DNA of 64,000 nt from Marinilongibacter aquaticus (GTDB lineage Bacteria; Bacteroidota; Bacteroidia; Cytophagales; Spirosomataceae), in the NCBI RefSeq assembly GCF_020149935.1, contig NZ_CP083757.1, positions 310,001 to 374,000 of the forward strand, given 5' to 3'. The translations under genes were made by a program, and so were the position numbers. Of this stretch, positions 1 to 64,000 are shown in pieces. Position 1 is the stretch's first letter; every line of letters starts with the position of its first letter. Below the pieces are notes generated by a model, which ran no database searches, was not told the DNA's origin, and worked only from the letters and a program-made list of their open reading frames with translations.

Positions 1-1
1 A

Positions 2-64
2 AAACTGGATTCTTTCTTTCATTTAAAAGGAATTGATGAACTTTGGCTCAAAGATAAACATTAA
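2..64 (+). CDS. C-terminal end of an upstream gene (partial)
   Basis: An open frame enters from the window edge and ends at a TAA at 62-64, giving about 20 residues that finish in ...LWLKDKH. It stops 11 bases before the next gene starts, as expected for an upstream operon member. Too little remains to assign a family, and the frame could be open by chance. Confidence 0.35.
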   Translation, partial: KLDSFFHLKGIDELWLKDKH

Positions 65-75
65 CTCAAATTTGG

Positions 76-603
76 ATGAATCCGGGATTCAAAAGCTCAG
101 AGATTGAAAAGTTGAAAAAAGAGTGTGAGGCCGAAGGCCTGCCTTTTGTATATGTAGAGGATGAACACGAATTGGACAAAACGGGAGAATACGCCCAAAT
201 TCAATTTGTTGGTCGACATGAGGACAAGGATGTGATTTACGATGCCGCTGTATACACCTTGGAATTGCATTACCAAAGCGAACTTTTGGAAGAGGCTGAA
301 AAACGCGTGAGCAAAATGCATCCGCAGTTTAAGCCAATTGGCGACAGGGACGAAGAATATACGCAGAATGAGGAGTGGGATGAGCTGATTGAGGATTTCA
401 TGGAAGAAATTGAAGAAGAAGACAGCCTGAAAGTGCAAGAATTTGTGGCGGCCGACGAGAGCTTCGACTTTGGGATCGGGCTGGAAGTGGCTCTGAATGT
501 TCCGGAAATCGACGATAAAGTATTGAGTAAATTTGTGATGGATTTCAACAAAGATCAGTTGAAATTGGACCGCAACCTTTACAGCTTCAAATCCAGTGAG
601 TAA
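76..603 (+). CDS. Conserved-type hypothetical acidic protein, 175 aa
   Basis: I do not recognise the family. The protein is soluble, with no signal peptide or membrane segment, and is rich in Glu and Asp, with a run of acidic residues at about 108-120. The N-terminus is charged and probably helical. Its stop codon shares one base with the rsmE start (TAATG), so the two genes are very likely translated as a coupled pair, and DUF4159 follows in the same operon. The frame carries ordinary protein-like composition over its whole length, which supports a real gene. Opposite-strand frames here are shadows. Confidence 0.8.
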   Translation: MNPGFKSSEIEKLKKECEAEGLPFVYVEDEHELDKTGEYAQIQFVGRHEDKDVIYDAAVYTLELHYQSELLEEAEKRVSKMHPQFKPIGDRDEEYTQNEEWDELIEDFMEEIEEEDSLKVQEFVAADESFDFGIGLEVALNVPEIDDKVLSKFVMDFNKDQLKLDRNLYSFKSSE

Positions 604-1286
604 TGCAATTGTTTTATGCCAAAGATTTTGAGCAAACACTTCAGCTCGATGAGATAGATTCAAAACACTGCATTCGGGTCTTGCGTAAAAAGCTTGGAGA
701 CGAAATCTGGGTGACCGATGGTGTGGGAAAGCTTTTTCAATGCCAGATTAGCGAGGCCAATCCGAAACGGACCGGACTCAGGATTTTGGAAACCGAAGTG
801 CATCAAGAGCCTCGCCGTCGTGTGCATTTGGCCATCGCCCCTACGAAAAATATCGACCGCATGACGTATTTGGTGGAGAAGGCCACCGAGATAGGCGTAA
901 GCGAGATTTCGTTTTTCATTTCAGAAAATTCGGAAAGAAAATCAATCAAACTCGATCGACTCGAACGCGTGGCTGTTTCGGCCATGAAACAGTCTTTAAA
1001 AACTTATTTGCCCATTTTTCAGGTTTTTGATAGTTTAGAGGCATGTGTGCAAACTTTGAGCGTTGAGCAGAAGTTCATTGCCCATTTACATGAAAAGGCC
1101 TTGCCTTTGGCTCAACAAAACCTCGAGTCCAGCGTTTTGGTATTGGTCGGTCCGGAGGGCGACTTTACAGAAAACGAGGTGAATATGGCGTTGGGAGAAG
1201 GTTTTCAAATGGTCAGTTTGGGAGAGTCGAGGTTGCGTACGGAAACGGCCGCCTTGGTATCCATTACTTTGATGAATTTATTATGA
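603..1286 (+). CDS. rsmE: 16S rRNA (uracil(1498)-N(3))-methyltransferase RsmE
   Basis: RsmE is the SPOUT-class enzyme that methylates N3 of U1498 in 16S rRNA using S-adenosylmethionine. The 227-residue length is typical. An N-terminal PUA-like RNA-binding part (about 1-70) is followed by the SPOUT domain. The family's knot motifs are visible near the C-terminus: GPEGDF at about 183-188 and SRLRTETA at about 209-216, which form the SAM-binding trefoil knot. The start overlaps the upstream stop by one base and the stop overlaps the DUF4159 start (ATGA), so this is the middle gene of a tight operon. Assignment is firm. Confidence 0.95.
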   Translation: MQLFYAKDFEQTLQLDEIDSKHCIRVLRKKLGDEIWVTDGVGKLFQCQISEANPKRTGLRILETEVHQEPRRRVHLAIAPTKNIDRMTYLVEKATEIGVSEISFFISENSERKSIKLDRLERVAVSAMKQSLKTYLPIFQVFDSLEACVQTLSVEQKFIAHLHEKALPLAQQNLESSVLVLVGPEGDFTENEVNMALGEGFQMVSLGESRLRTETAALVSITLMNLL

Positions 1287-1942
1287 GGTTTTGCTTTGTG
1301 CTGTGTGTACTCTTCTTGTTTCAAATGGGCTTTGCTGAAGCCCAGTCTACCTTGAAAATTGGAAGGCTGAAGTACAATGGCGGTGGCGATTGGTACGCCA
1401 ACAAAAGTTCTTTGCCCAATCTCAGCCGTTTTTGCAATGCACAGCTTGGTACAGATTTGGCCTTGCAAGAAGATATTGTAGAGGCGGGCAGTACAGAGAT
1501 TTTTGAATACCCTTTCGTCCACATGACTGGCCACGGCAATGTGCTTTTCAGCCAATCGGAAGCTCAGAATCTCAGACATTATCTGATAGCGGGTGGCTTC
1601 TTGCACATCGATGACAATTACGGTTTACGAAAATTTGCGGAGCGTGAAATGAAAAAAGTGTTTCCCGAATTGGATTTCGTTGAAATACCCTTCGACCACG
1701 AGGTCTATCATCAGAAATTTGATTTCGATTCGGGTTTGCCCAAAGTACATGAACACGACAACAAGGCCCCTCAAGGATTTGGATTAATTTACGAAGGCCG
1801 GCTCGTTTGCTTTTTTACCTACGAGTGCGATTTGGGGAACGGCTGGGAAGACCAAAGCGTTTATGGTGATCCGGAAGAGATTCGAATTTTGGCTCTCCGC
1901 ATGGGAGCCAATCTGATTTCTTACGCATTTACGAGCCTTTAG
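1283..1942 (+). CDS. DUF4159 domain-containing secreted protein
   Basis: A 219-residue protein with a clear N-terminal signal peptide (hydrophobic core at about 3-17, Ala-rich cleavage region near 18-21). The rest matches the look of DUF4159: a conserved aromatic/His segment with HMTGHGN near residue 81 and GGFLHIDDNYG near 105, a Rossmann-like arrangement related to glutamine-amidotransferase-like folds. No catalytic triad is evident. In Bacteroidota DUF4159 proteins are common, but their biochemical role is not established. The ATG lies in a four-base overlap with the rsmE stop, fixing the start. It is the last gene before a spacer and a new promoter. Confidence 0.85.
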   Translation: MRFCFVLCVLFLFQMGFAEAQSTLKIGRLKYNGGGDWYANKSSLPNLSRFCNAQLGTDLALQEDIVEAGSTEIFEYPFVHMTGHGNVLFSQSEAQNLRHYLIAGGFLHIDDNYGLRKFAEREMKKVFPELDFVEIPFDHEVYHQKFDFDSGLPKVHEHDNKAPQGFGLIYEGRLVCFFTYECDLGNGWEDQSVYGDPEEIRILALRMGANLISYAFTSL

Positions 1943-1996
1943 AATTGGACAAATCGAAGAAACTTATCAAGTTTCAATCTTTAATAAAAGACACTG

Positions 1997-2027
1997 TTGT
2001 CTTTTAATTGGGAATCGACTAATATTG
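1997..2027 (+). promoter_or_regulatory. Bacteroidota-type promoter for the desaturase
   Basis: TTG at 1997-1999, a 20-base spacer and TAATATTG at 2020-2027 (7 of 8 positions of TAnnTTTG). The predicted start of transcription is about 30 bases before the desaturase ATG. Pattern match only. Confidence 0.5.
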
Positions 2028-2061
2028 TAAGCACCATTAAAAATATAGAGTACATCAAAAT

Positions 2062-2814
2062 ATGGCAGTAGCACTTTCTTTTTTTATAGGGCATTGGTAC
2101 CTATCACTTTTCAGTCAGACTTTCTTTCTGCACCGCTATTCGGCACACAAAATGTTCCACATGAGCAAATTTTGGGAGAAGTTCTTTCATTTGTTCACGT
2201 ATATTACACAAGGCTCTTCCTACCTCACGCCACGAGCGTATGCCATTTTGCACCGTATGCACCATGCCTATAGCGATACGGAGAAGGATCCGCATTCGCC
2301 GCATCACACCAAGAATATCTTTACGATGATGTGGAAAACGAAAGAGATTTACAACGGGCTTTTGAGTTACAAATTCAAAATTGAAAAGAGGTTCGAAAAA
2401 GATCTTCCCGAATGGCTTTCGCTCGATAGAATAGGAGAAAGCTGGGTTTCACGTGTTTTGTGGGGTTTGGCCTATGTGCTGTTCTATGTCATCGGGTACT
2501 TGTATTTTGATGTGCACTGGGGTTTCTTTTTCCTTTTGCCTATTCACTTTTTGATGGGGCCAATTCACGGAGCTATCGTAAATTGGAGTGGGCATAAGTA
2601 CGGTTATCAGAATTTCGACAACAAAGACGAATCGAAAAACAGCCTTTTGTTCGACTTTTTGATGATGGGCGAACTTTTCCAGAATAACCATCACAAGCAC
2701 CCCATGTCTATAAACTTCGCCAAAAGATGGTTTGAAATTGATCCGACATTTCCAATGATCAAATTGTTGACTTGGTTGCGGATTATCAAGCCCAAAGCGA
2801 AGTCGCTTGAATAA
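2062..2814 (+). CDS. Membrane fatty acid desaturase (acyl-CoA/acyl-lipid type)
   Basis: A di-iron membrane desaturase that would introduce a double bond into acyl chains of lipids or acyl-CoA. Histidine boxes are seen at 24-29 (HRYSAH), 64-68 (HRMHH) and around 207-213 (QNNHHKH). In the third box the usual first His is Gln, while two further His follow. Hydrophobic segments lie at about 1-20, 40-60, 132-150 and 153-172. The 250-residue length is short compared with the eukaryotic-like enzymes but usual for the bacterial subgroup. It has its own promoter upstream and terminator downstream, so it appears to be transcribed alone, perhaps in response to temperature or membrane state. Confidence 0.88.
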   Translation: MAVALSFFIGHWYLSLFSQTFFLHRYSAHKMFHMSKFWEKFFHLFTYITQGSSYLTPRAYAILHRMHHAYSDTEKDPHSPHHTKNIFTMMWKTKEIYNGLLSYKFKIEKRFEKDLPEWLSLDRIGESWVSRVLWGLAYVLFYVIGYLYFDVHWGFFFLLPIHFLMGPIHGAIVNWSGHKYGYQNFDNKDESKNSLLFDFLMMGELFQNNHHKHPMSINFAKRWFEIDPTFPMIKLLTWLRIIKPKAKSLE

Positions 2815-2837
2815 GGAATTAACAGTTCAGATTTGAT

Positions 2838-2873
2838 TAAGAAAGTTGGGCCTCTCGGGGCCTTTCTTTTTTT
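2838..2873 (+). terminator. Rho-independent terminator after the desaturase
   Basis: A GC-rich hairpin centred on GGCC/GGCC with an outer A-rich/T-rich stem, followed by a long T run. It begins about 24 bases after the desaturase stop. Confidence 0.7.
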
Positions 2874-3004
2874 ATAAATGCCCTGAAATGGCCTTTTGGA
2901 TAGGAAACCATTTAATAGATAAACGTGTAGCCAATTTTTATTGCCAGCATATTCTTGTAGTTTAGTCATCGATTTAGCCTGATGAAAACAGATCACAACC
3001 TGCC

Positions 3005-3868
3005 ATGCCCGAAGAAGTATTGACTATTTCCGTGGTTTTATACAAGACAAAAAAAGAATTACTAAAGGACCTAATTGAATCTTTAAGTCGAATAAAACTC
3101 AATGCGTACGTATATTTTATCGACAATTCACCGAGCAATGTTTTGGAGGAATACATTCCCAAACAGGATTGGTTTATGTATCGTCACAATGCAAAAAATT
3201 TAGGGTACGGAAAGGCCCATAATTTGGCTATTGAAGAAAGCAAACATACAGGTCGGTATCATGTTTGTCTCAACCCCGATATTTTTTTCGAGGCGGGCAC
3301 GCTCGAAAAGATCGTGGATTTTGCTGAATCCAGACCTGAGATAGGGCTTATTCAGCCCAAGATCATGTTTCCGGATGGTCGCTCACAACGCCTTTTTAAA
3401 CTCTTGCCAGAACCCGTAGTGTTGGCCCGAAGGCTTTTCGAGGGCAGCTTTTTGACCGAGAATGCGAAATCGGAAGAGTTTCGTATGGCCTTTGCCGACG
3501 AGAATAAAAATTTTGAAGCCCCTTTTCTTTCCGGTTGTTTTATGTTCTTCCGGAAAGAGGCTCTTGAAGAAGTCAATGGTTTTGATCCTCGCTTTTTTTT
3601 GTATTGCGAAGACCTCGATCTCTCGAGAAGAATTCACAAGAATTGGCAAACCTATTATTTCTCCGAAGCGACGGCTTATCATTATTTTAAAAGGGCTTCG
3701 CGTACCGAAATTAGCCATTTGCTGTATTTCATACGGTCGGCTATTCAATATTTCAATAAATACGGCTGGACTCGCGATTTGGAACGCGACGAAATAAACA
3801 AAAGGACCATTATTAAATTCAAAGAAACCCGAAATACACCGAATGCTTCCAAATTCATTGCAGTATAA
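3005..3868 (+). CDS. Glycosyltransferase family 2, rhamnosyltransferase-like
   Basis: A 287-residue GT-A-fold enzyme predicted to add a sugar to a growing surface glycan on the cytoplasmic side. The N-terminus shows the GT2 pattern (ISVVLYKT, then FIDNS at about 39-43), a NAKNLGYGKAHN segment near 62-73, and a DXD-like NPD near 92-94. The acceptor region carries FLSGCFMFFRKEAL and FFLYCEDLDL, as in WbbL-type rhamnosyltransferases. It opens the plus-strand half of the glycan cluster and overlaps the next gene by 26 bases. Donor and acceptor cannot be read from the sequence. Confidence 0.88.
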   Translation: MPEEVLTISVVLYKTKKELLKDLIESLSRIKLNAYVYFIDNSPSNVLEEYIPKQDWFMYRHNAKNLGYGKAHNLAIEESKHTGRYHVCLNPDIFFEAGTLEKIVDFAESRPEIGLIQPKIMFPDGRSQRLFKLLPEPVVLARRLFEGSFLTENAKSEEFRMAFADENKNFEAPFLSGCFMFFRKEALEEVNGFDPRFFLYCEDLDLSRRIHKNWQTYYFSEATAYHYFKRASRTEISHLLYFIRSAIQYFNKYGWTRDLERDEINKRTIIKFKETRNTPNASKFIAV

Positions 3869-4805
3869 ACCATCCAAAATCGAATCCGCGATATTGGGTG
3901 TATTGTGCTATTTCAAACTGTTCGATCACCCTTTGAAAAAGGCGGAGATTTTTTGCTTTTCCCAAGAGAAAGTACGTGCATTTGCTGAGTTTGAGGCCGC
4001 ATTGACTCACTTGGTGGAATTGGGCGTGATTCACCTTACGGGTAAATATTATTTTTTGGAGGAAGAAATGGAGGTCTTCATCGATTCGCGGGAAGAGGCC
4101 TATTGCAATGCTCAGAAGAGTCTGAAATTGGCTCAAAAGATAGCTCGCTTTATCCACTGTTTCCCTTTTGTAAGGGCAGTCTTCATTTCGGGTTCTTTAT
4201 CCAAAATGAGTTTTCCTGAGGGAGCAGATTTTGATTTTTTTATTGTCACAAAAACCGATCGGCTTTGGGTTTCAAAAATGATTCTTGCAGCCTTCAAAAG
4301 GGTATTCCTGTTCAATTCAAAAAGGTATTTCTGCATCAATTATTTTGTAGATGAGGAGCATCTTGAAATTCCCGACCGAAATGTTTTTACAGCTACTGAG
4401 ATCTGTACGCTGTTGCCAGTCGTCGGGAAAGGGGTTTATTCCGAATTGCTCAAGGCCAATAGCTGGGTTTACGATTATTTCCCAAACTATAAGGAAAAAG
4501 AGTGGGCCGTCTCTGATCGTAGCTTGTTCAAACGTATTGGCGATTTTTTCGAATGGCCTTTGAGTGGAAAACTGGGCAACAAACTCGACCTCTATTTCAT
4601 GGATGTGACCTATGCTCGTTGGCGGAAAATGTATTTGGATGAAATGCCAAGTGATCAATTTGATTTGGCTTTCCGAACAACGCGTGGAATTTCGAAAAAC
4701 CATTTCAAAAACTACCAATTCAAGGTCTTGAAGAAGTATTCGGATCAAGTGAATAAAACCGAGAAAGTGTATCAAGAAAATTATGCCAAAAATATTAGTC
4801 GCTAA
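3843..4805 (+). CDS. Nucleotidyltransferase-fold protein with N-terminal winged-helix-like region
   Basis: A 320-residue protein. Residues about 13-75 resemble a winged helix (helical, ending in a short beta hairpin). A pol-beta-type nucleotidyltransferase core follows, with GSLSK at 117-121 and the two catalytic Asp at 129 and 131 (ADFDFF). Known members of this superfamily transfer nucleotides to antibiotics, RNA or proteins. Here the enzyme sits between a glycosyltransferase and a radical SAM gene and overlaps both (26 and 23 bases), so it probably acts in the same glycan pathway. Its substrate is unknown. It is not a sugar-1-phosphate nucleotidyltransferase of the RmlA type, as it lacks that N-terminal signature. 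Confidence 0.78.
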   Translation: MLPNSLQYKPSKIESAILGVLCYFKLFDHPLKKAEIFCFSQEKVRAFAEFEAALTHLVELGVIHLTGKYYFLEEEMEVFIDSREEAYCNAQKSLKLAQKIARFIHCFPFVRAVFISGSLSKMSFPEGADFDFFIVTKTDRLWVSKMILAAFKRVFLFNSKRYFCINYFVDEEHLEIPDRNVFTATEICTLLPVVGKGVYSELLKANSWVYDYFPNYKEKEWAVSDRSLFKRIGDFFEWPLSGKLGNKLDLYFMDVTYARWRKMYLDEMPSDQFDLAFRTTRGISKNHFKNYQFKVLKKYSDQVNKTEKVYQENYAKNISR

Positions 4806-6255
4806 TACGTATTTCTATCCTCTCGATAAAAAGCAATGGCGTTTCAAAAAGCCTTATCCGCCTCTGGGCACCTTGGGTATTTGTGCTTTGCTCGAATCGA
4901 AAGGCTATACTGTACGTTTTTTCGACAACAGCCTGAACGATAAACCAGAGGCCATAGAAGGGGTTTTAGGGGCTTTTCAGCCGGATTATTTTTTGGTGTA
5001 CGACGATGGGTTCAATTACCTGACAAAAATGTGTTTGTCTGTTATGCAGGACGCAGCCTTTGCCATGGCCAATTTGGCACATGAACAGGGGGCTCGCTGC
5101 ATCATCAACAGCTCGGATTCGACAGATCAGTTTGCCAAGTATTTGGATCACAATTTCGATTATGTGGTGCTCGGCGAAGGAGATAATACCGTTTTGTCTT
5201 TGTTGATGGCCTTGGCCGATAAAAAGGAGCCAAGTGAGGTTCGAGGAATTGCCTATCGCAACACAGGTGGCGAAATAAAACGTACAGGAGCCGCTTCGGT
5301 TTTAAAGGATTTGAACAGCTTGCCGATAGCGAAATGGAGCCTTGTAGATATGGCCGCATACCGTAAAATTTGGTTAGACCATCACGGGTATTTCAGTTTG
5401 AATGTGGCGACCACAAGGGGCTGTCCGTACAAATGCAATTGGTGTGCAAAACCAATTTATGGAAATAATTACAATATGCGTTCGCCCGAACATGTGCTTA
5501 CAGAAATTGAAATGCTTGTGCGTGAATTTCAGGTAGATCACTTCTGGTTTTGCGACGATATTTTTGGCTTAAAGGCGTCTTGGGTTAGTGAATTCAGAAA
5601 GATGGTGAAGTCAAAAGGGCTTCGTTTCAAATATATGATTCAATCGCGGGTAGATTTGCTTTTGAAGCCCGCCTATCTCGACGATTTGGCCGAATCTGGA
5701 TTGGAAACCGTTTGGCTTGGTGCAGAATCGGGTTCTCAGCATATTTTGGATGCTATGGATAAAGGCATACAAATACAGCAAATTTTCGAAGTGGTGCCTT
5801 TGGTCAAATCAAAGGGAATACGGGTCGCACTTTTTATTCAGTTTGGCTATTTGGGAGAAAGCAAAGATGATATCCAGAAAACCTTGGATATGATTTTGCA
5901 ACTCATGCCGGATGAAATTGGGATTTCGGTTTCGTATCCGTTACCAGGCACAAAGTTTTACGAGAAAGTAAAAAATAGACTAGAAAGGAAAACAAATTGG
6001 AGTGATTCCGACGATTTGGATCCTTTGTATGCCACGCCCTTTTCAGCCGAGTTTTACAAAAAAATGCACCGCTATGTGCATGCCCGATTTAGAACAAAAA
6101 TGCATTTGCAGAAGATACAGAAGGCCTCATGGGCAGTATTGAAGAAACCGCTGCCCTTGGCCAAAGACATGCTTTCTTTGGCATATAACGGTTCTCGTGT
6201 GATTCTGTTGAGAGGAGAAATCGAAAAAACAATATACGGAGATGGAGCAGTTTGA
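4783..6255 (+). CDS. B12-binding-type radical SAM enzyme (first of three)
   Basis: A 490-residue protein with an N-terminal Rossmann-like B12-binding-type domain (about 1-150, with a KPYPPLG segment near 23-29 and GEGDNT near 147) and a radical SAM domain whose CxxxCxxC cluster ligands are C214, C218 and C221. GAESGS in the core is the usual SAM-binding glycine-rich strand. The DxHxxG cobalamin-ligand motif is not seen, as in many members of this group. Family members do C-methylation, ring contraction or similar chemistry. The gene runs into the next methyltransferase with a 14-base overlap. It is a paralogue of the enzyme at 7021. Product unknown. Confidence 0.85.
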   Translation: MPKILVANTYFYPLDKKQWRFKKPYPPLGTLGICALLESKGYTVRFFDNSLNDKPEAIEGVLGAFQPDYFLVYDDGFNYLTKMCLSVMQDAAFAMANLAHEQGARCIINSSDSTDQFAKYLDHNFDYVVLGEGDNTVLSLLMALADKKEPSEVRGIAYRNTGGEIKRTGAASVLKDLNSLPIAKWSLVDMAAYRKIWLDHHGYFSLNVATTRGCPYKCNWCAKPIYGNNYNMRSPEHVLTEIEMLVREFQVDHFWFCDDIFGLKASWVSEFRKMVKSKGLRFKYMIQSRVDLLLKPAYLDDLAESGLETVWLGAESGSQHILDAMDKGIQIQQIFEVVPLVKSKGIRVALFIQFGYLGESKDDIQKTLDMILQLMPDEIGISVSYPLPGTKFYEKVKNRLERKTNWSDSDDLDPLYATPFSAEFYKKMHRYVHARFRTKMHLQKIQKASWAVLKKPLPLAKDMLSLAYNGSRVILLRGEIEKTIYGDGAV

Positions 6256-7024
6256 TTCGGCGGCAAAAACATACGATCGAGATTTTTCTTGCTCAAAGAC
6301 AGGGCGACTGCAAAGAAACCTTATTCAGCTTCAGCTTTCTCGTTTGCTCGATTCTGGTGGCGAATTGGAAATTCTTGAGCTGAACTGCGGGACAGGCGAA
6401 GATGCCCTTTGGTTGGCGAATAAGGGGCACCAAGTATGGGCTACCGATATATCCGATGAGATGTTGGCCGCTACCTCCAGAAAAGTAGCTCAAATCGATG
6501 CCATTCGAGTAAAGAAAGTGGATTTGAAGAATTTGGGTGAATTGGACTCGGAAAGGAAGTACGATATGGTCTTTTCCAATTTTGGTGGACTGAATTGTCT
6601 AAATGCCTATGAATTTGAACGTTTTTTTAATGAAGTCGGGGTTTTGATAAAACCCGATGGGCATCTTGTATTGGTGGTCATGTCGAGATTCTGTCTTTGG
6701 GAAACGCTCTATTTTTCAATCAAATTGAGACCCTTGCAAGCACTTCGGCGTCTGCGTGGTTTTGCATTGGCCCAAGTGTCTGGTGAGCAATTAGCTACTT
6801 GGTATTATTCGGTGCGTATGTTGCGAAAAATGGCCAAAAAATCTTTTGTATTGAAAAAGAGTAAAGCGATAGGTTGCTTTGGTCCACCTTCATATTTGGA
6901 AAGCTTTTTTGTCCAACGTCCCAAGTTTTTTGCGTGGCTCGAAAGAATAGAAATGCGAAGGGCGGATTTATCCTGGCAAGCTCATTTTGCCGATCATATT
7001 TACCTTGAATTCAAAGCGAAATGA
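6242..7024 (+). CDS. Class I SAM-dependent methyltransferase
   Basis: A 260-residue Rossmann-fold methyltransferase. Motif I is ELNCGTGEDA at about 46-55 and the acidic end of strand 2 is ATDIS near 66-70. A C-terminal stretch at about 150-200 is basic and may face a membrane or lipid-linked substrate. It overlaps the radical SAM gene in front by 14 bases and the radical SAM gene behind by 4 (ATGA-type), so it lies between two related radical SAM enzymes. The likely substrate is a sugar or lipid intermediate of the cluster; this is an inference from context. Confidence 0.85.
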   Translation: MEQFDSAAKTYDRDFSCSKTGRLQRNLIQLQLSRLLDSGGELEILELNCGTGEDALWLANKGHQVWATDISDEMLAATSRKVAQIDAIRVKKVDLKNLGELDSERKYDMVFSNFGGLNCLNAYEFERFFNEVGVLIKPDGHLVLVVMSRFCLWETLYFSIKLRPLQALRRLRGFALAQVSGEQLATWYYSVRMLRKMAKKSFVLKKSKAIGCFGPPSYLESFFVQRPKFFAWLERIEMRRADLSWQAHFADHIYLEFKAK

Positions 7025-8388
7025 GCTTACTCTTGACGCACGCATATTATCTCAAAGAAGACCAAAAGGAGCAAAAGGTGATGAAACCCTATCCTCCTTT
7101 GGGGATATTGTACATTTCGGCCTTCTTGAAAGAAAGGGATCTTGCCCATCAAGTATTCGACAGCACATTTCAAACCTTTGCGGCTCAGAAGGATTTTATT
7201 CGTCAGGCGAAGCCAAAGATTATCGCTCTTTACACCAATTTGATGACGAAGGTCAATGTGGTTAAACTCATGAAATTGCTGAAGAAAGAGGCCTCTTTCG
7301 GTTTTCCGAAGATTGTTTTGGGTGGCCCGGATGTGAGCTACAATTGTGAGAACTATTTAAAAGCGGGTGCCGATTTTTTGATCATCGGGGAAGGTGAAGA
7401 AACCATGTGCGAGTTGTATACGGCCCTTCTTGCAGAGGAAGATATTTCAACTATTCACGGCTTGGCTTATTTACAGAATGGGAAATTGAAAAAAACTGCC
7501 CCACGCACAAAAATCAAGGATTTAGCCGAATTGCCGTTGCCCAATCGTGAAGCCATCGACTTCTCACTTTATTTGGATACTTGGAAAAAACATCACGGGA
7601 AAAGCTCCATGACCGTGAGTACGCAAAGAGGTTGCCCATATACCTGCAAATGGTGCAGTACCGCGGTGTATGGACAAAGTTACCGCCGTCGGCCTGCGAA
7701 AGCCGTAGTGGCTGAGCTGCTGCAATTGAGTGAAAAGTATAATCCCGATGCCATCTGGTTTGTCGACGATGTGTTTACGGTCAGCCATAAGTGGGTTCGG
7801 GCTTTTGTAGACGAAATGCAAAAGGCGGACTTAAAGATACCCTTTGAGTGCATTACGCGAGCAGAGCGTTTGAGTGATGAGATTTTGGCCTTATTGAAAA
7901 GTGTGGGCTGTTTTCGAATTTGGATAGGTGCGGAAAGTGGATCGCAAAAGATCATCGACGCTATGGATAGGGGAGTGGATGTGAATGTGGTCAAAGAAAT
8001 GATACAGAAGACCAACAGTTTAAAAATGGAATCGGGCACGTTTATCATGCTGGGTTATCCAGGCGAAACTTTGGAAGACATCGACGAAACCATTCGCTAT
8101 TTGAAGGACGCTCAACCCACTCATTATACGATTACATTGGCTTATCCCATAAAAGGCACAAGTTTGTTCAATGAAATTGAAGACAAAATTGTCAATCAGA
8201 CCGATTGGGAGACTTCAACTGATCGCGATATCGATTTCAAACGCACATACCCGAAAACATTTTATGATTATGCAATCCGGAAAGTGATTCACGAGGTAGA
8301 AAGCCGAAGAGAAAAATCCCTTATCAAATCGATCGTGCACAAAATGAAATCCATTTTTGCCGATATTCAAATGAAAAAATACAGCTAA
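7021..8388 (+). CDS. B12-binding-type radical SAM enzyme (second of three)
   Basis: A 455-residue enzyme of the same build as the one at 4783: KPYPPLG near 21-27, an N-terminal B12-binding-type domain ending in GGPD and GEGEET, then the radical SAM domain with C205, C209 and C212, and GAESGS downstream. The two proteins share segments such as RGCPY.C.WC and the block around A.DRG/MDKG, so they look like paralogues from an old duplication. No DxHxxG ligand motif is seen. It ends one base inside the next methyltransferase start, repeating the radical SAM-then-methyltransferase order. Exact reaction unknown. Confidence 0.85.
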   Translation: MSLLLTHAYYLKEDQKEQKVMKPYPPLGILYISAFLKERDLAHQVFDSTFQTFAAQKDFIRQAKPKIIALYTNLMTKVNVVKLMKLLKKEASFGFPKIVLGGPDVSYNCENYLKAGADFLIIGEGEETMCELYTALLAEEDISTIHGLAYLQNGKLKKTAPRTKIKDLAELPLPNREAIDFSLYLDTWKKHHGKSSMTVSTQRGCPYTCKWCSTAVYGQSYRRRPAKAVVAELLQLSEKYNPDAIWFVDDVFTVSHKWVRAFVDEMQKADLKIPFECITRAERLSDEILALLKSVGCFRIWIGAESGSQKIIDAMDRGVDVNVVKEMIQKTNSLKMESGTFIMLGYPGETLEDIDETIRYLKDAQPTHYTITLAYPIKGTSLFNEIEDKIVNQTDWETSTDRDIDFKRTYPKTFYDYAIRKVIHEVESRREKSLIKSIVHKMKSIFADIQMKKYS

Positions 8389-9152
8389 TGCCCTTTGAAA
8401 AAACGATCAAGAATGTAGCCTATTTAACTCCTGTGCAGGAAGACAAAAACTTCTCGGATTTGTATATCAACCTGCGAACAAGAGAAGGGCGATTTTTGGG
8501 TTTCAAAGAAATTCAGACTTTGCCTGTGGCCAGTACGAAAAATAAGCACTTCAAGGAATGGCAAATGCGGGCTAAGTCTGCCCAAAGGTTTGTGGAATAT
8601 TTAAAGGCAGAAGCTCCTTTTGCAGGGGTGTTGGAGTTGGGCTGCGGAAATGGCTGGTTTGCCCATTTGTTGGCTAAAGAATGCCCAAATACAAAAGTGT
8701 ACGGTTTGGATATTAATGAACTGGAGTTGATGCAGGCTGGGCAATGTTTTCATAGGGATAATTTGAGTTTTGCGTATGCGGATATTATACGCTTAAATGA
8801 GCATAGCTTCAATGAAAAAATAGACCTGATTGTATTGAATGCGAGTGTGCAGTATTTCGATAATCTGCCAGTACTGTTTGAGAAATTGGCCTCTTTAATG
8901 CAAAATAATGGTGAGCTCCATATTTTGGACAGCCCTTTTTATGAGAAGAGTGAGATTGGAGAGGCTCAGAAAAGAACAGCACACTATTATCAAAGTATTG
9001 GTTTTCGTGAAATGGCCAAATACTATTTCCATCATTGTATTGAAACCGTTCACGATTTTGACATTTTATATCAACCGAAGAGACTTGGCCTGAAAAGAGT
9101 GTTTGGCTTCGCAGATTCACCATTTCCTTGGCTACGAAAAGTATATGATTGA
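8388..9152 (+). CDS. Class I SAM-dependent methyltransferase
   Basis: A 254-residue methyltransferase with motif I VLELGCGNGW at about 81-90, the following acidic strand YGLDIN near 105-110, and a DLIVLNAS strand 4. The N-terminal 60 residues precede the core and may bind the acceptor. The ATG shares a base with the stop of the radical SAM gene upstream. The end overlaps the start of the membrane glycosyltransferase by a few bases. It is not closely similar to the methyltransferase at 6242, so the two pairs are probably not a simple block duplication. Confidence 0.83.
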   Translation: MPFEKTIKNVAYLTPVQEDKNFSDLYINLRTREGRFLGFKEIQTLPVASTKNKHFKEWQMRAKSAQRFVEYLKAEAPFAGVLELGCGNGWFAHLLAKECPNTKVYGLDINELELMQAGQCFHRDNLSFAYADIIRLNEHSFNEKIDLIVLNASVQYFDNLPVLFEKLASLMQNNGELHILDSPFYEKSEIGEAQKRTAHYYQSIGFREMAKYYFHHCIETVHDFDILYQPKRLGLKRVFGFADSPFPWLRKVYD

Positions 9153-10566
9153 AAGGCAGAAATATCCTCTTGTTTTTGCGGCATCAGCTTTTTTAGTCTG
9201 GTTGATCGTTCGTTTTGTGCTGCGTTTTGATGGCCTATATGGGCAAGATGCCTACGAATATTTCCGCTATGCCAAAGCCCTTAATACTTTTCTAAGTGAA
9301 GGCAAGCCGCCCGGTGATTATTTTTGGCCGCTCTATTATCCCATTTTAGGGGCTCTGTTATCCTTGTTTGTGGCTCCGATATTCGCTCTGCAATGGATTA
9401 GCGTGGGTTCCTTGGTGCTGACGGCCATTTTTGTACACCGAACGATATGCTTGCTCTACGAAGAAAAAAGTACGTCCGGCTTTTATGTGCTGGTCTGCTT
9501 TGTACTTTCTCCAATGGTTTTACGGGCGGGAATGCTCGTGATGTCGGATATGCTGGCCACGCTGTTTGTTTGTTTAAGTGCCTATTCTATCCTTTCCTTT
9601 GATAAAAAGAAACATTTAAAATACTTTTTGGGCTTTATTGTTTTTGCCGTTTCGGCTTCGATGACACGCTATGTTGCTGCGGTAATTGTATGGCCACTGG
9701 GCATTTGGGGCACGTTTAAATTCTTTAAGCATCGAAAGTCGCCGTGGCATTTATTTTGGGCTCTCTTGCTTGGCTTTCTTTTGATTTTGCCGCATTGGCT
9801 TATCCGTAGCCAATCGCCAGTGGCCTTCTTGAAACATCCGGCTTTGTTCAGCTGGTCGGCCGCCAATTTCTTCAGGAGTCAATTTATGGGGACGGATGGG
9901 ACATTTCAATTTAAGTTTATAAACATTATTTACGCATTTGGCGGTTTTTATCACCCAGCCTATTTTGTATTGGGGGCACTTTTTGTCCTGCTCGTTCTTA
10001 TCTTAAAGCAAAAGCTAAATGCATCCATTTATATCCTTTGGATTTCTGCTTTAGTCTATGGGCTTTTTCTTGCCGGGGTTCCCTATCAAAACATGCGTTT
10101 TTTAATCCTCAGTTTTCCACTGATAATTGTCTGTGTTTTCCCTGGTTGGCAGTTTATTCTTGAAAAAACACCTTTTAAGAAAATAGCATTTACCCTGTTC
10201 GTACTCTTGCAGCTGAGCTTGTTTGCTCATGTTATGCAGCCATTATTACACAGAAGCAAACTCGAACAAGCCGTGGTGGCCAAACTGTCGGCTTATCAAG
10301 GGAGCACTTTGTACAGTTTTGATATGGATGTGGCCTTGAAAGGACGTGAACTTCGGTTTGAGTATAAAAATTTATGGGATACGCTGTACACCCAATTTAA
10401 GGTTGGCGATTTTGTCTTGTTTAATCCAATGGGTTTAAAAGACCAATGGCAAGGCAAAAATCCAATGCTCAATTGGGAATATTTAAAAACGAATTATCAA
10501 ATGGAAACCGTGGAGCAAATGCCAGAAGGCTGGACTTTGTTTAAAATAATCTCTATTGAAAATTGA
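9145..10566 (+). CDS. GT-C-type integral membrane glycosyltransferase (GT39/ArnT-like)
   Basis: A 473-residue protein with about ten or more hydrophobic segments spread from residue 6 to about 380, then a soluble C-terminal tail. An acidic motif in the first periplasmic loop (GLYGQDAYEYFRYA) matches the Asp seen in polyprenyl-phosphate-sugar-dependent GT-C enzymes. It would transfer a sugar from a lipid carrier on the outer face of the inner membrane. The longer frame from 9103 overlaps the upstream gene by 50 bases; the ATG at 9145, overlapping by 8, fits better and starts just before the first membrane helix. It could alternatively act as a polymerase, since no clear Wzy is present nearby. 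Confidence 0.75.
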   Translation: MIERQKYPLVFAASAFLVWLIVRFVLRFDGLYGQDAYEYFRYAKALNTFLSEGKPPGDYFWPLYYPILGALLSLFVAPIFALQWISVGSLVLTAIFVHRTICLLYEEKSTSGFYVLVCFVLSPMVLRAGMLVMSDMLATLFVCLSAYSILSFDKKKHLKYFLGFIVFAVSASMTRYVAAVIVWPLGIWGTFKFFKHRKSPWHLFWALLLGFLLILPHWLIRSQSPVAFLKHPALFSWSAANFFRSQFMGTDGTFQFKFINIIYAFGGFYHPAYFVLGALFVLLVLILKQKLNASIYILWISALVYGLFLAGVPYQNMRFLILSFPLIIVCVFPGWQFILEKTPFKKIAFTLFVLLQLSLFAHVMQPLLHRSKLEQAVVAKLSAYQGSTLYSFDMDVALKGRELRFEYKNLWDTLYTQFKVGDFVLFNPMGLKDQWQGKNPMLNWEYLKTNYQMETVEQMPEGWTLFKIISIEN

Positions 10567-11546
10567 TTTGGATTAAAGTAAAATATCGCCTGCGTTTAGC
10601 CTATAGTTCCTTGCTCTTTTGGAGTAGGGGCTATAAACGCACGCTCAAAAATAAGTATGGTGAACGCATTGTATTGTTTCATGGAATTGATGTAGATGGA
10701 CAAACCAAATACAACTCCAGATTTGTATCTGAGGCCTATTTCGAGCAATTCATCCAGTTTTGTGTCAATAATTTCAATGTGCTTTCCTTGGAGGATTATT
10801 ACCAAGGAAAGTTCAAAGCCAACACTTTAAACCTCGTCATAACATTTGACGACGGGTATTTGAACAATTTTGAAAAGGCTGTGCCGATTTTAAAAAAATA
10901 CAATGTACCGGCGAGCTTTTTTGTCACTAGAGGTTTGCGTCAGCCCGAAGTGCTTTGGCCGGATTTTGTGGATTTGTGCAGCTATTATTCAGATAGAACA
11001 GCAATTAAAGCGGGCAATATGCTTTTCGACAAGCAGGGGAAAGCATTTAAGCATGGGAATATTGAATTGAAAAGCTGGTTGACCGGAAAATCCTTTCAAG
11101 AAATTCAAGACATTTTTCAGTTTTTTTCGAATGAATGGCAGGCGATCAAGTCCAAAAAAATTGGAGAATATTGGCAGCTCATGGAAGGTGAACATATTGC
11201 CGATTTGGCCAAAGAAGAGCTGTTTACCATTGGAGTGCACGGAAGCCAACACATTAGCTTGGCGAATGTTTCGTTAGCTGAGGCCGAGAAGGATATTTTG
11301 GACAATAAGATGGCTTTGGAAAAAATACTAGCCCAACCTGTTACGTCTATCGCTTTCCCTTTTGGACATTACAATGCAGATGTGCTCGCAATGTGCCGGG
11401 CAATCGGTTTTGAAAAAATACTGACGGTAGATTATGTCCAAAAAGCGGATCGCCAGATTAATGATTTGAAAAATCGCTTTGTGATCAACCCTTACATTTC
11501 TTTTGAAAAGCAGCTTTACTTTTTACTTAGAGGGAAATACGAATGA
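10563..11546 (+). CDS. Polysaccharide deacetylase family protein (NodB-like)
   Basis: A 327-residue NodB-homology protein expected to remove N- or O-acetyl groups from a sugar. The catalytic motif TFDDGY is at 94-99 (Asp base and metal Asp), and VHGSQH supplies the histidines of motif 2. FPFGHYN near the C-terminal third resembles motif 3. No signal peptide is present, so it probably acts on a cytoplasmic lipid-linked intermediate or is membrane-peripheral. The start codon is TTG, overlapping the upstream stop (TTGA). It overlaps the GNAT gene by 4 bases. Confidence 0.88.
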   Translation: MIWIKVKYRLRLAYSSLLFWSRGYKRTLKNKYGERIVLFHGIDVDGQTKYNSRFVSEAYFEQFIQFCVNNFNVLSLEDYYQGKFKANTLNLVITFDDGYLNNFEKAVPILKKYNVPASFFVTRGLRQPEVLWPDFVDLCSYYSDRTAIKAGNMLFDKQGKAFKHGNIELKSWLTGKSFQEIQDIFQFFSNEWQAIKSKKIGEYWQLMEGEHIADLAKEELFTIGVHGSQHISLANVSLAEAEKDILDNKMALEKILAQPVTSIAFPFGHYNADVLAMCRAIGFEKILTVDYVQKADRQINDLKNRFVINPYISFEKQLYFLLRGKYE

Positions 11547-12469
11547 TACGCTACAAAGACAAATATATTTTAAGAAGGGCGGAAGAAAGGGATTTTCCGG
11601 CACTTGTGCAGATGTATACCGAGGTGTTTGATAAAAGGGTTAGTTTGGATTACTTCAAACGCAAATACGATACGGAATATCTGAGAGTAAAGAATCTGTC
11701 GGCGATTGCCCTTTATAATGAGACGCCAGTAGCGTATTACGGAATTTTACCCCAAAAGTTTAGGAGAGGAAATGAAGAAGTGTTGCTTGCCCAACTTTGC
11801 GATAATATCACATTGCCCGCACACCAACGGCAAGGCCTGAATTCACGCTTGGCAGAATTGACCTTTGAAATTATGAAGACTGAAGGTATTGGAATGGCCT
11901 ATGCCCTGCCCAATGAAAGCTCTTTTCCTGCAATTCTTAAAATGAACTGGGGGCAAAGAGGACGATTCAGCCGCTTCCATTTTGCTGTTCGCACATTGCC
12001 TTTAGCCAAGGTGTTGAACAGGTTGAACTGGAACGCAGTCTACGACTTGTTCTTCGAAAAAGGGCACGAAACACAATTTTTAAGATGTTTCGCTGCGTCG
12101 GATAAACATTGGAAACAGGCCGTTTCATCGCCTTTCTTGGCGTATAAAAATAAGATGCACGGCCATTATTTTGTTCGGTATTCTGATTGCACTTTCTGGA
12201 TAAAAATTGAGTCCATTATGCATGTGGGCTTGTGCAGCCTTGGCAACAAGGAATCGTTGGGCAAAGCCTTGAGAAAATTGAAACGCAAAGCGGCTCTTTT
12301 GGGTATAAATGAGATATTGTTTCAAGTAGACCCAAATTCGGATGAATATCAAAAATTAGGGGCTTTCGCCGAGTCAAAGCCCTCGTGGCCTTTGGTTTAT
12401 AAAAAAATCGATTACGGTCTGGAGATAGAAGATTTTGTGTTTACACTCGCCGATTTGGATACTTTTTAG
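11543..12469 (+). CDS. GNAT family N-acetyltransferase
   Basis: A 308-residue protein with a GNAT core in the first 150 residues: QLCDNITLPAHQRQGLNSRL shows beta-4 followed by a Q/R-x-x-G-type acetyl-CoA pyrophosphate loop. The C-terminal half has a second GNAT-like half, as in Eis- or FemX-like proteins. Coming directly after a deacetylase, a simple idea is deacetylation followed by acylation of an amino sugar; this is inference. It is coupled to the deacetylase gene by a four-base overlap. Confidence 0.78.
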   Translation: MIRYKDKYILRRAEERDFPALVQMYTEVFDKRVSLDYFKRKYDTEYLRVKNLSAIALYNETPVAYYGILPQKFRRGNEEVLLAQLCDNITLPAHQRQGLNSRLAELTFEIMKTEGIGMAYALPNESSFPAILKMNWGQRGRFSRFHFAVRTLPLAKVLNRLNWNAVYDLFFEKGHETQFLRCFAASDKHWKQAVSSPFLAYKNKMHGHYFVRYSDCTFWIKIESIMHVGLCSLGNKESLGKALRKLKRKAALLGINEILFQVDPNSDEYQKLGAFAESKPSWPLVYKKIDYGLEIEDFVFTLADLDTF

Positions 12470-12492
12470 GCCCAATCAAACTAGCTTTTGTC

Positions 12493-13554
12493 ATGAATAA
12501 ATTGAAACATATTGTATTTCTTACGCCAGGTTTTGCCGCATCTGAAAAAGATACTGTGACGATTCCTGCAATGCAATTGTTTCTTGAACAATTACTTGCT
12601 GAATTGCCTGAAGACACGGCCTGCTCCTTGATTACTTTTCAGTATCCCTATCAGGATGAAACGTATTGCTACAAAGGAATAAAGGTTTATCCGCTGAACG
12701 GGCAAAATATGGTTTTAAAAAAGCTTGGAGTTTGGTGGCGAGCAATGTTTTTGCTCAACAAACTGCATAAGGAAAATCCCATTTCTGCTTTGCATTCCTT
12801 TTGGTTGGGAGAATGTGCTTTGATGGCTTCTGTTTTTGGCAATTGGAAAAAACTTCCTCATGTGATTTCGGCCATGGGGCAAGATGTGTTGAAGGAAAAT
12901 TGGTTTTATCCGCGAATGATTTTGAAAAGCAGAATCGTGACCTTATCGCAGATTCAAAGAGAAATGCTATTGCAGAATTTTGGGCTGGATTCGCAAATTG
13001 TGCCCATGGTAATGAAAAAAAGTATTGACCTGAAAAGTAATGAGGGACCAAGAATGGTGGATATTTTGGCCGTGGGTTCATTGAATACGGTAAAAAACTA
13101 TCCTGTTTTTCTAGCGTTAGTGGAGACCATTGCGGCAGAAAAACCCAACCTTTGTGTCGAGATTATTGGAGAAGGAGATCAAAGACAAGAGATTGAGCGG
13201 GGAATAAAGCAAAGGAATTTAGCGGAAACTGTGCATTTACGAGGAAGCATGCCCAGGTCGCAAGTGCTCGCAAGAATGACGGAGTCGAAAATACTTCTTC
13301 ATCCGAGCCATCATGAAGCTCTGGGCTTGGTTTTTTTAGAGGCACTGGCTGCGGGAATGCATATTGTTTCTTTTGCTGTGGGTATTTCCAAAGACATTCA
13401 GACAGAGAATTGGGATGTCTGTTACACAAAAGAAGAAATGATTCGGAAATGCTTGGCTCGTCTGGAAAATGACAGGCCCTATAAATCTTTTGCATGGGAA
13501 GGAGCAGACCAATGCATCCAATCTTATATCCAGTTTTATGAATCGGCTGTATAA
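12493..13554 (+). CDS. Glycosyltransferase family 4
   Basis: A 353-residue GT-B-fold enzyme. The C-terminal donor domain shows AVGSLNTVKNYPVFL and the nucleotide-sugar site with HPSHHEALGLVFLEALAAG, including the conserved glutamates. Its last residues read SYIQFYESAV. A shorter version of this ending, RYIQFYKSVV, is found again at 15488-15526 with the surrounding DNA, so this 3' end has been duplicated in the cluster. It overlaps the flippase start at 13538 by 17 bases. Sugar specificity is unknown. Confidence 0.87.
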   Translation: MNKLKHIVFLTPGFAASEKDTVTIPAMQLFLEQLLAELPEDTACSLITFQYPYQDETYCYKGIKVYPLNGQNMVLKKLGVWWRAMFLLNKLHKENPISALHSFWLGECALMASVFGNWKKLPHVISAMGQDVLKENWFYPRMILKSRIVTLSQIQREMLLQNFGLDSQIVPMVMKKSIDLKSNEGPRMVDILAVGSLNTVKNYPVFLALVETIAAEKPNLCVEIIGEGDQRQEIERGIKQRNLAETVHLRGSMPRSQVLARMTESKILLHPSHHEALGLVFLEALAAGMHIVSFAVGISKDIQTENWDVCYTKEEMIRKCLARLENDRPYKSFAWEGADQCIQSYIQFYESAV

Positions 13555-13555
13555 T
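13525..13555 (+). repeat. Copy 1 of a 31-base near-repeat (GT4 end/flippase start)
   Basis: 28 of 31 bases match the copy at 15497-15527. This copy spans the functional GT4 stop and the flippase start codon. Confidence 0.85.
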
Positions 13556-14716
13556 ATAGTATTAAATCTGGCTCGGAGTGTGCTGCCCGCAGTGAGCAAC
13601 TTTGGTCTTGCTTATTTGGGCATCAAATACCTTGGACAAGAAAGTTGGGGAGCTTTTTTGAGCATACTGCTTTGGGTAAACTTGGCCGTTTTTGTTGCCG
13701 ATTTTGGCAACAAAGATTATCTAATCAGAAAATACAGTACAGATCCTTCAAAAGTCAGCAGTTTCTACTATCAAAGTTTATTTAGTCGCCTGCCACTGCT
13801 TTCTTTTTCCTTTGCCCTTTTCCTTTTTTTCGAGCCATTTACTGCTTTGCTCGGTTTTATTTTGGTTGTGTTTATTTTTTTATTCCAGAGCCTAAATAGT
13901 TTGGTTTTATTCTACAGGTCCTTTTTGTTCCAAATCCTTTCGGAATTCATAAGTTTTTTGGGGATCGCCGCCTTGTTTCATTTTCAACAAGATTTTGATG
14001 TCAATGCCCTACTTTTGCTCTATATTTTTGCATATTTTGCGAAAAGCACTCTAGTTATTTTCAGTTTAAAATCCCTTTGGCCTTTAAAGGGGATTCAGTT
14101 TTCCATTCGTGAGCTTCGCAGCATGTTTCCCTTTTTTTTGATCGGTTTGAGCGGTTTTTTAGCCTCGAAAATAGATGTTTATCTGGTTTCAATTTATTTG
14201 TCGCCTTCGGCTCTCTCAGAATATCAGATTTTTCTCATGGCTTTTACCATGGTTCAGGCCCTGCCTGCTATGGCCGTTTATCCCTTTCTCAAGCATGTGT
14301 ATAGGCTCAATTCGGATGTATTTTCGAAAATCAACCGTCTTCTTTTTCTATTTGCATGGCCAACGGTAGCAATAGCTTCATTGGGAATATGGACCTTGCT
14401 GCATTTGTTTTTAAAGTTGAACATTCCGAATTTGTATTATTTGGGCGGTGCTCTTTATGCATTGCCTTCTTATTTTTTCATTTTGGATATATTTTCTCTG
14501 TACAAGGAAAAGATGGAGAAGAAGGTTGTGAAAGTGAATTTCTTGGCGGTATTGGTCAATTTTGTTTTTTTGCTGTTTTTAATTCCTCACTGGGGGCTCG
14601 ATGGCGTACTGTTTGGCTCAATTCTGACACAGTTTTTAATTCTAATCTCTTATAAATTGTTGAATGCCCACAAAACTATTACACCCTTTAAGGGAAAATC
14701 CTTGTTTGGTTTCTGA
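13538..14716 (+). CDS. Wzx-like polysaccharide flippase (MOP/PST superfamily)
   Basis: A 392-residue, very hydrophobic protein with about ten to twelve membrane helices, typical of lipid-linked oligosaccharide flippases that move undecaprenyl-linked units across the inner membrane. The start MNRLYN at 13538 overlaps the GT4 stop by 17 bases; a longer frame from 13469 would overlap by 86 and is unlikely. By eye the gene is T-rich compared with its neighbours, partly because of its many Phe and Leu codons. The cluster also encodes a Wzm/Wzt ABC exporter, so two export routes coexist. The first residues (NRLYNV) reappear in the remnant near 15510-15530. Confidence 0.82.
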   Translation: MNRLYNIVLNLARSVLPAVSNFGLAYLGIKYLGQESWGAFLSILLWVNLAVFVADFGNKDYLIRKYSTDPSKVSSFYYQSLFSRLPLLSFSFALFLFFEPFTALLGFILVVFIFLFQSLNSLVLFYRSFLFQILSEFISFLGIAALFHFQQDFDVNALLLLYIFAYFAKSTLVIFSLKSLWPLKGIQFSIRELRSMFPFFLIGLSGFLASKIDVYLVSIYLSPSALSEYQIFLMAFTMVQALPAMAVYPFLKHVYRLNSDVFSKINRLLFLFAWPTVAIASLGIWTLLHLFLKLNIPNLYYLGGALYALPSYFFILDIFSLYKEKMEKKVVKVNFLAVLVNFVFLLFLIPHWGLDGVLFGSILTQFLILISYKLLNAHKTITPFKGKSLFGF

Positions 14717-15491
14717 GCTAAATGAGTTCTATGATGCCAAAGGTTATTATAGGATTTTAAGCAAAGAGGACGAAGGTCGTTTGGAGCACTTTCTTCAAAG
14801 TTTCGCGTCCTTTCAAAGCCACTCACCAATGGCTATTCCGGCGGCCGAAATCTACGATGGGCTGCCCTTCTCGATGCATACGGCATTGTGGAAAGAAAGG
14901 CAAAGTGATGTGAAATTGCTAAGGAAATTTGTGGATAGGGGCAAAAAACTGAAAATATTGGATGTGGGTGCAACCAACCTTTGGCTCAGTAATTATTTGA
15001 CCAAGCTCGGACATGAAGTGGTAGCCGTTGATATTTTTTCGGATTCGCAAAATGGATTGTCTGCATATAAAATGTACAATACGCATTTCTTGTGCTTACA
15101 GATGTTGCCGCATGAAATAGACCGAATCAAGGAACAGTTTGACCTTATCGTATTCAATCGATGCTGGCCTTATGTTTTTCAAAGGGTAGAAACGCTAAAA
15201 AATGCCAAACAAATGTTGAATGAAAAGGGAGCTTTGGTACTGACGGGCTTGCCTGTATTGAAAGACGCCGGACGTATTTTAGCCTTTCGGAAAAGCTTGG
15301 ACGATTTGTTTTTGAAGAAATATGGAGTCTCTCTGTTTTTTTATCCTCAAAAAGGATTTTTGGAATACAACGATCTCGAAGAATTGAAATCTTTGGGATT
15401 TCAAATGAAAGCAAACTATCCATATCAGTGGTTTTATAAATATCTCTTTCGGAAAAGAACAAGACTTTTTAGCGGGGTCTATTTAAAATGA
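14664..15491 (+). CDS. Class I SAM-dependent methyltransferase
   Basis: A 275-residue methyltransferase with motif I ILDVGATNLWLS at about 98-109 (Gly-x-Thr rather than the common GxGxG), AVDIF after strand 2, and FDLIVFNRCW at strand 4. About 95 residues precede the core. It overlaps the flippase by 53 bases, a long overlap that may mean a later true start. Immediately after its stop comes a remnant of a GT4 end and flippase start, which suggests that the flippase and this methyltransferase arrived or were duplicated as one unit. Confidence 0.78.
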   Translation: MPTKLLHPLRENPCLVSELNEFYDAKGYYRILSKEDEGRLEHFLQSFASFQSHSPMAIPAAEIYDGLPFSMHTALWKERQSDVKLLRKFVDRGKKLKILDVGATNLWLSNYLTKLGHEVVAVDIFSDSQNGLSAYKMYNTHFLCLQMLPHEIDRIKEQFDLIVFNRCWPYVFQRVETLKNAKQMLNEKGALVLTGLPVLKDAGRILAFRKSLDDLFLKKYGVSLFFYPQKGFLEYNDLEELKSLGFQMKANYPYQWFYKYLFRKRTRLFSGVYLK

Positions 15492-15541
15492 AACGCTATA
15501 TCCAGTTTTACAAATCGGTTGTATAATGTTGCAAGCGGGAC
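15488..15541 (+). pseudogene. Remnant of a GT4 C-terminus and flippase N-terminus
   Basis: One frame at 15488-15526 reads RYIQFYKSVV-stop, matching the GT4 ending SYIQFYESAV-stop at 13554. The overlapping frame reads TNRLYNVAS, matching the flippase start MNRLYNIVL. Both overlapping reading frames are therefore preserved in the same relative position, so this is a remnant of a gene junction and not a chance similarity of bases. Confidence 0.65.
15497..15527 (+). repeat. Copy 2 of the 31-base near-repeat
   Basis: 28 of 31 bases match 13525-13555. Together the copies bracket the flippase and methyltransferase genes, in direct orientation, 1972 bases apart. Confidence 0.85.
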
Positions 15542-15547
15542 TCTAAT

Positions 15548-16657
15548 TTGAACCTTTTTTCGTATTTTAAACCTGCCATGATAAATAAAGTAGCCCGAAA
15601 AGTAAATAAGAAATACCTGCCTCAAAAGTATTTTTTTAATCCAGAAGGGATAGTCCTTGGCGTAAATAATGCATGTAATTTGCACTGCAAAATGTGTGAT
15701 GTCGGGACAAAAAATAAAGAAACAAACTTTTCTCAAAATCTAATTGGAGCTCGGCCGCTGCATATGCCTTTGGAGTTGATCAAAAAGATAATCGATCAAT
15801 CTGCGTTTTACTTTCCAAAAGTAAAATTAGGTTATGCGTTTACGGAGCCCCTGATTTACAAATATTTGGAAGAGTCACTTTGGTATTCCAAGAGAAAAGG
15901 TATTGAAACGAATATTACGACCAACGCTTTAACACTGAAACAGCATGCCAAAACTATTGTGGATGCAGGGGTTGAAGAATTGTTCGTATCTCTTGACGGC
16001 ATTGAAGATGTTCATAATCGCATTCGTGGAAATAATAGGTCGTTTCAACGGGCTCTTGAAGGCCTTGATGAAATTTTCGTGTTGGACAAAACAAAAAAGG
16101 TGTCCATTTTTTGCGTAATCACCGAATGGAATATTGAGACAATGTTTGATTTTGTGGAATATTTTAAAGATTTTCCCCTAAAGCAAATTGGCTTTATGCA
16201 CCCAAACTTTACGTCGCAATACACCGCCGACTATCACAATGCTATTTGGGGCAATCTCTATCCTGCAACGGCTTCCAATGTATTTGAGACAAATCTACAG
16301 GATTATGATAAGAACAGGCTTTGGGACGAAATTTTGAAGATACAGAATAAAAAATATCCCTTTCGAGTAAGTTTTTCTCCCCACCTCGAAAGCAAGGAAA
16401 AATTATTCGAGTACTACGAAAAGCCGGGGGTATTAATCGGGAGAGGGTGTAACGATATATTTCGGAATATAATGATAAAAGCAGATGGAAACGTCATCCC
16501 GGCTCATGGCAGATGTTTTAATCTGACTATTGGCAATATCTATGAGCAAAATTTGAAAAGAATCTGGAATTCAAAAGTATTATCCGATTTGAGAAAAAAT
16601 TTGTCCAATTCTGGCGGTCTCTTTCCCGCCTGTAGCAGATGTTGTAGTGCATTTTGA
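15548..16657 (+). CDS. Radical SAM protein with SPASM-like C-terminal cysteines
   Basis: A 369-residue radical SAM enzyme with cluster ligands C43, C47 and C50 (CNLHCKMC). The C-terminal part contains RGC, GRC and a closing CSRCC, the spacing expected of a SPASM or twitch auxiliary Fe-S site. SPASM enzymes usually modify peptides, though sugar-modifying and dehydrogenase members are known. No precursor peptide was found next to it. The TTG at 15548 gives MNLFSYFKPA; an ATG at 15578 is an alternative start. It lies after the remnant and just before the third B12-type radical SAM gene. Confidence 0.82.
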   Translation: MNLFSYFKPAMINKVARKVNKKYLPQKYFFNPEGIVLGVNNACNLHCKMCDVGTKNKETNFSQNLIGARPLHMPLELIKKIIDQSAFYFPKVKLGYAFTEPLIYKYLEESLWYSKRKGIETNITTNALTLKQHAKTIVDAGVEELFVSLDGIEDVHNRIRGNNRSFQRALEGLDEIFVLDKTKKVSIFCVITEWNIETMFDFVEYFKDFPLKQIGFMHPNFTSQYTADYHNAIWGNLYPATASNVFETNLQDYDKNRLWDEILKIQNKKYPFRVSFSPHLESKEKLFEYYEKPGVLIGRGCNDIFRNIMIKADGNVIPAHGRCFNLTIGNIYEQNLKRIWNSKVLSDLRKNLSNSGGLFPACSRCCSAF

Positions 16658-16658
16658 T

Positions 16659-18176
16659 ATGAATAAAGTTTTGATATTTAACCCCAAAAGTGCCAACGGA
16701 AAGCACCGAATCCCTAATTCGATTTTACAGGTTGGAGCTTCTATTCATGGCAAATTCCCATATGTATTTGTGGATGGAAATTTAGAAAAAGACCCTTGGG
16801 CAACAATTCAAAAGTATTTTGATACGGGCCAATTCAAATATTTCTGTTCCACCGTAATGCCCGGCCCACAACTGAAACAGGCCGTCCCTTTTTCGAAGCG
16901 AATAAAGGCAAGTTATCCGCAAAGTCGAGTGATTTGGGGAGGCTATTTTGCTTCAAATCAATACAAGGTCAGCATTTTGTCGCCCTATGTAGATTTTGTG
17001 ATCAATGGTCCCGGAGATAAGGCTTTTCCTGATTTGTTGAGTTTTTTGGAAGGAGGAAGAGAAAAAGAATTGACCGAAATAAAAAACCTTATTTACCTGG
17101 ATAATGAAGGGCAAATTGTAAAAACGAAAAAGGAAGAATTGCTGGATCAGGACAGTCTGCCCGATTTCCCGTATCGACATCTTGAGTCGTTTTACGATTT
17201 ACGAAAATATTTAGGCAATACTTTTTTAGGTAAAAGAACCTTTTCATACCATTCAAGTTTTGGTTGCCCTTTTACGTGTTCTTTTTGTGCGGTCGTACCT
17301 ATTTACAATGCCCGCTGGAAAGGCAAATCGGCTGCAAAGGTTTATGCCGATATTCAATATTTTAAAGAGCGTTATCACATTGATGCCGTTGAATTTCACG
17401 ATAACAACTTTTTCACCTCCCGAAAACGGGTGGTAGAATTTGCCCGTTTGGTAAAAAACGACAAGATTTCTTGGTGGGGAGAAGGACGTATCGATACAAT
17501 CAATCAGTACTCCGACGAGGATTTGAAACTGATCAAAGAGGCCGGTTGCAAAATGATTTTTCTAGGTGCGGAAACGGGAAATGATGAGGTGCTGAAGCAA
17601 ATGGATAAGGGTGGAACGCAATCAGGGCAAATGATTAAGGATTTTGCGGCAAGAATGGGAAGAATTGGAATTATTCCCGAATTCTCTTTTGTCTTGGGCA
17701 TGCCCGCAGATACTCCAGAGGCAGTTATGGCACAAATTGATGCGGATATCGAGTTTATTAAGGCCATCAAGGCCATCAACCCCAACAGTGAGATTATTTT
17801 GTATTTGTACAGTCCGGTAGCCACGGAGGGATCGGAATTGTACGAGCAAATTCAACAGGCTGGGTTTGCCTTCCCGAAAGTCTTGGAAGATTGGCTCGAT
17901 CCCGCTTGGGAAAATTTCGATTTAAGGAAAAATCCACTCACGCCATGGTTAGAACCTGCAATGGTGGATAAGATTAAGAATTTTGAAACTGTTTTGAACG
18001 GATATTATCCCACAGTTTCCGATTATCGCATTAAGGGAGTGAAGAAAAGTGTGCTGCGTGCACTTGCTTCACTACGCTATAAAACAGGGATTTATCGCTA
18101 TCCATACGAGATCAAATTGCTGCATAAAATCTGGAAATACCGTCAACCCGAAATCGAAGGTTTTTACGCCGAATGA
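16659..18176 (+). CDS. B12-binding-type radical SAM enzyme (third of three)
   Basis: A 505-residue enzyme with an N-terminal B12-binding-type domain (GGYFASNQ, NGPGDKAF) and a radical SAM core with C203, C207 and C210 (CPFTCSFC), followed by GAETGN. It lacks the KPYPPLG N-terminus of the other two and so belongs to a different subgroup. The ATG at 16659 is chosen over a GTG at 16647 that overlaps the upstream gene. A nine-base tandem (AAGGCCATC twice, near 17761) yields IKAIKAI. It overlaps the next methyltransferase by 4 bases, the third radical SAM-methyltransferase coupling here. Confidence 0.84.
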   Translation: MNKVLIFNPKSANGKHRIPNSILQVGASIHGKFPYVFVDGNLEKDPWATIQKYFDTGQFKYFCSTVMPGPQLKQAVPFSKRIKASYPQSRVIWGGYFASNQYKVSILSPYVDFVINGPGDKAFPDLLSFLEGGREKELTEIKNLIYLDNEGQIVKTKKEELLDQDSLPDFPYRHLESFYDLRKYLGNTFLGKRTFSYHSSFGCPFTCSFCAVVPIYNARWKGKSAAKVYADIQYFKERYHIDAVEFHDNNFFTSRKRVVEFARLVKNDKISWWGEGRIDTINQYSDEDLKLIKEAGCKMIFLGAETGNDEVLKQMDKGGTQSGQMIKDFAARMGRIGIIPEFSFVLGMPADTPEAVMAQIDADIEFIKAIKAINPNSEIILYLYSPVATEGSELYEQIQQAGFAFPKVLEDWLDPAWENFDLRKNPLTPWLEPAMVDKIKNFETVLNGYYPTVSDYRIKGVKKSVLRALASLRYKTGIYRYPYEIKLLHKIWKYRQPEIEGFYAE

Positions 18177-18859
18177 GCACGCTGAGGGAAATAGTGAAAC
18201 GGGTTACGCACCCATTTTTAAAAACCTTTTTGAATCTTTACTATTCAAAACCGAGGCGTTTTAAATTTGAAGACATAGGTCTTTGGGTCCATCCAGATGT
18301 ATTTCCGCCCCAATTGACTTTAAGCACGAAAATTTTGTTGAATTGGATAAAAGGGCAAGAGCTACTTGGACAATCCTTTTTGGAGTTGGGCTGTGGAAGT
18401 GGGGCTATTGCTTTGTTTGCAGCCAAACGGGGGGCAGTAGTTGTGGCAAGCGATATAAATCGTGTTGCACTTTTGGCCCTTCATAAGAATGCCAAAGAAA
18501 ACAATGTAGCACTTGAAATAATTGAATCCGACCTTTTTCGATCCATTCCATATAGGCAGTTTGATTGGATCGTAATCAACCCGCCGTATTATCCTCAAAA
18601 ACCAGCGTCTATAAAGGAGTCTGCTTGGTTTTGCGGTGAAAATTTCGAGTATTTCTCACAGTTATTCACTGCTTTATCCGAGAAGAATTGGGGGCGAAAT
18701 ATCGCGATGATTTTATCGGAAGATTGCGATTTGACACGAATTCAGGATATGGCAAAAACACAGAGTATTGAAATGACTATTCTCGAATCTTTCGCAAATC
18801 GATTTGAAAAAAACTACATTTTTCAACTGAAAACGCAAGCTCAGATGCGTGAAATATAG
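18173..18859 (+). CDS. Class I methyltransferase with NPPY motif
   Basis: A 228-residue methyltransferase with motif I LELGCGSGA at about 70-78 and NPPY at 136-139. NPPY is typical of enzymes that methylate a planar nitrogen, such as N6-adenine, glutamine or N5-type substrates (HemK/PrmC, TrmN6 and relatives). That sets it apart from the other three methyltransferases in the cluster. ATG overlaps the radical SAM stop by 4 bases. Its 3' end overlaps, tail to tail, the last 19 bases of the minus-strand GT4. Confidence 0.82.
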   Translation: MSTLREIVKRVTHPFLKTFLNLYYSKPRRFKFEDIGLWVHPDVFPPQLTLSTKILLNWIKGQELLGQSFLELGCGSGAIALFAAKRGAVVVASDINRVALLALHKNAKENNVALEIIESDLFRSIPYRQFDWIVINPPYYPQKPASIKESAWFCGENFEYFSQLFTALSEKNWGRNIAMILSEDCDLTRIQDMAKTQSIEMTILESFANRFEKNYIFQLKTQAQMREI

Positions 18860-20010
18860 TCTTTGAGTTTTTCTACAGATTCTTTGAAATTGTAGACTTC
18901 GGTGACCAATCTCTTGCCCGTTCGGGCTTTTTCGGCGGCCATTTCGGGTTCGGATTGCATGCGGTGGATATTGCAAGCCATGTTTTCTATGTCCAGATAA
19001 GGGCTAAGTAGTCCTGCTTCATCACTGACAAATTCTTGGCAGCCACCGGTCTTTTCAAAGCCCAAAATCGGTTTTTCGCATATGGCGGCTTCGAGCATTA
19101 CCAAGGGGAAGGGGTCTTCACGGCTGCTGACCACAAAGAGGTCGAGGGCATCGATTATTTCCACTGCTTTTGGTGTGGGTTCAATGAAACTGATCTGTTC
19201 GCCCACGCCCAATTTTTCCAAATCGTATGCTACGTTTTCGTAGTAAGCTCCTTCTTTTCGCATACCAATCCAGACAAAATGCACGGGGTCTGGCCAAGCC
19301 TTTTTTTGGTAGGCGGCTACAAGTTGTACATAAATGTCCAGTCCCTTTCGCCATTCGGCATTTCCGCATGCCCCAACCAAAAAGCAGTTTTCTGGCAAGC
19401 CAAAGGCTTTCTTTATCGCTTTCTTGTCGTTTTTGGCGATTCGGGTCAATATCCCTTCGTTGTCGATAAAAGAATGGATAACCTCAATTTTTTCGGCGGG
19501 AACACAATGCTTTTCGACCAAGTTTTCCTTTACGGCATTCGAACAGGCAATTATACCTTTTGATTCGGAAAAAATAGCTTGTCTGCTGGCCTGGTGAGCA
19601 TATAAATTCAATGAGAATTCGAGCTCATGAATGTGTGTGATAAGCGGAATTCCCAAAGCTGATTTTGTGGCCAAAGCCAAATCTGCGGAGGCAATGGTAT
19701 TGGCGTAAATAAAATCGAATTGCGATTCTTTGAACAATTCGGACAGAGCCTTTTGTTCTTTTTTGCCTTCCAATCCGAGAGCACGCTTTACCTTTCCTTT
19801 AAGCTTACTTCCGGGTTCATTATCCATGGCTCTGACCGTACACACAGCCTCGAAATCGGGCAACAAAGGGCCCCATTTAATGCCACAAAGCAGCTGCATG
19901 GCAAACCCCTTGGCTTTAAAATCCTTCATTATGTTCAACAAAAAGAGCTGTGCTCCGGCTCTGTTGGCATCGTGACTGATGAAAAGTATGCTGGGCTTAT
20001 GTGTGCTCAA
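18841..20010 (-). CDS. Glycosyltransferase family 4
   Basis: A 389-residue GT-B enzyme with the N-terminal GT4 pattern (ILFISHDANRAGAQLFLLNI) and the C-terminal donor site VSSREDPFPLVMLEAAICEKP, including the EX7E-like glutamates. VGACGNAEWRKGLDIY marks the linker strand. The start codon is TTG, two bases after the aminotransferase stop, so the genes are cotranscribed. It ends the minus-strand half of the glycan locus. Confidence 0.88.
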   Translation of the reverse strand: MSTHKPSILFISHDANRAGAQLFLLNIMKDFKAKGFAMQLLCGIKWGPLLPDFEAVCTVRAMDNEPGSKLKGKVKRALGLEGKKEQKALSELFKESQFDFIYANTIASADLALATKSALGIPLITHIHELEFSLNLYAHQASRQAIFSESKGIIACSNAVKENLVEKHCVPAEKIEVIHSFIDNEGILTRIAKNDKKAIKKAFGLPENCFLVGACGNAEWRKGLDIYVQLVAAYQKKAWPDPVHFVWIGMRKEGAYYENVAYDLEKLGVGEQISFIEPTPKAVEIIDALDLFVVSSREDPFPLVMLEAAICEKPILGFEKTGGCQEFVSDEAGLLSPYLDIENMACNIHRMQSEPEMAAEKARTGKRLVTEVYNFKESVEKLKDYISRI

Positions 20011-20012
20011 TG

Positions 20013-21092
20013 CTAAATGTGTTGGTTGATGATTTTAGAAATTCGATGAATATCTTCGTCGGCCAAATCTGGATACAAAGGCAGAGAAAGTACACGGCTT
20101 ACCACCGATTCTGAAACGGGGCAAGAATCTTGGCTGTGGGCATAGGGCAGCGTATTCAGGGAAGGGTAGAAATACCTTCGTGGATAAATATTCTCCTCTT
20201 TTAATGCAGCAATAACCTTATCGGTTATGTCCGCATCTTGAAAAACCACAGGATAATAGGCGTAATTGCTTTTGAATTCTGTATAATGACTTAGAGGTTT
20301 GAACAGTTTTTCGAAATCCAAAAGGCTATCGTACAATTCTGATTTCTGCCTTCTTTTGGCAATGTTGGTTGCCAAATGTGGAAGGACTGCCCGACCCATG
20401 GCCGCATGAAATTCAGAGTTTTTGGCATTTATTCCCAGGCTAAAGTAATCGTCGTTTACGTGTCCAAAACTGCGGTATAATTTCAACTTCTCGAAAAGTG
20501 CTTCGTTTTTGCACATCACCGAACCGCCTTCAATCGTATGAAAAACTTTGGTGGCGTGAAAGCTACAGGTCGAGGCGTCGCCGTAGTTCAAAACCGGCAA
20601 GCCGTTTAACTCGGCTCCGAATGCATGTGCGGCATCGTAAATTACCGGAATATTGTATTTTTTTCCGATGGCTTCAATCTTCTCGACTTCACAAGGATTG
20701 CCGTAGACATGCGTGGCCAAAATGGCTGAAGTTTTATCGGTTATTTTTTCTTCGATCAAGTCCGCGTTGATATTTAAATCGTGCGGATTGATATCGACAA
20801 AAACGGGTTTGCAGTTTTCCCACAAAACAGCTGTGGTGGTGGCACAGTAGGAGTAAGGCGTGGTAATCACTTCGCCTTTTAATTCCAATGCTTTGATAAT
20901 GAGCTGTATGGCTATGGTGCCGTTGCTTACATAAAGCAGTTGTTCAAAACCCAAGAAGTTTTTCAATTCTTCTTCCAAGCTTTGCAAAATGGGACCATTG
21001 TTTGTGAGCCAATGCGATTGCCAAATTTGATCTAGAAACTTTTCGTATTCCTCCCTTGGGGGCAAGAATGTTTTGGTCACATATATGTTCAC
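20013..21092 (-). CDS. DegT/DnrJ/EryC1/StrS family aminotransferase
   Basis: A PLP-dependent sugar aminotransferase (about 359 residues from the chosen start) that would convert a nucleotide-linked keto sugar to an amino sugar. Seen: VTKTFLPP at the N-terminus, TNNGP, SNGTIAIQL, YDAAHAFGA (PLP-binding Asp near 153) and CSFHATK with the Schiff-base Lys near 182. The GTG at 21092 puts VNIYVTKTFLPP at the start, as in family members. The longer frame to 21209 would overlap the ABC gene by 67 bases and adds residues with no family resemblance. It supplies a possible amino sugar for the deacetylase/GNAT steps of the other half. Confidence 0.87.
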   Translation of the reverse strand: MNIYVTKTFLPPREEYEKFLDQIWQSHWLTNNGPILQSLEEELKNFLGFEQLLYVSNGTIAIQLIIKALELKGEVITTPYSYCATTTAVLWENCKPVFVDINPHDLNINADLIEEKITDKTSAILATHVYGNPCEVEKIEAIGKKYNIPVIYDAAHAFGAELNGLPVLNYGDASTCSFHATKVFHTIEGGSVMCKNEALFEKLKLYRSFGHVNDDYFSLGINAKNSEFHAAMGRAVLPHLATNIAKRRQKSELYDSLLDFEKLFKPLSHYTEFKSNYAYYPVVFQDADITDKVIAALKEENIYPRRYFYPSLNTLPYAHSQDSCPVSESVVSRVLSLPLYPDLADEDIHRISKIINQHI

Positions 21093-21142
21093 AGGTAGCA
21101 AAGATGTTTTGTCAAAATTAAGAATTCGCAAAGAAAGAGCCG

Positions 21143-22387
21143 CTATTCCACCAACTCTTTTTGCCAGCTCTTGACATGCAGGTTCATTGGGCGGATCGCA
21201 CCCGGCCATTTGCCTAAGTATTCCGAGTCTTCTCTGAAATCGTGGATGTCGAACATCAAGGCCTCTTCAAAAAAGAAAAGGGGTTTCAGTTCGTCTTCAA
21301 CCACCATTAGCGAAATGAAATAAGAGCCGTCGTTCAAGAAATTTCCGGGTATTTTGAACTCGGAAGACACGATACCTTTCTGAAAAACTTGCCCGTTGTT
21401 TGCCCTGTTGAAAATGCATTCTCCGGTCATCGAGTACAGAAATACACTCAAGTTCAGTTTAGCATTGTCTTTGTCGTTCCAAAACTCGTATTCGATTTTC
21501 AACGGTGTTTTTGTTGTCAAATCCGAGCCCGCGGCGATCTCATCATCTGATTTCAATTCGACGCGTTTGGCGTAGATGCCGTGTTGGCCAGGAGCATCAT
21601 TGATGGAAGTCCACTCTTGCTTCAGGCGGAAGGTCGAAACCTTTTGGATGTAATTGTTGATCACGTTTTTGATCGGACCGTGATCGAGCAATTCGCCTTT
21701 GCTCAAAAAGGCTCCCTTATTGCAAAGGCTTTCGACGGCGGTGAGGTTGTGGCTTACGAAAAGGATTGTACGCCCACTTTTCGACACTTCCCTCATTTTG
21801 CCAATACTTTTCTTTTGAAAATCGGCATCGCCTACGGCAAGTACTTCGTCCACAACCAGGATTTCGGGTTCGAGGTGGGCTGCAATGGCAAAGCCCAAAC
21901 GTACATACATGCCCGAAGAGTATCGCTTTACCGGTGTGTCCAAAAATTTCTGGATTCCCGCAAACTCCACAATATTGTCGAATTGGGCATTGATTTCTTG
22001 CTTTCGCATGCCCAAAATGGATCCGTTCAGGTATATGTTTTCTCGTCCTGTGAGTTCGGGATGAAACCCAGTACCTACTTCAAGTAAGCTGGCCATTCGG
22101 CCTTTTATCCTTATCTCACCTGTTGTAGGCGTAGTGATTCGGCTCAACAATTTCAGTAAGGTTGATTTACCAGCACCGTTTGCTCCAATCAGCCCAAGGC
22201 GGTCGCCTTGTTCCACCTCCAAACTTATTCCCTGAAGAGCCCAAAAAAGTTCTTTTTCCGATATGTTTTCTTTCTTGAGTATCGATTTCGTGAAATTCAC
22301 GATGTCGTCTCGCAGCGTGTTGCCTTTATTCAGCTTGTGCTTGATCACATAACTTTTGGAGACATTATTGATTGTAATTACTGCCAT
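21143..22387 (-). CDS. Polysaccharide ABC exporter ATP-binding protein (Wzt-like)
   Basis: A 414-residue ATPase of O-antigen or teichoic acid-type exporters. Walker A GANGAGKST is at 68-76, the signature YSSGMYVRLGFA near 165, and Walker B ILVVDEVLAVGD near 184. Residues about 250-414 form a separate beta-rich domain like the Wzt C-terminal domain, which in known systems recognises the modified non-reducing end of the glycan. That is notable in a locus rich in modifying enzymes. It is seven bases downstream of the permease gene. Confidence 0.9.
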   Translation of the reverse strand: MAVITINNVSKSYVIKHKLNKGNTLRDDIVNFTKSILKKENISEKELFWALQGISLEVEQGDRLGLIGANGAGKSTLLKLLSRITTPTTGEIRIKGRMASLLEVGTGFHPELTGRENIYLNGSILGMRKQEINAQFDNIVEFAGIQKFLDTPVKRYSSGMYVRLGFAIAAHLEPEILVVDEVLAVGDADFQKKSIGKMREVSKSGRTILFVSHNLTAVESLCNKGAFLSKGELLDHGPIKNVINNYIQKVSTFRLKQEWTSINDAPGQHGIYAKRVELKSDDEIAAGSDLTTKTPLKIEYEFWNDKDNAKLNLSVFLYSMTGECIFNRANNGQVFQKGIVSSEFKIPGNFLNDGSYFISLMVVEDELKPLFFFEEALMFDIHDFREDSEYLGKWPGAIRPMNLHVKSWQKELVE

Positions 22388-22394
22388 TTCGATA

Positions 22395-23234
22395 TCAAAT
22401 ATAGTCTACAAAAGAGTTTTCGTGCTTTCTGAAAAAGCGAATGGAAAGAATGATACTGATGAATGAGAAAATCAGAAGCGGGGTGAAACTTTCCCATCGA
22501 AACGGGGCATTATCGCCAAGTAGAGCCCACCGTAAGCCGTCTATGCAGCCAGTTACCGGATTGAGCACAAAAAACTTGTACAGGTGTGGTTTGCCCGATT
22601 CTACAATACCTGAAGTATACGCTACGGGTGAAATGAACATCCCAAATTGCAAAATGAAGGGAATCAACTGGCCGATGTCTCGATAACGGACATTCAAAAC
22701 GGCTGCAAACAGGCCAATTCCAGATGCCGCTATATAGGCCAATAAGATAAATATCGGAGCAAATATGATCTTGTAGTCTGGAAAGAAATCATAATAAATA
22801 CAGAAGAACAGGAATATCACCAAACTGATGGCCAACTCAATCATACCCAGAAAAAACGAACTGAATGGGATGATTATACGTGGGAAAAACACTTTGGAGA
22901 CCAAGTTGTTGTTCACGACAATACTCAAACTGATAGTTTGTAGAGATTGTGAGAAAAATAACCAAAGAATGGTACCCGGAAGTACAATCAATATATAGGG
23001 GATATCAGTCTGCTGAGCCAAATTTCCTACAAAACCAAAGGCAAAAACATAGGCAAAAGCCGAAACCAAAGGTTTGATTACACTCCAGAGAACCCCAAAA
23101 ATGGTTTGCTTGTATCGAACCATAATGTCTCTTTTGGCCAAAATCCAAAAGAGTTCTCTATAGTCCATTACTTCCTTCCAATAGTCTAGAAAAGAAGGTT
23201 TTGCGGTTATTACTTTAACTTTTTCGTTTTTCAA
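22395..23234 (-). CDS. Polysaccharide ABC exporter permease (Wzm-like)
   Basis: A 279-residue membrane protein with about six helices, matching the ABC-2 type permease of polysaccharide exporters. The N-terminal cytoplasmic segment YRELFWILAKRDIMVRYKQT followed by FGVLWSVIKP is characteristic. It would form the channel partner of the Wzt-like ATPase encoded seven bases downstream. The start codon is TTG at 23234, 12 bases after the Wzz-like gene. Confidence 0.9.
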   Translation of the reverse strand: MKNEKVKVITAKPSFLDYWKEVMDYRELFWILAKRDIMVRYKQTIFGVLWSVIKPLVSAFAYVFAFGFVGNLAQQTDIPYILIVLPGTILWLFFSQSLQTISLSIVVNNNLVSKVFFPRIIIPFSSFFLGMIELAISLVIFLFFCIYYDFFPDYKIIFAPIFILLAYIAASGIGLFAAVLNVRYRDIGQLIPFILQFGMFISPVAYTSGIVESGKPHLYKFFVLNPVTGCIDGLRWALLGDNAPFRWESFTPLLIFSFISIILSIRFFRKHENSFVDYI

Positions 23235-23246
23235 TCTTAATGGAAA

Positions 23247-24338
23247 TTATACGAGCACCACTTTTCTGTAGGCGTCAATAATAATCAAAATAAACAAACA
23301 CAATGCCAGAGCGGCCAAACTTCCGAGTTTGACGTCCCAGTTTCCTTTGGGGTATTCGGTTTCCAGCGGTAGTCGAGAATATTCTAAGACTGTAAATATA
23401 GGTGTTTGTTCGAGTATTGTGCGATTTAAAGCTTCGATAGTCGCCAATTGTTGTACATATTGGTTGCTCAAGAAGGTAGAGTTACGCATAACTTGGCTCT
23501 CTTTTTGTCTTCCTCTTGGGTCAACTACATTCGGGTTTTCCAAAGCCAAACGGGCCGCCTTGCTGTCTGTTGCGTAGAGTTGCAACTGAATTTTCCCTAA
23601 ACGTTCCTCTTGTATTTTCAGCATCCGACGGGTTTTCTTCGTTTTCATTTCAACATAAAACTCCTCAGTGGTTTCCAATACTGTTTCAGCCCAGGCTTTG
23701 GCCAGTTTTTCATTGGTCAGCAAAGCCTGCATGTTCATGATACTTGCCGAGCCTTTCTGGGTTCCAATGAACGTGGCGTCGTGCAATTTTTCATAAATCG
23801 AACGCACGATCATGTTCTCAAGCGGTGTGAAATCTTTCGGATCTTTTTGTTCGAAAACATAATCGATGGCCGTTTGAAAAGGCCTGTGGAATAAATCGCC
23901 AGCCCACTCGTTCTCGGCCATATCGCTACTGTCGGCCACATAATTGATCATTAGAAGTGAATCGCCATCCACTTCAACCTTTTTCATGAGAGCCCTTTCG
24001 AATACTGCTCTTGAACGCACAATGTTAGGAAAGTTCTGGCTTGTGAAAAGTTCGCCGCTAGAAGCACCACCTTGATCAAACAGACCTAAACTCCCCGCTA
24101 GGCCACCCAATTGGCTAGCCGAAGAGTTTCCACCCAATTCCAAATTGAAATTGATCACGGCTCGATAAAGTTTTTCTTCTTTGGCAAAAATATCCTTAAA
24201 GAGTGTCAGACAAGCCCCAAAAAGGAAAGCGGCAAGCCAAACTCTCCAATTGGTATACAAATAACGGCCCAAGGAAAAGAGCTTGAGTAGGAGCTCTTTG
24301 GTAGATAGTTCAGTCTCTTGTGTTTTCAAATTCTCCAT
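23247..24338 (-). CDS. Wzz-like polysaccharide co-polymerase / chain-length protein
   Basis: A 363-residue inner-membrane protein with a helix at about 33-48, a large periplasmic middle with coiled-coil character (about 215-310), and a second helix at about 340-357 preceded by a Pro-rich segment (FTVLEYSRLPLETEYPKG). This is the layout of PCP proteins that set glycan chain length and contact the outer-membrane export pore. No tyrosine-kinase domain is attached. It lies between the SLBB export protein and the ABC permease, with short gaps on both sides. Confidence 0.85.
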   Translation of the reverse strand: MENLKTQETELSTKELLLKLFSLGRYLYTNWRVWLAAFLFGACLTLFKDIFAKEEKLYRAVINFNLELGGNSSASQLGGLAGSLGLFDQGGASSGELFTSQNFPNIVRSRAVFERALMKKVEVDGDSLLMINYVADSSDMAENEWAGDLFHRPFQTAIDYVFEQKDPKDFTPLENMIVRSIYEKLHDATFIGTQKGSASIMNMQALLTNEKLAKAWAETVLETTEEFYVEMKTKKTRRMLKIQEERLGKIQLQLYATDSKAARLALENPNVVDPRGRQKESQVMRNSTFLSNQYVQQLATIEALNRTILEQTPIFTVLEYSRLPLETEYPKGNWDVKLGSLAALALCLFILIIIDAYRKVVLV

Positions 24339-24354
24339 TCGTATGGCGTAGTAT

Positions 24355-26802
24355 TTATTTCGTTACCTGAATCAGTGTAAGCACACCTGCCAACGTAGTC
24401 AAGGTCGTTGCCACAGTCCCAACAATAGTTCCAATTGTATTCAGTTGCTGTGCGGCATTTTGAGCCTTCACAGGGACAATAATTTCGGACCCGGGCTCCA
24501 CTTTAGGATACACATTGAAGACCAAAAACTTCTTTGTTCTGTCAATCGATCCATTCGGATAGCGAATATAGGCTTTTCTTTTCAACGAACCTTTGGTGAA
24601 TCCTCCAGCTCCAGAGATGTATCTTTTAAAGTTGTAGTTCTTGTAGAATTTTTCTGTGGTTGGGTAAAGTACCTCTCCACGCACACGTACGGTTTCCAGT
24701 TTTTTCGGAATTTGAATGATGTCGCCATCACGCACAATCAAGTCTTCATCTGAACCTGGATTCTTCAAGATTTTGGCCAAATCGATACCAATTGACTCTT
24801 GTACGGTTTCTTCCACTTCTTCCAATTCAATGATTTGTGTTTTGTCGTTGGCGTTTTCAAGCTCCTCGTAGGCTTTGCGTTTTTGCTCCAGTTCAACCTC
24901 GCTCAGTTTCACGGTACGAATTAGCGTGGCACCGGGCACGTAAGCTTGCAAAGTAAGTCCGTTTGCTCTACGGATAATATCGCTCACACGCTCTTCTTTG
25001 CTCTGAATACCGTATTTCGCTGGGTAAACTACCTCGCCTTGTACTTCTACAAATGTCTGTTCTTCGTAGTTGGGCGACTTTTTCACAATAACTTCATCAA
25101 AGGCCTGAAGTTTCAAGTCTTTTTTGCCCGAAACCACGAGCAAATCCGGTGTAACGTCCAATTCGAAAATTTCAGAAACTTGAGCATTGCTTTGGTTTAC
25201 ATCGATATTCTTTTTTCGGCGAACCACCTCGACGCGGGACAGACTGGCCGCTTCGGTTAATCCACCTACACGTACGATCACGTCTTCAATGGACATATCC
25301 TTCACGAATGGAAGTTCCACACCTTCTTCGGCATCGGGATTGTTGATTGCTCCAGAAATACGGATAGTCGATTCTTCGATCAATTCGAATTTAGAGGGAA
25401 CCAAGATTTCATCTTCACGCTGCAGTTCAATATCTGGGGCACTGCCGTTCAGAATGTCTTGATAGTTGATGGAAATGTTTGAAGAAGTAAGGTCTTCATT
25501 TGTTCGCACCAAAGAAATGCGTCCAGCCAAAGCTTCGGTCTTCAAACCTTCAGCAGAGCCGATAAGCTGACTGATAGTCTTGTTCGAGTTCAGCGAGTAT
25601 TCACCCGGTCTATACACCGCTCCTTCAATCGACACCAAGTTCGAGAACCTTTTCAGCACCTGTTCGATTACCAATGAGTCGCCGGCCTGCAAGGGAAAAC
25701 CTGAAAAATTGGAAAGAGGTACGTCGTAGATTTCTCTTTCACGCGTATTGTTTCTGTATATTTTCAGTTTATGTTGATAGGCATTTGGGGCAAAGCCGCC
25801 TGCAAAACGCAGGGCATCGTCTATGTTTTCGCCTTCAATAGACTCAAAAATGCCTTCGCGTTTGGTTTCGCCATAGACCTTAATTCTATTCTTGTAAGTA
25901 GGCACTTGGATGATATCCTGATCGTGCAAAAGAAGGTTTTTATCGGAATAGCCTTTCAAAAGCAAATCATAAAGGTCCAGGCTGGCAACAACTTTGTTCT
26001 CACGAATTAAGTTGACCTGACGAAAAGAGCCCAGCTCATTCGGTCCGCCCGAGCGGTATAGAGCGTTCATTATTGTATTGAGCGAACTCATTGTATAAGT
26101 GCCCGGAGCAATCACTTCGCCCGTAATGGTCACTTTGATTGTTCTCACATCGCCTAGCGATAGTTTGATTTTTGTGGTGCCATTCGAAACACCAAAATAA
26201 TAAGGAGACAAAGCTTTTTTGATATTGCTCGTGGCCTCACTGATGGTCATTCCGCTTACATTAATTAAACCGGCTTTGGCCAAATTGATGTAGCCGTCGG
26301 TGTTGACAGTCACCTCTTCGTGGTTTTGAGAATAGCCGTAAAGGTCAATCGTCAACTGATCGTTTGTACCCAAAACGTAATTGTTGGGAGTGGGTATATT
26401 GATGACCGCGTTTGGGTCGTAAGTGGTTATATTGAATAATTTGGTCCCGAAAATTTTTCTGCGTAAAGCTTCAAGTTCGAGTTCTTCTGTTTCCTGCTGT
26501 TCCATGGCCGCACGAACGGAGTCTTCGTGCGTCATATTTTGTTGTTCGCCTTCTGTGAGATTAACTTTTCGAGCCCCTTTTTCGTCGACTACGGGCAACT
26601 GTTTGTTGGTTGTGCCCACATTTTGTTTTCCGTTTGCGTCTTGAAGTGTTACACCGTCTGGTAATTGATTCCCAGGGATTTGTGTTTGTGGGACGGTTTG
26701 CGGGATTTGGGCAAGGGCGGCATGTTGAAAACCCACAAAAATCAATAAATAAGCAAGTATTTTCGAGATTCGTTGTGAATGCCTAACTTTGAAAAGTTTC
26801 AT
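24355..26802 (-). CDS. SLBB-domain polysaccharide export protein (Wza-like outer-membrane component)
   Basis: About 815 residues from the chosen ATG at 26802, which begins a clear signal peptide ending in ALAQ; the longer frame to 26940 would put 46 unlikely residues before it. After a Gln/Pro-rich linker comes a polysaccharide export (Poly_export) domain with NYVLGTNDQLTIDLYG, then a series of SLBB-like beta-grasp repeats (for example segments with VRGEVLYP, VQGEVVYPAKYG and IEGAVYRPGEYS), and a C-terminal hydrophobic segment. Such proteins form the periplasm-spanning and outer-membrane channel. It is the first gene of the minus-strand operon. Confidence 0.9.
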   Translation of the reverse strand: MKLFKVRHSQRISKILAYLLIFVGFQHAALAQIPQTVPQTQIPGNQLPDGVTLQDANGKQNVGTTNKQLPVVDEKGARKVNLTEGEQQNMTHEDSVRAAMEQQETEELELEALRRKIFGTKLFNITTYDPNAVINIPTPNNYVLGTNDQLTIDLYGYSQNHEEVTVNTDGYINLAKAGLINVSGMTISEATSNIKKALSPYYFGVSNGTTKIKLSLGDVRTIKVTITGEVIAPGTYTMSSLNTIMNALYRSGGPNELGSFRQVNLIRENKVVASLDLYDLLLKGYSDKNLLLHDQDIIQVPTYKNRIKVYGETKREGIFESIEGENIDDALRFAGGFAPNAYQHKLKIYRNNTREREIYDVPLSNFSGFPLQAGDSLVIEQVLKRFSNLVSIEGAVYRPGEYSLNSNKTISQLIGSAEGLKTEALAGRISLVRTNEDLTSSNISINYQDILNGSAPDIELQREDEILVPSKFELIEESTIRISGAINNPDAEEGVELPFVKDMSIEDVIVRVGGLTEAASLSRVEVVRRKKNIDVNQSNAQVSEIFELDVTPDLLVVSGKKDLKLQAFDEVIVKKSPNYEEQTFVEVQGEVVYPAKYGIQSKEERVSDIIRRANGLTLQAYVPGATLIRTVKLSEVELEQKRKAYEELENANDKTQIIELEEVEETVQESIGIDLAKILKNPGSDEDLIVRDGDIIQIPKKLETVRVRGEVLYPTTEKFYKNYNFKRYISGAGGFTKGSLKRKAYIRYPNGSIDRTKKFLVFNVYPKVEPGSEIIVPVKAQNAAQQLNTIGTIVGTVATTLTTLAGVLTLIQVTK

Positions 26803-26965
26803 ATAAAAACTCTGGTAAATAGATTTTAAAAACCCGATTAAGGCCTGTTTTAGTATAGAATGGCTGCAAAATAACGGAAGATTTTCGGGATTGTGAAGTC
26901 GGTAAGCATTTAAAATATTTCTATTTTCGGATAAATTCATTCTATAAAAATATATCGGTAAATAT

Positions 26966-28876
26966 ATGGCAGAAAATGGGGCACCTCAATACAACGAGGA
27001 CAGTATTAGGTCATTGGATTGGAAAGAGCATATTCGGTTGCGTCCCGGAATGTACATCGGAAAGCTCGGAGATGGTAGCTCGGCGGATGACGGAATCTAT
27101 GTATTGCTGAAGGAGGTGATCGACAACAGTATTGATGAATACGCCATGGGTTTTGGCAAAAACATCAATATTTCAATTTCTGCGGAAGGCGAAGTTTCGG
27201 TACGTGATTTTGGTCGCGGAATCCCATTGGGCAAAGTGGTCGATGTGGTATCGAAAATCAATACCGGTGCAAAATACGACAGCAAAGCTTTCCAAAAATC
27301 CGTGGGCTTGAACGGGGTGGGTACTAAGGCTGTAAATGCTTTATCGAATTATTTTAAAGTACAAGCTTATCGCGAGGGCGAAACCGCTTGGGCTACATTC
27401 GAGCAAGGCGAGATAAAGGAAAAATCTCCGATTGAATTGAGCTCGGAAAAGAACGGCACGCAGATCGATTTTATCCCAGACAATACGGTTTTCAAACATT
27501 ATCACTACATTCCTCAATATGTAGAAAGCATGATTTGGAACTATTGCTATCTCAACGCGGGATTGGTGATCAGTTTCAACAAGAAGAAATTTGTTTCGCA
27601 AAACGGCCTGTTGGACTTGCTATCGCGAAAGACGGACGAGGAAAACATCCGTTATCCGATAATCCATTTGAAAGGAAATGACATTGAGTTGGCCCTGACG
27701 CACGGCAATCAATACGGAGAAGATTATGCTTCGTTTGTGAATGGGCAGAATACCACCCAAGGGGGTACGCACTTGTCTGCTTTCAAAGAGGCCGTGGTGC
27801 GTACCGTACGCGATCACTATGGAAAGGATTATGCGGCAGAAGACATTCGGGCCTCCATAATCGGAGCCATTTCGATTCGTGTGCAAGAACCCGTTTTCGA
27901 ATCGCAGACAAAAACAAAATTGGGATCGGTGAATATTTCACCGGAAGACAATGCCCAAACGGTTCGTTCTTTTATCAATGATTTCGTGAAAGAAAAACTC
28001 GACAACTACCTGCATATCCATAGCGATGTGAAAGAAGCTTTGAAAAGGCGGATTGAACAATCGGAAAGGGAGCGAAAGGAATTGGCGGGCGTGAAAAAGC
28101 TTGCGAACGAAAGGGCTAAAAAGGCCAATTTGCACAATAAGAAATTACGTGATTGCAAGTATCACCTTACCGATGAAAAATACGAAAATAGGCTCGATAC
28201 TACGCTTTTTATAACAGAAGGGGATTCGGCTTCTGGATCGATCACCAAAGCGAGAAATCCAGAAACACAAGCCGTTTTTAGTCTTCGCGGAAAACCTTTG
28301 AACTGTTTCGGTTTGACCAAAAAGGTGGTATACGAAAATGAAGAATTCAATTTACTTCAACACGCGTTGAACATTGAAGAAAGCATTGAAGATTTACGCT
28401 ACAATCAGATCGTAGTGGCCACGGATGCCGATGTCGACGGTTCGCATATCCGTTTGCTCCTGCTCACCTTCTTCTTGCAATTTTTCCCCGATATTGTGCG
28501 TGAAGGCCACTTGTATATTCTGCAAACACCGCTGTTTAGAGTACGAAATAAAAAGGAAACCATTTATTGTTATTCGGATGAAGAGCGGCAGGAAGCAATC
28601 AAAAAGCTGGGTGGAAAACCCGAAATTACCCGATTTAAGGGTTTGGGTGAAATTTCGCCGCACGAATTTGAGGGTTTCATTGGCAAGGACATTCGTTTAG
28701 ATCCCGTGATTTTGGAAAAGGAATCGGCTATTTCGCGTTTGTTGGGTTATTTCATGGGGAAAAACACGCCTGAACGCCAACAGTTTATCATTGAAAACCT
28801 AAAGGTAGAAAGAGACGTAACAGAAGAATTGGATCAATTGAAAAAGTCAGAAGAAGAATTGGTAGAAGTGGAATAA
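26966..28876 (+). CDS. parE: DNA topoisomerase IV subunit B (ParE)
   Basis: The 636-residue ATPase subunit of a type IIA topoisomerase. GHKL ATP-binding motifs are visible ([34 protein letters not shown]), then the transducer, and the TOPRIM metal site with EGDSASG and [12 protein letters not shown]. The N-terminus ([20 protein letters not shown]) resembles ParE of Bacteroidota more than GyrB. No parC follows within this window's neighbourhood, the next gene being a symporter. It is divergent from the SLBB operon, with a 163-base shared upstream region. Confidence 0.9.
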
Positions 28877-28966
28877 TTCGGAAAATAGTTTGCTATTGAA
28901 GGATTATTTCAAGAACATCGTCTTCTGAAACGAAAAACCTAATAATCTGTCTACAGAAATCGAAAT

Positions 28967-30283
28967 ATGAGAAAACTCGCCTTGCATTGGAAGATCATCT
29001 TGGGAATGATTTTGGGGATACTTTTTGGTATTCTTTTGAATCAATTCGAAGGTGGTGCACAATTTGAATCCGATTGGATTAAACCATTCGGTACGATCTT
29101 TATCAACAGTTTAAAACTGATTGCCGTACCGCTGATTATTGCCTCGCTGATAAAAGGGGTTTCGGATTTGAACGATATTCGGCAATTGTCGAAAATGGGC
29201 ACTCGCACCATTGGACTTTACATACTTACCACCGTCATTTCGATTAGCGTGGGTTTACTGCTCGTAAACATCATTAATCCGGGTGGTTTTATTGAAGAAT
29301 CTACGCGAGAAGGCATGATGGCGGGTTTTGCCAATCAGGCAGGCAGCACCATCGAAGCGGCCGATAAGACAAAAGGTGCGGGTCCGCTACAAGCTTTGGT
29401 TGATGTGATTCCAGACAATATCGTGGCCGCAGCCAGCTCCAATGGCAACATGCTTCAGGTGATATTCTTTGTGGTTTTCTTTGGAATTGGCCTTATTTTG
29501 ATTGAGGAAGAGAAATCGGCTCCGGTAAAATCATTTTTTGATGGCTTGAATGAGGTCATTCTGAAAATGATCGACATCATTATGCTTTTTGCTCCTTATG
29601 GTGTGTTTTCGTTGATGGCCACTTTGGTTGTCGAAGCTCCTTCGACGGATGTTTTCGTGGCCCTTGGAGCCTATGCCCTTACAGTGGTTTTGGGGCTCGC
29701 CCTGATGTTGTTTGTGTTTTATCCTTCGGTAGTGAAAATGTTTACAGGTATTGGTTTCAAAAAGTTTTTGAACGGGATTTCTCCTGCTCAATTGTTGGCC
29801 TTTTCTACAAGCTCAAGTGCCGCCACTTTGCCCGTAACCATGGAAAGAGTGGAAGAACATTTGGGTGTGCAGAAAGACGTAGTGTCTTTTGTTTGCCCGG
29901 TCGGAGCGACAATCAACATGGATGGCACGAGCCTTTACCAAGGTGTGGCGGCAGTATTTATTGCACAGGTTTTTGGAAATGACCTCACCTTGATGGATCA
30001 ATTGGCCATCGTGCTCACGGCTACACTGGCTTCTATCGGAACGGCTGCCGTGCCCGGAGCTGGTGTTTTGATGCTTGTGATTGTTTTGGAGTCGATTGGC
30101 GTAAATCCTGCCGGAATTGCTCTTATCTTTGCGATCGACAGGCCTTTGGACATGATTCGCACATCGGTGAATATTACCAGCGACTCTACTGTGGCCATGT
30201 TGGTGGCAAAAAGCTTGGGCAAATTGCACGAGCCGCATGTCAAGAATTGGGACGATCATTATAAAAAGGAAACGAAAGAGTGA
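28967..30283 (+). CDS. Dicarboxylate/amino acid:cation symporter (DAACS family)
   Basis: A 438-residue secondary transporter of the GltP/GltPh/DctA family with eight expected helices and two hairpins. Seen: the serine-rich hairpin tip FSTSSSAATLP near 280-290 and NMDGTSLY near 318-325, the sodium- and substrate-binding motif. It imports glutamate, aspartate or C4-dicarboxylates with sodium or protons. Its stop overlaps the GTG start of pheA by 4 bases, so the two form an operon. Confidence 0.92.
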   Translation: MRKLALHWKIILGMILGILFGILLNQFEGGAQFESDWIKPFGTIFINSLKLIAVPLIIASLIKGVSDLNDIRQLSKMGTRTIGLYILTTVISISVGLLLVNIINPGGFIEESTREGMMAGFANQAGSTIEAADKTKGAGPLQALVDVIPDNIVAAASSNGNMLQVIFFVVFFGIGLILIEEEKSAPVKSFFDGLNEVILKMIDIIMLFAPYGVFSLMATLVVEAPSTDVFVALGAYALTVVLGLALMLFVFYPSVVKMFTGIGFKKFLNGISPAQLLAFSTSSSAATLPVTMERVEEHLGVQKDVVSFVCPVGATINMDGTSLYQGVAAVFIAQVFGNDLTLMDQLAIVLTATLASIGTAAVPGAGVLMLVIVLESIGVNPAGIALIFAIDRPLDMIRTSVNITSDSTVAMLVAKSLGKLHEPHVKNWDDHYKKETKE

Positions 30284-31353
30284 ATTTAGATGACATTCGG
30301 TCGAAAATAGACCAAATAGATAGCCAACTTTTGCTTTTGCTCAATGAGCGTATGGATTTGGTGAAAAAAGTGGGCGAGCTGAAAAGACAAACCAAAACTG
30401 TAATCTATCGACCGGAAAGAGAGAAACAGATTATTACACGACTGACGGCCGAGAGTGCGGGTTTGCTGGACGAAAAATCGATTGAAGCGATCTTTCTAGA
30501 AATTTTCGCCACTGCCCGAAATTTGGAACTGCCGGAAAAAGTGGCTTACATGGGACCGGAAGGGAGCTTTACGCACCAAGCCGCTGAAAGCCGTTTTGGA
30601 GCAATTAGCGAGTACATTATGTTGCCCAACATCAAGGCTGTTTTTGAAGCTGTAGATACAGAAAGAACACGTTTTGGTGTCATTCCGATTGAAAACAACC
30701 AAGCGGGTATTGTATATGAAACCGTCGATTTGCTCAATGAAATGGATGTGAGCATTGTGGCCGAATTGAAATTGCCCATTCATTTTGCAATGGCCTCGGT
30801 GGCCGATAAAACGGCAGACATAAAGCGTATATATTCAAAGGATATTGCCTTTAGGCAATGCCGTGGTTTTCTGAATAAATATTTCGAACAACAAGATATC
30901 GAAGAAATTCAAGTAGAATCTACTTCGAAAGCGGCCAAAATGGCGGCTAGTGATCCTGAAAGTGCCGCTATCTGTTCGGAAATTGCAGCCAAGTTGTTTG
31001 GTTTGCCCATGATGTACCAAAACATAGAAGACAACAGCAACAACCGCACACGATTCTATATTTTGGCCAAGAAATTCGAGAATCAGCCGAGTGGAAACGA
31101 CAAGACAACAATTATCGCTCGTTTGTCGAATACGGACAGCCCGGGCGTTTTGGCCGATTTCTTGAATGACTTCAAATCGAATGGCATCAACATTACCAAA
31201 ATCGAAAGTAGGCCGTACAAAGGCAGCGAAGAGTTCAATTTCTGGTTTTTCCTCGAACTGATGGGTTATTTTAAAGATCCAGGAATAAGTGCCGTACTCG
31301 AGAAGCACAAAAGTGTGATCAAGGTATTGGGCAGTTATGTCAAGAATGTATAG
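30280..31353 (+). CDS. pheA: Bifunctional chorismate mutase / prephenate dehydratase
   Basis: A 357-residue enzyme converting chorismate to prephenate and then to phenylpyruvate for phenylalanine synthesis. An AroQ-type chorismate mutase lies at about 1-90 (IRSKIDQIDSQLLLLLNERM). The dehydratase follows at about 91-270, with YMGPEGSFTHQAA, ENNQAG and the TRF motif in NNRTRFYIL. A C-terminal ACT domain contains ESRPYKG, the phenylalanine-binding motif for feedback control. The start is GTG, fixed by the four-base overlap with the symporter stop. A terminator follows. Confidence 0.93.
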   Translation: MNLDDIRSKIDQIDSQLLLLLNERMDLVKKVGELKRQTKTVIYRPEREKQIITRLTAESAGLLDEKSIEAIFLEIFATARNLELPEKVAYMGPEGSFTHQAAESRFGAISEYIMLPNIKAVFEAVDTERTRFGVIPIENNQAGIVYETVDLLNEMDVSIVAELKLPIHFAMASVADKTADIKRIYSKDIAFRQCRGFLNKYFEQQDIEEIQVESTSKAAKMAASDPESAAICSEIAAKLFGLPMMYQNIEDNSNNRTRFYILAKKFENQPSGNDKTTIIARLSNTDSPGVLADFLNDFKSNGINITKIESRPYKGSEEFNFWFFLELMGYFKDPGISAVLEKHKSVIKVLGSYVKNV

Positions 31354-31360
31354 TCAAGAG

Positions 31361-31395
31361 AAAAGGGCAGAAGTTTTCAACTTTTGCCCTTTTTT
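31361..31395. terminator. Rho-independent terminator between pheA and ribF
   Basis: Stem with AAAAGGGCA on the left and TGCCCTTTT on the right, an inner AAGTT/AACTT extension and T/A runs on both sides. Because the flanking genes converge, it can serve both strands. Confidence 0.8.
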
Positions 31396-31416
31396 ATGAG
31401 AGGGAAAGGCGTTGAT

Positions 31417-32346
31417 CTAAACGCCAAAGTATTTCCGAGCCAACTCGCAATCCAAATTGATTTGATTCACCAACTCGTTGATGTTTTCAAATTTCTTTTC
31501 ATCGCGGATATAATGCATGACTTCAACCTTTAGCTTTTCGCCATAAATATCATCGGAGAAATCGAAAATGTGCACTTCTTGTGTGATGCCGGTACCTTCT
31601 ACAGTGGGACGGCTGCCGATATTCATTATGCCCAAATATGTATTTTTTCGTAAAATCACCTTTACCGCGTATACACCTTTGGCGGGAATTAATTTATACT
31701 GACGCGATACATCCACATTGGCCGTAGGAAAACCAATTGTTCTTCCCAATTGTCTGCCCTTTTTCACCAAGCCTTCGAAGGCATAAGGACGACCGAGGAG
31801 TTCATTGGCGATTTCTGCATCGCCTTCAGAAAGGGCTTTTCTGATTTTAGTCGAACTGATGGTCAAATTGTCAATTTCTTGTCTTGGAATTTCAACAAGA
31901 TCGATTTTATAGCGGTCGGCATTGCGTTTTAGAAAATCAAAACCGCCTTCTCTGTTTTTTCCGAAACGGTGATCGTAACCGATAACCAATGTTTTTGTGC
32001 CAATTCCATTGATCAAAACATCTTCTACAAAACGATCGGAACTCAATTCGGAAAACTCTCGGGTAAAAGGCAAAACAAGTAGGTGATCGACACCAAGTTC
32101 GTCGAACAAGGCAATTTTTTCCTCGAGCATACTCAGCAGTTTGATGTCGGCATTGCCCGGAGAAATGATGAGTCGCGGATGCGGCCAAAAGGTCAGTACC
32201 ACGCTTTCTCCTTCTTTTTCGGCGGCCGTCTTTTTAAGCATCGATATGATCTTTCGGTGGCCTACATGTACGCCATCGAAAGTACCGCTGGTGACCACCG
32301 CATTGGGCAGTGGAGAAAATTCGGCTAGACTTTTATAAACTTTCAC
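31417..32346 (-). CDS. ribF: Bifunctional riboflavin kinase / FAD synthetase
   Basis: A 309-residue enzyme making FMN and then FAD. The N-terminal FAD synthetase part has the nucleotidyltransferase motif TFDGVHVGHRK at about 22-32 and a FTREFSELSS segment. The C-terminal riboflavin kinase domain has RTIGFPTANV and GVYAVKV. It overlaps the truB end by 14 bases and is the last gene of the ftsX-DUF3098-uppP-truB-ribF operon. Confidence 0.94.
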   Translation of the reverse strand: MKVYKSLAEFSPLPNAVVTSGTFDGVHVGHRKIISMLKKTAAEKEGESVVLTFWPHPRLIISPGNADIKLLSMLEEKIALFDELGVDHLLVLPFTREFSELSSDRFVEDVLINGIGTKTLVIGYDHRFGKNREGGFDFLKRNADRYKIDLVEIPRQEIDNLTISSTKIRKALSEGDAEIANELLGRPYAFEGLVKKGRQLGRTIGFPTANVDVSRQYKLIPAKGVYAVKVILRKNTYLGIMNIGSRPTVEGTGITQEVHIFDFSDDIYGEKLKVEVMHYIRDEKKFENINELVNQINLDCELARKYFGV

Positions 32347-33016
32347 GAAGTGCTTTGATTTTATTGGCCAAAGGTTCTACTTCTTCGGCTTGATCCACAT
32401 GAAAATCGCCAATTCGGGTGCGTCGTAGGGCAGAAAGGTAGGCTCCAGAATCGAGCTTTTCACCAAAATCACGAACCAAACTGCGAATATAGGTGCCTTT
32501 TGAACAGACCACCCTGAATTGTATTTCGGGAAATTGGCTAGAATCGATTTCAAACTCTTTGATTTCAACCTCTCGGCTTTTCAGGGCAATTTCTTCTCCA
32601 CTTCTCGCCGCTTCGTAGGCTCTTCTTCCTTTCACTTTAATGGCCGAATGCATGGGCGGTGTTTGGGAGATCAATCCGGTAAGACTGGCTTGTACGGCTC
32701 GCATGGCTTCTTCTGTGATGTGATCAATCGGATATTCCTTGTCAAAATCCGTTTCTAAATCGATAGAAGGTGTCGTTTTACCCAAGACGAAGCTTCCTGT
32801 ATATTCCTTTTCTTGTGCTTGATAAGATTCGATCGACTTCGTCTTTTTTCCAGCACACAAGATCAATAATCCAGTAGCCAATGGATCTAACGTACCCGCA
32901 TGACCCACTTTTTTGAATTTGCCGGCGTGCCGAATTTTATTCACTACATCAAATGAGGTCCAATGCAGCGGCTTGTCCAATAAGAGTACTGTCCCGTTTT
33001 CGTCGAAATAATTCAT
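32333..33016 (-). CDS. truB: tRNA pseudouridine(55) synthase TruB
   Basis: A 227-residue enzyme that isomerises U55 in the T-loop of tRNAs. The catalytic Asp is D44 within GHAGTLDPLATG (39-50), and the KGTYIRSLVRDFG motif lies near 168-180. The protein is shorter than E. coli TruB because the C-terminal PUA part is reduced, as is common in Bacteroidota. The ATG shares one base with the uppP stop. Confidence 0.94.
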   Translation of the reverse strand: MNYFDENGTVLLLDKPLHWTSFDVVNKIRHAGKFKKVGHAGTLDPLATGLLILCAGKKTKSIESYQAQEKEYTGSFVLGKTTPSIDLETDFDKEYPIDHITEEAMRAVQASLTGLISQTPPMHSAIKVKGRRAYEAARSGEEIALKSREVEIKEFEIDSSQFPEIQFRVVCSKGTYIRSLVRDFGEKLDSGAYLSALRRTRIGDFHVDQAEEVEPLANKIKALRESL

Positions 33017-33804
33017 TAAACATTCAAATCGTATCCCATGGCAATAAGAGCCAAAATCACCAAGCCCACAATGATTCGGTAGTATCCGAATACTTTGAAG
33101 CCGTATTTTTGAAGGAAACCTATGAAAAATTTGATGGCGGCCAGGGCCACAAGAAAGCCAACTACATTACCAATGGCCAAAAGTTTGATTTGTTCACCCG
33201 AAAAATTCAAACTGCCATCCATATACCCCTTCAACATTTTATAGGCAGAGGCGGCAAACATGGTGGGTACTGCAAGGAAGAATGAAAATTCAGCGGCTGT
33301 TTTTCGGCTCAATTTCTGGGTCATACCACCGATAATGGAAGCAGCAGAACGCGAAACTCCTGGAATCATGGCGATACATTGATAGAAACCGATTTTCAGG
33401 GCTTTGGGATAAGTGATTTCGTCTTCATGGGCTTTTCCTTCGAAAATTCTATCGATGAAAATCAAGACAATTCCGCCCAAAACCAACATGACGGCCACAA
33501 CGACCACACTTTCGAGTAGCATATCGATATAGTCGTTCAATAAAAAACCGATTACGGCGGCAGGAAGAAAGGCCACCAACAGTTTGTAATAGAACTCCAA
33601 TGATTGGAAAAAGCGTTTCCAATAAAGGATAATTACCGAAATAATGGTACCAAACTGAATGTTGACTTCAAAAATCTTTGTAAAATCGTCATTGTCTATG
33701 CCCATAAAAGACGAGGCAATGATCATATGGCCAGTTGAGCTAATGGGCAGGTATTCTGTAATACCTTCAATTATGGCGAGAATAATCGCCTGAAAAATGT
33801 TCAT
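33016..33804 (-). CDS. uppP: Undecaprenyl-diphosphatase (UppP/BacA)
   Basis: A 262-residue integral membrane phosphatase that recycles undecaprenyl pyrophosphate, the carrier used for peptidoglycan and surface glycans. Signature regions are present: [15 protein letters not shown] at 13-27 and PGVSRSAAS near 148-156. About eight hydrophobic helices are visible. It is directly adjacent to the DUF3098 gene (no gap) and shares one base with truB. Confidence 0.95.
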
Positions 33805-34059
33805 TTATGCTTTTTTCTTTAGAATGGCGTAAAGTTCGATCATAAAACCCGCGAAGACAACAATTGGGCCCAAAGTAATTCCCAAAAATCCGAATCCGAA
33901 TTCTTGTCCATCCATGGTCATGATCAAAAAGCCCAAAACTATGGCTGCCAAGCCAATGAGCATAAATTTAAAATTGCTTTTTCCGAAGGGTAGGGCAGAG
34001 CTGGCATCTGTGCTTTGTACAGGCTCGCTTACTTTCTTGCTTTTATCTTGCTTTGACAT
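33805..34059 (-). CDS. DUF3098 small membrane protein
   Basis: An 84-residue protein with a charged, Ser/Lys-rich N-terminus and two hydrophobic helices at about 31-47 and 55-78, the pattern of DUF3098. It sits between ftsX and uppP; this position suggests a link with envelope growth or division, but no function is established. Seven bases separate it from ftsX. Confidence 0.88.
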   Translation of the reverse strand: MSKQDKSKKVSEPVQSTDASSALPFGKSNFKFMLIGLAAIVLGFLIMTMDGQEFGFGFLGITLGPIVVFAGFMIELYAILKKKA

Positions 34060-34066
34060 TTTGGTA

Positions 34067-34948
34067 TCAGTATAAATCGTCTAAATCTACATTTAAATAT
34101 CGGGTGATCGATTGAAAAGTGCTCACAACCCCAATCATTGGGCCGAGGAGCAAAATGATGCACATCACATAAAACATCATTGTTTGGTTTTGTATCAAGC
34201 TGAGGCCCTCGAGTTGGCTCATGGCCAATTGTTGCATGGCAAAAACCAAAACACAGGCCACAATAGAGGCAATCAGCCCTTGAATCAATCCCTTTTTTAC
34301 AAAAGGCTTTTGTATAAACATATTGGTGGCTCCAATCAACTGCATGGTACGGATGATAAACCGCTGCGAATACAAGGCCAATTTGATCGTATTGTTGATC
34401 AACAAAATAGTCGCGATCAGGAAAATGAGCACGATCGCGGATAAAACCAAATAGGCTTTATTGGCATTTTCGGTTATCCCTTGTACAAAATCTTTGGCGT
34501 AGTCTACTTCATACACGCCATCAATGGCCTCAATTTTTTTCTTCAAAAGGGCCAATTCTCCCCCAGATAAATGAGCTTCTTTTACCTTGATGCTGTAGGA
34601 ATCGCGAAAAGGATTGTCGCCGAGGATATCTTTGTAGTCTTCATTCGTTTCTTCCAAGAATTTGGCGGCGGCATCATCGGCCGAAATGAATTGTATGACT
34701 TTCCGGTCTTTTGTTTCAGTTTCCAATTCGGGCAATTGGCTCAACTCTGTTTTTAAAGAATCCTTTCGCCCTTGGCTCAGTTCATTGTCGAGGTAGACCT
34801 GTACCTCGATATTTTGCTTCACATATTTGATGAGCTCCTTTGAGGATAAAGCAACCCAGCCACAAAAGCCGATCAGGAACAACGCCACTGTCAGACTTGC
34901 GGTGATTAAAATACCCGGATAACTTCCTAGTTTTTTGTTTGATTGCAT
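34067..34948 (-). CDS. ftsX: Cell division permease-like protein FtsX
   Basis: A 293-residue membrane protein with four helices (about 14-34, 168-190, 215-240, 258-280) and a periplasmic domain after the first, as in FtsX. With FtsE it forms an ABC-like complex that activates peptidoglycan hydrolases at the division site. Its partner FtsE is not adjacent but is encoded 14 kb away at 49294. It is the first gene of the operon and has a good promoter match just upstream. Confidence 0.9.
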   Translation of the reverse strand: MQSNKKLGSYPGILITASLTVALFLIGFCGWVALSSKELIKYVKQNIEVQVYLDNELSQGRKDSLKTELSQLPELETETKDRKVIQFISADDAAAKFLEETNEDYKDILGDNPFRDSYSIKVKEAHLSGGELALLKKKIEAIDGVYEVDYAKDFVQGITENANKAYLVLSAIVLIFLIATILLINNTIKLALYSQRFIIRTMQLIGATNMFIQKPFVKKGLIQGLIASIVACVLVFAMQQLAMSQLEGLSLIQNQTMMFYVMCIILLLGPMIGVVSTFQSITRYLNVDLDDLY

Positions 34949-34965
34949 TGCTTTAAATCAAAAAT

Positions 34966-34973
34966 CAAAGATA
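34966..34973 (-). promoter_or_regulatory. -7 element of the ftsX operon promoter
   Basis: On the minus strand TATCTTTG, a perfect TAnnTTTG, 18 bases before the ftsX ATG. No clear TTG is present at the -33 spacing. Confidence 0.45.
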
Positions 34974-35010
34974 ATTGGCAATTTTTATAATCGAATGGAA
35001 TTAGCGTTTT

Positions 35011-35859
35011 TTAAGAACTTTCATTTTCTTCTCTCCATTCGGCTATGTTTTCAGGAATATTTTGCTCGATAATGTGCTTCACGGTTTCTATTATATCGTC
35101 GACTGTGGCGTTTTCATCGAAATAAATGGGCGGTTTGAAACGCACTTTCAGTTTTGTGTTCCGCTTTTTATAACTCAATCCCGTTTTGTTGAAAGCTCTG
35201 CGAAAACCATCGATTACCACGGGCACAATGATAGGCTTATTGCTTTTAATCAAATGCCCGGTTCCCTTTCGAATAGGGGCGTAGGGGCTGGTTGTGCCCT
35301 GCGGAAAAGTAACTACCCAGCCGAAATCGAGGCCCATTTTAATTTTATCTCCAGCCGATGTGTCCACATCACGTTGTACATTTTGTCCTTTATGTCGCCA
35401 AGACCGCTCAACCAAGATTGCTCCAGCCAGGCTGAAAATTTTGGGCAAAAGCCCCGATTTCATGGTTTCGCTTGCCGCCACATAAAAAGTGCGAGCCCTG
35501 GGAAACAACAAATAAATGGGGTAAAGCTTTTTGAACATCCCCCATTTGGCACCGCAAAATATATGATAGAAGGTGATTACATCGGCAAAGTAGGTCTGGT
35601 GATTGCTCACGAAAAGCACATTGGTATTGGGAAGAGATTTTAAATGTTCGCCTCCTTCGATTTGCAATTTATTCGCGACGGCGATCCGCCAGTACGTGGG
35701 CCAGCCGGCTACAAAAATGATCAAGCGTTTCAGAAAAAGGGAGTTTCCCCAAGGGTCGGTTTTGAATATTCCCAATACGTCCAAATAGCTCAACAAACGA
35801 ATAAGTTTGTTGTCAGTTTGGGCTGGAATGGGCAGGAAATTCCTTAATGTCTTTAACAT
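35011..35859 (-). CDS. Lysophospholipid acyltransferase family protein (PlsC-like), variant motifs
   Basis: A 282-residue PlsC/LPLAT-superfamily protein predicted to acylate a glycerol-phosphate or related lipid at the membrane. The fold pattern is clear, but the motifs deviate. The catalytic box is NHQTYFAD, with five rather than four residues between His and Asp, and motif III reads FPQGTTS instead of FPEGTRS. It may therefore be an acyltransferase with a different substrate, such as an ornithine- or aminolipid enzyme. Its own promoter lies 30 bases upstream. Confidence 0.78.
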   Translation of the reverse strand: MLKTLRNFLPIPAQTDNKLIRLLSYLDVLGIFKTDPWGNSLFLKRLIIFVAGWPTYWRIAVANKLQIEGGEHLKSLPNTNVLFVSNHQTYFADVITFYHIFCGAKWGMFKKLYPIYLLFPRARTFYVAASETMKSGLLPKIFSLAGAILVERSWRHKGQNVQRDVDTSAGDKIKMGLDFGWVVTFPQGTTSPYAPIRKGTGHLIKSNKPIIVPVVIDGFRRAFNKTGLSYKKRNTKLKVRFKPPIYFDENATVDDIIETVKHIIEQNIPENIAEWREENESS

Positions 35860-35888
35860 ACTTCATCCTAAAGCATAGGGTAATCCAT

Positions 35889-35896
35889 CAAACCTA
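35889..35896 (-). promoter_or_regulatory. -7 element of the acyltransferase promoter
   Basis: Minus-strand TAGGTTTG (perfect TAnnTTTG), with TTTC 20 bases further upstream as a weak -33 element. The start codon is 30 bases downstream. Confidence 0.5.
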
Positions 35897-35924
35897 ATCA
35901 TCTTTTCCGAATTATTGAAAAAAA

Positions 35925-36524
35925 TTAATTTCTTCGGTCTATTTCGTCTCTGATTTTTGCGGCTTGTTCGTAATCTTCCTTTTCTAGGGCGTCGTTTAAT
36001 TTTTGCTGCAACTCAGAAATGTTGAGCTTGGATAAAGGTTTCTTTTTCTTTTTGTCCGAAACCGGAATTGACGTGCCTTCTGTATCGCTGCTTTTTCTTT
36101 CTTCGCCCATCAATTCGGCGGTGCTTACACCAGCCTCTTCCAATACATGCGGAAACACATAGATTGGGGCATCGAAACGAAGAGCAATCGCAATGGCATC
36201 GGATGGACGAGCATCGATGCTTTTTTGTCGAATACCGTCTGAACACACGATTTTGGCGTAGAAAATACCTTCGGAAATATCGGTAATATTGATTTCTTCA
36301 ATGGTAAAATCAAAAGCTTGGGCAAAGGAAGAAAAGAGGTCGTGTGTGAGTGGGCGACTCGATTTTATTTTTTCGATTTCAATGGCAATGGCTTGGGCTT
36401 CGAACATGCCGATGATTATGGGCAAACGCAAATCACCTTTTTCTTCAGCCAAGACGATGGTGAACGAACCCGTTTGCACTTGGCTGGGTGAAATGTCCAA
36501 TATTTGTAATTTCGATTTGTTCAC
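35925..36524 (-). CDS. Bifunctional nuclease family protein (BFN + UvrB/C motif)
   Basis: A 199-residue protein. Residues about 1-140 form a BFN (DUF151) domain with the conserved RPSDAIAIALRF segment near 105-116. Residues about 165-199 form a UVR motif (LNDALEKEDYEQAAKIRDEI), a helical hairpin known from UvrB/UvrC and Clp regulators. A Ser/Lys-rich linker joins them. BFN proteins from plants have nuclease activity in vitro; the role of the bacterial fusion is not settled. Confidence 0.9.
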   Translation of the reverse strand: MNKSKLQILDISPSQVQTGSFTIVLAEEKGDLRLPIIIGMFEAQAIAIEIEKIKSSRPLTHDLFSSFAQAFDFTIEEINITDISEGIFYAKIVCSDGIRQKSIDARPSDAIAIALRFDAPIYVFPHVLEEAGVSTAELMGEERKSSDTEGTSIPVSDKKKKKPLSKLNISELQQKLNDALEKEDYEQAAKIRDEIDRRN

Positions 36525-36548
36525 GCTTTAGAAAATGGATTTTAAGGA

Positions 36549-37424
36549 TTATAGTTCCAATTTTACGTTTATTTCAAATTTAATCTTTTTCTCGGGCTTG
36601 AGAACAATCAAACCATCTGCATTATTGAACGCATTCGTGCTGCAAGACTGAGGCTCAATGGCGATGCAGTCACGTGTGGCGGGTGTATACAAGATAAAAT
36701 GGTTTAATTTATTTTTCCCTGTTTTCTGAGAAACAATCAATTTCTTCTTTTTATACCTCAATTCAATTTCGGATACACCTGTTGTTTTGCCATCCAAAAC
36801 GAAAATGTTGTCGAGAATTGTATTTTTCAATGGAATCAGGCCACTGCGTTCGGTTTCAAATTCACCGGTGGGGATTAGCCTTTCGCTCAATTCGAGCTTG
36901 TTTCTACGCGGAGCTTTCACCGTCATTTCGCCAATGGCTTGGCCATCGAATCCGAAATAAGGATGCCAACCAAAACCGCAAGGCATGTCCGTTTCACCCG
37001 TATTGGTGGCCTCAACCTGAATGGCCAGAGCATCAGATTTCAGGGCATATTCGATTTTGAAGGCATAAGGGAAAGGGTAGCCTTCAATTTCACCCAAATA
37101 GCGGTATTCCAACACCACCTTGCTTTCTTCTTGCTCGATTACTTGAAAGTGTTCAAAGGCAATAAGACCGTGAATAGCATTGTGGTTGTCTACCTCATTG
37201 ATCGGCAAACTGTATTCGGTCCCGTCGAAGGTATACCGACCATCACGCACACGGTTGGGAAAAGGGAAAAGCAATGCAGATGGATAACCTTTTGCCGGAT
37301 CATCTCCCTTTAAGGGATATTTGATCAAGTCGTTCTGGGCAATCCGCAGTTTTGTCAAGGTGGCTCCTTTCAGGTCTACCTCCGCTTCTGTTCCTTCTCC
37401 TGCTGTAAGTTTAATCTTTGACAT
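36549..37424 (-). CDS. Aldose 1-epimerase family protein
   Basis: About 291 residues from the ATG at 37424; a longer frame to 37499 would overlap the neighbouring gene's end. The protein has the galactose-mutarotase fold pattern: FPNRVRDGRYTFDG near 58-71, NAIHGL (active-site His) near 83-88, and GFGWHPYFGF with the second catalytic His. GalM-type enzymes interconvert alpha and beta anomers of sugars. The exact sugar is unclear, and an apospory-type YeaD relation is possible. No other sugar-catabolism genes are nearby. Confidence 0.85.
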   Translation of the reverse strand: MSKIKLTAGEGTEAEVDLKGATLTKLRIAQNDLIKYPLKGDDPAKGYPSALLFPFPNRVRDGRYTFDGTEYSLPINEVDNHNAIHGLIAFEHFQVIEQEESKVVLEYRYLGEIEGYPFPYAFKIEYALKSDALAIQVEATNTGETDMPCGFGWHPYFGFDGQAIGEMTVKAPRRNKLELSERLIPTGEFETERSGLIPLKNTILDNIFVLDGKTTGVSEIELRYKKKKLIVSQKTGKNKLNHFILYTPATRDCIAIEPQSCSTNAFNNADGLIVLKPEKKIKFEINVKLEL

Positions 37425-37491
37425 CTTTTCAATTTGAGCTCGCAAAAATAGCCATTCTCTGGAAACTAAGGCAGTCAAAATTTTAGAATCT

Positions 37492-38268
37492 TTATCCAAA
37501 AAACTTTTCTATACCCAATCCAAATAAGGCAAAATCATATTTCGTGGGATCCTCTCTATCGAAGGCCCGTAAATTCTCTGTTATTTCCACAGCCATTTTC
37601 CAATTTGGCTTTTCACTTTTGGTCAAACCCAAAATTTGTGCGGTTCGTACCACATGCACATCGCAAGGGCAAATCAATTGAGCTGGGGCAATTTTGTGCC
37701 AAAGGCCGAAGTCTACGCCCGCATTGTCTCCACGCACCATCCACCGTAAAAACATATTCAGTCTTTTGCAGGCCGAATTGCTTTTGGGGCTGGCAATGTG
37801 CTTTTCTGTCCGTTTCGGAGCGTCGGGCAAACTGAAAAAGGTATTTTTGAAATGGATCAATGCTTCCCCGATGTGCTCGCTGCGTTGTCCCAAAGCTTCA
37901 GAAAAAATCTGTTCCAAGCCGCCACGCTCTTTGTAGATGTATTGCAATGCCCATACGAAGTACAATAAATCGGTGTCGTTGAAAGTACGGTGTTTGTAGC
38001 CGAGCAGTTTTTTCAGGTCTTCATCGGAATGGTGCAGGATAAAGTCGAAAGGAGCGTTGTCCATCCGATTGAAAAGATCACCGCACTTGTCGATGATCGT
38101 TTTTCTTTGTCCCCAAGCCAAAACAGCGGCGAAAAATCCTGCAATTTCTATATCTTCCTTTTTCGAAAAACGATGAGGAATACTCACAGGATCGTGCTCA
38201 ATAAAGTCGATTTTATTGAATTGCCTGAATTTGATTTCCAATAAATCGGCTACTTCGGCGGGCTTCAA
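37492..38268 (-). CDS. TIGR02757 family protein
   Basis: A 258-residue soluble protein of a Bacteroidota-enriched family of unknown function. Conserved-looking blocks include DPVSIPHRF near 41-49, AGFFAAVLAWGQRKTI near 58-73, and a C-terminal CKRLNMFLRWMVR followed by DFGLWHKIAPAQLICPCDVH. The helical pattern and the HhH-like LNMFLRWM segment have a flavour of HhH-GPD DNA glycosylases, but the catalytic signature is not certain. It follows the small membrane protein gene closely. Confidence 0.85.
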   Translation of the reverse strand: MKPAEVADLLEIKFRQFNKIDFIEHDPVSIPHRFSKKEDIEIAGFFAAVLAWGQRKTIIDKCGDLFNRMDNAPFDFILHHSDEDLKKLLGYKHRTFNDTDLLYFVWALQYIYKERGGLEQIFSEALGQRSEHIGEALIHFKNTFFSLPDAPKRTEKHIASPKSNSACKRLNMFLRWMVRGDNAGVDFGLWHKIAPAQLICPCDVHVVRTAQILGLTKSEKPNWKMAVEITENLRAFDREDPTKYDFALFGLGIEKFFG

Positions 38269-38271
38269 TTT

Positions 38272-38442
38272 TTAGCTGTTGGTGTTCAATTTCCCGCCAA
38301 AAACTTTAACAAAGCCTCGGGAAAGGAAAGACAAAACCGATAGGACAGCGGTGAATAGCAAAGAAAAAGCAGTGAGAAATGGGTACATCAATCCGAAAGC
38401 GATGTTCCAGATTTTATGAATGAGACTTTTGGAGCTGTTCAT
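38272..38442 (-). CDS. Small membrane protein, 56 aa
   Basis: A short frame whose ATG directly abuts the TAG of the LysM gene (TAGATG) and whose stop lies three bases before the TIGR02757 start region. The protein begins MNSSKSLIHKIWN, has one long hydrophobic stretch (about 15-40, including FGLMYPFLTAFSLLF) that could be one long or two short helices, and ends in a basic, polar tail. There is no alternative gene in the 174-base interval. Position and composition make it likely to be real. Family not recognised. Confidence 0.68.
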   Translation of the reverse strand: MNSSKSLIHKIWNIAFGLMYPFLTAFSLLFTAVLSVLSFLSRGFVKVFGGKLNTNS

Positions 38443-39333
38443 CTAGATATTTGGAGGTTTTACGTATGTCACTTCGGCCCGAATGCGTATGTCTTTTGGA
38501 TCGAGTTTGTAAAATGCAGAAGGCGAAAGTCGAACAAGAATGTTCTCGTTTACACCAGTATTCGGCAATTTTCCAATCACTTTCACCACCACGCGATTGC
38601 CCGTGGCCGTGTTTTTGATCATCAACAAAGAACCCAAAGGTGCCGTTTTGTGCAAAGCTAACATTTGATTCGAACTTTTCTTAGTGGGAATCACTTCGGC
38701 TATGCCCGTTTCTGTTACTTTTTCTCCTGTGTGTGCGTTTTTCACGTAAACTTTTACGGGTTGCACTCCATCGGGCATGGCATTGCTCACCGGTGTACGA
38801 TCAATTTGGCTGTCGATTTCTTCGAGTTTTTTATCGTATTCAGCTGCGGCAGTACGTACTTTCAAGGCTTGTCCCACGCTGATTTCGTTGTCCATCAATT
38901 TGTTCAATTCTTTCAATGCTTCTACATCGATGGCATATCGCTTACTTATGCTGTACAGGGTTTCGCCAGGGGCCACGCGATGCAATATGGTCATTCGGCT
39001 TGTTTTTTCTTGTTCTTGCGGAGCGGGAGCCAGCTCAGGTTTGGGCTTTTCTTCTGCTTGAACCAAAACGGCTTCGGTTGGAAACAACAAAACCTGATCG
39101 ATATAAATGGTATTCGAACCACCTTGACTGGGGTTCGCCCGCAAAAAGGCATCACGTGTACAGGCATATCTTCTCAGCAAGCTATAAAGTGTTTCTTTTG
39201 CGTCTACGCGGTGCATAATAAAATGCTTGCCCGACACAGCACGAATGCCAAGAGAATCGAATGGGGCTGCGGTAAAAGCGAAAGCATTTACCAAACAGCA
39301 GGATAGCAGTAGAGTGAGCCTTACCGTTTTCAT
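38443..39333 (-). CDS. Secreted LysM protein with RlpA-like C-terminal domain
   Basis: A 296-residue exported protein. The signal peptide is at about 1-20. Two LysM peptidoglycan-binding modules follow: HRVDAKETLYSLLRRY at about 40-80 and HRVAPGETLYSISKRY at about 110-155. A C-terminal double-psi beta-barrel resembling RlpA (HKTAPLGSLLMIKNTATG, then VRLSPSAFYKL) completes it. RlpA proteins are lytic transglycosylases or septal factors acting on peptidoglycan; the catalytic residues were not checked here. It heads a short operon with the 56-residue membrane protein and has a strong promoter match. Confidence 0.87.
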   Translation of the reverse strand: MKTVRLTLLLSCCLVNAFAFTAAPFDSLGIRAVSGKHFIMHRVDAKETLYSLLRRYACTRDAFLRANPSQGGSNTIYIDQVLLFPTEAVLVQAEEKPKPELAPAPQEQEKTSRMTILHRVAPGETLYSISKRYAIDVEALKELNKLMDNEISVGQALKVRTAAAEYDKKLEEIDSQIDRTPVSNAMPDGVQPVKVYVKNAHTGEKVTETGIAEVIPTKKSSNQMLALHKTAPLGSLLMIKNTATGNRVVVKVIGKLPNTGVNENILVRLSPSAFYKLDPKDIRIRAEVTYVKPPNI

Positions 39334-39361
39334 CTTATATTATTAGGAAAGTTTTGTAAAG

Positions 39362-39393
39362 CAAATGTAAGAAATTATCACTGTATATATCAA
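39362..39393 (-). promoter_or_regulatory. Promoter of the LysM operon
   Basis: On the minus strand, TTG at 39393-39391, a 21-base spacer and TACATTTG at 39369-39362, matching both boxes of the Bacteroidota consensus. The LysM ATG is about 29 bases downstream. Confidence 0.6.
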
Positions 39394-39534
39394 GTGAGTC
39401 GGGGAGAAGATTCCCCAAGCGTTTTAAACGCCTTTTTGACGCCTTAAAGGTGCATTTGTTTGCCAAGCTCTTTTCGGAAATGCTCTTATTTCGGCAAATT
39501 CTCTCTAATTTAGCCCTTCTAAAATCAGAATATC

Positions 39535-40269
39535 TTGAACATTATCGGAATTATACCCGCTCGTTTTGCTTCCACGCGTTTTCCGGGAAAACCGCTTGTT
39601 GATATTAAGGGAAAGACGATGATTCGCCGTGTGTACGAACAGGTGCAGAAGGCGAAGAAAATATCGGATGTGATCGTGGCGACCGATGATGAAAGAATTG
39701 TGGCCGAAATCGAAAAAATCGGAGGCAGGGCCATAATGACAGCCGATTACCACGAGAGCGGAACCGAACGCTGTGCAGAGGTGCTTGAAAAAATTGGGCA
39801 GGATTTGAAAGTGGATTATGTGGTGAATATTCAAGGTGACGAGCCTTTTATCAATCCCGATTTAATCGATGAGTTGTGCGAGATATTGGATCGGGAGACC
39901 AAGCTGGCCACGGCTGTGCTAAAAATTAAAGAGTCCGCGGTTTTGTTCGACCCGAATGTGGTGAAAGCGGTAATTGGCGAAAACGGACAAGCCCTTTATT
40001 TCAGTCGGCAGGCGATTCCTTTTGTTCGTGGAGAAGAACCCGAAAATTGGTTGAAGCATGCATCCTTTTATAAGCACATTGGGATTTATGCGTATCGGGC
40101 GGATATTCTGAAAGAAATCGTCAAATTGCCCATGCACAGATTGGAAAGCACCGAAAAATTGGAGCAATTGCGTTGGCTGGGGCACGGTTATCCGATTCGG
40201 GTATGCGAAACACAATTCGAAAGTGTGGGCATCGATACACCCGAAGATTTGCAGAAAGTAAAAGACTGA
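39535..40269 (+). CDS. kdsB: 3-deoxy-manno-octulosonate cytidylyltransferase
   Basis: A 244-residue enzyme that activates Kdo as CMP-Kdo for lipopolysaccharide inner-core synthesis. Its N-terminal signature IIPARFASTRFPGKPL is at about 4-19. Further family segments are VVATDDERI, NIQGDEPFI, and the C-terminal HIGIYAYR and GIDTPEDL. The start is TTG at 39535, directly giving the canonical N-terminus; there is no ATG close by. Its presence indicates a Kdo-containing LPS. Confidence 0.95.
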   Translation: MNIIGIIPARFASTRFPGKPLVDIKGKTMIRRVYEQVQKAKKISDVIVATDDERIVAEIEKIGGRAIMTADYHESGTERCAEVLEKIGQDLKVDYVVNIQGDEPFINPDLIDELCEILDRETKLATAVLKIKESAVLFDPNVVKAVIGENGQALYFSRQAIPFVRGEEPENWLKHASFYKHIGIYAYRADILKEIVKLPMHRLESTEKLEQLRWLGHGYPIRVCETQFESVGIDTPEDLQKVKD

Positions 40270-40447
40270 TTGTTTTGGGCTTTCTGATTATTAGGCCTTT
40301 ACCTGGTTTGTGGCTTTTGGGGGCGTAAATTTCGCCTCTCGGTTGTTAACAAAGCGGAAACATAAATAATCTTAAATTGATGATTTTTAGCAATATTTTT
40401 TGCTCGAAAAGCATTTTATCTTGTAGGACTTACAATAAAATAAACCC

Positions 40448-42013
40448 ATGAGATACTCCATATTGTGGGCAGACGACGAGATCGATTTGCTCAAACCCTA
40501 TATCGTTTTTTTGCAAGGAAAAGGTTACGATGTGACGCCTGTGCCCAGTGGTGCAGATGCGATAGATAAAGTGAGAGAAGAACGTTTTGACGTTGTTTTT
40601 CTGGATGAAATGATGGCTGGGATGACCGGCCTGGAAACCTTGTCTGAGATCAAGATTCTTCGCCCCAACTTACCCGTGGTAATGATTACCAAATCTGAAG
40701 AAGAACAGATTATGGAAGAAGCCATCGGATCGAAAATTGCGGATTACCTGATCAAGCCGATCAATCCAAACCAGATTTTGCTTTCGGTTAAAAAATTGCT
40801 CGACAACCGCCGTTTGGTTTCTGAAAAAACAAACATGAGTTATCAGCAAGATTTCAGAAACTTGGCCATGCAATACAACGATCGCATCGGCTATGAAGAG
40901 TGGGCAGAGATTTACAAAAGGCTTGTTTATTGGGATTTGGAGTTGGATGGCTCGACCGACAAATCGATGGAAGAGGTTTTTGAAATGCAAAAATCGGAGG
41001 CCAATTCTAAATTTGCCCAATTTATAGAAGAAGAATACGAAGAGTGGATTTGCGAGCCCAAAGCCGATAAGCCTATCATGTCGCACGATTTGATGAAAAA
41101 GTTGGTTTTGCCGAAAGTGAAAGAAGAAGATTCGCCTCTTTTCTTTATTCTTATCGATAATTTCAGATACGATCAATGGCGTGTGATCAGCAAGTCTTTG
41201 ATGGAGTATTTCAGGATTGAGCAAGAGGATACGTATTATTCGATTTTGCCAACCTCTACTTCTTATGCAAGAAATGCAATTTTCGCAGGAATGTTGCCCA
41301 TCGACATTGCCCGAAAATACCCGAATTTGTGGGTGAACGACGAAGGTGAAAACGAGGAAAGTTTGAACCAACACGAAGAAGAATTGCTGCAAAAGCAATT
41401 GGACCGCAGTATGAAAGGCGTGAAAATGTCGTACCATAAGGTAATTGCCAATCATCATGGAAAGCAATTGAACGACGGTTTCAACAATTTGCTATCCAAT
41501 CAGTTGAATTGTGTGGTGTACAATTTCGTGGATATGCTCTCGCATGCCCGCACGGATTCCAATATGATCAAACAATTGGCACCCGACGAATCGGCGTATC
41601 GCTCGATCACCAAATCGTGGATAGAGCATTCCCCTTTGCTTGAATTTCTGAAGCTCATTGCCGAGCACAAAGGGCGTGTGATTATCACCACCGACCACGG
41701 TATGGTGCGTGTGAAAAACCCAAAAAGGATAGTGGGCGATAGAAATGTAAATACCAATTTACGCTACAAACAAGGGAAAAATCTAAATTTGGACGATAAA
41801 GGCGATCATGTGATTGAAGTACGCAGACCCGATAATTTTGGCCTCCCCAGCCCGAATGTCTCCACTTCTTATTTCTTCACCACGGACGATTACTTCTTCG
41901 CGTATCCAAACAATTACAATCATTATGTGGGGCATTATCGAGACACTTTTCAGCATGGAGGGGTTTCGCTTGAAGAAATGATAATTCCTTGCGTATATCT
42001 TAAAGCAAAATGA
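40448..42013 (+). CDS. porX: PorX-type response regulator with PglZ domain
   Basis: A 521-residue regulator. The receiver domain (1-115) has acidic-pocket residues D9/D10, phosphoacceptor D53, T81 and K103. A helical linker is followed by a PglZ-type alkaline-phosphatase-superfamily domain with a metal-site Asp near 237 (LIDNFRYDQW), TSTSYAR near 270-275 and TDHGMV near 418. This build is that of PorX, the regulator that with PorY (and an ECF sigma factor) controls T9SS genes in Bacteroidota; PorX's PglZ domain is reported to be a phosphodiesterase acting on oligonucleotides. PorY is not in the window. The stop overlaps the next gene by 4 bases. Confidence 0.92.
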   Translation: MRYSILWADDEIDLLKPYIVFLQGKGYDVTPVPSGADAIDKVREERFDVVFLDEMMAGMTGLETLSEIKILRPNLPVVMITKSEEEQIMEEAIGSKIADYLIKPINPNQILLSVKKLLDNRRLVSEKTNMSYQQDFRNLAMQYNDRIGYEEWAEIYKRLVYWDLELDGSTDKSMEEVFEMQKSEANSKFAQFIEEEYEEWICEPKADKPIMSHDLMKKLVLPKVKEEDSPLFFILIDNFRYDQWRVISKSLMEYFRIEQEDTYYSILPTSTSYARNAIFAGMLPIDIARKYPNLWVNDEGENEESLNQHEEELLQKQLDRSMKGVKMSYHKVIANHHGKQLNDGFNNLLSNQLNCVVYNFVDMLSHARTDSNMIKQLAPDESAYRSITKSWIEHSPLLEFLKLIAEHKGRVIITTDHGMVRVKNPKRIVGDRNVNTNLRYKQGKNLNLDDKGDHVIEVRRPDNFGLPSPNVSTSYFFTTDDYFFAYPNNYNHYVGHYRDTFQHGGVSLEEMIIPCVYLKAK

Positions 42014-42726
42014 AACGAGTTTTAGGTTTAGTTTTTTTTGGTTTGGTATGGGTTTCGACTGGCTACGGACAATATGTAGACAAAGGAGCTTGGTACATGT
42101 CTATAGTGGATGGGCAAGCAGCCAAATCTTATGCCAATTACCTGAAAAGCAATGAAATCCGTTCGAATAGAGTGGGTTTTGTTGCGGGGTATTTGTTTAA
42201 TCCAATGACGAAATCGAATGTGAACTCCCCTGTTCAGATTGGTGCAGAGTTCGGTATTCTTTCTTGGGGCTCTGAAAAAGTGGACAATTATTTTGGTGGC
42301 GATTTCGAGGCGAAATACGGTTCGACATGGTTGAATGCCGTCGCCCGATACCGTCCTGTTTTGGACGCGAGCAAGATCAACCCTTTCTTCGACATCTTTT
42401 TCGGACCCGAATTCAGGAACACGCGGATTATTGAAAAACTGGACGATGCCACGGCCACCTACAATGGGCAAACTTCGAAAGTGTTTAAACAGAACACCGT
42501 ACTCAAAAACTACGGAATCGGGGCAGGTGTGGGCATCAAGTACTTGAAGAAAAACGGTAGCCTGCGTTATGTCGATATTGGATTGTATTACAAACACGCA
42601 GAAAAGGCAAAAATGATTGCCCGCAATTCCTTTTATATCGACCGCGATGGACAAATATTTTATGATGAAAAACTTGTTCGTCCGGCTTCATTTCAATTGC
42701 GTGTAGGCCTAACGGGTTTCCTTTGA
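42010..42726 (+). CDS. Outer-membrane beta-barrel candidate protein
   Basis: A 238-residue exported protein with a signal peptide (about 1-20, ending STGYGQ). The rest alternates hydrophobic and polar residues in short beta strands, with glycine and aromatic girdles, and ends in FQLRVGLTGFL, a terminal-strand pattern of outer-membrane barrels. Family not recognised. ATG overlaps the porX stop (ATGA), so the two are translationally coupled; an envelope role linked with secretion is possible but only inferred. It converges with the beta-helix gene, five bases away. Confidence 0.75.
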   Translation: MKRVLGLVFFGLVWVSTGYGQYVDKGAWYMSIVDGQAAKSYANYLKSNEIRSNRVGFVAGYLFNPMTKSNVNSPVQIGAEFGILSWGSEKVDNYFGGDFEAKYGSTWLNAVARYRPVLDASKINPFFDIFFGPEFRNTRIIEKLDDATATYNGQTSKVFKQNTVLKNYGIGAGVGIKYLKKNGSLRYVDIGLYYKHAEKAKMIARNSFYIDRDGQIFYDEKLVRPASFQLRVGLTGFL

Positions 42727-42731
42727 TCGTT

Positions 42732-45700
42732 TCAAAATGAGCAACCTTTTGTTTCGGCCTTAAACACAGCTCCAGATACCGTTTCGAATGGCGGTACAAG
42801 TTCGACTGTTTGGTTCGCACCCATTGTAACACGCTTGTCTGAAGCAATGTGCCCCTCACCCGTGATTGTCTCAGAAGCTCGCCATACGCCTTCGGCGATG
42901 TTTCCGTTCATTGTCAGCTGATCCGGACAATTGTCGCAGTCGCTTTGAAAAAAATAGGGGGCTTCGATGGCTCCAAGATCAATTTGATTGTTAAAAATTC
43001 GGGGTTCTTCAAGCAAATCAAGGCTTTCCGTGTTGTAGGTGTTGTTTCCCATATCTATGGCTGGCGAGCAAGGTTTTAGCCCGAAATCGGCTAGTGCGGT
43101 ATTTTTAAACTGCGGATTTTCGGTGCTGATTTGTAGGCCACCAGCATAACCGGTGCTCACAATGCAATTTTCGACTACCGTATTGGCCGAATTGTCCATA
43201 ATCTCGTTGTTTGCATTGGCCCAAAAAATGGAGTTCGCAATGGTAAAATTGGCTGTATTGCTGAGTATAATCGAAGAAAATGAAATGTTGTAATTGGACA
43301 AGCCGAATGTGCAATTGTGAATTATACCCGAACCCTCTCCAATATTTATTGCACCGATTGTGCCGGTAAAGTCGAAATTGTCGTAAAACAGGCAATTGGA
43401 AATTGTGGAATTGTCTGAATTGATAAATAAAGCTCCGCCGCCGTCGAACGACTCGTTTTCATGGAAAGTGCAGGCCTCGATTTTCGAAACGCAATTCTGG
43501 TCGACGTAGATTCCGCCGCCGTATGAATGGGCTCCTGAAGGAGCCGAGCCCAAAAATCTGGCCAAATTCCCATTGAAATGCGTTTGGCTAATATCCAAAT
43601 CTGTAGATGTGGCATAGATTCCGCCTCCGTTGTTGGCCGTTTGGTTTTCATTGAATTGCGAATAATTGATGGTCAACTCAGCATTTATCGCATAAATAGC
43701 TCCGCCGTGTTGAATGAAAATGAAACCGCCGTAATCTTCGTCGTTGTAGTTTTGCGTCAAAGTACAATTGTCCAATGTCATGTGGCCGTTCTGCAAGTAA
43801 ACGGCTCCTCCTTTTCTGCTGGTGTTGTTTTGAAAGTGGCAATCGATAAATTGACTTTCGGATATGCCCGCGTGTACCGCACCGCCCGTAATTAGGGATG
43901 AACTGTTTTGAAAGGTGCAATCGCTAAAGCTACCATTGGAGTTGCCACCGATGATGGCAGAGCCGCCTATACCGCTGTTGATGTCTACACTTTCTTTCAA
44001 GGCCGAATTGTTCGAGAATACAGTTTCTGAAACAGTGAAATGGCTGTTGTTCAGGGCTAAAGCTCCACCCGAATTGTCGGCCAGGTTGTTAAAGAAATAG
44101 CAATTGTCCATTTCGAGAATGGCATGAGAAAGGGAAATCCCCGCACCTGAAATGGCATGGTTTTCGATGATATTGCAATTGGCCAACAGCAATTTTCCAT
44201 CTTTTAAATAAATACCACCACCATCGGCCGGACTGGATTTTGCATAACCGCCCTTAATCATGAATCCATCGACCAATGTGCTGTTAAGGCTAGAATCGGC
44301 TGTATTGAAATTGGCACTCAAAACCCGATAGGCATTGCCATCGTAATCGTCGAACGGGTCGTTTTGATCAATGTCGCCGCTTAAAATTGTATTCGGAGAA
44401 TTTGGGTTTCTCTGGCTTCTCAAGCTTTCATTGCCCGAAAACCCCCCGTATAAAGACACGAGATTTAGTAGCGGGAAAACGGCTGAACGGTCGTTGTTGC
44501 TGATACCGGAGCCTTCGTCGGTATAATATGTGGCATTGGCTACCCACACTTCAGCTGGTGTGCCGCAAGCACTTAAGTCTTGGAGGGCGTCCTGAAGATA
44601 AGTATAGGCGTTCGGCCAATTTGTGCCGTCGTTGTTTCCGCCGGCTACGTTTTTATTGACGTGTACAATGTCGCTTTGGTATTCAAAGGCTCCAATGTCT
44701 ATTGTGTCGTAATTTTTTCTTGTTTTTTGATCTAGATCGGATGTTTCGGATGAAAAGGCATTGTTGCCGCCATTGTAGGCGGGTGAGCAAAAGGCTATAC
44801 GAAAATCGTTGGTGCTTGCATCGGCAAACTTTGGGTCCAAAGCACTGACTTGTGTACCCGTATAGCCGCCAGAAATTATGGAATAGGAAACATGGTAGGG
44901 TGATGCTCCACCCCCTTGTACTTCCAGCGGTAAACTGCCCCATACAATCGAGTTTTTGATGCCTATACTGCCGCCATTGCTTGAGACCAGCGGGCTACTC
45001 AACAGTGGATTGGCATAAAGTGTGCAGTTCACAATATCCAAAGTACTTTGTGTATTGCCCAAAGCGATGCCTTGGCTCGCACTGTTGCTGTAAAAAAGAC
45101 AATTGTCAAAAGCAATTTGGCTATTGGAGTTGAATACGGCTCCGGCTGCTGTTCCCCAATTGTAGCGAAAGGTGCAATGACTTATATCGATCTCAGAATA
45201 GAGGTTTCGCATTCCACCGATTCCATTCGCTTGGCTGTTGTCTTGAATTGTGAACCCGTCCATCGTGACATTGCTCAAAGGTGAAGCGGAAGTAAAATCG
45301 TTGTGGATGACATTGATGGATTTGTTCGAGCCGTTTTGTTGAATGTCTCCGCTGAGTATTGAAGGATATTGTGTCCAATTTCTTCCTTTGTTCAAAGGGA
45401 AGCCAGTCGCGTAACCACCCAAAAGTGTGACATTGGAAACAAACTTAAAGGCTGCACTTTGATTGTTGTTGGTGAAGCCTGTGCCTTCATCGGGATAATA
45501 AGTGCCTTTGGCTACACGAATTTCTACAGCATTTCGACTGAGAGCCGCAAAAGAAAGGGCATCTTGCAAGTATTTATAGGCTGAAGTTGGTTTGGTGCCG
45601 TTGCCTCCCGGACTTGCACTTGAGTCGACATAAACAACTACACTGGCAAGGTTTAGGCCGGACTTTATATGCGTATCTTTGGCCTGCAAAAAGCACAGGC

Positions 45701-45740
45701 CCATTCCCAAATAGGCGAGTATAAGGTGAAGCACTTTCAT
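42732..45740 (-). CDS. Large secreted parallel beta-helix protein (choice-of-anchor Q type)
   Basis: About 1002 residues from the ATG at 45740, which starts a signal peptide (MKVLHLILAYLGMG). A longer frame to 45941 lacks signal character. The body holds two copies of one module beginning with VYVDSSASPGGNGT and VHVNKNVAGGNNDGT. Each continues with YLQDAL, a TYY-DEG segment, a Y/LGG strand and an ILSGDI segment, followed by many right-handed beta-helix coils rich in Asn/Gly/Ser. The C-terminus (FKAETKGCSF) resembles the short coathanger-type ends of Bacteroidota surface proteins; no T9SS type A domain is seen. Function is probably binding or cleaving a glycan; no active site is clear. Confidence 0.82.
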   Translation of the reverse strand: MKVLHLILAYLGMGLCFLQAKDTHIKSGLNLASVVVYVDSSASPGGNGTKPTSAYKYLQDALSFAALSRNAVEIRVAKGTYYPDEGTGFTNNNQSAAFKFVSNVTLLGGYATGFPLNKGRNWTQYPSILSGDIQQNGSNKSINVIHNDFTSASPLSNVTMDGFTIQDNSQANGIGGMRNLYSEIDISHCTFRYNWGTAAGAVFNSNSQIAFDNCLFYSNSASQGIALGNTQSTLDIVNCTLYANPLLSSPLVSSNGGSIGIKNSIVWGSLPLEVQGGGASPYHVSYSIISGGYTGTQVSALDPKFADASTNDFRIAFCSPAYNGGNNAFSSETSDLDQKTRKNYDTIDIGAFEYQSDIVHVNKNVAGGNNDGTNWPNAYTYLQDALQDLSACGTPAEVWVANATYYTDEGSGISNNDRSAVFPLLNLVSLYGGFSGNESLRSQRNPNSPNTILSGDIDQNDPFDDYDGNAYRVLSANFNTADSSLNSTLVDGFMIKGGYAKSSPADGGGIYLKDGKLLLANCNIIENHAISGAGISLSHAILEMDNCYFFNNLADNSGGALALNNSHFTVSETVFSNNSALKESVDINSGIGGSAIIGGNSNGSFSDCTFQNSSSLITGGAVHAGISESQFIDCHFQNNTSRKGGAVYLQNGHMTLDNCTLTQNYNDEDYGGFIFIQHGGAIYAINAELTINYSQFNENQTANNGGGIYATSTDLDISQTHFNGNLARFLGSAPSGAHSYGGGIYVDQNCVSKIEACTFHENESFDGGGALFINSDNSTISNCLFYDNFDFTGTIGAINIGEGSGIIHNCTFGLSNYNISFSSIILSNTANFTIANSIFWANANNEIMDNSANTVVENCIVSTGYAGGLQISTENPQFKNTALADFGLKPCSPAIDMGNNTYNTESLDLLEEPRIFNNQIDLGAIEAPYFFQSDCDNCPDQLTMNGNIAEGVWRASETITGEGHIASDKRVTMGANQTVELVPPFETVSGAVFKAETKGCSF

Positions 45741-45765
45741 GAATTTGCTTTTTTTTGTCAAACTC

Positions 45766-45797
45766 TCAAAAGAAAAGCCCAAATGCAGCATTCGGGC
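45766..45797 (-). terminator. Candidate terminator upstream of the beta-helix gene
   Basis: Minus-strand hairpin with GCCCGAATGC and GCATTTGGGC arms (one mismatch), followed by a TTTTCTTTT tail. It would end transcription coming from the lipoprotein gene about 200 bases upstream. Confidence 0.5.
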
Positions 45798-46004
45798 ATA
45801 ACCCGTACTTGAAAGCAAACAAACGGGCAAGAGTTCTATTTTGCGGTTACAAGGAGGTTTAGCGTCCAGAATTTCTACTATTGTAATTAGAATCAGCCTG
45901 TATTTTTGCAATTCCGGCTTTATCGTTTTCATTTCGGTCAATTTCCCTTTTCGTGAATTGAGATCAAGCCCCCAAACGGGACATGCTTATCGATTGGATA
46001 AAAT

Positions 46005-46442
46005 TCAAGAATCTGTATTTTTTGTGCCTGTGTAGGTCAATATTTCTCCGCTTTCGTAGCTAAGGCGAAGCAAAATTTGCTGACCTGAAAACTCGACTTC
46101 GTGTACGCCATAAGTGCCTGAAATTTTGCCGTTGGCCTTCGCGATTTCAAAAGGCTCGAGCACTGTCGGATCGCCGATACGAACCGTATCATTTTCTTTT
46201 GTAATGATGAATATGATTTTCAATTCGAAATCGCTGTTCTTGCTCACCACGGCTTCAATACTGTAAGTATTGCCCTCTTCATCGGTAAATGGGAAATCGT
46301 AGTCCGAGAGCTCGCTTTCTCCTTTGTGAATGGTGTATTCGCCAACAACCTGATTGGCCAAAGGAATCTCGGGCTCTTCTTTTTGGCAGGCCGAGGCAAG
46401 TAAAACAATGCAGACTAAGTGAAAAATGAAGTTTGCTTTCAT
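46005..46442 (-). CDS. Hypothetical lipoprotein
   Basis: A 145-residue protein from the ATG at 46442. The N-terminus (MKANFIFHLVCIVLLASAC) is a lipoprotein signal peptide whose lipobox LASAC predicts a lipidated Cys at residue 19. The mature part is a small beta-rich, acidic domain that looks like the lipocalin-like folds frequent among Bacteroidota lipoproteins. No family was recognised. It lies between the beta-helix protein gene and a two-component system on the same strand. Confidence 0.78.
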   Translation of the reverse strand: MKANFIFHLVCIVLLASACQKEEPEIPLANQVVGEYTIHKGESELSDYDFPFTDEEGNTYSIEAVVSKNSDFELKIIFIITKENDTVRIGDPTVLEPFEIAKANGKISGTYGVHEVEFSGQQILLRLSYESGEILTYTGTKNTDS

Positions 46443-46552
46443 AATCGACGGAGTTAACGAAAACAATTTCCTAAGCAAATGAGCCAAACGCGGTGTGTGG
46501 AGAATAACCTGTAATCGAAAAAGTATAATTGGTGGTGAGTTCTATTTAGCGG

Positions 46553-47266
46553 CTATTGGTTTCGTCCGAAATCTTCAAAAGCTTCGTAAAATTCATTTTT
46601 TCTGGATCGGCTAATGGGTATACGTACGCCATTGCTCAAAACCGCTTCGGCATTTCTAACGGTCAGTACTTCGACGGTATGAAACAAATTGATCAAGAAC
46701 TGATGATGAAGTCGATGGAATTGTGGGGCCAAATCGGCTTGCAATTCTTTCAATGGTTTGTTCACTTGTTTGCTCGAATGGTCTTGGAAATGAATTTCTG
46801 AACGGCTTCCAATCGAGGAGATGTGGGTGATTTGATTCAAAATAAAACGCTGTATGCCGTCTTTTTCACGGATTGTAAGAAAAGTGCTTCGTTCTTTTGG
46901 AAAGCGTTTTTGGATCAATTTTTCCAAGAGCGATTGCAGCTCGTCGGTGCTTAAAGGTTTGGTCAGGTAGCCCGCGGCATGGTGTTTGAATGCTTTCAGG
47001 GCAAATTCGTCGTGGGCGGTAGTGAAGATCACTTCTATTCCCGAAAGGTCTGATTTTTGATAGAGTTCAAAGCCATTGCTGCCGGGCATTTTTACATCGA
47101 GAAAGAGGAAATCCGGCTTGTGTTTTTCGATCAATTCCATGGCTGAATTGAGGTTCGACACCGCCGCCAGTACTTTCAGCGGAAGCCCTGTCCATTCCAA
47201 TTGCACACGAAGTGTGCGGATGGCGTGGGGCTCGTCGTCGACAATTATGGCGGTGAAAGATTTCAT
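46553..47266 (-). CDS. LytTR-family response regulator
   Basis: A 237-residue regulator. The receiver domain holds D10/D11, phosphoacceptor D57 in FLFLDVKMPG, and a KPLST switch near 102. A LytTR DNA-binding domain covers about 130-235, with FHRLHHQFLINL in its conserved core. It is paired with the histidine kinase encoded upstream, sharing one base with its stop, so the two make a LytS/LytR-type system. Confidence 0.92.
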   Translation of the reverse strand: MKSFTAIIVDDEPHAIRTLRVQLEWTGLPLKVLAAVSNLNSAMELIEKHKPDFLFLDVKMPGSNGFELYQKSDLSGIEVIFTTAHDEFALKAFKHHAAGYLTKPLSTDELQSLLEKLIQKRFPKERSTFLTIREKDGIQRFILNQITHISSIGSRSEIHFQDHSSKQVNKPLKELQADLAPQFHRLHHQFLINLFHTVEVLTVRNAEAVLSNGVRIPISRSRKNEFYEAFEDFGRNQ

Positions 47267-49209
47267 CAGAGATCCAATTTGTATCTAAAAATAGGAAAAA
47301 CAAGCCGAACACGGACACCTTGTGCTTCTTTTCGGTTCATGATTTCGAAATCCACTTTTTGTCCATAAATCTGTTCCAGCAGCTCGATTTTCTCGCGAAT
47401 ATTCCTTAGGCCGAATCGTTCATTGATGTGCTTTTCGGCCAAACCGTGGCCATTGTCGGTGATTTCAATGACAATCTGATTCGGCGTGCTCTCTCTGGCG
47501 TTCAGCACAATTTCGCCCATTCGTTCGAGTTTCATCATGCCGTGCCAAACTGCGTTTTCCAAAACGGGTTGCAGCATCATACTCGGAATTCGAATTTCCA
47601 ACAAGCTGAGTTCTTTTGGACGAATAAGCTCAAAATGAAAATTGTTGTCGAAGCGAAGAGCTTCCAATTTGAGGTAATCTTCACAGTACTGCAGTTCTTG
47701 TTCGAGCGAATTGAATGCCGTCTCAGAATTTCGAAGAGTATTCCGCATCATTCGTGCGTACAGGGCGAGATATTCCGAAGCTTCCCGTGGTTTTTTCGAA
47801 AGAATGAAGTCGTTGATCGAATTGAGCGAATTGAAAAGGTAATGTGGATTCATCTGCAATTGAAGCGATTTCAACTGGGCTTGCATCAGTTTTGTGCGGC
47901 TACGTTGGTTTTCGTTCAGTAATTTCTGATCGGCCAGCATCTCGTCACTGTTTTTCAGTTTCTCGGTTAAAAGTTCGTTCACTTGCTTTTCGAGCATTTC
48001 TTTCTCTTTCAGTTGCACTATGGTTTTTTCGTTGAGTTCACGAACCATTTTTTCGGTGCGAACACTTTTGTAAGCAATGGCCATAAGGAAAATCATGGAT
48101 TCGAGCACAAAGCCGATTTCTGCATAATTGAAATCCATTAGGCCACTTTTTGGCACAAAATAAAAACTTCGGGCTTTGGGGTGATGAAAGACATAAACAC
48201 CCAAAATTTCAATGAAAGTGCCCGCGGTAATCAGCACACTTCCAATAATGATAAACCATTTCATGGCGTCTTTGATGCGGAAAATGATACGCAGAGCCAT
48301 GTAGGTCGAAAAGGCCAAGGGAATAAAATAAAGGACGTAGAAATAGTGATTGTAAAAACCTTTTTCTTGAGAATTGAGCAAAAAAATGGCGTTGATAATG
48401 ACCACTATGAGTGTACTGGCTTGAAAAACACGGGTAATGCGAACCAGAAAGGGATCTTTGCTTTTCAATTCGAGAAAATGCACACCAAACTCGGCATAGA
48501 AAATGTAAATGAAGGCCTGGGCAATCAGCATGAACGCTTCGTAATCTTCGGGCAAGAATATTTTTAAGTAATGCCATTCAAAATAGTAATCCGAAAAGAG
48601 AAGGAGGAAAAGAATGATGCTCGAGACATACAGGGCATACACTTTGAAAATGCTGCGTCGTAGAAGGAAATATTGGAAAAAGGCGTAAAACAACATGATG
48701 CCCAGAAGACAGAGTATACCAACGTGCACACTTCTGACCAATTCATTCTTACTGAAAATGAGCAGTTTGGCCTCTTTCCATTTCTGTCCTTTGAAAAGAA
48801 TGGGCTTCAAAAAATAAGCCTCGTCGGTTTTGTTTTCTGTGTGAATGCTTATTCGGTTTTCTCCTTTTTGCACATGAATAGGCAAAAGATACCGAGCATA
48901 GGACTGCTTTAGCTTATCGGTGGCTTGCAATTCACCCGCCCAAAGCGTGTCGCTTGCGTTAACAATGACCTCGATATATTGGGAATCGCCCACAAAAAGA
49001 AGGGCACTGTCTGTACTGTCTGCACCAAACTGGTAATTGAAAGTGTGCGGGCCAAACCATTGAGCTTTGGGAAGATTTTGGTCTGCAGTGAATAAGCTAT
49101 CGAAATAGGCAGGAAGACAGTTTTGGCAAAGCTTCAATTCGCTTTGTTGGGAATATGCTCTTTCACCGAGAAGAAGCAAAATCGGAAGCCAAACAAAAAA
49201 TGCTCTCAT
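47266..49209 (-). CDS. LytS-type sensor histidine kinase with 7TM-DISM sensor
   Basis: A 647-residue membrane sensor. A signal peptide (1-20) is followed by an extracytoplasmic beta-rich DISMED2-like domain (about 30-160), then seven helices (about 178-380), a coiled coil (about 385-440) and a His_kinase domain. The phosphoacceptor is H456 in NPHYLFNSLNSIND. The N box and ATPase region have IPSMMLQPVLENAVWHG and DNGHGL. Such kinases sense an envelope ligand, often a carbohydrate-like one; the ligand is unknown. Confidence 0.9.
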   Translation of the reverse strand: MRAFFVWLPILLLLGERAYSQQSELKLCQNCLPAYFDSLFTADQNLPKAQWFGPHTFNYQFGADSTDSALLFVGDSQYIEVIVNASDTLWAGELQATDKLKQSYARYLLPIHVQKGENRISIHTENKTDEAYFLKPILFKGQKWKEAKLLIFSKNELVRSVHVGILCLLGIMLFYAFFQYFLLRRSIFKVYALYVSSIILFLLLFSDYYFEWHYLKIFLPEDYEAFMLIAQAFIYIFYAEFGVHFLELKSKDPFLVRITRVFQASTLIVVIINAIFLLNSQEKGFYNHYFYVLYFIPLAFSTYMALRIIFRIKDAMKWFIIIGSVLITAGTFIEILGVYVFHHPKARSFYFVPKSGLMDFNYAEIGFVLESMIFLMAIAYKSVRTEKMVRELNEKTIVQLKEKEMLEKQVNELLTEKLKNSDEMLADQKLLNENQRSRTKLMQAQLKSLQLQMNPHYLFNSLNSINDFILSKKPREASEYLALYARMMRNTLRNSETAFNSLEQELQYCEDYLKLEALRFDNNFHFELIRPKELSLLEIRIPSMMLQPVLENAVWHGMMKLERMGEIVLNARESTPNQIVIEITDNGHGLAEKHINERFGLRNIREKIELLEQIYGQKVDFEIMNRKEAQGVRVRLVFPIFRYKLDL

Positions 49210-49293
49210 GGATTCCCAAATTAATGTTTTTCCACATTTTAGGCTAGATATAGCAATAGCCTGTACACAAAAAACAATAATTGGGCTTGGGTC

Positions 49294-49968
49294 TTAAAGG
49301 TTATCCGTGAGATCCTTTACCTGTTTGTCGTTGCAAAAGATCGTTCGTTTCGGGAAGCGTTCGATGAGTTCTAAATCATGGGTGGCCATCAACACGGCCG
49401 TGCCCGACTCTTGATTTATTTTCATGAAAAGCTGCAAGATCTCGATGGATTTTTCCGGGTCGAGGTTTCCCGTAGGCTCGTCGGCAATGATTATTTCCGG
49501 TTTGTTCAACAGAGCTCTTGCAATGGCAATACGCTGCTGTTCACCTCCAGAAAGCTGATGTGGCATTTTTTTCAACACATCGGGCAAGCCCACTGCCGAT
49601 AGCACCTCGATAAGTCTTTGATCTCTTGCAGAGGCATCTTCCCAGCCCATGGCCCGCAAGAAGAAATCCATGTTTTTTTGAATGTCGCGATCGGTAAGCA
49701 ATTGGAAATCTTGAAAAACAATACCGATTTTTCTTCTCAGAGTGGGTATTTCCGACTTTCTGATTTCGTGCAAATTGTGGCTGGCTACGGTGGCTTTCCC
49801 ACGTTCGAGCCAAAGGTCGGCATAAAGCGTTTTCAGCAAAGAGCTCTTTCCGCTGCCCGTTTTGCCGATGAGATAAACAAATTCACCTTTTTCTATTGAA
49901 AAGCTGACATCGCGAAGGATAAGCTGTTCTTTTTGGTAGATATCGGCGTTTTGTACTGAAATGAGCAT
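49294..49968 (-). CDS. ftsE: Cell division ATP-binding protein FtsE
   Basis: A 224-residue ABC ATPase, partner of FtsX in division-site hydrolase activation. Walker A is GKTGSGKS at 35-42, the signature [15 protein letters not shown] lies near 140-154, and Walker [13 protein letters not shown] lies near 160-171. The family length fits, and the position of ftsX elsewhere supports the split arrangement. A LolD- or MacB-like ATPase remains an alternative. Confidence 0.85.
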
Positions 49969-49973
49969 AAAAA

Positions 49974-50026
49974 AGTTCCGGTCGATGTTCTCGCAAAGAT
50001 AGTTTTTGCAAGCAATAACCGGAACT
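49974..50026 (-). promoter_or_regulatory. Hairpin with embedded promoter between fsa and ftsE
   Basis: A perfect nine-base inverted repeat (AGTTCCGGT at 49974-49982, ACCGGAACT at 50018-50026) encloses an inner GCAAA/TTTGC stem. Read on the minus strand, the second arm is followed by six T and then the ftsE ATG, as in a terminator. The loop also contains TATCTTTG (50001-49994), a perfect -7 box. Confidence 0.5.
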
Positions 50027-50052
50027 ATTCGAATATTTTCTAAAAGAATTTC

Positions 50053-50709
50053 TTAGCTGTTCACTTTGGCGTGGTCTGCCAAAAACTTGGCCAAGCCGTT
50101 GTCGGTCAATGGGTGTTTTGCCAAAGCCAAAATCGCAGAAAGTGGACCAGTCATTACATCCGCACCGATTTTCGCACATTCGATGATGTGCATCGGGTGA
50201 CGAACAGAAGCCGCAAGTATTTCTGTGGCATAGCCGTAATTGTCGTATATATCACGAATGTCTTGAATCAATTGCAAACCGTCAGTCGAGATGTCGTCCA
50301 AACGGCCGATGAAGGGAGATACATATGTTGCTCCCGCTTTGGCGGCCAAAAGAGCCTGTCCCGCAGAGAACACCAAAGTACAGTTTGTTCTGATTCCGCG
50401 TTCAGAGAAATATCTTATTGCTTTTATGCCTTCCGGAATCATTGGCACTTTTACCACAATTTGTTCGTGCAATTGAGCCAAAGCCTCGCCTTCACGTACA
50501 ATACCTTCGAAATCGGTCGAGATCACTTCCGCACTTACATCGCCATCTACAATGTTGCAAATGTCTACATAGTGTTTTTTTACGTTTTCGTCGCCTCCAA
50601 TACCTTCTTTTGCCATGAGCGAGGGATTGGTGGTGACGCCATCAAGCACACCAAGGTCTTGAGCTTCTTGAATATCTTTCAGGCTCGCAGTGTCGATAAA
50701 AAATTTCAT
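50053..50709 (-). CDS. Transaldolase-like fructose-6-phosphate aldolase (TalC/FSA type)
   Basis: A 218-residue TIM-barrel enzyme of the short transaldolase group. The Schiff-base lysine is K87 in IVVKVPM. The N-terminal FIDTA and [11 protein letters not shown] strands match FSA/TalC proteins. It acts either as transaldolase in the pentose phosphate pathway or as fructose-6-phosphate aldolase; the sequence alone does not decide. It is located between the SRP RNA and ftsE. Confidence 0.88.
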
Positions 50710-50743
50710 GGGATTCTGGGGAAAAGATTATGAAATAGGTCGA

Positions 50744-50832
50744 AAAAAAAATGGCAAATTCACCGCTACAACCGCCTACCCTTGCTACCTTCCGGTCCTG
50801 GGGGATTCAGCAGGAGCTGGTAATTTGCCGTC
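50744..50832 (-). ncRNA. ffs: Signal recognition particle RNA (4.5S-like, bacterial small type)
   Basis: On the minus strand the conserved SRP apical core CAGGACCGGAAGGTAGCAA is present, with the GGAA tetraloop and the asymmetric AGCA loop that bind Ffh. The ends pair: GGCAAATT at about 50829-50822 with AATTTGCC at 50760-50753. A run of nine T follows, so the closing stem doubles as a terminator. With Ffh and FtsY it targets membrane proteins. Exact ends are estimated from the stem and T run. Confidence 0.93.
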
Positions 50833-50833
50833 A

Positions 50834-50865
50834 CAAAGGTAACACTATTCATTTTGATCGACAAA
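50834..50865 (-). promoter_or_regulatory. Promoter of the SRP RNA
   Basis: Minus-strand TTTG (50865-50862), a 20-base spacer and TACCTTTG (50841-50834), matching both consensus boxes. The predicted start fits the RNA's 5' end within a few bases. Confidence 0.7.
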
Positions 50866-50900
50866 ATGCTTTTCATTTATTTTTACCCGCTGAAATGCAC

Positions 50901-50908
50901 TATTTTTG
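50901..50908 (+). promoter_or_regulatory. -7 element of the TMEM220 gene promoter
   Basis: TATTTTTG, a perfect TAnnTTTG, 23 bases before the ATG at 50931. It supports that start over a longer frame from 50751, which would run through the SRP RNA. Confidence 0.5.
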
Positions 50909-50930
50909 TTGGCATGAACCCAATACACCC

Positions 50931-51278
50931 ATGAAATTCAAAACATATTTTCTCTATTTCTGTATCGCCTTGATGGTCTTGTTCGCTTATTTTCAGTGGA
51001 ATGACCCCGACCCGCACATTTGGATTCCCCTCTATTTATTTGTGGCTTATATGGGCTACAGAAAACTTAAATTCAATGATGCGAAAATTGTCTTTTTCGG
51101 TCCTGCCTTTTTGTATTTCCTGTGGGGATTGAGCCTTTACCCCGAAATATGGGAAGGTGTAATGCTCAACGAAATGGGCATGAAAACGATGAACATTGAA
51201 CTTGGACGTGAGTCTTGGGGCCTTTTTATCAATACTAGCCTCTTGGTGATTTTTGCTTTTTTACCGAATGAAAAATAA
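50931..51278 (+). CDS. TMEM220-family small membrane protein
   Basis: A 115-residue protein with about four hydrophobic helices and the recognisable loop FQWNDPDPHIWIPLYL after the first helix, which identifies the transmembrane protein 220 family. Function is unknown. The ATG at 50931 is preferred because the longer frame starting at 50751 translates the SRP RNA in reverse. Its stop overlaps the start of the T9SS gene by 11 bases. Confidence 0.85.
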   Translation: MKFKTYFLYFCIALMVLFAYFQWNDPDPHIWIPLYLFVAYMGYRKLKFNDAKIVFFGPAFLYFLWGLSLYPEIWEGVMLNEMGMKTMNIELGRESWGLFINTSLLVIFAFLPNEK

Positions 51279-53388
51279 ACATTTAGTCCTTTTGGGGCTG
51301 CTGCTGACCACACTGCACACTTTTGGCCAGTGGCCTTATAAATCTGAAGAACCTGTGGGCCTGTCTGTGGGCTCTGGGGCAAAGTTTGACGCCGCGTATA
51401 CTTGGGACAAAACGGGGAATACATATTATATCTGGACCGATTTCAGATCTGGAAACGGGGAGTTGTATTTTCAAAAGCTCGATGTTTTTGGCAATCCGCA
51501 GTTCGCCGAAAATGGAATAAAAGTGGGTGAAGTAGTGCAGGGGAAAAACTTTACGCTGACCAACAGAGTTATTTTGCCCATGCCCAATGGCAATGTAGCC
51601 TTGGCTTGGCACAGCATTCCCGATGCGAGCCAGCCCAACAACAAAAAAGTAGAAATAAAGACGGTTTCTTCCGATGGAAAAGTGACTGCTTTTGAGTATG
51701 CTTGGCTTTCAGGAAAGACTGTTTTCAGCAACGATGTCAATACGGCATTGCTTGCATTGGCCTACGAAAACGAAAAAATAGCCTTGGCTTTCAATGATTA
51801 CAGAGGTGGGTCGGATGATATTTATCTCGTGCACTTTGATTCCGCAAGTTCGGCAAAGCATGCCTTGTTGAAAACGAATTCGACCAATGGATCGAAGGCT
51901 GTTTTTGATGAAGAAAATCAACGTATTGTACTCTTGTCAAAGCAAACGGCCAATGAGGATTATTTGGTTGCAGCTTTCGATTTGGATGGCACAGTGTTGA
52001 TTTCGGATAAGCAATTTTTGCTCAATCCCCCTAATTTCAACGGCGAATCCAGAATCGATTTCATCCGCAATACAAACGGACAAACCCTGATTGGACGAAC
52101 GCTTGAGGGAACGTCGGGCAAGAAAGTGATTGCCCAAAAGCTTGATAAGTTATTCAACAATGTGTGGCACACGGGCAATTTGGCTTTGGGCTCTGCCTCA
52201 GGTTACGATCTACAGGTTGAAATGAATTCAGACGGCGGAGCAACCATGGCTTGGATTGAACCCAATTCGTTTACAGAACGCATGATGATGGCCAGAGTCG
52301 ATGGCTCGGGTAATTTGCTGTGGAAACGTTCCGTTTTTCAAGGCCAAAATGGGGTGAATTACTTTTCGCCAAACAAATTCACCACCGATCAGGAAGGTGG
52401 CGGTTACAGCCTTTGGTTTACTCCGAAAAATGGCGGTTTTGATTTATCGATACAGCATTTGGATAAAAACGGAAACCGAACCTTTGGCGAAACGGGCATT
52501 GCTATCGACGATTTCAACTGGTTTGGGGTTTATCGCTTATTGCCACATCCAAAGGGTGGGGTGGTGGCCTTTTATTCGGGTACGAAAGAAGCGGATATCA
52601 ATACCGAGAACTACGATCTATATACCAACTTCATTGACAATGAGGCCACATTTGGGTTGAAGCAAAAATTCAATGTGATTTTAGAAGAAGAAGGTTTTTG
52701 TCCGAATACGGCAGTTTCTTCTACATCCATTGCTAAGAACAGCGACATCGCGAAAGTGGATATTGTGGGCAATGGAGGGATGAAATCGTGGGATTCATTT
52801 GCTTCTTTCACGCATATTCCCGAGGACTTGCCTGCGGGCCATTATGTGTTCTATTTTACCGATTCAGAAGGCATGATCTCCGATTCATTGGGTTTTGAAA
52901 TGTATCCGTCTGTTGTGCCAGCAAACGTACAAGAATCTCTTTCTGTTTTTGTTGGCGAAACCATCGCTTTGACGGCCTCGGGCGGTGCGACATACACGTG
53001 GTCTGGTCCGCAAGCATTTGCTTCAACAACACAGAATCCGAGTTTGCCGAATGCAAGTTTGGCCATGTCTGGCACCTACAGTGTAAATATTGAAAATGAA
53101 TTTGGTTGCTCGGCCACAGCACAAACAGTAGTTTCTGTACAGCAGGTTTTGGCCAATGAACCGAATTTCAAAAGTTTGGTGTATCCAAATCCAAGTCGCG
53201 ATCAGGTGCGTGTCACATTGGAAAATGACATTGTATCCGTTTGGGCTGTATCGCCGAATGGGCAAAAACAAAGCTTGCATTTCGAGGATAAGACTTTGGA
53301 TGTGCGTGTGCTGAAAACTGGACTTTATTTGATTAAAATTAGAGACAAAGCCAAACGCGATCACACGTTTCGTTTCATGAAAAATTAA
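51268..53388 (+). CDS. T9SS type A sorting domain-containing secreted protein
   Basis: A 706-residue exported protein with a signal peptide (about 1-21, LHTFGQ). The long middle (about 25-480) consists of beta-rich repeats with aromatic and Asn/Gly turns, like the propeller-type domains of Bacteroidota cell-surface proteins. An Ig-like domain follows at about 555-625. The C-terminal about 75 residues form a T9SS type A signal (VYPNPSRDQVRV ... TGLYLIKI), directing export and surface anchoring. The start ATG at 51268 overlaps the upstream stop. Confidence 0.87.
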   Translation: MKNKHLVLLGLLLTTLHTFGQWPYKSEEPVGLSVGSGAKFDAAYTWDKTGNTYYIWTDFRSGNGELYFQKLDVFGNPQFAENGIKVGEVVQGKNFTLTNRVILPMPNGNVALAWHSIPDASQPNNKKVEIKTVSSDGKVTAFEYAWLSGKTVFSNDVNTALLALAYENEKIALAFNDYRGGSDDIYLVHFDSASSAKHALLKTNSTNGSKAVFDEENQRIVLLSKQTANEDYLVAAFDLDGTVLISDKQFLLNPPNFNGESRIDFIRNTNGQTLIGRTLEGTSGKKVIAQKLDKLFNNVWHTGNLALGSASGYDLQVEMNSDGGATMAWIEPNSFTERMMMARVDGSGNLLWKRSVFQGQNGVNYFSPNKFTTDQEGGGYSLWFTPKNGGFDLSIQHLDKNGNRTFGETGIAIDDFNWFGVYRLLPHPKGGVVAFYSGTKEADINTENYDLYTNFIDNEATFGLKQKFNVILEEEGFCPNTAVSSTSIAKNSDIAKVDIVGNGGMKSWDSFASFTHIPEDLPAGHYVFYFTDSEGMISDSLGFEMYPSVVPANVQESLSVFVGETIALTASGGATYTWSGPQAFASTTQNPSLPNASLAMSGTYSVNIENEFGCSATAQTVVSVQQVLANEPNFKSLVYPNPSRDQVRVTLENDIVSVWAVSPNGQKQSLHFEDKTLDVRVLKTGLYLIKIRDKAKRDHTFRFMKN

Positions 53389-54371
53389 GGGATTACCTTG
53401 TGCAGGAATTTGGCGGTTTCCGACTCCACGCGGGCAACACTGCCCGAAACTACGTGTGAGGCCAGCACGTGGGCATTGGCATTAGGAAAGGCCATTTTCT
53501 CTTTGGTTTCGGAACCCAATTCGTCAAACATGCGAAGTTCGGCTTTCACAGATACCACCATATCTTGGTGTTCTTCGTCGCGGTAATAATAACCCATGAA
53601 CACAGGGCATTTTATTTTCTCGAAGTTTGCTTTGGTCATGGTGGGCGTCAAAAAGTTTTGTAGGCCAACCAAAGATTCGATGCGGTAATTCAAAGCCCAG
53701 TACTTTGCTTCTTCCGGGCTTTTTCCTTCCAGATGACGGGTGTCGCTTCCCAAGATGGTTCGTGCAATTTGAAGCCCCCAAGGGTCGTCGAGCATTTTGG
53801 CATTGGGGTCGTAAATTTCAATACAAGGCGAATAGAGTACCAAGGCTGTTATTTCGGGATGTCGCGAAGCCAAAAATAAAGACATGGCTCCGCCGGCAGA
53901 AGTGCCGATTAAAACTACTTTCTTTCCCAATTTTTTACCGATAGCCAGAGCTTCTTCGCCCGATTGAATGTAGTCGTCGGCATTGAAATCGATCATTGTG
54001 CTGTCGCCTCGGTCGATGCCATGAGCAAACAAACGGGCCTTGTACAGATTGGCGTGAAATTGTTTGGCCAAATTTTCATGCACTGGAGCACCTTCTTCGT
54101 GCGAAGCCGAAAAGCCATGCAAATACACAAAAGCGTACTCCGTCTTTTCTTTTAAGCTATCGGCCCAAACAATTTGGGCTTCGTTGCCCGCCTTCAGGCC
54201 TTTTATGTGTCTTTCGTGCTGCAATACATACTGCGTTAAACCTTCTGCTCGATCGGGAATTTCAAAGGTGTAATTCTTGCTCAAATCGGCTTCTTTGGGC
54301 TGAGGGCCCATAAAATATACCAAAGCCAAAAGGGCAATGCAAGCGATAAGTCCGTAGAGAAACTTTTTCAT
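53385..54371 (-). CDS. Alpha/beta hydrolase with N-terminal membrane anchor
   Basis: About 328 residues from the ATG at 54371; a longer frame reaches 54446. One hydrophobic helix at about 5-21 serves as signal or anchor. The fold is an alpha/beta hydrolase: YLHGFSASHE oxyanion region, the nucleophile elbow GTSAGG, and a late His in ANAHVLASH. An esterase or lipase-like role in the periplasm is likely. It converges with the T9SS gene, the ends overlapping by 4 bases. Confidence 0.83.
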   Translation of the reverse strand: MKKFLYGLIACIALLALVYFMGPQPKEADLSKNYTFEIPDRAEGLTQYVLQHERHIKGLKAGNEAQIVWADSLKEKTEYAFVYLHGFSASHEEGAPVHENLAKQFHANLYKARLFAHGIDRGDSTMIDFNADDYIQSGEEALAIGKKLGKKVVLIGTSAGGAMSLFLASRHPEITALVLYSPCIEIYDPNAKMLDDPWGLQIARTILGSDTRHLEGKSPEEAKYWALNYRIESLVGLQNFLTPTMTKANFEKIKCPVFMGYYYRDEEHQDMVVSVKAELRMFDELGSETKEKMAFPNANAHVLASHVVSGSVARVESETAKFLHKVIP

Positions 54372-54542
54372 TTGTTTTCTTTTGCTGTACGAAAGGAGAG
54401 ATGCGACAGATACAAATATGCAGATAATTTGTTTGTTAAGAGCCAATCGCGAAAATCCTTAACATGAATCAGAAGGGTCCTGTTCTTTTAAGAGACGCCG
54501 CGATTGTATAAATTGGCATTCGTTTACAGGCGGTCTCCCTCT

Positions 54543-54572
54543 GTGGAACAGGACATGAAATTTCGTGGAACA
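54543..54572 (+). repeat. Two direct repeats of GTGGAACA in front of the parA promoter
   Basis: GTGGAACA at 54543-54550 and 54565-54572, start to start 22 bases, about two helical turns. The box equals the right half of the parS-type palindrome TGTTCCACGTGGAACA, but neither copy has a matching left half. They lie just upstream of the promoter. Confidence 0.55.
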
Positions 54573-54576
54573 AATA

Positions 54577-54607
54577 TTTGTTAAGCCATGAATTAAAGTG
54601 AAATTTG
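54577..54607 (+). promoter_or_regulatory. Promoter of parA-parB
   Basis: TTTG at 54577-54580, a 19-base spacer and GAAATTTG at 54600-54607 (7 of 8). The predicted start of transcription leaves only about ten bases before the ATG at 54623. A TTG start at 54605 would fall within the -7 box and is therefore rejected. Confidence 0.6.
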
Positions 54608-54622
54608 CGGAGATATAGGATT

Positions 54623-55234
54623 ATGGCTAAAATTTTCATCGTTGCGAATTCAAGCAAGCATTCAGGGAAAACAACAACATCTCTGAACCTAGCTCTGTGT
54701 TTTGCAACCCTTACGCAAAGAACCTTGTTGATCAGTTTGGAGGAGCAAAGTTGGCTCGATGCCCTCTTTGGCCTTCAAAATACGGGCTCGGTAAAAGCCA
54801 ATACGTTTTTGACGTATATGAAAGGACAAAAATTGGATTACACGCTTTTCGAAGATTTTGATAAAGTGATTGTCGATTGTCCTGTGCATTTGAATGCCTC
54901 TGTATTCAAGGCTTTTAAAAATTTGGCAAAGCTGATTGTGCCCGTAGAATCGGAGTATTATGGATTGAACAATATACCCAATGTCATTCGCGAGGTGGAC
55001 AATTCGGGTATGGAATTGGCCGGGTTCTTGCCCGTGATGAGCAGGCCAAATTCGGCTGCAAGTTCTGCGGTGATCGAGCAATTGAAATCGTATTTCGGCG
55101 ATTTGGTTTTCCATCCCTCTATCCAAAGAAACTATTATTTGGGGCGACAAAAAGATTTCAGGAAATTTAGTTTGAGCGAACTTTCAGAGAAGGCCGCGGT
55201 TACCTATTTGGCTTTGGCTAATACATTATTATAA
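54623..55234 (+). CDS. Divergent ParA-like ATPase
   Basis: A 203-residue protein directly in front of parB, as a ParA should be. The P-loop is NSSKHSGKTTTS (GKT at 15-17), where ParA proteins have KGGxGKT; the signature lysine is displaced by one residue (K12, with Ser at the usual place). Switch I reads SLEEQ (38-42) where DxDPQ is expected, while switch II has DCP (85-87). The C-terminal half (IVPVESEYYGLNNI) still matches the family. It may move the chromosome by an altered cycle, or act as an orphan regulator. The second box in the promoter fits self-regulation by ParB. Confidence 0.8.
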   Translation: MAKIFIVANSSKHSGKTTTSLNLALCFATLTQRTLLISLEEQSWLDALFGLQNTGSVKANTFLTYMKGQKLDYTLFEDFDKVIVDCPVHLNASVFKAFKNLAKLIVPVESEYYGLNNIPNVIREVDNSGMELAGFLPVMSRPNSAASSAVIEQLKSYFGDLVFHPSIQRNYYLGRQKDFRKFSLSELSEKAAVTYLALANTLL

Positions 55235-55242
55235 GGAAAGCG

Positions 55243-56118
55243 ATGAAACAAAGGCGAGGTTTAGGAAAAGGATTGGGGGCTTTGTTGCCCGAAAAGGAAA
55301 TTGAAAAGGAAGAAAAACTGGTCTCCGACGAGCTCAGTGCCGAAATACCGGTGGATAAAATCGAAACCAATCCCTTTCAGCCCAGAACAGATTTTGATGA
55401 AAACGCATTGCAAGAATTGGCCGAATCGATTCGCTTGCAGGGCATTATTCAACCGATTACGGTGCGAGAGTCTGAAAAAGGCAAATATCAGTTGATTTCT
55501 GGTGAAAGACGTTTACAGGCTTCTAAGCGTATTGGTTTGAAATCCATTCCGGCGTATGTGCGTTCGGCCGATAAGCAGCAGATGTTGGAAATGGCCTTGA
55601 TCGAAAACATTCAACGCGAAAACCTAAACGCTATCGAGGTGGCTTTGAGTTACAAAAGGTTGATGCAAGAGTGCAATTTGCATCAAGACGAATTGGGCGA
55701 TAGAGTGGGGAAGAAGCGGTCGACGGTAAACAACTATCTGCGTTTGCTGAAGCTGCCTTATGAAGTGCAAGAAGGCCTTCGTCAAAATAAGATCAGCATG
55801 GGGCATGCTCGGGCTCTTTTGGGCGTGGATGAGCAATCGGATATGCTGAAGCTTTACCACAAGACCATGAAAGAGCAGCTCTCGGTACGGAAAGTGGAAG
55901 AATTGGTGCGAAAGCTTGGCGAAGAGCGTCCTGTGAAGAAGGAAAAACGCCCGTCGGAGATTAAGCAGGAAATACTCGAAATTCAAGAAAGTGTGGCCCG
56001 ATGGTTTGGAAAAAAAGTGTTGATAAAAGCGGACACCAAAAGCAAGGGAGAGATTAAAATTCCGTTTAAGACAAAGGATGAATTGGATGAAATCCTTGGA
56101 AAATTGAAAAAGAAATAG
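55243..56118 (+). CDS. parB: Chromosome partitioning protein ParB
   Basis: A 291-residue ParB with an N-terminal RGLGKGLGALL segment that contacts ParA, the CTP-binding/ParB core (GERR at 87-90, ENIQRENL at 121-128), an HTH with KKRSTVNNYLRLLKLP near 155-170, and a C-terminal dimerisation part. ParB binds parS sites as a clamp and spreads. No full parS palindrome was found within this window. It is nine bases downstream of parA. Confidence 0.93.
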   Translation: MKQRRGLGKGLGALLPEKEIEKEEKLVSDELSAEIPVDKIETNPFQPRTDFDENALQELAESIRLQGIIQPITVRESEKGKYQLISGERRLQASKRIGLKSIPAYVRSADKQQMLEMALIENIQRENLNAIEVALSYKRLMQECNLHQDELGDRVGKKRSTVNNYLRLLKLPYEVQEGLRQNKISMGHARALLGVDEQSDMLKLYHKTMKEQLSVRKVEELVRKLGEERPVKKEKRPSEIKQEILEIQESVARWFGKKVLIKADTKSKGEIKIPFKTKDELDEILGKLKKK

Positions 56119-56125
56119 GTTTAGT

Positions 56126-56995
56126 TTGGCTCGCTTGTTTAAAATAACCGTGCTGCTTGTGGCATTCTCAATTGCCGCACAGGCTCAGCAAGAAGATAAG
56201 GAAACTGTCGTGGATTCACTCGAAAAGGTGAGCCAAGCGATTTTGCCTGCCCAAAAGGGCAAATTCTTCAATTCGCTGTCGAAGACCTTCGGTATGCAAG
56301 ATTTCACTATCGACGAAAAGCCTAAAATTGCTTTTCGTCGCTCACTGATTTTACCGGGCTGGGGACAAATCACGAACAATCAATCTTGGCTGGCTCCAAT
56401 CATTTGGTTGGCGGCCGCTGGAGATTATATGTTCGGTATTCGGCAAAACAACCTAAGGTATAAGCTCTATCTTGGACATTATGCCAAAGCCACCTATTTG
56501 AGCCGCAGCCTTATTTTCGATCAGGATGGAGCGGCCTTGCCGACGACGACGCCCATTTATCTGCAGCTCAAACCGAAGGAAAAAAGTCAGATTTTCGATA
56601 TCGATCGCAGTGTGTTTTACCTGATGACCAGTGACAGCACTTTTGCCACGGTTACACCGACCTGCTCAGATTGTAGCCAGAAAGACTTGAAGGCCATCGA
56701 GCAATTTCAATTGAACAAGGTGTTTTCCGAAGAGGAAGCGGCAAATTTGGATTTACGTGGCCCTTACAACACGACGACCTTTGAAAATGCGAAAAATCAG
56801 TACAGAAGGTATAAGCAATTGAGCATGATTTTGTTGGGAGCAGGCTGGTTGATGCAAGCTTTGCAAGCCAATGTGGCCGCACATTTGCAAACTTTCGATA
56901 TGAGCGACGACCTTTCGTTCAGCATAAGGCCGGCAGGGCCGGCTACTTTTGGCACGCAAGCCAATGGTTTAAGTTTGAGTATAGTTTTTAAATAG
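56126..56995 (+). CDS. DUF5683 domain-containing protein
   Basis: A 289-residue protein with an N-terminal signal peptide (about 1-20, AAQAQ). The DUF5683 core contains RRSLILPGWGQI with NNQSWLAPIIW and hydrophobic helices at about 90-110 and 230-250, suggesting a membrane-attached periplasmic protein. Function is unknown. The start appears to be TTG at 56126, seven bases after the parB stop. The gene is often found near parB in this group, so operon membership is plausible. Confidence 0.82.
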   Translation: MARLFKITVLLVAFSIAAQAQQEDKETVVDSLEKVSQAILPAQKGKFFNSLSKTFGMQDFTIDEKPKIAFRRSLILPGWGQITNNQSWLAPIIWLAAAGDYMFGIRQNNLRYKLYLGHYAKATYLSRSLIFDQDGAALPTTTPIYLQLKPKEKSQIFDIDRSVFYLMTSDSTFATVTPTCSDCSQKDLKAIEQFQLNKVFSEEEAANLDLRGPYNTTTFENAKNQYRRYKQLSMILLGAGWLMQALQANVAAHLQTFDMSDDLSFSIRPAGPATFGTQANGLSLSIVFK

Positions 56996-57008
56996 ATACA
57001 GATTAGAC

Positions 57009-57725
57009 ATGAGAATATCTTTGGTGGGTTATGGCAAAATGGGGAAGGTAATTGAACAAATTGCCTTGGATCGAGGCCATGAAATTGCCTTTAAAATTGA
57101 CATGGCCAATCAGGCGGATTTGGAGAAAATCAGTCCTGAAAATACCGATGTGGTTATTGAGTTCAGTTCGCCGAGTTCGGCTTACACAAATTTGAAAACG
57201 TGCATGTCGAAAGGTTTGAAAACCGTTTCGGGCACGACGGGTTGGTTGGATAAAAAGGAAGAAATTGAAAGGCTTTGTGTAGAAAACAAGGCGGCATTTT
57301 TCTATGCCAGCAATTACAGCATTGGCGTGAACTTGTTTTTTCAATTGAACAAAAAATTGGCCCAACTCATGCGTGGGCAAAAAGAGTATAAAGTAAGCAC
57401 CACGGAAATTCACCATACCGAAAAACTGGACTCGCCCAGCGGTACGGCCATTACTTTGGCCGAGGGCATTATTGAGCATTTCGATGCCAAAGACAGTTGG
57501 GTGAATCAAGAAATTGCCAAAGAAAACGAAGTGCCGATTTGGAGTCTTCGCGAAGGCCGTGTGCCGGGTACGCACAGCATCAAGTACATTTCGGATGTGG
57601 ATGAAATCGAAATCAAACACGAGGCCAAAAGTCGTTTGGGTTTTGCCTTGGGAGCCGTAATCGCGGCAGAGTGGTTGGCCGACAAAGAGGGCGTTTTGGG
57701 CATGGATGACCTTTTGCAGATTTAA
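57009..57725 (+). CDS. dapB: 4-hydroxy-tetrahydrodipicolinate reductase
   Basis: A 238-residue enzyme of the lysine and meso-diaminopimelate pathway, giving the cell-wall precursor. Cofactor-binding motif LVGYGKMGKVI is at 5-15. The catalytic segment EIHHTEKLDSPSGTA is at 133-147 with H135/H136 and K139. It lacks an extended C-terminus, as in other members of the phylum. It is in the same direction as DUF5683 and lepB. Confidence 0.95.
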   Translation: MRISLVGYGKMGKVIEQIALDRGHEIAFKIDMANQADLEKISPENTDVVIEFSSPSSAYTNLKTCMSKGLKTVSGTTGWLDKKEEIERLCVENKAAFFYASNYSIGVNLFFQLNKKLAQLMRGQKEYKVSTTEIHHTEKLDSPSGTAITLAEGIIEHFDAKDSWVNQEIAKENEVPIWSLREGRVPGTHSIKYISDVDEIEIKHEAKSRLGFALGAVIAAEWLADKEGVLGMDDLLQI

Positions 57726-57797
57726 TCCTGTATATTGCCCCTTTATCCTAAAAAGAAATAGAGTTATAATTATTTGAACTAGTTTAGCCTAAAATTA

Positions 57798-58928
57798 ATG
57801 TCAATGGCAAAAGAAAAGACCAAAAAGAAAAAAGGGCCAGTGAGAGAATGGTTCGATTCCGTGCTGTTCGCTGTGGTGGCCGCCACCCTTATCCGTTGGA
57901 TGTTTTTGGAAGCCTACACAATTCCTACGGGTTCGATGGAAAAAAGTCTTCTAATCAACGATTTCCTTTTTGTGAGCAAAGTGCATTACGGAACACGTGC
58001 CCCGATGACGCCCCTGCAAGTGCCGCTTACGCACCAAAAAATATGGTTTACCGATATTCCTTCCTATTCCGATTTGATTGAACTGCCGTATTTCCGTTTT
58101 CCTGGTTTTACGCATGTGAAAAACGGCGATGTGGTGGTCTTCAACTATCCGGGTTGCCCAGAAAGACCGGATGAATTCGGTGGTTTTGACAAATATCCCG
58201 TGGATTTGCGTACCAACTACATCAAACGTTGTATCGGTACGCCAGGCGATAAGATTACTTTAAAAGACACGCAAGTGTATATCAACGACAAGCCCATGGA
58301 GAACCCTCCGGGTATGCAAAAATGGTATACGCTGGAAAGCAATACTTCTGTAAACCCGAATGTGTGGAAGAAATACGATGTGACCGAAAGGGGATCGGGA
58401 AGCCAAGGCAATAAATATTATTATGCAATCAATGCCACCGAAAGTGCGGTGAAGGATTTGGAAGCCTTGGATTTCGTAAGCAGTGTGTACCCAGACATTA
58501 TTGCAGCCGACGATTCGCTAACACCCTTCAAAACATTTCCGTACCGTCCGGATTTGGTGAATTGGAATCGCGACAATTTCGGGCCGATTACCGTGCCGAA
58601 AAAGGGGATGACTGTAGATTTGACCAACGAACTTAATTTCGCTCTATACAAAGGAATTATTACCACTTTCGACCACAACGACAATGCGGAAGTGAAAGAC
58701 GGTAAAGTGTACATTGACGGACAAGTTATTACCAAATACACTTTCAATCAAGATTATTATTTCATGATGGGGGATAACCGCTACGAATCCGACGATAGCC
58801 GTTATTGGGGTTTTGTGCCCGAAGATCACGTTGTGGGTAAAGCTCTCTTGATTTGGATGTCGATTGATGCGGATGGGAATTTCCTCAATAAAATCCGATG
58901 GAAACGCCTGTTTAGCTTAATCAAATAA
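57798..58928 (+). CDS. lepB: Signal peptidase I
   Basis: A 376-residue membrane-bound serine protease that removes signal peptides. One N-terminal helix (about 22-38) is followed by box B TIPTGSMEKSLL with S46 and box D with catalytic K143 (YIKRCIGTPGDK). MMGDNRYESDDSR is box E. The protein carries a long insertion at about 180-280 that is absent from E. coli-type boundaries but is seen in Bacteroidota. An ATG six bases downstream is an alternative start. Confidence 0.93.
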   Translation: MSMAKEKTKKKKGPVREWFDSVLFAVVAATLIRWMFLEAYTIPTGSMEKSLLINDFLFVSKVHYGTRAPMTPLQVPLTHQKIWFTDIPSYSDLIELPYFRFPGFTHVKNGDVVVFNYPGCPERPDEFGGFDKYPVDLRTNYIKRCIGTPGDKITLKDTQVYINDKPMENPPGMQKWYTLESNTSVNPNVWKKYDVTERGSGSQGNKYYYAINATESAVKDLEALDFVSSVYPDIIAADDSLTPFKTFPYRPDLVNWNRDNFGPITVPKKGMTVDLTNELNFALYKGIITTFDHNDNAEVKDGKVYIDGQVITKYTFNQDYYFMMGDNRYESDDSRYWGFVPEDHVVGKALLIWMSIDADGNFLNKIRWKRLFSLIK

Positions 58929-58934
58929 GAAAAA

Positions 58935-58966
58935 GGCCGCCTCGCGAAACGAGGCGGCCTTTTTTT
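58935..58966. terminator. Strong rho-independent terminator after lepB
   Basis: Perfect nine-base GC-rich stem (GGCCGCCTC / GAGGCGGCC), loop GCGAAAC, flanked by A and T runs on both sides, so it may serve both lepB and the converging metallophosphoesterase gene. Confidence 0.92.
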
Positions 58967-58987
58967 GACAGTTGAAATTCAATCAAT

Positions 58988-60802
58988 CTACTTCTCAAAA
59001 ATCCCCGATCCACTGAAAGTCGCTTCGCTACGCCAATCGGGTTGCCATCTCAACACAGTTTTATGACTGAAATCGGCATCGAAATCGGTCACTGCTACAT
59101 TCAGTCGAACAGATTTCCACTCGCCTCCTTGAAGCTTATTAAGTGAGCTTAAAGGAATTCTGAATTCGGCATTGAAACCCGATTCGGCTTTTACACAGGC
59201 GGCAGTAATGCCTTCTGGAAGTTTCGTCAAATCAGAATTCGGGCTGAGTTCCAAATATAGAACATCCGACAAACTCGTGTTCGTTGCACTAATCGCTTCC
59301 GGTCTTGGGTCAATGAAAAGCTGAATTCCATCTTGGTTTCTGGGTCTTGCTCCATCTTTGAGTTCCAATTCATCGTCGTCTACTTTTACCGCCACATAAA
59401 GAAAGTCTTTATCGTAGCGGGTATCAAATTGAAAAGCACCGTCTGCATTTCCGTTTTTATGCGAAAATGGCGTGCTGTCCATGTGCGTATCGTTGTTGGA
59501 GAAACGCAAATTTTTCCAATCGTTGAGCTTTCCGTCGATGCTCACTTTTGCCATCGGAGCAAAGCTTTGCTTGTGGGCGGGCAAAAGCGAATAATTCGTT
59601 TTTTTCGTGATGCTTGGTTCTTCGTTCGGCAATGTATACGTGAGTTCGCTTCTTAATTTTAAAGGGTTGAGTTCACCCGTAAAATTAGGATTTCGCGAAA
59701 GAGAAACAGGAATGATTTCAACCGAATTGGGAGCGACTTCGATGGTTTTGGTATAGAAGTCGGCCAAGATACCTGTATTGCCTTCAAATTCGAGCAGGGC
59801 TTGCATGGGAGCGTTGCTGTCGTTTGACAAACGGATTTCCGTTTTCCCCGAGTCAAAAGTACCCTGTGGAGCATAAAGGGGTTTTACCTGAATGGCTTGT
59901 CCATTGATGAGCGGTTTGAAATAGTCGTTCATCGCTTCGGTATTCACGTTTTCATCCCAAATGCCCGACAAAGCGAGGTTGGCGACAATTGGGCCTTGTT
60001 CTGTCATGGTGACCCAAACCACATGGTCGAATTCTCCTAAACGCGGCCCTCTCAGTGGGCTTCCCCCACCGGTTGTGGCCAGAATAAAATACTTGGAATC
60101 GTTTCTGTCGTATTTCACATAATTGTGTCTATGTCCTGCAAAAACGGTATGTTTTCGGCCCTTTAGAAGGGCTTCTACATCTGCCCAACGTTTGTTGTCG
60201 GCTTCTTGCACCCACAGTGGTTGATGCAAAAAGAGCATGGTCCACTTCACATCTTTATTCTCTTCCAAAGCCTTTTTGATGTATTCATATTGTTCATCGC
60301 CAATGGTGCCACGCCCCGATCCACGGTAGCTGTCTTCTGAGTTGAGGCACATGAAAAGAACATCTTGATAAACAAAATGGTAGAAGGTTTGACCAAAGAG
60401 TTCTTTCCACTTTTCTTCCATCACCTCATTGGTGATGTCATGATTTCCGGGTACATAAAAGAAAGGCATTTGAAGCGAATCGATAAAACCGTTGAATTCG
60501 GTCCATTGGGTATTCAGTACCTCTTGGTCTTTGGTGTAACCTTCGATGAAATCGCCCACACTCATCACGAATTCGGGTTGAAGCAGGTTCAATTTTTGGA
60601 TACCGTCCAGAAAAACACCCGCTCTGTGGCCGCCTGTTCTGTCGGTCACAATAGCGAATTGAAAATTTTCAGGATTGTTGTTGAGGTCTAAACTGGTGTA
60701 GGGTTTTGGCCCTTCAATTGACTCGATCTGGATGCTGGGTTTCTGAGCATAAAGCGAGCAATTGAACAAAATGATCGCGAGGATCGACAGTAGTTTATTC
60801 AT
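58988..60802 (-). CDS. Secreted metallophosphoesterase with CBM9-like C-terminal domain
   Basis: A 604-residue exported protein with a signal peptide (1-20). The calcineurin-like domain (about 48-290) holds all five usual motifs: VTDRTGG, GDFIEG, GNHD, the LHQP segment and GHRHNY, so a di-metal centre is complete. The C-terminal part (about 410-604) begins with VSIDGKLNDWKNL and reads like a family 9 carbohydrate-binding (DOMON-type) domain. An extracellular phosphomonoesterase or diesterase that holds onto a sugar polymer is likely. It has its own promoter and is the neighbour of a PHP enzyme. Confidence 0.87.
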   Translation of the reverse strand: MNKLLSILAIILFNCSLYAQKPSIQIESIEGPKPYTSLDLNNNPENFQFAIVTDRTGGHRAGVFLDGIQKLNLLQPEFVMSVGDFIEGYTKDQEVLNTQWTEFNGFIDSLQMPFFYVPGNHDITNEVMEEKWKELFGQTFYHFVYQDVLFMCLNSEDSYRGSGRGTIGDEQYEYIKKALEENKDVKWTMLFLHQPLWVQEADNKRWADVEALLKGRKHTVFAGHRHNYVKYDRNDSKYFILATTGGGSPLRGPRLGEFDHVVWVTMTEQGPIVANLALSGIWDENVNTEAMNDYFKPLINGQAIQVKPLYAPQGTFDSGKTEIRLSNDSNAPMQALLEFEGNTGILADFYTKTIEVAPNSVEIIPVSLSRNPNFTGELNPLKLRSELTYTLPNEEPSITKKTNYSLLPAHKQSFAPMAKVSIDGKLNDWKNLRFSNNDTHMDSTPFSHKNGNADGAFQFDTRYDKDFLYVAVKVDDDELELKDGARPRNQDGIQLFIDPRPEAISATNTSLSDVLYLELSPNSDLTKLPEGITAACVKAESGFNAEFRIPLSSLNKLQGGEWKSVRLNVAVTDFDADFSHKTVLRWQPDWRSEATFSGSGIFEK

Positions 60803-60824
60803 GGGGCAATTTTTTGTTTATCCC

Positions 60825-60856
60825 CAAATTTAAATACTTCTGCCGTCGAATCGAAA
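60825..60856 (-). promoter_or_regulatory. Promoter of the metallophosphoesterase gene
   Basis: Minus-strand TAAATTTG (60832-60825), perfect -7 box, with TTTC 20 bases upstream (60856-60853). The ATG is 23 bases downstream. Confidence 0.5.
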
Positions 60857-60882
60857 AGGGCTTGGATTAAGGTTTTGTAACC

Positions 60883-62082
60883 TCAATCGGCAACTTGCAC
60901 AGGTTGTGTCCAGGCCATTTCGTAAACCATCCCTTCCACAGGATTTACCTGTTTACGTGAAGAAGTGATTTTGCAACGCACAAAAAGATACTCATCCGAG
61001 AACTCGAAATCGGCAGAATTGCCTTTCAGAGTTTCTATGATTTCCGTAGCAGAATCTCCTTTTTTACAGGCAATCAAGTCGAATGTATAGCTTAGGTTTT
61101 CTACGGGTTTGGCTTCAATGTGCAGGCTATTGTTCGTATACTTAACATCGTTGAGTTCCACCCCTGTGCTGGAATAAAAATCGCCCTTTTCCATTGCAGT
61201 AATGATACCTTCCGCAGTCAATGTATCACTTTTCACCACAACCCATCCGCGACCCGAATTGCTCCATTTCGCCCCAATGTGATGGTATTGGTGTGAGTCG
61301 TCTGTAGCCATGCCAAACATAATCGGTTTGCCGGCTTTCAAGTAAGAAATATTGATTAGATCCCACATTTCTTCTGTGGAAATGTGTGTTGAATCGCCAA
61401 GGTTGTGTACGGTTGGGTGGCCGTTGTACACTTCGAAAAAACGTTCACCGTGCAATTTCAACATGTCGTCCAAGCTTACGCCGTAACCAAAATTCGGATG
61501 GTTGAGGTGCGGTATAATTGCCCTGCCCGTCTCCCTTCTGCGTTCCAATACGGCATCTATGTTGTTCTGAATTACCTCGGCTACGCTATTGCCGTGTCGT
61601 GGAGTGATAGGTTTTTCGAGATTGTGGGCATTCATGTGGATCGGTTTTCCCTCGAAACCATCGGTGACTTCTTCCGATTGGATGATGAGGAATTTCCCCT
61701 CTTCCTGAAAAAGCGGGGCGTATTCGGATAAGGTTTTGAGTTTCACTTCGATTTGATTGTCGGCATTGTAACGGGAGTTAACCCACGAACTGTCGTATTT
61801 GGCCAAATACGTTTGAAAGGCCTCTTGATAAATGGAATCGGGGCGAATATTTATCCATTTTTCGCCTTCTGCAAGCGTATTGTGATCGGTAAGGGCTAGA
61901 AAATCATAATCCCTTGTTTTGTACCAATCCATGATCATCTCGGGGAATTCGTCGCCATCGCTCCAATACGAATGCGTGTGTAAGTTTCCTTTGTACCAAT
62001 GTGCACTGTCCTTTTTTTCTGACGGATTGCAGGAGAGGAGAAGCGAGGAAAGAGCGAGAAGGGAAAGTAGATTTTTGTACAT
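60883..62082 (-). CDS. PHP-domain phosphoesterase lipoprotein (Sb-PDE-like)
   Basis: A 399-residue protein with a lipoprotein signal peptide (LSSLLLSC, lipidated Cys near 18). The PHP domain shows HTHSYWSDGDEFPE near 36-49, LTDHN near 62-66, then the later HLNHPNFGYG and ATDDSHQYHH motifs, so the trinuclear metal site appears complete. Related enzymes hydrolyse phosphodiesters or histidinol phosphate; location on the outside of the cell suggests scavenging. It precedes the metallophosphoesterase in the same direction. Confidence 0.82.
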   Translation of the reverse strand: MYKNLLSLLALSSLLLSCNPSEKKDSAHWYKGNLHTHSYWSDGDEFPEMIMDWYKTRDYDFLALTDHNTLAEGEKWINIRPDSIYQEAFQTYLAKYDSSWVNSRYNADNQIEVKLKTLSEYAPLFQEEGKFLIIQSEEVTDGFEGKPIHMNAHNLEKPITPRHGNSVAEVIQNNIDAVLERRRETGRAIIPHLNHPNFGYGVSLDDMLKLHGERFFEVYNGHPTVHNLGDSTHISTEEMWDLINISYLKAGKPIMFGMATDDSHQYHHIGAKWSNSGRGWVVVKSDTLTAEGIITAMEKGDFYSSTGVELNDVKYTNNSLHIEAKPVENLSYTFDLIACKKGDSATEIIETLKGNSADFEFSDEYLFVRCKITSSRKQVNPVEGMVYEMAWTQPVQVAD

Positions 62083-62362
62083 AATGTTTTCTTAAAAGAC
62101 GGAAGGTAGTGATTTTCAGGTATTATCGATAAGGGCAGGGGTATAGTTTACGATTTCCTAATCTAAGCAGACAAAATCCAGCTAAAAATGGACTGGTTCT
62201 GTGGGCCTACTCTTACTCTTTGTTCAATTATATCTTCATAATGTACTATTAATAAATTTATAATAAGTTGTTGATTATAAGCATATTATATACATGTAGT
62301 ATAATCAGACGTATTTATTATAGGACTATTCTGAAAAAAAATATAAATAAATAGTTTTATGT

Positions 62363-62374
62363 TTAATCGATTAA
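62363..62374. promoter_or_regulatory. LacI-type operator candidate 1
   Basis: Perfect 12-base palindrome TTAATCGATTAA with a central CG, as in LacI-family operators. On the minus strand the flank reads TGC before it, the same as copy 2 in plus orientation. Confidence 0.55.
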
Positions 62375-62473
62375 GCATACATTTGAAATATATTAATCGC
62401 ATCAAATAAACTTTATACTCACTGACCAATTATAGGGCCATTTCTACAAATGGCCTTGGTGGGAATCGTTTGC

Positions 62474-62485
62474 TTAATCGATTAA
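62474..62485. promoter_or_regulatory. LacI-type operator candidate 2
   Basis: Second copy of TTAATCGATTAA, 111 bases from the first, with identical TGC flank. It lies 78 bases before the SusC start. Confidence 0.55.
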
Positions 62486-62563
62486 TCTTGAATCTTTCAG
62501 AACCCTATACTACCTAAATTTTTGACCTTTTTTTAAGCAGCTGAAATCTTAACATTCAATCCT

Positions 62564-64000
62564 ATGAACAGAAAAGTTGTACTTATTTTATTTTTTGCTT
62601 TGGCTTTGGGCTATACCGCTCGGTCTCAGAATACTGAGATCAGCGGTGTGGTCACGGGGCAGGAAGGAGCCCTTCCTGGTGTCAGTGTCCTTCTCGAAGG
62701 AAGTAATCTCGGAACGATTACCGATGCCGAGGGGAAATACAGTTTACGGGCCAACCCGCAGGGCACGCTCAAGTTTTCGTTTATTGGTTACGTTTCGAAA
62801 AGCGTACCCATTCAAGGTCGGTCGATCATCAATGTTGAACTCGAAGAAGAGAACACCACACTTACCGAAGTGGTAGTGACCGCTTTGGGTATAGAGCGTG
62901 AAGCCAAAACACTGGGTTACGCTACCGCGACCGTCAATGCCGAACAAATTTCGACCAACCGCTCGCCGAATGTAATGAGCGGTTTGCAGGGGAAGATGTC
63001 GGGTGTAAACATTACCACAATGGGTACGGGGCCTGGCGGAACGGCCAAAATCCGCATTCGTGGACAATCGTCGTTCAGTGGACAAAACAACCCTTTGATA
63101 ATTATCAACGGTGTGCCGATCGACAATTCGAATTATGCTCTTGGCGGTGATTTCGGGTCGCGTTCGAGCAACAGTTCGGATGGCGGCGACGGTCTTTCCA
63201 GCGTAAATCCAGATGATATTGAATCGATGACCGTACTGAAAGGAGCCACGGCCGCGGCTCTGTATGGTTCGCGTGCCAAAGATGGCGTGGTGATGATCAC
63301 CACCAAAAGTAAAGGCAGCGGAAAGGGTTTTGGAGTATCGTATAATATGAACTTTACGACCGATACACCCTTGGATTTTACCGATTTCCAATATGAATAT
63401 GGACAAGGCGAAGGTGGGAAAAGGCCCACTTCTCCAAACCCCACTTCTGGCGTGTGGAGTTTCGGTGAGAAATTCGAACCCGGCATGACCCAAATTTTAT
63501 TCGATAATGAAGAATGGCCCTATCAGCCAGTATACAATCGGGTGAAGAAATTTTACGATGTAGGTACCAACCTCACCAACACGGTGACGGTCTCGAACAC
63601 CAGCGACAAGGGCGGTTTTAGCCTTTCGCTCTCGAATACCGATAATCATGGAATAATGCCCAATAACAAGTTCAATCGCAAAGTGATCAACTTGGGCTTC
63701 ACGCAGGATATCACAAAAAAATTGACTGCGACGGGGAACATCAATTATTCCTTGGAAGACAACACCAATCCGCCACAGGTGAATACTCAAGATGTGGCCG
63801 TTTCTACTGTGATTTTCACTTTGGCCAATTCAATGCCTTTTGAAGCGTTGAAGGAAAATACGGTGCTGCCAAATGGAGATGAGTTTGTGTTTTCTCGTTT
63901 TTTGGTGCGGAACAACCCCTATTATTCGATGAGCCACAAGTTTGAAAACATCGACCGCAAAAGGGTATTCGGGAATATCGCTTTGAAATATCAGTTTACC
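62564..64000 (+). CDS. SusC/RagA-family TonB-dependent outer-membrane receptor (partial)
   Basis: The gene starts at ATG 62564 and is open to the window end, covering about 479 residues of an expected 1000. A signal peptide (1-22) is followed by a carboxypeptidase-D-regulatory-like domain (about 26-105, GVVTGQEGALPGVSVLL) and the plug domain with TALGIEREAKTLGYATATV, LQGKMSGVNI and LKGATAAALYGSRAKDGVV, all typical of SusC proteins. The barrel begins after about 260. Such receptors, with a SusD lipoprotein expected next, import oligosaccharides or other large nutrients. Two operator-like palindromes lie upstream. Confidence 0.93.
   Translation, partial: MNRKVVLILFFALALGYTARSQNTEISGVVTGQEGALPGVSVLLEGSNLGTITDAEGKYSLRANPQGTLKFSFIGYVSKSVPIQGRSIINVELEEENTTLTEVVVTALGIEREAKTLGYATATVNAEQISTNRSPNVMSGLQGKMSGVNITTMGTGPGGTAKIRIRGQSSFSGQNNPLIIINGVPIDNSNYALGGDFGSRSSNSSDGGDGLSSVNPDDIESMTVLKGATAAALYGSRAKDGVVMITTKSKGSGKGFGVSYNMNFTTDTPLDFTDFQYEYGQGEGGKRPTSPNPTSGVWSFGEKFEPGMTQILFDNEEWPYQPVYNRVKKFYDVGTNLTNTVTVSNTSDKGGFSLSLSNTDNHGIMPNNKFNRKVINLGFTQDITKKLTATGNINYSLEDNTNPPQVNTQDVAVSTVIFTLANSMPFEALKENTVLPNGDEFVFSRFLVRNNPYYSMSHKFENIDRKRVFGNIALKYQFT

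Follow-up and report, generated by a model that had tools for sequence, protein, structure and literature searches.

Results

A short, divergent ParA beside an ordinary ParB

The window, by which we mean the whole stretch of 64,000 nucleotides of Marinilongibacter aquaticus DNA that was analysed, encodes an unusual ParA (ParA1) directly upstream of ParB1. The features of the locus are as follows.

54543..54550, plus strand: half-parS GTGGAACA, 80 bases 5' of parA1
54565..54572, plus strand: half-parS GTGGAACA, 58 bases 5' of parA1
54623..55234, plus strand: parA1, encoding a divergent ParA of 203 amino acids (translation, Pfam, AlphaFold2 model)
54647..54676, plus strand: P-loop NSSKHSGKTT, residues 9-18, with Ser at the signature Lys position and Lys one place later
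54734..54748, plus strand: Walker A' position SLEEQ, residues 38-42, with Glu at the catalytic Asp position
54791..54811, plus strand: site of the missing segment, approximate, estimated from the alignment
54857..54883, plus strand: Walker B-like FDKVIVDCP; its Asp85 is invariant in 15 of 15 clade ParA1 proteins
55127..55141, plus strand: RNYYL, residues 169-173; Arg and Asn kept, Tyr at the DNA-contact Lys/Arg position
55243..56118, plus strand: parB1, encoding an ordinary ParB with LGKGL ParA-binding motif, GERR motif and helix-turn-helix (HTH) intact
56126..56995, plus strand: gene of a DUF5683 protein, downstream neighbour
57009..57725, plus strand: dapB, downstream neighbour
57798..58928, plus strand: signal peptidase (Peptidase_S26) gene, downstream neighbour

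Translation of window:54623-55234:+ bears out both motif deviations on which an earlier note on this DNA had remarked: ParA1 has neither the KGGxGK[ST] deviant Walker A motif with its signature Lys nor the Walker A' DxDPQ of ParA/Soj. The first observation can be refined, in that the P-loop is of unchanged length and its Lys has moved by one place (S-K-H-S-G-K versus K-G-G-V-G-K); as to the second, SLEEQ occurs in this species alone among the 15 ParA1 proteins of the clade described below. The short length is likewise genuine. As judged from the alignment, residues have been lost internally, C-terminal to the Walker A' box, in relatives as in this protein, and window ParA1 lacks 24 of the 27 residues of ParA2 59-85 together with 12 of the 15 of ParA2 86-100. 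A frameshift or a mis-called start is rejected as the cause, the internal loss being found in relatives too.

Is so altered a protein still a ParA? By descent and predicted fold it is, because the Pfam AAA_31 score (48.3 bits against a cut-off of 27) is that of the ParA/Soj family and the best matches of the structural model are Soj and ParA proteins. The AlphaFold2 model (16 sequences; mean pLDDT 80, pTM 0.81, residues 51-62 below 50) matches best the Soj integrative model 9a6n, with Z 23.4 over 200 residues; further matches are 8ray, HpSoj and 2bek, the crystal structures scoring Z 22-23 over about 200 residues. With the more specific NCBIfam model ParA_partition (NF041546), ParA1 reaches just 34.4 of 180 bits. 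The parB1 product (291 residues) is as ordinary as the earlier note had it, with ParB_N, HTH_ParB and ParB_C all above their Pfam cut-offs, and the gene order typical of the operon is kept, 8 bases separating parA1 from parB1.

The two GTGGAACA half-parS sites 5' of parA1 lie 22 bases apart and recur at identical positions (-80, -58) in G001 and G002 and at a near-identical place in G022 (-75, -52). There is one copy in G169, and the half-site is absent within 300 bases 5' of parA1 in the other 10 clade genomes. Related half-sites lie upstream of parA in all four canonical relatives examined. The pair is a possible ParB operator.

The ParA1 variant is shared by a clade

How widespread is this form of ParA1? 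The alignment with related genera that the earlier note had recommended makes plain that the variant is not a one-off. Relatives and 222 family genomes were searched, and 15 divergent ParA1 proteins were inspected against 42 canonical ParA, 16 ParA2 and 6 ParA3 rows; 17 of the 42 canonical rows come from the same family group, the assessment of the remaining family genomes being confined to match pattern and frame length. The 15 genomes form one clade of five genus groups (g1, g15, g21, g22 and g49), including Jiulongibacter, which NCBI places in Leadbetterellaceae. ParA1 of G165, which fell short of the BLAST threshold, was included manually, and that of G169, at first labelled ParA3, was reassigned to the divergent ParA1 proteins; outside the 15 stand G172 (77% complete), which gave a ParB2 match and no ParB1 or ParA1 match, and a short frame of 195 residues in G065. 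Among 192 genomes of the order, only G000, the window genome (1.3e-77), and G023 (4.5e-88) stood apart as carriers of the divergent form, both clade members; the next match was at 2.8e-47, in a frame of 265 residues. A scan of named genomes with two short patterns returned three loci above 30% identity, including Jiulongibacter sediminis NZ_LGTQ01000005.1, and is no census, since g22-type proteins do not fit the patterns. Separately, 23 of the 192 order genomes lacked a ParA profile match at 1e-25, and the 20 listed belong to f2 (9), f14 (10) and f68 (1); two families of the order may, by this profile, have a very different ParA or none. Our literature search found neither a variant ParA nor a second ParABS described for these genera.

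All 15 parA1 frames are open (198-248 amino acids), and all lie directly upstream of parB1, at gaps of about -26 to +34 bases when the parB start is taken from the BLAST match. The signature Lys is present in only one ParA1 of 15 (G165), versus 42 of 42 canonical ParA, 16 of 16 ParA2 and 6 of 6 ParA3 proteins. A basic residue occupies motif position 2 in 12 of the 15 and position 3 in two more; the loop of G232 has none. Nevertheless, GK, the T or S that follows it, the Ser or Cys that precedes it, the Walker B Asp, and R215 and N216 (ParA2 numbering) are kept in every ParA1. The catalytic Asp is found in 7 of 15, and the Gln and Asn next to it vary freely. With respect to DNA binding, position 218, a contact residue that is Lys or Arg in all 42 canonical rows, is Tyr in all 15. 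Similarly, Gln at position 149 is replaced by Glu in all 15, and Glu is found there in none of 64 other rows; A154 is Gly in all 15, as it is in the 6 ParA3 proteins. Fourteen alignment columns are invariant among the 15, including a Glu and a Tyr that are absent from every canonical row.

The structural meaning of these positions comes from H. pylori ParA (HpParA), in which, according to PMC11229316, the catalytic water is held by D41 and DNA is contacted by K230, and K12 and E156 make contacts across the dimer, to ATP and to the ribose respectively; DNA-binding arginines are treated in PMC7229837. HpParA K12, D41, K227 and K230 correspond to ParA2 positions 11, 40, 215 and 218, as matched by counting on the alignment. 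The Glu equivalent to E156 is kept in 14 of 15 ParA1 proteins.

Of the 15 ParA1 proteins, 14 have lost segment 59-85 (ParA2 numbering) or keep it in shortened form, and in the window lineage little remains of 59-100. For P. aeruginosa ParA, PMC4219104 reports that residues 59-84 (by deletion) and E67-L85 (by alanine scan) are needed for dimerization and ParB binding; the lost segment corresponds to this dimerization region by similar numbering rather than by alignment. ParA1 of G169 (248 residues, L106) has the look of an intermediate, with 27 of 27 and 11 of 15 segment positions kept, the signature Lys gone and RNYYL present. Since this protein keeps the segment although its Lys is gone and the Tyr is in place, the comparison suggests that point changes preceded the deletion.

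ParA1 evolves rapidly under constraint

For ParA1, dS could be computed in 7 of 10 pairs, which give dN/dS (NG86) estimates of 0.070-0.188, compared with 0.008-0.031 for ParA2 (6 of 10 pairs) and 0.032-0.051 for ParB1 (3 pairs), all of them rough because dS is large in most pairs; for ParA1, dS was saturated and not computable in 3 of 10 pairs and exceeded 1 in 5 of the remaining 7. Averaged over 105 pairs, pairwise identity is 0.39 for ParA1, 0.62 for ParB1, 0.66 for ParB2 and 0.86 for ParA2, while the canonical ParA1 of the family averages 0.84 over 136 pairs. On these figures, ParA1 is under constraint, but not as a motor ParA is, and it evolves far faster than its paralogue ParA2. We rejected the reading of parA1 as a pseudogene, for which a broken frame and a dN/dS near 1 would be expected: every frame is open and the dN/dS values stay within the above range. 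The term "degenerate", which the earlier note had used, holds for the lost motor residues but sits poorly with purifying selection and with fixed residues that are the protein's own.

A second, canonical ParA2-ParB2 pair

Does the genome encode a canonical ParA elsewhere? A full-genome search, as the earlier note had advised, was run with PF13614 in G000 and recovered ParA2 (C1:1908165, 233.6 bits) and ParA3 (C1:1911560, 216.9 bits), together with two fragments of ParA1 and three lower-scoring hits to other genes. The order is parA2, parB2, dnaB (L035:8118-11298), with the ParA3 gene convergent to dnaB. The pair is instead flanked by dnaG and gyrB in G165, and in G169 dnaG is about 7 kb away. 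All 16 genomes of the clade possess a canonical ParA2-ParB2, with ParB2 matching at E 8.1e-96 or better; the best family match outside the clade is 6.2e-82, and among 296 sampled genomes of the phylum (>90% complete) the best match outside the clade, 9.8e-79, is at about the level of an ordinary ParB. Two ParB matches were found in six other family genomes (G063, G111, G113, G139, G140 and G142); ParA1 of G142 was inspected and is canonical, those of the other five being judged by match pattern. The ParB2-type pair of G142 has a ribosomal S16 gene nearby, and it looks chromosomal for this reason. As a side observation, ParA2 of the clade carries an insert of about 10-12 residues at positions 235-246 (GEKGEEFDLKFL in G000) that is absent in 42 of 42 canonical proteins.

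Trees were computed by a quick method with SH-aLRT support, leaving out identical proteins and frames below 120 amino acids. Clade ParB1 forms one clade (99) on the ordinary ParB1 side of the tree, ParB2 one clade (86; 99 with G142b), ParA2 one clade (98), and divergent ParA1 one clade (98) on a branch of about 4.6 changes per site. The trees are compatible with, but do not prove, a single origin; deep placements are unsure because the branches are long. We also considered ParA2-ParB2 as a recent plasmid acquisition and rejected it, the best 5,000 plasmid records all having below 60% identity for both proteins. Among the plasmid matches listed, ParA2 reaches 54.5% and ParB2 46.5%, the four best of each being Bacteroidales records. 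ParA1 matched 43 plasmid records, at no more than 26.5% identity among the matches listed.

The parS sites near mnmG

Where would the ParB proteins bind? A parS-like pair (at most 2 mismatches to TGTTNCACGTGNAACA) precedes mnmG by no more than 100 bases in 15 of 15 clade genomes; in G000 the exact TGTTTCACGTGAAACA is at C1:2728436, with GTTTCCACGTGGAACA 39 bases before it (L131:9398-9452, upstream of mnmG). Around the two parAB loci of G000, 18-19 kb at each were searched and contain no 16-mer within 4 mismatches of TGTTTCACGTGAAACA. Across 21 genomes, the one-mismatch pattern gave 37 forward matches versus 18 for the reversed control (1 versus 3 in G000); single matches therefore mean little, and it is the position upstream of mnmG that counts. 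Within 200 bases of mnmG, 14 non-clade genomes have one site in ten cases and two in G021, G142, G033 and G028. A strict association of two parS sites with a second ParAB was considered and is not clean, for the pair is found in 15 of 15 clade genomes but in G021, G033 and G028 too, and a second full-length ParB was not found in these three despite their two sites. Both ParB1 and ParB2 may use the place near mnmG. In G000, dnaA lies at C1:1649110, and mnmG/parS and dnaA are not neighbours, with about 1.08 Mb between them.

Discussion

What is the function of ParA1? The clade around Jiulongibacter has, by gene content, a second pair, parA2-parB2, beside parA1-parB1, together with a ParA1 that is strongly diverged, co-encoded with an intact ParB1 and evidently held by purifying selection. 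We propose, with moderate confidence, that ParA2 is the segregation motor and that ParA1 is a nucleotide-binding, probably non-cycling, monomer-like regulator of ParB1. The second pair would already have been present in the ancestor of the clade, and ParA2 would have taken over as the segregation motor. ParA1, keeping its P-loop and Mg-site residues, would still bind nucleotide; it would not run the cycle of ATP-sandwich dimerization, DNA binding and ParB-stimulated hydrolysis. Instead, it would regulate the ParB1-parS complex in monomer-like form, by tuning SMC loading or release, for instance, or DnaA. Because the equivalents of K12, D41 and K230 are lost or varying while the P-loop and Mg site are kept, ParA1 presents the profile of a nucleotide binder that does not complete the cycle, and the earlier note's suggestion of regulation without ATP-driven dimer cycling fits this pattern. 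Its other suggestion, DNA segregation by a different cycle, becomes less likely because each of the 16 genomes has a canonical ParA2-ParB2 as well. The N-terminal ParB1 motif LG[KR]GL..LL is kept in 15 of 15 (LGRGLGALL in G169); ParB1 also keeps its GERR motif and HTH. In B. subtilis, PMC9564211 describes Soj monomers that regulate SMC in the absence of DNA binding or ATP hydrolysis, apparently through the Spo0J N-terminus, as well as inhibition of DnaA by the ATP-bound Soj monomer.

Several observations run counter to a non-cycling, monomeric ParA1. The catalytic Asp persists in 7 of 15 proteins, G165 keeps the Lys at the signature position, the basic residue at motif position 2 or 3 (14 of 15) could replace the signature Lys, and dimers could persist since the Glu equivalent to E156 is kept in 14 of 15. 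ParF-sized ParAs (TP228, about 206 residues) dimerize, and the ParA1 model resembles them (Z 20.8). Furthermore, a monomeric ParA1 might not bind ParB1, because in the P. aeruginosa two-hybrid analysis of PMC4219104 ParB was bound by dimerizing ParA only. In an alternative that we consider unlikely, ParA1 still cycles ATP with a rebuilt active site (Lys moved by 1-2 residues, a loop of the form xKx[SC]GK[ST], ParF size) and, with ParB1, constitutes a second, divergent motor or positions another cargo. The basic residue at position 2 or 3 of the loop, the invariant Ser or Cys before GK, the dimerization of ParF-sized folds and the ParA-binding motif kept by ParB1 are in keeping with such a protein, as is McdA (SGGQGKT), for which PMC9178275 and PMC8262871 report strong ATPase activity and DNA binding without the signature Lys. 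Against it stand the freedom of the catalytic Asp and the following Gln and Asn to vary, the Tyr at the DNA-contact position in every ParA1, the G232 loop with no basic residue, and the constant presence of canonical ParA2-ParB2.

It is also conceivable, though improbable, that ParA1 is a relic of relaxed selection after the takeover by ParA2-ParB2, kept just for the parB1 promoter and translational coupling and having little function of its own. Its fast evolution along the long branch, the graded loss of the segment, and the near contact or overlap of parA1 and parB1 throughout the 15 genomes, which fits coupling, are what a relic would be expected to show; the open frames, the low dN/dS (0.07-0.19) and the 14 invariant columns, with their Glu and Tyr seen in no canonical row, argue otherwise. 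The probability that the window holds an artefact of sequencing or assembly, a frameshift or a wrongly annotated start is negligible: we found no point in its support, and it is refuted by like proteins in 15 different genomes, including the Jiulongibacter sediminis locus.

How does ParA1 compare with known systems? It shares with chromosomal ParA/Soj of type Ib (B. subtilis, H. pylori Soj) the fold, the operon with parB, the P-loop GKT, the Walker B Asp, the R-N pair and the C-terminal helix. Unlike type Ib Soj, ParA1 is devoid of the signature Lys, of DxDPQ and of most of the segment after Walker A', has Tyr for the DNA-contact Lys/Arg, and coexists with a second canonical ParAB. ParA1 is akin to the monomer-locked B. 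subtilis Soj variants K16A and G12V in that it is predicted to be unable to run the dimer, DNA and ATPase cycle and has a ParB N-terminal motif available beside it. However, these variants, which regulate SMC and (in the ATP-bound form) DnaA according to PMC9564211, are laboratory point mutants of a canonical ParA, whereas ParA1 is a natural, clade-wide form with other changes and with the P-loop Lys kept. Likewise, ParA1 and beta-McdA type 1, which positions cyanobacterial carboxysomes, are both ParA-family proteins that lack the signature Lys, but beta-McdA is described in PMC9178275 and PMC8262871 as having an McdB partner, a mid-protein extension and strong ATPase activity, while ParA1 is shortened in the middle and neighbours parB. 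ParF, the ParA of plasmid TP228, is similar to ParA1 in length (204-211 residue chains) and in fold. Its partner protein has no known relationship to chromosomal ParB. In contrast to window ParA1, TP228 ParA carries the signature Lys (Lys10, PMC5393062).

A broader reading of the proposed regulatory ParA1 can be put forward only tentatively, as we hold it doubtful: the clade may have exchanged its segregation motor. On this view the extra ParA2-ParB2 assumed the task, probably at the same parS pair near mnmG, and the original ParA was retained solely as a monomeric regulator of ParB1. If so, motor and monomer signalling, combined in one Soj in B. subtilis, would be split between two genes, and the replacement of a chromosomal segregation system would be documented. 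The regulatory roles of monomeric ParA in the cited work come from engineered Soj mutants; a fixed non-cycling ParA1 beside an intact ParB and a canonical second ParAB would be a natural separation of functions, and the question would be directly testable in cultured Jiulongibacter sediminis.

Finally, we note that ParA3 is encoded alone, convergent to dnaB (L035:11309-12094; G000:C1:1911308-1912093), and was found in G000, G001, G002, G022, G016 and G232. It keeps KGGVGKT, has Asp for the Asn of the R-N pair in 6 of 6 proteins, and carries DTDYQ or DTDHQ in place of DxDPQ.
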